From the NCBI GenBank assembly GCA_946539475.1, contig CAMNHM010000046.1, positions 1 to 17,808 on the forward strand: a stretch of 17,808 bases of DNA. Direction: 5' to 3'. The DNA comes from an uncultured Prevotellaceae bacterium. GTDB lineage: Bacteria > Bacteroidota > Bacteroidia > Bacteroidales > Bacteroidaceae. Below, piece after piece: positions 1 through 17,808 of this stretch. The notes below the pieces were generated by a model that saw only the letters and a program-made list of their open reading frames with translations, had not been told where the DNA came from and searched no databases. Positions within the stretch are counted from its first letter, which is position 1. The number at the start of each line of letters is the position of its first letter. The translations under genes were made by a program, and so were the position numbers.

Positions 1-141
1 ATCGACTCCACCATCTACAGCGGCTATGCCTTCGGTATGGGCGTTGAGCGCATCACCAACCTGAAATATCGCGTCAGCGACCTGCGACTCTTCTCTGAGA
101 ACGACGTCCGTTTCCTTGAGGAGTTCACAGCAGCCGACTAG
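1..141 (+). CDS. pheS: Phenylalanyl-tRNA synthetase alpha subunit, C-terminal end (partial)
   Basis: Only the last 46 codons are in the window, and the reading frame is open at base 1 and stops with TAG at 139-141. The translation contains [16 protein letters not shown], which fits motif 3 of class II aminoacyl-tRNA synthetases (small/hydrophobic residues followed by the invariant E-R that contacts ATP). The downstream run [19 protein letters not shown] is typical of the PheS carboxy end. PheS pairs with PheT in an alpha2beta2 cytoplasmic enzyme that charges tRNA-Phe. The gene converges with rnpB on the other strand. Confidence 0.9.
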
Positions 142-203
142 GCAGCCAACTATCAGACAGGCTACCGATGCACAGGCATAGCAATACCAACTGAAAATAA
201 TTG

Positions 204-272
204 GCACTAATTAGGGAAAAGTCTCTTGCAGCGCAGACGCTGAGACCAAAAAGAATTTATCCTAATTAGTGC
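204..272. repeat. Imperfect palindrome between pheS and rnpB (possible bidirectional terminator or dispersed repeat)
   Basis: Bases 204-215 (GCACTAATTAGG) are an exact inverted copy of 261-272 (CCTAATTAGTGC). Inside lies a second pair, GTCTC at 221-225 with GAGAC at 242-246, and within it AGCG 230-233 with CGCT 238-241. As RNA this folds into a nested long hairpin on either strand. It lies between convergent pheS and rnpB, so transcription termination is a reasonable role. The AT-rich arms, unlike the surrounding coding DNA, also resemble intergenic repeat units. No T-run follows on the pheS side, so the role is uncertain. Confidence 0.6.
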
Positions 273-324
273 TAATTTGTTTCCCCACTTACAAAATGGC
301 GGAAGAAGAGCCGGAAGGAAAAAC

Positions 325-726
325 GAAAGCACTGCCCCTATAAGCCGGGTTCTGTGCTGACAGGAAGCCTGTCAGAGCCTGCCATTTATCTACTGCGCAC
401 GTCGCCATGCGCCTCTAGCGTTCTACCCTCCATCGAAACGGCCATTGAAGCCGTATTGGGCGGGCAACCCTTGATGTCGATGGTATACATGAACTTGCAG
501 CCTCCAGCGGGAACAGCCCGACGATCGCCCGCCGGCTGGTGGTCTCTTACACCACCTTCTCACCCTTACCGCCGCAAAACGAGTACGACGGCGGTTGTTT
601 TCTTCTCCCCTGACCAGCTGTCGCCAACTGCTTCTACTTTCAGAAGTGGAGCGCCCTGTGCTGCCCGGACTTTCCTCTCGTCTCTCCTTGCAGAAAGGCC
701 AGCGGCAGAGCCGGAGCAGTGCTTTC
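325..726 (-). ncRNA. rnpB: RNase P RNA (bacterial class A type)
   Basis: Read on the minus strand, the sequence has the RNase P RNA landmarks: GAGGAAAGTCCGGGC near the 5' end (about 661-678), AAGGGTGAGAAGGTGGTGTA followed by AGAGACCACCAG in the middle (about 540-572), and ACAGAACCCGGCTTAT near the 3' end (about 339-354). The ends were set by helix P1: GAAAGCACTGCTCC at 713-726 pairs with GGGGCAGTGCTTTC at 325-338. The length of about 400 bases is normal. This RNA is the catalytic subunit that trims tRNA 5' leaders. P1 is followed on the minus strand by G-TTTTT (319-324), which may end transcription. The end positions are estimates to within a few bases. Confidence 0.95.
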
Positions 727-732
727 AGAGTG

Positions 733-740
733 CAAAGGTA
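733..740 (-). promoter_or_regulatory. rnpB promoter, Bacteroidota -7 element
   Basis: The minus strand reads TACCTTTG (then CA), matching the Bacteroidota -7 consensus TAnnTTTG. It ends 6 bases before the first paired base of RNase P helix P1 (726), which is the distance expected between this element and a transcription start. No good TTTG -33 box was found at the usual distance of about 20 bases. Confidence 0.75.
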
Positions 741-913
741 GCGAAAAAAGACGAGTGTAGGTCGATAGCTTTGCTAATTTTATATTAAATTAAGGTATTA
801 AACGAATGCAAATTTCTGTCAGCCACTCGCAAACAGAGCTTAAAGGGCCTCCCTGAAATGTTAAAATGACGGAAAAGGAACGGACAATTTGTCAGTTTCT
901 CAATTTTTGCCCT

Positions 914-921
914 TATATTTG
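914..921 (+). promoter_or_regulatory. htrA promoter, Bacteroidota -7 element
   Basis: TATATTTG followed by C matches TAnnTTTG. The expected start of transcription is near 926, giving a leader of about 40 bases before the ATG at 967. A TTTG at 888-891 lies 22 bases upstream, slightly further than the usual 19-20. The element excludes the in-frame upstream start at 889 as the real one. Confidence 0.65.
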
Positions 922-966
922 CAGTGTAGTTCAACAAAAGGACAACTGATATTAACAAATAACGAT

Positions 967-2484
967 ATGGACATGAAAAAGATTTTAAACTATTTGGTCC
1001 CTGGCACTAGCCTGGCAGCTATCGTCTTCGCTATTGCCGCATTCTCCAACACCAATGCTGCAACGCAGCCACAGTCGTACACCTACAATTCGCTGCCGAT
1101 GGCCAACGCTCAGTCGATGCCCGCCGTACAGCCAGTCGACCTGACGTATGCCGCTGAAAAAGCGCTTCCTTGCGTCGTTCATATTAAATATGTACAGAAC
1201 TCAAAGATTCAGACCGTAGAGGTGCAGAGCGACCCCTTCGAGGACTTCTTCAGCGATCCCTTCGGGGGCTTCTTCGGGCGCGGACAGCGCGGTCAGGGAG
1301 GCACCCAGAAGCGTCAGGTGCAGACTCCGAAGCGTACTGCTACGGGTAGCGGCGTGATCATCTCGGCCGACGGTTACATCGTCACGAACAATCACGTGGT
1401 CGACGGTGCTGACGAGCTGACTGTCACTTTGTCAGACAACAAGGAGTACTCGGCACGCATCATTGGCTCTGACAAGACCACCGACCTCGCCCTCATCAAG
1501 ATCGACGGTCGCGACCTGCCCGCCATTGAGATTGCTAACTCCGACAATGTGAAGGTCGGTGAGTGGGTGCTCGCCATCGGCAATCCCCTCGGACTGAACA
1601 ACACTGTCACTGCAGGTATCATCTCTGCAAAGGCTCGTACGCTCGGCGCCAACGGTGTGGAGAGCTTCATCCAGACCGATGCTCCTATCAATCAGGGTAA
1701 CTCGGGCGGTGCTTTGGTGAACACCAGCGGACAACTCGTTGGCATCAACGCTATGCTCTACTCGCAGACCGGGCAGAACATCGGCTACGGCTTCGCCATC
1801 CCGACAGCCATGATGAACAAGGTGGTGAGCGATATCAAGCAGTACGGCACCGTACAGCGCGCCATGATCGGCATCCAGGGCGGTGACGTGAAGAACTTCG
1901 TCGACGCTCAGAAGGAGGAAGGCAAGGAAGTCGACCTCGGAACGATGGAAGGCATCTACGTCGACAAGGTCGTCGAGGAGAGCGCTGCTGAAGAGGCTGG
2001 CTTGGAGAAGGGCGACGTCATCATCGAGGTCGACGGCCAGAAGGTGAACAAGTTTGGCGACCTCAGCGGCATCATCGCCCAGAAGCGTCCCGGCGACAAG
2101 GTCACGCTGACCTTCCTGCACAACAAGAAGAAGCAGACGAAGACCGTCACGCTGCGCAACGAGCAGGGCAACACGCAGGTGGTGAAGAACCAGGATCTCG
2201 ACGTCCTCGGAGCCGACTTCCGTGCTGTCAGCCAGCAGCAGAAGCAACAGCTCGACATCCAGTACGGCCTTGAGGTGATCAAGGTGAACAACGGCAAGAT
2301 GAAGGATGCCGGCATTCCGCGCGGCTTCATTATCCGCCAGGTGAACGATGAGCCGATTCAGACCGTCGAGGACCTTCAGAAGATTGTGAAGGAAGTCAGC
2401 ACGTCGAAGGAGCCCGTCCTCATCATCAAGGGCATCTATCCCACCGGCAAGAAGGGCTACTTCGTAGTGCAGCTGGTCGAGTAA
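967..2484 (+). CDS. htrA: Periplasmic serine protease/chaperone, HtrA (DegQ/DegP) family
   Basis: This is a 505-residue protein if started at the ATG at 967; ATG 973 is equally possible. A longer in-frame start at 889 was rejected because it lies upstream of the promoter element. Residues 1 to about 32 form a signal peptide. The trypsin-like domain carries the triad H143 (TNNHVVDG), D173 (TTDLALIK) and S246 (NQGNSGGAL). A Phe/Gly-rich segment near residues 87-115 (DPFEDFFSDPFGGFFG) occupies the position of the regulatory LA loop. Two PDZ domains follow, about 297-395 and 415-505. Such proteins degrade or refold damaged envelope proteins. All key residues are intact. The specific DegP or DegQ name cannot be decided from sequence alone. 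Confidence 0.95.
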   Translation: MDMKKILNYLVPGTSLAAIVFAIAAFSNTNAATQPQSYTYNSLPMANAQSMPAVQPVDLTYAAEKALPCVVHIKYVQNSKIQTVEVQSDPFEDFFSDPFGGFFGRGQRGQGGTQKRQVQTPKRTATGSGVIISADGYIVTNNHVVDGADELTVTLSDNKEYSARIIGSDKTTDLALIKIDGRDLPAIEIANSDNVKVGEWVLAIGNPLGLNNTVTAGIISAKARTLGANGVESFIQTDAPINQGNSGGALVNTSGQLVGINAMLYSQTGQNIGYGFAIPTAMMNKVVSDIKQYGTVQRAMIGIQGGDVKNFVDAQKEEGKEVDLGTMEGIYVDKVVEESAAEEAGLEKGDVIIEVDGQKVNKFGDLSGIIAQKRPGDKVTLTFLHNKKKQTKTVTLRNEQGNTQVVKNQDLDVLGADFRAVSQQQKQQLDIQYGLEVIKVNNGKMKDAGIPRGFIIRQVNDEPIQTVEDLQKIVKEVSTSKEPVLIIKGIYPTGKKGYFVVQLVE

Positions 2485-2526
2485 CCGTCGCTCGCCCCCT
2501 TGAGGGGCATAACGACTAAAAACATA

Positions 2527-2600
2527 GGCATTGGACGCTGAACGGCTCGCCAAGTGTTAAAAAATAACAAGGCGCAGCAAATTGTCCGGCGTTCAATGCC
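2527..2600 (+). repeat. Long inverted repeat between htrA and rpoD
   Basis: GGCATTGGACGCTG (2527-2540) pairs with CGGCGTTCAATGCC (2587-2600) over 14 positions, two of them G-U in RNA. Nested inside are CGCC (2548-2551) with GGCG (2571-2574) and TGTTA (2555-2559) with TAACA (2565-2569). The structure lies after the htrA stop and before the rpoD -7 element. It could terminate htrA transcripts or protect their 3' end. No T-run directly follows, so it is not a textbook terminator. Confidence 0.6.
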
Positions 2601-2619
2601 GTTTGTTAGGTAATTTTAT

Positions 2620-2627
2620 TACCTTTG
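2620..2627 (+). promoter_or_regulatory. rpoD promoter, Bacteroidota -7 element, inside a short palindrome
   Basis: TACCTTTG followed by C matches TAnnTTTG, with an expected start of transcription near 2632 and a leader of about 24 bases. The element overlaps a perfect palindrome, GGTAAT-TTT-ATTACC (2609-2623), whose right half supplies the first bases of the -7 box. No TTTG box at the usual distance was found. Confidence 0.7.
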
Positions 2628-2655
2628 CACAGAAAGACTTAATTCTGGTACCATC

Positions 2656-3519
2656 ATGAGACAACTGAAGATTAACAAGTCGATAACGAATCGGGAGAGC
2701 GAAGCTCTCGACAAGTATCTGCAAGAAATAAGCAAGGAAGAGCTCATCAGCGTGGAGGAAGAGGTGGAGCTGGCACAGCGCATCAAGAAAGGCGACCGCA
2801 GGGCACTGGACCGTCTGACACGCGCCAACCTGAGGTTTGTCGTCTCTGTTGCCAAGCAGTACCAAAACCAGGGCCTCTCCCTCGCCGACCTCATCAACGA
2901 GGGCAACGTGGGCCTTATCAAGGCCGCTGAGAAGTTCGACGAGACGCGCGGTTTCAAGTTCATCTCGTATGCCGTCTGGTGGATTCGTCAGAGCATTCTG
3001 CAGGCCATCGCCGACCAGAGCCGCGTCGTTCGCCTGCCGCTCAACCAGGTGAGCTCGCTGAACAAGATCTACCGTGCGATGAACAAGTTTGAGCAGGAGA
3101 ACGAGCGCCGTCCGTCTGTCGACGAGCTCTCGGAGAACGTTGACTTGCCTCACGAGAAGATCGACGAGGCGATGAGTGCCAACGCGCGCCATGTGTCGGT
3201 CGACGCGCCGTTGGGTGACGATGAGGGCAATTCGCTGCTCGATGTGCTTGTCAACGACAATGCCCCAATGGCCGACCGAAAGCTCGTGGCTGAATCGCTG
3301 GAGGCAGAGGTTGCTCAGGCGCTGAAGATACTCAACGAGCGCGAGCGCAACATCGTGAAGTGCTACTTCGGCATCGGCGTGCAGGAGATGACGCTCGACG
3401 AGATTGGCATGAAGTTCGGACTCACGCGTGAGCGTGTGCGACAGATCAAGGAGAAAGCCCTCCGCCGTCTGCGCACGAACAACAGGTACACCATTTTGAA
3501 AGCATATTTAGGACAATGA
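2656..3519 (+). CDS. rpoD: Primary RNA polymerase sigma factor (sigma-70, Bacteroidota type)
   Basis: The protein has 287 residues, the short form without region 1.1 that is usual in Bacteroidota. Region 1.2 is near residues 14-40. Region 2 runs to about 118 and includes [16 protein letters not shown] (99-114), the strand-opening and -10 (here -7) recognition helix. Region 3 spans about 125-200, and region 4.2 has the helix-turn-helix [20 protein letters not shown] (246-265). The start ATG follows the promoter element by about 30 bases. The stop overlaps the next gene in an ATGA arrangement (3516-3519), so translational coupling is likely. As the housekeeping sigma it should read the TAnnTTTG elements noted in this window. 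Confidence 0.97.
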
Positions 3520-4019
3520 AAAAACGAATCATATCGGCCTTGTGCCTGCTCCTGTTACTTGGAGCTTGTCTCACAACGGCTAACGCACGTAAGCAACCAG
3601 TGCCACACATGTACATGTTTGGCTTCTCGGCGTCGTTCACCGACACTATCGTCTACTTCACCAACATCCAGCAGCTCGACAGCGTCTGGGTGGAGTCGAA
3701 AAACAACTTCCTGCAGGAGCGCGAGTCCTACTCCCAGCAGCTGCGCAGCTATCTGGATCAAAAGCATCAGATGCCCCATCGCACCTGCGTCGTCTTCTAC
3801 AATCAGAAGCGCGATAAGCTCGAGAAGGCTTACCAGAAGATGATGCGCCTCTACACGAAGTCGAAGGACGGGCTACAGCACTTTGACGTGCGCCATCTCG
3901 ACGACAAAAGCTTCCATTTCAACGTAATCGACCTCTCTGAGTACGTCGCTCAGGAGGAGGCAGCTGAAGCGGCTGATCGAGCCGCACGGGCAGCGGCAAC
4001 GACCGTAGAGGAGGAATAG
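3516..4019 (+). CDS. Small exported protein, possible lipoprotein, unknown function
   Basis: This 167-residue protein starts at an ATG that overlaps the rpoD stop by 4 bases. The N-terminus is a clear export signal: positive residues 2-4, hydrophobic core 5-15, then LLGAC with Cys at 18, which loosely fits a lipobox. Cleavage by signal peptidase I after ANA (24) is the alternative. The mature part is mixed polar with many Tyr, Gln and Lys, no recognised domain, and one internal Cys (TCVVFYNQ). The last about 25 residues are Ala/Glu-rich and probably helical or disordered. I do not recognise the family. Its position between rpoD and the kinase-like gene suggests shared expression, but gives no function. 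Confidence 0.85.
4009..4014 (+). promoter_or_regulatory. Shine-Dalgarno-like site for the kinase-like gene
   Basis: AGGAGG lies 8 bases before the GTG at 4023 and supports that rare start codon. The same bases encode the Glu-Glu tail of the preceding protein, so the match could be partly coincidental in a phylum where such sites are uncommon. Confidence 0.5.
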
Positions 4020-4022
4020 CGC

Positions 4023-4985
4023 GTGGAGAGAGGACGTAGCCGATATTTCTGCGTGGCCGGCCATCGCTTCTGTCTGTTGCTCCGCGATGAGACGGTCAAC
4101 TCAATGAGGCTCTTGCCGTCGTTTGCGAATTTTGAGGTGGATGGTGGCGATGTCTCCGAGGCTGCTGCTAGCAAGAACTTAGAGGCAGAGCGTGGCGAGC
4201 TGCTCTTCAAGCTCATCGTCGACGATACGCTGAGCCCCGCTCCGCAGCGACGTCTGGTGAGAAAATTCGACACGGGTAACGGCGACACCATCGTCTACCA
4301 ACTGCCCGACGGCGGCTATCAGTACATCATCCGCGACATCTTGGGCAACGACTGCTGCCTGCTCATCGCCGACAAGAGCTTCGGGCATTGTCAGTGTGCA
4401 CTGCACGGCGACTGGACGATGCGTTCCTTCGGACTTAACAATGCCCTGATGCTCGTCTATGCTTTTGCGGGCTCTTATCGCCAGACACTGCTCATTCATG
4501 CTTCGGCAACGATGCTCCCCCCCCCCTCCGATGGCGGGGAACCTCTGGGATTTCCCTTCATCGCCAGCAGCGGTACGGGCAAGAGCACACATACATCGCT
4601 CTGGCTGCGCTATGTCGAAGGTGCTGAGTTGCTCAACGACGACAATCCCATCCTGCGCATTGAGCCCGAGGGCGTCTACATCTACGGATCGCCCTGGAGC
4701 GGAAAGACGCCCTGCTATCGCAACCGTCGCGCGCGTCTGGCTGCCGTTACGCGTATCGAGCGTGCTCCCTCCAACAGCATCGAGCGGCAGAAGCCAGTGG
4801 CAGCCTTCGCATCGCTTTTGCCTGCCTGCTCCAGCATGAAGTGGGACGAAGCGATTTACCGCAATCTCTGCGACGCTATCACCCATATCGTAGAATCGAC
4901 ACCCATCTATACACTCTACTGCCTTCCCGACGAGGGAGCAGCCAGATTGTCATTCGAGACACTTGCTGAACGATGGATCAAGTGA
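4023..4985 (+). CDS. HPr kinase-like / PEP carboxykinase-fold ATPase, with a C10 tract before the P-loop
   Basis: The 320-residue protein starts at GTG; an in-frame TAG lies two codons upstream, and the next Met is residue 28. The N-terminal about 150 residues form a variable domain. The P-loop is ASSGTGKST (181-189, Lys 187), then LLNDDNPI with the D206-D207 pair, and YGSPWSGKTPCYRN, a signature of HPr-kinase-like proteins associated with peptide modification. These HPrK C-terminal domain relatives include kinases that phosphorylate lasso-peptide precursors. There is no HPr-sensing N-terminal domain as in Firmicutes HprK, so HPr is an unlikely substrate. Ten consecutive C (4517-4526) encode prolines 166-168 in a loop before the P-loop, a possible slippage site. 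The gene overlaps the next by up to 13 bases. Substrate is unknown. Confidence 0.85.
   Translation: MERGRSRYFCVAGHRFCLLLRDETVNSMRLLPSFANFEVDGGDVSEAAASKNLEAERGELLFKLIVDDTLSPAPQRRLVRKFDTGNGDTIVYQLPDGGYQYIIRDILGNDCCLLIADKSFGHCQCALHGDWTMRSFGLNNALMLVYAFAGSYRQTLLIHASATMLPPPSDGGEPLGFPFIASSGTGKSTHTSLWLRYVEGAELLNDDNPILRIEPEGVYIYGSPWSGKTPCYRNRRARLAAVTRIERAPSNSIERQKPVAAFASLLPACSSMKWDEAIYRNLCDAITHIVESTPIYTLYCLPDEGAARLSFETLAERWIK
4517..4526 (+). repeat. Homopolymeric C10 tract inside the kinase-like gene
   Basis: Ten C in a row, the longest homopolymer noticed in the window. With ten C the frame is open. Loss of one C would move reading into a frame that ends at 4839, and gain of one would end at the TGA at 4625-4627. 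Both lose the P-loop, which begins about 35 bases downstream. Confidence 0.9.
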
Positions 4986-5467
4986 TGTATTTCCCCAACG
5001 ACGTGTTCATACCTTTCGTGCTCGACGAGCTGCGACAGGTGCCCGACAAGACGGCGGTCATCAACCTTCGTGGCAACAGCATGCGCCCATTCCTGAAGAA
5101 CGAGCGCGACAAAGCGATACTTGCCCTCCTGAAGGAGCCCTGCAAAAAAGGCGACGCCGTACTGGCTGAGGTGTCGCCGAAGCATTTCGTGCTGCACCGC
5201 ATAGTTAACATTGACGGTGACAATGTCACCCTTCGGGGCGACGGCAACCTTGGCGACGAGCACTGCCACCTGGACGACATCCGGGCGAAAGCCATCGGTT
5301 TCCTCCGTAAAGGTCGCACCACGCCCGACCTCACCAGTGGCAGCAAATGGCGCACATATTCCTGGATATGGACACGCCTCTATCCGGTACGCCGCTATCT
5401 GCTGTTCGCACTTCATCCGCATATTCCACAATTCCTAAAATCACATAATAAAAAGAATGAAGACTAA
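4973..5467 (+). CDS. S24/S26-family peptidase-like protein (signal peptidase I/LexA fold)
   Basis: This 164-residue protein starts at ATG 4973 or, equally plausibly, ATG 4985, which shares bases with the preceding TGA stop. GNSMRPFL places a candidate nucleophile at Ser 36, as in the SM motif of S24/S26 peptidases. VLHRIV places His 75 where Sec11-type signal peptidases have their general base instead of Lys. LRGDGN (87-92) is the conserved glycine/aspartate motif that follows in S26 proteins. Unlike true signal peptidases there is no N-terminal membrane segment. The C-terminal part (about 122-155) is Trp/Tyr/Arg-rich and hydrophobic and may attach to the membrane. Between a kinase-like and a PqqD-like gene, it may cut a modified peptide; that role is inference. 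Confidence 0.8.
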   Translation: MDQVMYFPNDVFIPFVLDELRQVPDKTAVINLRGNSMRPFLKNERDKAILALLKEPCKKGDAVLAEVSPKHFVLHRIVNIDGDNVTLRGDGNLGDEHCHLDDIRAKAIGFLRKGRTTPDLTSGSKWRTYSWIWTRLYPVRRYLLFALHPHIPQFLKSHNKKNED

Positions 5468-5735
5468 AACCGGATTCAACCTCCGCACCGTCTGCGGAGA
5501 GAATATCATCGTTGCTGAAGGAATCGACAACATCGACTTCAGCCGTATCATAAGTTTGAACGAGAGTGCTGCTTTCCTTTGGAAGAGCATACAAGGGAAA
5601 GACTTTAACCTGAATTCGCTAACCCAGTTACTGACTGACGAGTATGATGTCGACGCTGAAACTGCTCGTCGTGATGTTGACCAGCTTGTTGCCCGCTGGA
5701 AGGAAGCCGGACTAATTGAATCAGAGGAGGACTAG
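5457..5735 (+). CDS. PqqD family protein (peptide-binding, RRE-like)
   Basis: The protein has 92 residues, the size of stand-alone PqqD proteins. The pattern fits the family: an N-terminal beta part, then LNESAAFLW (54-62 region of the fold's first helix), a middle helix DFNLNSLTQLLTDEYDVD, and a last helix with a GLIE ending near the C-terminus. PqqD folds as a winged helix; in PQQ and many RiPP pathways it binds the leader of a precursor peptide and presents it to the modifying enzyme. The start overlaps the preceding gene by 11 bases. No PqqE-like radical SAM gene is nearby, so PQQ synthesis is not supported. Its partner peptide is unknown. Confidence 0.85.
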   Translation: MKTKTGFNLRTVCGENIIVAEGIDNIDFSRIISLNESAAFLWKSIQGKDFNLNSLTQLLTDEYDVDAETARRDVDQLVARWKEAGLIESEED

Positions 5736-5739
5736 CCGT

Positions 5740-7989
5740 ATGAAACGCCTATCACTACTTTGTGCCACCCTATTGCTGGCTGCCACGCAGCTGCTTGCCG
5801 GCGAGAAGCTGTCGTTAAAGGAGATTACCAGCGGGCAGTTTGCTGCCAAGTCGATTGCTGCCGTTGTTCCGCTAAGCGATGGTGAGAGCTATGCCCAGAT
5901 ATCGGCCGACGGGCGCCAGATTGTGAAGTACTCCTTCCGTTCGGGCAAACAGACCGAGGTACTCTTCGATGTTTCGACGGCTCGTGGAGCGAAGATCGAC
6001 CGTGTGCAGGGCTACATCATGAGCCCTGATGCCAAGCGTATTCTCATCCAGACCGAGACGAACCGTATCTATCGTCATTCGTTCACAGCCGTCTACTACA
6101 TCTACACCATCGCCAACAACAAGCTCGAGCCACTCTCCGACGGCGGTCCGCAGCAGACGCCCGTCTGGAGTCCCGATGGACTGCAGGTGGCTTTTGTGCG
6201 TGATAACAATATCTACCTCGTGAAACTGCTCTACAACAATGCCGAGAGCCAAGTGACAAAAGATGGTCGACGCAACGAGATCATCAACGGCCTGCCCGAC
6301 TGGGTGAACGAGGAGGAGTTCTCGTTCAACTCGTCGATGGTCTTCTCCGCCGACTCGAAGCAGATCGTATGGGTGCGCTACGACGAGAGTCAGGTGAAGG
6401 AATACTCGATGCCGATGTTCCGCGCATCGTTTCCCGCCCACGATGAGAATACGGACTATCCTGGCGCCTACACCTACAAGTATCCGAAGGCCGGCCAGCA
6501 GAATGCCAGCGTAAAGCTGCTTAGCTACGACATCAAGAGCCACCAGACACGCGAGATGAAGCTGCCGCTCGATGCTGACGGATACATACCCCGCATCCTG
6601 CCCACCAGTGACCCCACGAAGGTTGCCGTATTCACATTGAACCGTCATCAGGACTGCTTACGCATCTTCATGGCCAACCCGTTGACGACTGTATGTCAGC
6701 AGATTATTGAGGACAAGGTCGACAAGTACATTAACGAGAACGTCTTTGCCCACGTGAAAATCACGAAGAATAATATCGTGCTCACCAGCGAGCGTGACGG
6801 CTATAACCACATCTATCTCTACAACCTCAACGGACAGCAGCTGCGCAAGGTGGGCGACCTACCGCAGGGACAGCGGCTGGGAGGTGGTGAGAAAGACCTC
6901 CACACCATCGTCACCGATGTCTACGGATATGATGAAATTTCGGGTGACATCTATTTTGCTGCCCTCAACGAAGGTCCTACCGAGCAGCAGGTTTTCGTCA
7001 ACCACAAGAACGGCAAAACCGACTGCCTGACACCCGAGGGCGGATGGTCGTCGGCAACGTTCGCAACCGACTTCAAAAGCTTCATCTGCAATTGGAGTAA
7101 CATGGATACACCCAACCGTATCACCCTTCGCAACACGCAGGGCAAGACGCTCGCCACCCTTGTCGACAACAAGGAGCTTGCCGACCGCTATGCACGCTAC
7201 GACATGGGTAAGAAAGAGATGATTGCCTTCACTACGAGCGAGGGCGTGCGCCTCTACGGATGGATGGTGAAACCTGCAGGATTCGACGCTACGAAGAAGT
7301 ATCCGGTGGTGATGTATCAATACGGCGGACCCGGCAACCAGCAGGTGAAGAACGCCTGGGGACTGGGCATGAGCGGACAGGGAGCCATCCTCGAGCAATA
7401 TCTCGCTCAGCAGGGCTATATTGCCGTTTGTGTCGATAATCGCGGAACTGGCGGGCGAGGTGCTGAATTCGAGAAGTGCACCTATCTGCGACTGGGAGAG
7501 CTGGAGGCTCGCGACCAGGTGGAGACAGCCCTCTGGCTTGGGCAGCAGAGCTATGTTGACAAGGAGCGCATCGCCATCTGGGGATGGAGCTACGGCGGTT
7601 GGAACACGCTGATGTCGATGTCGGAAGGCCGTCAGGTATTCTGCTGTGGCATCGCTATAGCGCCACCCACCTGCTGGCGCTTCTACGACACGATCTATAC
7701 CGAACGCTTTATGCGTACTCCAGGCGAAAATCCTTCGGGCTACAACGAGGTGAACCCCATTGCGCGGGCTTCGCAGCTCAGCGGTGCGCTGCTGATTTGT
7801 CATGGGCTTGCCGACGACAACGTCCACTACCAGAACACTGCTGAGTACGTCGATGCACTCGTGCAGGCCGACAAGGACTTCTCGCAGTTGGTCTACACCA
7901 ATCGCAACCATAGCATCTATGGCGGTAACACGCGCAATCACCTGTTCCGCCAATGCATGAACTTCTTTGAGACTCATCTTAAACATTAG
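5740..7989 (+). CDS. Dipeptidyl peptidase IV (S9B family), exported
   Basis: The protein has 749 residues from ATG 5740; an in-frame ATG at 5716 would overlap PqqD and spoil the signal peptide. AGGAGG lies at 5725-5730. Residues 1-20 are a signal peptide ending LLAG. An N-terminal beta-propeller (about 40-480) carries DWVNEEEF, whose Glu 192-193 match the pair that binds the substrate amino group in DPP-IV. The alpha/beta hydrolase domain has Ser 617 (GWSYGG), Asp 692 (HGLADDNVHYQ) and His 724 (NHSIYGG), so the triad is complete. The enzyme removes X-Pro or X-Ala dipeptides from N-termini in the periplasm or at the surface. The 4-base gap to pqqD-like suggests one transcript; peptide feeding is the usual role in Bacteroidota. 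Confidence 0.95.
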   Translation: MKRLSLLCATLLLAATQLLAGEKLSLKEITSGQFAAKSIAAVVPLSDGESYAQISADGRQIVKYSFRSGKQTEVLFDVSTARGAKIDRVQGYIMSPDAKRILIQTETNRIYRHSFTAVYYIYTIANNKLEPLSDGGPQQTPVWSPDGLQVAFVRDNNIYLVKLLYNNAESQVTKDGRRNEIINGLPDWVNEEEFSFNSSMVFSADSKQIVWVRYDESQVKEYSMPMFRASFPAHDENTDYPGAYTYKYPKAGQQNASVKLLSYDIKSHQTREMKLPLDADGYIPRILPTSDPTKVAVFTLNRHQDCLRIFMANPLTTVCQQIIEDKVDKYINENVFAHVKITKNNIVLTSERDGYNHIYLYNLNGQQLRKVGDLPQGQRLGGGEKDLHTIVTDVYGYDEISGDIYFAALNEGPTEQQVFVNHKNGKTDCLTPEGGWSSATFATDFKSFICNWSNMDTPNRITLRNTQGKTLATLVDNKELADRYARYDMGKKEMIAFTTSEGVRLYGWMVKPAGFDATKKYPVVMYQYGGPGNQQVKNAWGLGMSGQGAILEQYLAQQGYIAVCVDNRGTGGRGAEFEKCTYLRLGELEARDQVETALWLGQQSYVDKERIAIWGWSYGGWNTLMSMSEGRQVFCCGIAIAPPTCWRFYDTIYTERFMRTPGENPSGYNEVNPIARASQLSGALLICHGLADDNVHYQNTAEYVDALVQADKDFSQLVYTNRNHSIYGGNTRNHLFRQCMNFFETHLKH

Positions 7990-8017
7990 TCATCTACCAA
8001 TAACTGCATAAGCAACT

Positions 8018-10330
8018 ATGAAACGAACAACATGGATTCTCATCGTGCTGATAGCATTCGCATCGGCTGCTGATGCTCAGTCGAGAAAGCGACGCCCTGA
8101 CCCCGCGACGCCCTCTACCGTCGACATCATCAACAAGGTTAACGACTACTGGCAGGCGAACCACTCGCCACGCGTTCGCTCCTTCTGGGACGAGGCTGCC
8201 TACCACACGGGCAACATGGAGGCCTACCGACTGCTGGGTAATGCCCGCTGGCTGGCCTATAGCGACGAGTGGGCCCGTCACAACAAGTGGATGGGGGCAC
8301 AGGAGAAAGACCCCTCGAAGTGGAAGTACAAGAACTACGGCGAGGGTCACGACTACGTGCTCTTCGGCGACTGGCAGATTTGCTTCCAGACCTATCTCGA
8401 CATGTACGAGATGAATCCCGATCCATACAAGATTGCACGCGCCATCGAGGTAATGGACTACGAGGTACGCCAGCCTCAGAACGACTTCTGGTGGTGGGCC
8501 GATGCGCTCTATATGGTGATGCCTGTCTTCTCAAAGCTATATAAGACGACGGGCGACGTGAAGTATCTTGATAAGCTCTACGCCAACTATCATTGGGCCG
8601 ACGAGCTGATGTACGACACAGTTGCCCATCTCTATTTCCGTGATGCCAAGTACATCTATCCGAAAGCAAAGACGCGCAACGGAGGCAAGGACTTCTGGGC
8701 TCGTGGCGACGGATGGGTACTCGCGGGATTGGCAAAGGTGCTCACCGACATGCCTGCTGACTATCGTCACCGCCCGTTCTTCGAGCAGCGTTTCCGTGAG
8801 TTGGCAGAAGCCGTTGCCGCCTGCCAGCAGCCAGAGGGCTATTGGACGCGCTCAATGCTCGACAAGGATCACGCTGAGGGACCAGAGACGTCCGGAACAG
8901 CCTTCTTCACTTACGGTCTGCTCTGGGGCATGAACCACGGAATACTCTCGCGTGAGAAGTATGAACCTACTATGCAGCGTGCATGGAAATACCTTACGGA
9001 GAAAGCCCTTCAAGAGAGCGGAGCCGTCGGCTACGTACAGCCTATCGGCGAGCGCGCCATTCCCGGGCAGCAACTGTCTGAGAAGAACGAGGCCAACTTC
9101 GGCGTAGGAGCCTTCCTGCTGGCTGCATGCGAGCATCTGCGCTACGAGGATGCCTCCATCAATGCCGGCACGAAGACCGTCCGCCTGACCATTACGAACG
9201 AGAGCAACGAGTTTCGTCAGCAGGTTGTCGAACTCGATGCCGGAGAGGTCTTTGCGCGATTGGGTATTCAGGGCGGCCGTCAGTTCGTCGTCTACGATCC
9301 CGCCGGACTCGAGCTCCCCTATCAGCTCACGTACGACGGGAAGGTACTTGTCGACGCTGGTGTGCGCCCGCGTTCAAATCTCGTACTTACGCTTCGCAAA
9401 GGTACGCCGCAGGTTTTCAAGACCGTCTGCTACGGGCGTATCTATCCCGAACGCAAGGACGACTATGCATGGGAGAACGATCGTGGTGCCTATCGTGTCT
9501 ATGGTCCTGCTTTGCAGCGCTCTGGTGAGCGGAGCTTCGGTACTGATGTATGGTCGAAGAACACGCCCGAACTCGTCGTCGAGCAGCGCTACTGGATCGA
9601 GGATGTCGTGATGATGCCTATCGTGGAGAGCCAGCGGAGTCAGAATCGCCATCGCGGCGACTCCATCTATCGTGTTTACTCTTACCACCACGACCACGGT
9701 CGCGGAATGGACCTCTACAAGGTGGGAGCAACGCTAGGATGCGGTACTCCGGCGTTGATGAATGGCGACGAGATTGTCTATCCCTACTGTTTCGACACCT
9801 ATGAGGTGCTCGACAACGGGCCGCTGCGCACCAGCGTGCTTCTCAACTACCACAAGACCGCCTATCAGGGCGACAGCGTCACCGAGCATCGGCTTATCAT
9901 GCTCGACAAGGGCAACAACTTCAACCGCGTCACCGTCTGGTACACCGGCATGAAGAAGCCCGGACGACTGGCTTCGGGTGTTGTCATCCATTCGGAGGAC
10001 AAGGAGAGCGTCGTGCTCGGTAAGGACTATGTGGCCTACGCCGATCCTACCGACAATCCTCGCGTGAACAACTGTCAGCTTTTCGTTGCCACTCTCTACC
10101 CCACTACGGCAGTCGAGACTCGTAAGATTCTCTTCCCACAGCCGTCAAACGGAAACGAGGGGCACGCGCTGGGCATCGTCGACAACTATCGCGGTGAGCG
10201 CTTCACCTACTACTTCGGTTCAGCTTGGTCGAAGTACGATGTGCGTACGATGCCTGAGTGGCAGCAGCGCATCGACTGGACGCTACGCTCAATCCGGCAG
10301 CCTCTGAAGGCTTCCCTCTCCGACAAGTAA
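8018..10330 (+). CDS. GH105 unsaturated glucuronyl/rhamnogalacturonyl hydrolase fused to a DUF4861 domain
   Basis: The 770-residue protein begins with a signal peptide (1-20, ADAQ). Residues about 35-385 are an (alpha/alpha)6-barrel of the GH88/GH105 type: FWWWADALYMVMP with candidate catalytic Asp 162, WARGDGWVLAGLAKVL (Asp 231 where Asn is common), and SGTAFFTYGLLWGMNHGIL. The second half (about 390-770) matches my knowledge of DUF4861, a beta-rich domain often joined to such hydrolases. GH105 enzymes remove the unsaturated uronic acid left by pectin lyases. The gene follows DPP-IV by 28 bases with no promoter element seen. No SusC/SusD pair or other pectin gene is in view. The domain names rest on motif memory, strongest for GH105. 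Confidence 0.88.
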   Translation: MKRTTWILIVLIAFASAADAQSRKRRPDPATPSTVDIINKVNDYWQANHSPRVRSFWDEAAYHTGNMEAYRLLGNARWLAYSDEWARHNKWMGAQEKDPSKWKYKNYGEGHDYVLFGDWQICFQTYLDMYEMNPDPYKIARAIEVMDYEVRQPQNDFWWWADALYMVMPVFSKLYKTTGDVKYLDKLYANYHWADELMYDTVAHLYFRDAKYIYPKAKTRNGGKDFWARGDGWVLAGLAKVLTDMPADYRHRPFFEQRFRELAEAVAACQQPEGYWTRSMLDKDHAEGPETSGTAFFTYGLLWGMNHGILSREKYEPTMQRAWKYLTEKALQESGAVGYVQPIGERAIPGQQLSEKNEANFGVGAFLLAACEHLRYEDASINAGTKTVRLTITNESNEFRQQVVELDAGEVFARLGIQGGRQFVVYDPAGLELPYQLTYDGKVLVDAGVRPRSNLVLTLRKGTPQVFKTVCYGRIYPERKDDYAWENDRGAYRVYGPALQRSGERSFGTDVWSKNTPELVVEQRYWIEDVVMMPIVESQRSQNRHRGDSIYRVYSYHHDHGRGMDLYKVGATLGCGTPALMNGDEIVYPYCFDTYEVLDNGPLRTSVLLNYHKTAYQGDSVTEHRLIMLDKGNNFNRVTVWYTGMKKPGRLASGVVIHSEDKESVVLGKDYVAYADPTDNPRVNNCQLFVATLYPTTAVETRKILFPQPSNGNEGHALGIVDNYRGERFTYYFGSAWSKYDVRTMPEWQQRIDWTLRSIRQPLKASLSDK

Positions 10331-10348
10331 GAGGCTACGCTACAAAGG

Positions 10349-10366
10349 GCAGTCGCCACCGACTGC
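10349..10366. terminator. Short hairpin after the GH105 gene
   Basis: GCAGTCG (10349-10355) and CGACTGC (10360-10366) form a perfect 7-bp stem with a CCAC loop 19 bases after the GH105 stop. No T-run follows on the plus strand, so this is only a weak terminator candidate. Confidence 0.35.
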
Positions 10367-10375
10367 TATGAATAA

Positions 10376-10414
10376 AACGCCCGACTCTGCCAATCATTTG
10401 GCGAGCCGGGCGTT
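10376..10414. terminator. Strong bidirectional hairpin between convergent genes
   Basis: AACGCCCGACTC pairs with GAGCCGGGCGTT over 12 positions with one mismatch, then GCCAA with TTGGC around a TCAT loop. Read on the minus strand the stem is followed by TTTTATT, which makes it a good rho-independent terminator for the coiled-coil protein gene at 10459-10797. It may also stop plus-strand transcripts from the GH105 gene. Confidence 0.75.
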
Positions 10415-10458
10415 AATCTTGTAAGCGCAAGCAGCGCAAAAGGACCTCGGAAGAGAGA

Positions 10459-10797
10459 CTAGTTCTTCATCAGCTTGTCGACCTCTTTCTGCAGGTCCTC
10501 AGCCTTCTTGCGAGCCTTCTCAAGGTCACGATTGGCCTTCTCAACAGCGTCGTTGGCCTTCCTGGCTTTCTCGCGGGCCTTCTCAAGTTTCTGCTCGTAC
10601 TTGGCGATGTCAGCCTGAGCTTTCTGGGCCATCTGGATGGTCTTCTCCTCCTTGGCCTTAGCCTTCTGAGCTGCCTTAAGCTCTTTGGCGGTCATTCCCT
10701 GAGCTTCCTGCTCGGTCACTACTGTCTGGGCTTTCATACCCTGAGCCATCATCAGCGAAACGAATGCGATGGCTCCCATCTTTGCAAATGTCTTCAT
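10459..10797 (-). CDS. Small exported coiled-coil protein, unknown function
   Basis: The 112-residue protein has a signal peptide (1-24, ending MKAQ) and then an almost uninterrupted Lys/Glu/Ala-rich helix. Residues about 40-112 (for example EKAREKARKANDAVEKANRD) have the heptad spacing of a coiled coil and no Cys, Pro or Gly. A periplasmic or surface structural or chaperone-like role is possible, but nothing identifies a function. It has its own near-consensus promoter and a terminator, so it is a single-gene unit. I do not recognise the family. Confidence 0.85.
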   Translation of the reverse strand: MKTFAKMGAIAFVSLMMAQGMKAQTVVTEQEAQGMTAKELKAAQKAKAKEEKTIQMAQKAQADIAKYEQKLEKAREKARKANDAVEKANRDLEKARKKAEDLQKEVDKLMKN

Positions 10798-10843
10798 ATT
10801 CTCTACTTTTTATAGTTTAATGTAAACATCCTAAATCAGGCTG

Positions 10844-10875
10844 CAAAGATAATGAAAATTATCGATTGCAGCAAA
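10844..10875 (-). promoter_or_regulatory. Promoter of the coiled-coil protein gene
   Basis: On the minus strand TTTG (10872-10875), 20 bases, then TATCTTTG (10844-10851) give a full Bacteroidota -33/-7 promoter. The expected transcription start near 10839 leaves a leader of about 40 bases before the ATG at 10797. Confidence 0.8.
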
Positions 10876-10893
10876 AAACGACGAAAAAAAAAG

Positions 10894-11724
10894 CTATAGA
10901 GCCAACATTCTGGTGTACATCTCAGGGAAGACGCCTGCCAGATCAACCGGCTGACGGAAGATTCCAAAGACGGCACTACCGCTACCACTCATTGCGCTAT
11001 AAACGGCCCCCAGCGCATAAAGCTGCTCCTTGATGCGCCCTATCTCGGGATGCTGTGCGAAGACGCTCGCCTCGAAATCGTTGGTGAGCCGATCGCGCCA
11101 TGATTCGACAGGCTGACGGACGATATCGAGACAATTCTGCTCCGGACGACGGGGAGTAATCAGCGCGAAGGCCTCACGAGTAGAGACGGGTATCGAAGGG
11201 CGTACGACAGCCAGATACCAGCCCGCAAGATGAAGGTCAACGGGCTGAAGACGTTCGCCGATGCCTTCGCCGTAGGCTGCTCCGCCAACGATGAAGAACG
11301 GGCAGTCGGCACCCATCTTCGCAGCCGTCTGGATGAGCTGCCCAGGGGGGAGCCCAAGCGAGAACATGCGGTTGAGGAGCATCAGCATCGATGCCCCGTC
11401 GCTCGAACCGCCACCCATACCGGCTTGTGTAGGTATTCCTTTATATAAATGTGCGTGCACGCGCGCGATCTGCGGGTAGTCGGCCTTCAGCATCTGATAG
11501 GCCCTCACGACGAGGTTTCGCTGTTCGTCGCCCTCGACGTCAATGCCCGTCACTTTTATGTCGCACTCGACGTCTGAGGGGAACTGCCCGTCCATTTCCA
11601 CTACTTCGAGTGCATCCGTCAAAGGCACTTCGAGGAAGACGGTCTCCAGATTGTGATAACCGTCAGCCCTGCGTTCGACGACGTTCAGGCCAAGGTTGAT
11701 TTTTGCTTTCGGGAAAACTATCAT
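10894..11724 (-). CDS. ispE: 4-diphosphocytidyl-2-C-methyl-D-erythritol kinase
   Basis: The 276-residue protein is a GHMP kinase that phosphorylates CDP-methylerythritol in the MEP isoprenoid pathway, in the cytoplasm. Visible motifs are AKINLGLNV with Lys 8, the ATP-binding glycine-rich loop PTQAGMGGGSSDGAS (98-112), and GADCPFF with Asp 140, the expected catalytic base. Length is normal. The start ATG at 11724 is fixed by the conserved KAKINLGL just after it, yet a near-perfect promoter ends only 4 bases upstream, so the message is probably leaderless. The gene diverges from dnaB. The C-terminal motif MSGSGSAVFGIF is also typical. Confidence 0.95.
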   Translation of the reverse strand: MIVFPKAKINLGLNVVERRADGYHNLETVFLEVPLTDALEVVEMDGQFPSDVECDIKVTGIDVEGDEQRNLVVRAYQMLKADYPQIARVHAHLYKGIPTQAGMGGGSSDGASMLMLLNRMFSLGLPPGQLIQTAAKMGADCPFFIVGGAAYGEGIGERLQPVDLHLAGWYLAVVRPSIPVSTREAFALITPRRPEQNCLDIVRQPVESWRDRLTNDFEASVFAQHPEIGRIKEQLYALGAVYSAMSGSGSAVFGIFRQPVDLAGVFPEMYTRMLAL

Positions 11725-11728
11725 GATG

Positions 11729-11760
11729 CAAAGGTACGAAAAGAAGAGTGAAACTCCAAA
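11729..11760 (-). promoter_or_regulatory. ispE promoter, directly abutting the start codon
   Basis: On the minus strand TTTG (11757-11760), 20 bases, then TACCTTTG (11729-11736) match the Bacteroidota consensus with ideal spacing. Only CATC separates the element from the ATG of ispE. The predicted transcription start falls at or within a base or two of the A of the start codon. Confidence 0.8.
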
Positions 11761-11853
11761 TTATTTTGAGACTTTTCAATCAGATGTACTTTCGACATAG
11801 TTAAAGGTAGGAATTTTATTTTCGTTTTGCCGGTGTATTCAAAAAATATTTTG

Positions 11854-11861
11854 TACCTTTG
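11854..11861 (+). promoter_or_regulatory. dnaB promoter, Bacteroidota -7 element
   Basis: TACCTTTG followed by CA matches TAnnTTTG. Transcription should begin near 11866, giving a leader of about 29 bases. The nearest TTTG upstream (11826-11829) is 24 bases away, longer than usual. Confidence 0.7.
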
Positions 11862-11894
11862 CAGCCCCGAACAAATTTCAAAACTTACAACTCT

Positions 11895-13445
11895 ATGCCA
11901 GATAATACCACAAGTGGCCGTCAGCGAACGAGCCGCCAACAACCCATCGACAACAATTACGCCCACCTTCAGCCACAGGCGCTCGAGGTGGAACGGGCCG
12001 TCTTAGGTGCACTGCTCATCGACAAGGATGCCTATGCTGTGGTCTGTGAGATGCTTTTCCCGGAAAGTTTCTACGAACCACGCAACCAACTCATCTATAG
12101 TGCCATTCGCGACCTCTCGCTTGAGGAGAAGCCTATCGACGTACTCACGGTAGCCGAGCAGCTGGCCAAGAGTGGCAAGCTGGTCGATGCGGGAGGACCT
12201 GCCTACCTTGCCGAGATCTCTAGCCATGTGGCATCGAGCGCACACATAGACTATCATGCTCGTATCGTGGCCCAGAAGTCGCTAGCTCGCCAGCTGATTC
12301 AGTTTGCCAGCGATGTCGAGACGAAAGCTTTCGACGAGACGATCGACGTCGACGACCTGATGCAGCACGCTGAGGGTGCCCTCTTCGAACTGTCGCAGAA
12401 GAACATGAAGAAGGACTACACGCAGATCGACCCCGTCATCAAGAACGCCCTCGACGTCATCAACAAGGCGGCTGCCAACACCGACGGACTGACGGGCGTG
12501 CCTACGGGCTACTACAAGCTCGACGAAATCACCAGCGGCTGGCAGGCTAGCGACCTGGTCATCATCGCTGGCCGACCGGCAATGGGTAAGACGTCGTTTG
12601 CCCTGAGTATGGCGAAAAACATCGCTGCCGACTACCAGCAGCCAATGGCTTTCTTCTCGCTCGAGATGTCGAACGTGCAGCTTGTCAACCGACTCATCTC
12701 GAACGTCTGCGAGATCCAGGGCTCGAAGATCCTGAACGGACAGCTGCAACGCGACGAGTGGGACCGTCTCGACAAGCGAATCTCTCAGCTGATGGGAGCA
12801 CCGCTGTATATCGACGACACTCCGGGTCTCTCCGTCTTCGAGCTGCGCACAAAAGCGCGCCGACTTGTTCGTGAACACGGGGTGAAGATCATCATGATCG
12901 ACTATCTGCAGCTGATGAATGCCAACGGCATGCGTTTCTCCTCACGACAGGAAGAGGTATCGACCATCAGCCGCTCACTGAAAGGCTTGGCAAAGGAGCT
13001 CGACATCCCAATCCTCGCGCTCTCGCAGCTGAACCGTGGCGTGGAGTCACGCGAGGGCATCGAGGGTAAGCGGCCGCAGCTGAGCGACTTGCGCGAATCG
13101 GGTGCTATCGAGCAGGATGCCGACATGGTGCTCTTCGTCCACCGACCAGAGTACTACCACATCTATCAAGACGACCAAGGACGCGACCTGCGCGGTATGG
13201 CTCAGATCATCATCGCCAAGCACCGTAAAGGAGCCACGGGCGATGTGCTGCTGAACTTCCGCGGCGAGTTCACCCGTTTCGAGAATCCCGAGGACAACCG
13301 GCTCTCAAGTACTTCGCCTACGCAGGGTGGCGAGATCCTTGGCTCAAAGATCGACGGTTCCTCTCTCCCACCCTCCGACGACTCCTTCGATCCCTTCGGT
13401 GATATTCAGTCAGGCGGCATGCCTGCCGAAGGTGCACCGTTCTAG
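11895..13445 (+). CDS. dnaB: Replicative DNA helicase DnaB
   Basis: The 516-residue protein starts at ATG 11895; an in-frame TTG at 11859 lies inside the promoter element and was rejected. The N-terminal domain begins near residue 20 (LQPQALEVERAVLGALLID). A linker leads to the RecA-like motor: Walker A AGRPAMGKTS with Lys 232, Walker B IIMIDYLQL with Asp 336, and the SQLNRGVE and DLRESGAIEQDAD motifs further on. The last about 50 residues form an acidic, Ser/Pro/Gly-rich tail ending EGAPF. DnaB is a hexameric helicase that unwinds DNA at the fork and recruits primase. No intein is present. It diverges from ispE and converges with trpS. Confidence 0.97.
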   Translation: MPDNTTSGRQRTSRQQPIDNNYAHLQPQALEVERAVLGALLIDKDAYAVVCEMLFPESFYEPRNQLIYSAIRDLSLEEKPIDVLTVAEQLAKSGKLVDAGGPAYLAEISSHVASSAHIDYHARIVAQKSLARQLIQFASDVETKAFDETIDVDDLMQHAEGALFELSQKNMKKDYTQIDPVIKNALDVINKAAANTDGLTGVPTGYYKLDEITSGWQASDLVIIAGRPAMGKTSFALSMAKNIAADYQQPMAFFSLEMSNVQLVNRLISNVCEIQGSKILNGQLQRDEWDRLDKRISQLMGAPLYIDDTPGLSVFELRTKARRLVREHGVKIIMIDYLQLMNANGMRFSSRQEEVSTISRSLKGLAKELDIPILALSQLNRGVESREGIEGKRPQLSDLRESGAIEQDADMVLFVHRPEYYHIYQDDQGRDLRGMAQIIIAKHRKGATGDVLLNFRGEFTRFENPEDNRLSSTSPTQGGEILGSKIDGSSLPPSDDSFDPFGDIQSGGMPAEGAPF

Positions 13446-13452
13446 TTGAGAA

Positions 13453-13504
13453 TTAAGAGCTTGCTACCGCGCAGATTCCAATTGCTGCGGTAGCAAGCTC
13501 TTAA
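13453..13504. terminator. Perfect 18-bp hairpin between dnaB and trpS
   Basis: TTAAGAGCTTGCTACCGC (13453-13470) and GCGGTAGCAAGCTCTTAA (13487-13504) are exact reverse complements around a 16-base loop. The structure lies 7 bases after the dnaB stop and 15 bases before the trpS stop on the other strand, the place for a shared bidirectional terminator. T-runs after the stem are weak on both strands. Confidence 0.75.
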
Positions 13505-13519
13505 CATAAAACATCAAGC

Positions 13520-14611
13520 TTAAAGTTTTGCTTTGAACGCTTCCGACTGCTGGGCGATCAGCTCGGCATCGTTGAAGTAGTCGATGCGCATAGCCTTGCG
13601 CACCTCGTCCATCGTCTGGGCAGCAACCTCGCGTGCCTGCTCGGTGCCACGACGGAGGATGTTGTAGATCTCGGGGATGTCCTGCTCCAGCTCATGACGC
13701 CGCTGACGCATCGGCTCAAGAAACTGGTTGAGCACCTCGTTGAGGAACTTCTTGCACTTCATGTCACCAAGTCCGCCACGACGATAGTGCTCCTTCAGCT
13801 CGTCGAGGTTCTGATACTCAGGCAAGAAGTTGGCAAAGTCAGCATCACAGGAGAAGGCGTCAAGATAGGTGAAGACGGCATTGCCCTCCACATGGCCCGG
13901 GTCGCTGACGTTCAGATGGGTGGGATCGGTGTACATCGAGCGCACCTTCTGCCACACCTCGTCCTTCGAGTCGGAGAGGTAGATGCAGTTGCCCAGCGAC
14001 TTCGACATCTTCTCCTTACCGTCGGTGCCTGGCAGCCTACGTGCGGTAAGATTCTCAGGCAGCATGATCTCAGGCTCTACCAACACGGGAGCATATACGC
14101 TGTTGAAGCGGCGCACTAGCTCGCGCGTCACCTCGAGCATCGGCTCCTGGTCCTCGCCAACGGGCACCGTCGTCGACTTAAACAGCGTGATGTCGGCAGC
14201 CTGCGACACAGGGTAGCAGAAGAATCCCAGAGGGATGTTGGCCTCGAAGTTGCGCATCTTGATTTCGGTCTTCACCGTGGGGTTACGCTGCACGCGGCTC
14301 ACCGTGATGAGGTTCATCAGATAGGTCGTGAGCTCGGCCAGCTCGGGGATGTGACTCTGTACGAAGAGCGTACACTTGGCAGGGTCAAGACCAGCCGAGA
14401 GCCAGTCGAGGGCCACGTTCACGATGCTCTGACGTAGCTTTTCGGGGTTCTCAGCATTGTCGGTGAGGGCCTGCACATCGGCCATAAACACAAACATGCG
14501 CTCATAATCGCCGGCATTCTGAAGCTCAACGCGACGGCGCAGCGATCCGACATAGTGTCCCAGGTGTAGCTTGCCTGTTGGACGGTCGCCTGTTAGGATA
14601 ACTTTTTTCAT
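13520..14611 (-). CDS. trpS: Tryptophanyl-tRNA synthetase
   Basis: The 363-residue class I synthetase charges tRNA-Trp in the cytoplasm. The start is fixed by the N-terminal [18 protein letters not shown], which holds the HIGH-like HLGH (16-19). The second signature [11 protein letters not shown] has KMSKS at 201-205. [15 protein letters not shown] matches the region that recognises tryptophan and builds the dimer. It is somewhat longer than the about 330 residues of common bacterial TrpRS. It is the last gene of a minus-strand series, 34 bases after the alpha/beta hydrolase; no promoter element was found in that gap, so read-through from upstream is likely. Confidence 0.97.
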
Positions 14612-14645
14612 TCGTTCTTTTATATCTAAATATGTTGATTCATTC

Positions 14646-15473
14646 TTATTCCACCTCCAACTGCTCCGAGCGCTTCTCCATATCGCGGTAAGCTTGGTTC
14701 AGGTCGGCCTGCGAGATGTCGACGGAGCGGTTGACGGGGCGGTCAGGGTCGCGAAGAGTGTGCGAGAAGAGCCATTCGTAGGTCTTCCAGGTATAGAAAT
14801 ATCGGGCCAGGGCACCATGCGAGGCGCCTGGCAGCCAGTTGTAACGAAGGCGCTGGTCCTGATGGTTCTGCTTCATGCGGTTGACGACCGTCTGCGACTC
14901 ACGCACGCTGACGGCCTTGTCGGCCGTACCATGGATGATCCACAACGGAGCCTCGCCCATGCGCGACTGGTCCTTCAGCGAACAACCGCCACAGAGTGCC
15001 ATTGCCGCTGCCACTTTCTCGGGATAGGTGCCTACGAAGTCGAGCGTGCCATAGCCTCCCAGGCTCATGCCGAGCACATAGACGCGCCCTTTGTCGTAGG
15101 CATAGTTCTCGTCCATCCATTCCAGGATGTCGTTCAGTTTCTTGGGACTCCACGCACCACCCGGATTTTGTGGTGTGACGACGAGCGCCGGTATCTGCCG
15201 CCCCATCTTGATGGCTGCCACCGTACCATAGCGTAGCGAGCGGTTCATGTCGCGCCCGCAGAGGCTAGCCCCGTGGAGGAAAAGCACCAGCGGAGTCGAC
15301 TCCTGCGTGTAGTAATAGTCCTCGGGCGTATAGACCCAAAAGTCGTACCCACCAGGTATCACATTCTTCTTTGCCGACAGCAGGTCGGTGCCTTGCGCCA
15401 GCGCAATGCCGACCGTCAGCCAGCACCCGATGATCACCAGTCCTATTCGTAGTATTCTGTTCTGCGTGTTCAT
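14646..15473 (-). CDS. Exported alpha/beta hydrolase (esterase/peptidase-like)
   Basis: The 275-residue protein has a signal peptide (1-27, ending IALAQ). The alpha/beta hydrolase fold is clear: LVLFLHGAS (63-70) with the oxyanion HG, the nucleophile elbow GMSLGG with Ser 137, Asp 185 in [10 protein letters not shown], and His 219 in GASHGAL, all in order. Proteins of this shape include carbohydrate esterases, PHB-depolymerase-like esterases and prolyl-oligopeptidase-like enzymes, and the substrate cannot be told from sequence. The segment after the His ends in a charged, probably helical tail (residues 245-275). It starts 9 bases after the propeller lipoprotein gene, so the two are likely co-transcribed. 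Confidence 0.88.
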
Positions 15474-15482
15474 ATTTCTCAG

Positions 15483-17108
15483 TTATAGACTTTCCGCTCT
15501 CCGCTCGGGCTTGTTCGCTTCGCCTGGCGAAGAACTCTCAACAATAAACTTATAGATCTTAGTCCCACGGCATCCTACGACCACGCTGTTGCCAACGACG
15601 CAGGGCGACGACTCGAAGTTGGCACCCATGTCCTTGCGGCAGAGCACCTCGCCGTTGCGTCCGCGCACCACGTAGACCGTACCGTTGGCATCGGCTGTGA
15701 AGACGAACATCTCGTCCCTCTCGTTCAGCAGACCAACGGGCGACGACCAGCAGAAGTTGGCGTAGGGCAGCTCGTAGGCAATCGTGCCGTCGGCAGTATT
15801 GATGGCCGTCAGTTGCCCTCGGCGTCCCTTCTCGATGTTCCGGCAGATGTTGGCAAACAGCAGCTGCTCGCAGTCGCCTTGCCCCAGCAGCGGCGTGGAG
15901 TACATCCCGCCGTCGAGCACCTTCCCTCCGAGGTCGATGCGATGGCATTCGATGGTCTGTTCCCAGACGATGCTTCCCGTCAGGGCGTCGAGCTTCATCA
16001 GGCGGCAGAGGCCCTTCGCCCCCTGCTTGTCGACCTCGCAGGCGGTGTATAGATAGGGCTCACCCTGCTCCAGGCGGCACACGATGGTACCGTCGCTGTC
16101 GTCAAGATTCTTCACGTGCCACACAGGCTTCATCGTGTTCAGGTTGACGCAGACGATATTGCCATGATTATCGCCGAAGAAGCCGTAGTTGCGGTACACG
16201 CAGAGGCTCGACTCGATACCTGGGGCAGCACCGTTCACGCGATAGCGCAGCACCGACACCTGCTCCAACACTCCCCCCGGCCGACGGCGAAACTTGAACA
16301 GACTGCCGTTCTCGCCAGGCCAGAACAGATAGCCGCCGGCAATAATCGGCGACGAGTCGAAGGCCTGCCATCCGCGCCAGGCTCGGGAGTCGTTGAAGAA
16401 CGTGCCGCGCTCATGCGTCAGCAGGTCGAAGGCCTGGCAGCCCAGCGGCTCACCCTTCGATACGCCCTGTCCTACGTAGAGGTTCAGCAATGTGGGGTCT
16501 ATCGACATCGTACCTTTCACCACGTTGTGCACGTCGAGTGGCTGCCGCGACGGCTTTCCTGTCTCGAAGTTCAGGAAGAACGCCTCGCCACATAGCGAGC
16601 CCACCATCACCTCCTCCGGGCCGAAGTCGTCAGTCAGCGGAGCACCTCCCGCCCGTAGGCTGTCCATCTCGCTCTTGCTCCAGCGTACGTAGAGCGGCTG
16701 TCCGGTCCATCCCGTTCCGCCGCCCCATTGCCCGAAGCGCGTCTCCTGCTTGCCGAAGGGCGTGTCGAAGCTCCAGGCAACGCGTATCTCACGGGGGATG
16801 CCCGTGATGCGACCGCCAAAGTCGGCATTACGCAGCTGGTTCTTGCGGAACGTCATCACGCGGTCGTCACGCTGATAGGGGTCGTCGTAGCTGTCGAGCG
16901 GTGCTGGCAGCGTGTCGCTGTGCTCTACGACGTATTTGATGTTCTCAGCCGAAGCATAGGCCGTATCAGGCAGTGTCAGCTCCTCTAGCGTTGGCTCCTG
17001 AGGGGCAGCGATGCTGTCTACGACAACCGTCTGAGGCTGCTGACGGGCACCCGACGAGCAGCCCGCTACGATGGCGGCGACTCCAATGAGTATTTCTACG
17101 GTCTTCAT
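15483..17108 (-). CDS. Lipoprotein with a PQQ-like beta-propeller
   Basis: The 541-residue protein begins with a lipoprotein signal: hydrophobic stretch then VAGC with Cys 17, followed by SSG. A Pro/Thr/Glu-rich linker leads to a beta-propeller, with repeated blades of the PQQ/WD40-like type such as SSPIIAGGYLFWPGENGSLF, GFFGDNHGNIVCVNLNTM and VFTADANGTVYVVRGRNGEV, each with the G-x-[LIV]-[YF] turn pattern. Such propellers often serve as binding or scaffold proteins; there is no BAM complex context here, and cofactor use is not shown. Its ATG overlaps the upstream phospholipase stop by 4 bases (ATGA at 17105-17108). The exact ligand is unknown. Confidence 0.85.
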   Translation of the reverse strand: MKTVEILIGVAAIVAGCSSGARQQPQTVVVDSIAAPQEPTLEELTLPDTAYASAENIKYVVEHSDTLPAPLDSYDDPYQRDDRVMTFRKNQLRNADFGGRITGIPREIRVAWSFDTPFGKQETRFGQWGGGTGWTGQPLYVRWSKSEMDSLRAGGAPLTDDFGPEEVMVGSLCGEAFFLNFETGKPSRQPLDVHNVVKGTMSIDPTLLNLYVGQGVSKGEPLGCQAFDLLTHERGTFFNDSRAWRGWQAFDSSPIIAGGYLFWPGENGSLFKFRRRPGGVLEQVSVLRYRVNGAAPGIESSLCVYRNYGFFGDNHGNIVCVNLNTMKPVWHVKNLDDSDGTIVCRLEQGEPYLYTACEVDKQGAKGLCRLMKLDALTGSIVWEQTIECHRIDLGGKVLDGGMYSTPLLGQGDCEQLLFANICRNIEKGRRGQLTAINTADGTIAYELPYANFCWSSPVGLLNERDEMFVFTADANGTVYVVRGRNGEVLCRKDMGANFESSPCVVGNSVVVGCRGTKIYKFIVESSSPGEANKPERRAESL

Positions 17109-17808
17109 GTGCGCGATTGCTGTTTCAAACGATTACAGAATTTCTCTCCTTCCTCCACTCCCTCCTCGTAGAGTCGCTCCAGCTTTTCAGGATCACGACA
17201 GATGCGGTCGACATCCATCGGACGCTGCGGACGGATGACGATCACCTCGCCCCAGTCCTCCATCCGCTCGACCATCTCGAGCTGGCGGTTGTAGGCCTCC
17301 ACGCGATGGCTTAGGGCAACACGCAGTCGCGGAAAGCGTCCGTAGAGCAGCCGGGGAATCTTATGGTCGCTCTCGTCGGAGCGGAAGCCACGGTTGCGGG
17401 TCATCACGACGACGTTTACCGGGTGACCTGTCTCGATGGCGCGCTGTACGGGAATCGAGTCGACAATGCCTCCGTCGAGCATCGGCGTGCCGTCGACATC
17501 CGTTATCTGTGCTACGTAGGGCAGCGAGCTGCTCGCCTTCACGATAGCCGTCAGGCGCCGCTCGTCAGTCTTCTCCGACAGGTATTCGGCCAGCCCTGTC
17601 TGGCAGTTCGTCGTCACCACCTCAAACGTGGCTGGGTTCGTCGAATAGGTCTGGTAGTCGAAAGGAACGATCTCGTTCGGGAACCGCTCGTAGAGGATGT
17701 TCGGGTCGAAGATGCTCCCCTTGACCAGTAGCGACTTCAGCGAGATATAGCCATACTTCCGCAGCAGGTCGATGTTCGAGTAGCGTGCCCTGCGCGGCTG
17801 TCGGCTCA
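17105..17808 (-). CDS. Patatin-like phospholipase, C-terminal part (partial at window edge)
   Basis: The frame is open from the right edge to the stop at 17105, about 233 codons, with the true start and the GxSxG nucleophile motif outside the window. A GTG at 17620 would give a shorter protein, but the coding pattern continues above it (for example RYSNIDLLRKYGYISLKSLL), so the gene is longer. MLDGGIVDSIPVQRAI holds the DGG motif, whose Asp is the second residue of the patatin Ser-Asp dyad. The last part has a charged helical tail. Patatin-like enzymes hydrolyse acyl chains from lipids. It overlaps the propeller lipoprotein gene by 4 bases and appears to head that gene series within view. Confidence 0.85.
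   Translation of the reverse strand, partial: SRQPRRARYSNIDLLRKYGYISLKSLLVKGSIFDPNILYERFPNEIVPFDYQTYSTNPATFEVVTTNCQTGLAEYLSEKTDERRLTAIVKASSSLPYVAQITDVDGTPMLDGGIVDSIPVQRAIETGHPVNVVVMTRNRGFRSDESDHKIPRLLYGRFPRLRVALSHRVEAYNRQLEMVERMEDWGEVIVIRPQRPMDVDRICRDPEKLERLYEEGVEEGEKFCNRLKQQSRT

Follow-up and report, generated by a model that had tools for sequence, protein, structure and literature searches.

Organization of the locus

The window analysed here, a stretch of 17,808 nucleotides, is a Prevotellaceae-like piece of chromosome whose nearest loci carry Prevotellaceae names; Prevotella belongs to the Bacteroidota. It encodes a kinase, a S24/S26-type peptidase and a PqqD-family protein in three ORFs that overlap in series, all on the + strand (Table 1). 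The other window genes are ordinary by Pfam, encoding a HtrA-type protease, sigma factor, DPP4, GH88, GHMP kinase, DnaB, Trp/Tyr-tRNA synthetase, esterase, PQQ-repeat protein and patatin. Among the 15 window genes scanned, there is no Pfam match to an NTP transferase and no match to an ABC or MsbA-like exporter, and neither a lasso cyclase nor a B2 peptidase is found.

Table 1. Positions in the window of the cassette genes and of the residues discussed in the text, with conservation among homologues
Feature	Position	Strand	Remarks
HprK/PEPCK-fold kinase gene	4023..4985	+	320 aa, GTG start, LppK-like
S24/S26-type serine peptidase gene	4973..5467	+	164 aa, LppS/SipW-like
PqqD-family discrete RiPP recognition element (RRE) gene	5457..5735	+	92 aa, LppB-like, PF05402
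Kinase P-loop ASSGTGKST, residues 181-189	4563..4589	+	G184-T189 invariant in 81/81
Kinase Asp206-Asp207	4638..4643	+	conserved in 81/81
Peptidase Ser36 in GNSMRPF, predicted nucleophile	5078..5080	+	81/81
Peptidase His75, predicted general base	5195..5197	+	81/81
Peptidase Asp90, candidate triad acid, assignment uncertain	5240..5242	+	81/81
RRE Asn35, putative equivalent of LppB N33	5559..5561	+	78/78; equivalence from spacing and alignment
RRE Asp73, putative equivalent of LppB D70	5673..5675	+	78/78; equivalence from spacing and alignment

The kinase has no Pfam match; its structure is predicted with confidence to be a PEPCK/HPrK fold, and the precomputed domain PF27840 is present on many of its relatives. 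The best 50 Foldseek matches are all PEPCKs, with HPr kinase appearing only on a second look. The P-loop is intact and invariant, as is Asp206-Asp207, the HPrK DD pair. The peptidase gives only sub-threshold S24/S26 sequence matches, and its AF2 model resembles LexA-type and signal peptidase folds, with the Ser loop poorly modelled. A strongly hydrophobic stretch is absent (best 19-residue mean 0.82). The spacing of 39 between Ser36 and His75 is that between S29 and H68 in the peptidase LppS (see below). Asp90 and Asp102 (Asn in 9/81) are both candidates for the triad acid, neither of which reproduces the LppS H68-D93 spacing of 25. The 92-aa protein matches PqqD (PF05402, E 2.7e-18; 66.5 bits against a cut-off of 23.4) and, judged by its sequence, is an RRE. 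The first-pass annotation, made from the sequence alone, had described a series of overlapping genes for a HPrK-fold ATPase with intact P-loop and DD pair, an S26-type protein with Ser36/His75 and a PqqD-like protein. The layout and the first assignment are confirmed, the second is compatible with structure prediction and with the conservation of both residues, and the third is borne out by Pfam.

Conservation of the cassette

Searching with the kinase profile alone, with one genome per species, yields 334 relatives, and the 80 best were carried forward. One of the 80 is titled 'bacterium UBA3734', and the rest are titled Prevotellaceae or a genus therein. Among these best 80 of 334, all three genes are found in 77 loci, in the same order and strand in 76. 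PqqD is missing from L044, L070 and L075, where a translated search reveals no clear remnant, and in genome G317 a distance of 38 kb separates PqqD from the paired kinase and peptidase genes (L177, L178). In the GTDB family of P. communis (161 genomes, with kinase status assigned at E up to 0.001 and 10 of the 30 negatives assigned as the complement), the kinase is present in 131 genomes, and PqqD in 130 of these 131 compared to 15 of the 30 kinase-negative genomes. In the class set of 197 genomes, 61 have PqqD. The co-occurrence of the three families in gene neighbourhoods, proposed earlier as a check on the cassette, therefore holds.

The cassette occupies a stable position, since a rpoD family gene lies upstream in 72/81 loci. 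Between rpoD and the kinase, a 167-aa lipoprotein-like gene (window 3516-4019) is present in 68/81 loci. Among 38 further loci it recurs only in L173 and L177, both rpoD-adjacent, and it is therefore read as rpoD synteny and rejected as a part of the cassette. DPP4 is likewise rejected as a fourth, downstream member, its family being present in only 9/81 loci.

Relation to linear polyphosphorylated peptides and other systems

Linear polyphosphorylated peptides (LPPs) are a RiPP family published in 2026, represented by the lppA-K-B-S-D-N clusters of Paenibacillus alginolyticus (PMC13381572). The family is defined by five components: a HprK kinase, a discrete RRE, a SipW-like peptidase, an NTP transferase and a MsbA-like exporter. 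LppK phosphorylates Ser3 of the core, and the leader is cut off by LppS (S29, H68, D93), aided by the RRE LppB. The leader YxxP is held by two LppB residues: N33 fixes the Pro kink, and D70 hydrogen-bonds the Tyr. The precursors carry the motif YxxPxVLxHQxIxFETxxS; in LppA the Tyr is at -16 and the Ser at 3, placing the phosphosite at position 19 counting Tyr as 1. Each cluster has one to three precursors, and the biological role of the family is given as unknown. The clusters are patchy in Bacilli, are also found in capsule loci, and are described as 'predominantly' from Bacillota genomes in one section and as 'restricted' to Bacillota in the discussion.

The window cassette shares with LPP clusters a HprK-like kinase, a PqqD-type RRE with N33/D70 equivalents and a SipW-like Ser/His peptidase. 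The dispersed precursor-like ORFs described below have leaders with YxxP, followed by a Ser at almost the LPP distance, and the fuller clusters of related genomes supply the two other parts, an NTP transferase and a gene resembling an ABC exporter. The present system differs in occurring in Bacteroidota rather than Bacillota, in having many dispersed precursors per genome adjoining genes for large secreted proteins, in leaders without HQxIxFET, and in being widespread and rpoD-linked rather than patchy. The window itself is an LPP variant and not a canonical cluster, because the NTP transferase, the exporter and a precursor with the full motif are all missing locally, the dispersed ORFs sharing YxxP and Ser only.

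Lasso peptide pathways of the paeninodin/pseudomycoidin type also combine a HprK-like kinase, a discrete RRE and NTP transferase tailoring (PMC7533575), whereas the window has no B2 peptidase or cyclase. The B2 family (PF13471) is over cut-off in only 2/161 genomes (9/161 at E up to 0.001), and in both of these the B2 gene lies at a separate locus with a Trp-type leader. A lasso pathway for the cassette is rejected on the PF13471 counts and the window Pfam matches, and the lasso analogy of the first-pass annotation needs correcting: it is the LPP family that the cassette matches closely.

Two lasso-like B2 loci, L169 and L174, come from the same GTDB family, from relatives of Prevotella. Their leaders are of the Trp type (WVTPEI and WSTPKV, respectively), and their RREs have Glu at the position of the Tyr-binding Asp, LppB D70. 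Of 15 non-B2 RREs picked by hand, 14 have Asp here and one, in L183, has Tyr; the RRE of L182, which has a cyclase-like neighbour, has Asp. This Glu/Asp split agrees with the discrimination described for Bacillota (PMC13381572).

Prochlorosins (ProcM/SyncM) resemble the present system in that one promiscuous enzyme set serves many precursors per genome; they differ in their lanthipeptide chemistry, and no sequence relation is claimed. Another candidate is the HPr-rel-A system (TIGR04352/TIGR04353), which pairs a HprK-related kinase with a PqqD partner, a likeness to the cassette. It is rejected: the window PqqD scores 17.8 against a TIGR04353 cut-off of 35, the window kinase has no TIGR04352 match, and relatives score at most 20.9 against a cut-off of 200. 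The PqqD of PQQ biosynthesis is rejected as well (TIGR03859, 18.5 against 46). No report of the system in Bacteroidota was found in the openly licensed PMC literature; in their accessible portions, a survey of Bacteroidales RiPPs (PMC10352776) leaves HPr and signal peptidase unmentioned, and a survey of rumen bacteriocins (PMC13289728) has nothing on such a system.

Fuller clusters in related genomes

In other genomes of the P. communis family and its class, the cassette families are found with a PF14907 NTP transferase (NTP5; E 6.5e-37 in L168) and an ABC protein; the two ABC proteins that were compared with NCBIfam (L168, L164) are MsbA-like. The gene order is NTP5-HprK-S26-PqqD-ABC in L179, HprK-S26-PqqD-NTP5-ABC in L180 and L181, PqqD-NTP5-ABC-HprK-S26 in L162, L163 and L184, and S26-PqqD-NTP5-ABC-HprK, followed by polysaccharide export genes, in L168. 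The NTP transferase is linked to the cassette families in L168 and L179-L183 and the ABC gene accompanies them in L162, L168 and L179-L184; all five LPP-cluster parts are together in L162, L168, L179-L182 and L184.

Two further arrangements were seen. In L165 (8160-9371, - strand), the HprK-like kinase and S26 peptidase are fused in one 403-aa ORF. In L182 (2848-10440, - strand), genes for ABC, NTP5, S26 and PqqD are clustered with those for the kinase, a flippase and a protein resembling Asn_synthase (PF00733, E 8e-8). PF13471 matches occur in nine genomes, and G288, which carries this locus, is not one of them; the Asn_synthase-like protein is possibly a lasso-type cyclase working with a S26 leader peptidase.

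A PqqD-NTP5-HprK variant without the ABC gene is present in all nine of the loci L150-L158, inside polysaccharide clusters. Wza/Wzc-like genes are next to it in 8/9 (L154 ends too soon), and L150 alone shows a peptidase gene, 7 kb further along. Together with L168 and with the LPP clusters in capsule loci (PMC13381572), this arrangement would fit a role in exopolysaccharide assembly, in which a sugar or lipid carrier is the substrate of both kinase and NTP transferase and the RRE is only a protein adaptor. We consider this quite improbable as the function of the cassette, given that no polysaccharide-export genes adjoin the window-type cassette and that a precursor-like ORF is present in 7/9 of the polysaccharide-linked loci, although five of these supplied rows of the leader profile A5 described below. 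The exopolysaccharide reading and the LPP-like reading are compatible, not exclusive.

The absence of precursor, NTP transferase and exporter from the window could also mean that the cassette is a decayed lasso or LPP cluster that has lost all three. We regard such a remnant as very improbable: the catalytic and binding residues are invariant in 78-81 homologues, PF14907 is kept in 106/131 kinase-positive compared to 9/30 kinase-negative genomes, and there are many precursors per genome.

Precursor-like small ORFs

Short ORFs were searched for the RRE-binding motif, giving a clear family of small ORFs beside several fuller clusters, e.g. MEMEKFYVAPEVEVLEVEIEKGFAGSDPGF... (L160) and MKENSIETYEAPKVEIIEVEVEKGFATSGGG... 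(L162). Two profiles were used. A4 (16 sequences) served for candidate collection in 16 genomes at E up to 1, a level reachable by chance; five of these 16 genomes had themselves given A4 rows, and the matches are candidates only. A5, a leader profile of 33 sequences, was used for the wider tests. A Ser-containing regular expression was dropped, its matches being mostly chance (184, against 103 on reversed sequence).

A pattern ORF was obtained from 105 of the loci L190-L302 (97 distinct), and with four wrong and one (L211) replaced, 94 distinct precursor-like ORFs result. Their median length is 55.5 aa, and the leader Tyr is most often residue 5 (48 of 94). Counting the leader Tyr as 1, 89/94 have a Ser at position 19-21, compared with position 19 in LppA, a frequency that is partly selected because the A5 profile includes the Ser. 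A Trp occurs within the last 20 residues in 70/94. Scans of 10 and of 7 such ORFs against Pfam or NCBIfam give no match.

The precursor profile has no match in the window (best E 2.5), and a motif-bearing precursor is matched in only 2/80 cassette loci (L054, E 4e-10; L072, E 0.14), with no enrichment near window-type cassettes. The conserved short ORFs for which the first-pass annotation proposed a search near other copies are present beside several fuller clusters and largely missing from the cassette loci themselves.

Some genomes show distinctive arrangements. In G172 (L314, 10320-10780, - strand), four tandem mini-precursors of 25-27 aa, each MKKKYEKPEVIKVDLDSEIS.LM plus a few residues, lie beside PqqD, kinase and S26 genes; their core is only a few residues. 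In G344 (C1:1797306-1848319), nine precursor-like ORFs are spread over about 51 kb around PqqD, NTP5, ABC, kinase and S26 genes, several of them each upstream of a large lipoprotein-like gene.

Gene neighbours of the precursors

In P. communis (G001) and G356, 11 of 12 precursors directly follow a same-strand gene of at least 700 codons, compared to 16/682 control genes (p 3.7e-16); 12 of the 15 reported precursors were read in context, and the gap allowed was 250 nt in the test and 150 in the control, with all 11 actual gaps below 70 nt. Eight of the large upstream proteins were scanned (seven from G001/G356 and one from G262, L318): four contain InlB/List-Bact repeats above cut-off, one contains Ig-like and BACON domains, one has only a sub-threshold Calx-beta match, and two have no match. 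The mark holds only in these two genomes, read with full flanks; as a general precursor mark it is rejected, with 54/94 against 283/678 for ORFs of at least 250 aa, with short flanks.

Downstream, a lipobox protein is encoded within 250 nt of the precursor in 28/94 cases (rough control, 55/1087 cassette-locus genes), and is rejected as a precursor mark at this frequency. Of ten downstream proteins scanned, fimbrillin-like PF13149 is above cut-off in three and below it in one.

Co-occurrence of precursors and kinase

At the family level, A5 was run against all 30 kinase-negative and 40 hand-picked kinase-positive genomes of the 161, none of which gave A5 rows. At E up to 0.1, matches are found in 40/40 kinase-positive genomes (1-16 each) compared to 6/30 kinase-negative genomes (Fisher p 1.7e-13). 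Only 1 of the 15 PqqD-positive, kinase-negative genomes has a match, so that the ORFs are associated with the kinase rather than with PqqD in general. Of the six exceptions, five encode an NTP transferase and may be incompletely assembled; the sixth, G334, gives seven matches, and HprK, PqqD and PF14907 were not found in it.

At the class level (197 genomes, E up to 0.01), the seven positive genomes are all among the 11 with kinase (p 1.6e-10), four of the seven having given A5 rows; the positives that had not (G042, G170, G197) amount to 3/7 kinase-positive genomes compared to 0/186 (p 3e-5). The kinase-positive genomes without a match are G013, G119, G172 and G184; G172 has the four short look-alikes beside PqqD, and the divergent G013, G119 and G184 have no convincing precursor near the kinase. 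All 20 searched genomes with window-type cassettes contain 4-27 matches each at E up to 0.1 (G001 and G003 among them gave A5 rows), and G356, the nearest relative of the window (L001), contains six. These co-occurrence tests include many draft assemblies and are confounded by shared ancestry.

The first-pass annotation had read the three genes as pointing to peptide modification or signalling, with a substrate that is located elsewhere or is of a new type. This reading is supported by the dispersed YxxP-leader ORFs that track the kinase, with signalling retained as the minor option. In the signalling version, the cassette would modify or sense one protein partner, in the style of HPrK and HPr, and the YxxP ORFs would have no connection with it, being peptides with regulatory or structural functions in operons for surface proteins. 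This would account for a cassette that is rpoD-linked and widespread, unlike the patchy LPP clusters of Bacilli, for the 78/80 cassette loci without a motif-bearing precursor, and for the tight linkage of precursors to large secreted proteins. We nevertheless consider it unlikely in view of the 40/40 against 6/30 co-occurrence, the precursors beside several full clusters, the retention of the Tyr-binding RRE residues, and a leader plan that matches LppA.

Proposed pathway

We favor the interpretation, at a probability of roughly 0.7, that the cassette is the enzyme core of a trans-acting LPP-like RiPP pathway serving many precursors. The substrate missing from the locus appears to be encoded in trans by the dispersed small-ORF family. 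In the proposed pathway, the PqqD protein would bind, in the cytosol, small precursors from other parts of the genome by their YxxP leader, and the HprK-like kinase would add one or more phosphates to a conserved Ser that lies 19-21 positions from the Tyr of the leader. Docked on the RRE, the S26 peptidase would then cleave immediately ahead of this Ser, at about [LMI]|AxS. The unlinked PF14907 NTP transferase probably elaborates the phosphopeptide, which would then be exported. Judging from the gene neighbours of the precursors alone, the exported peptide may act at the cell surface with the large secreted proteins encoded beside it.

Implications for Prevotella and relatives

An extension of this pathway, to which we give somewhat less than even odds, is a genome-wide phospho-RiPP system in Prevotella and its relatives, in which a single widespread cassette, linked to rpoD, matures a large number of scattered precursors, and each precursor is encoded together with a large secreted or fimbrillin-like protein of its own. 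RiPP mining by cluster, which expects the precursor beside the enzymes, would miss such a system. Its existence would explain a class of small ORFs without Pfam or NCBIfam match, and a widespread trans-acting version in Prevotellaceae would carry LPP chemistry into another phylum. The consistent linkage to large secreted proteins would give a first functional handle on LPPs. If the genome-wide system is real, a modified peptide would routinely accompany the display of surface proteins in a genus of major importance in gut and rumen.
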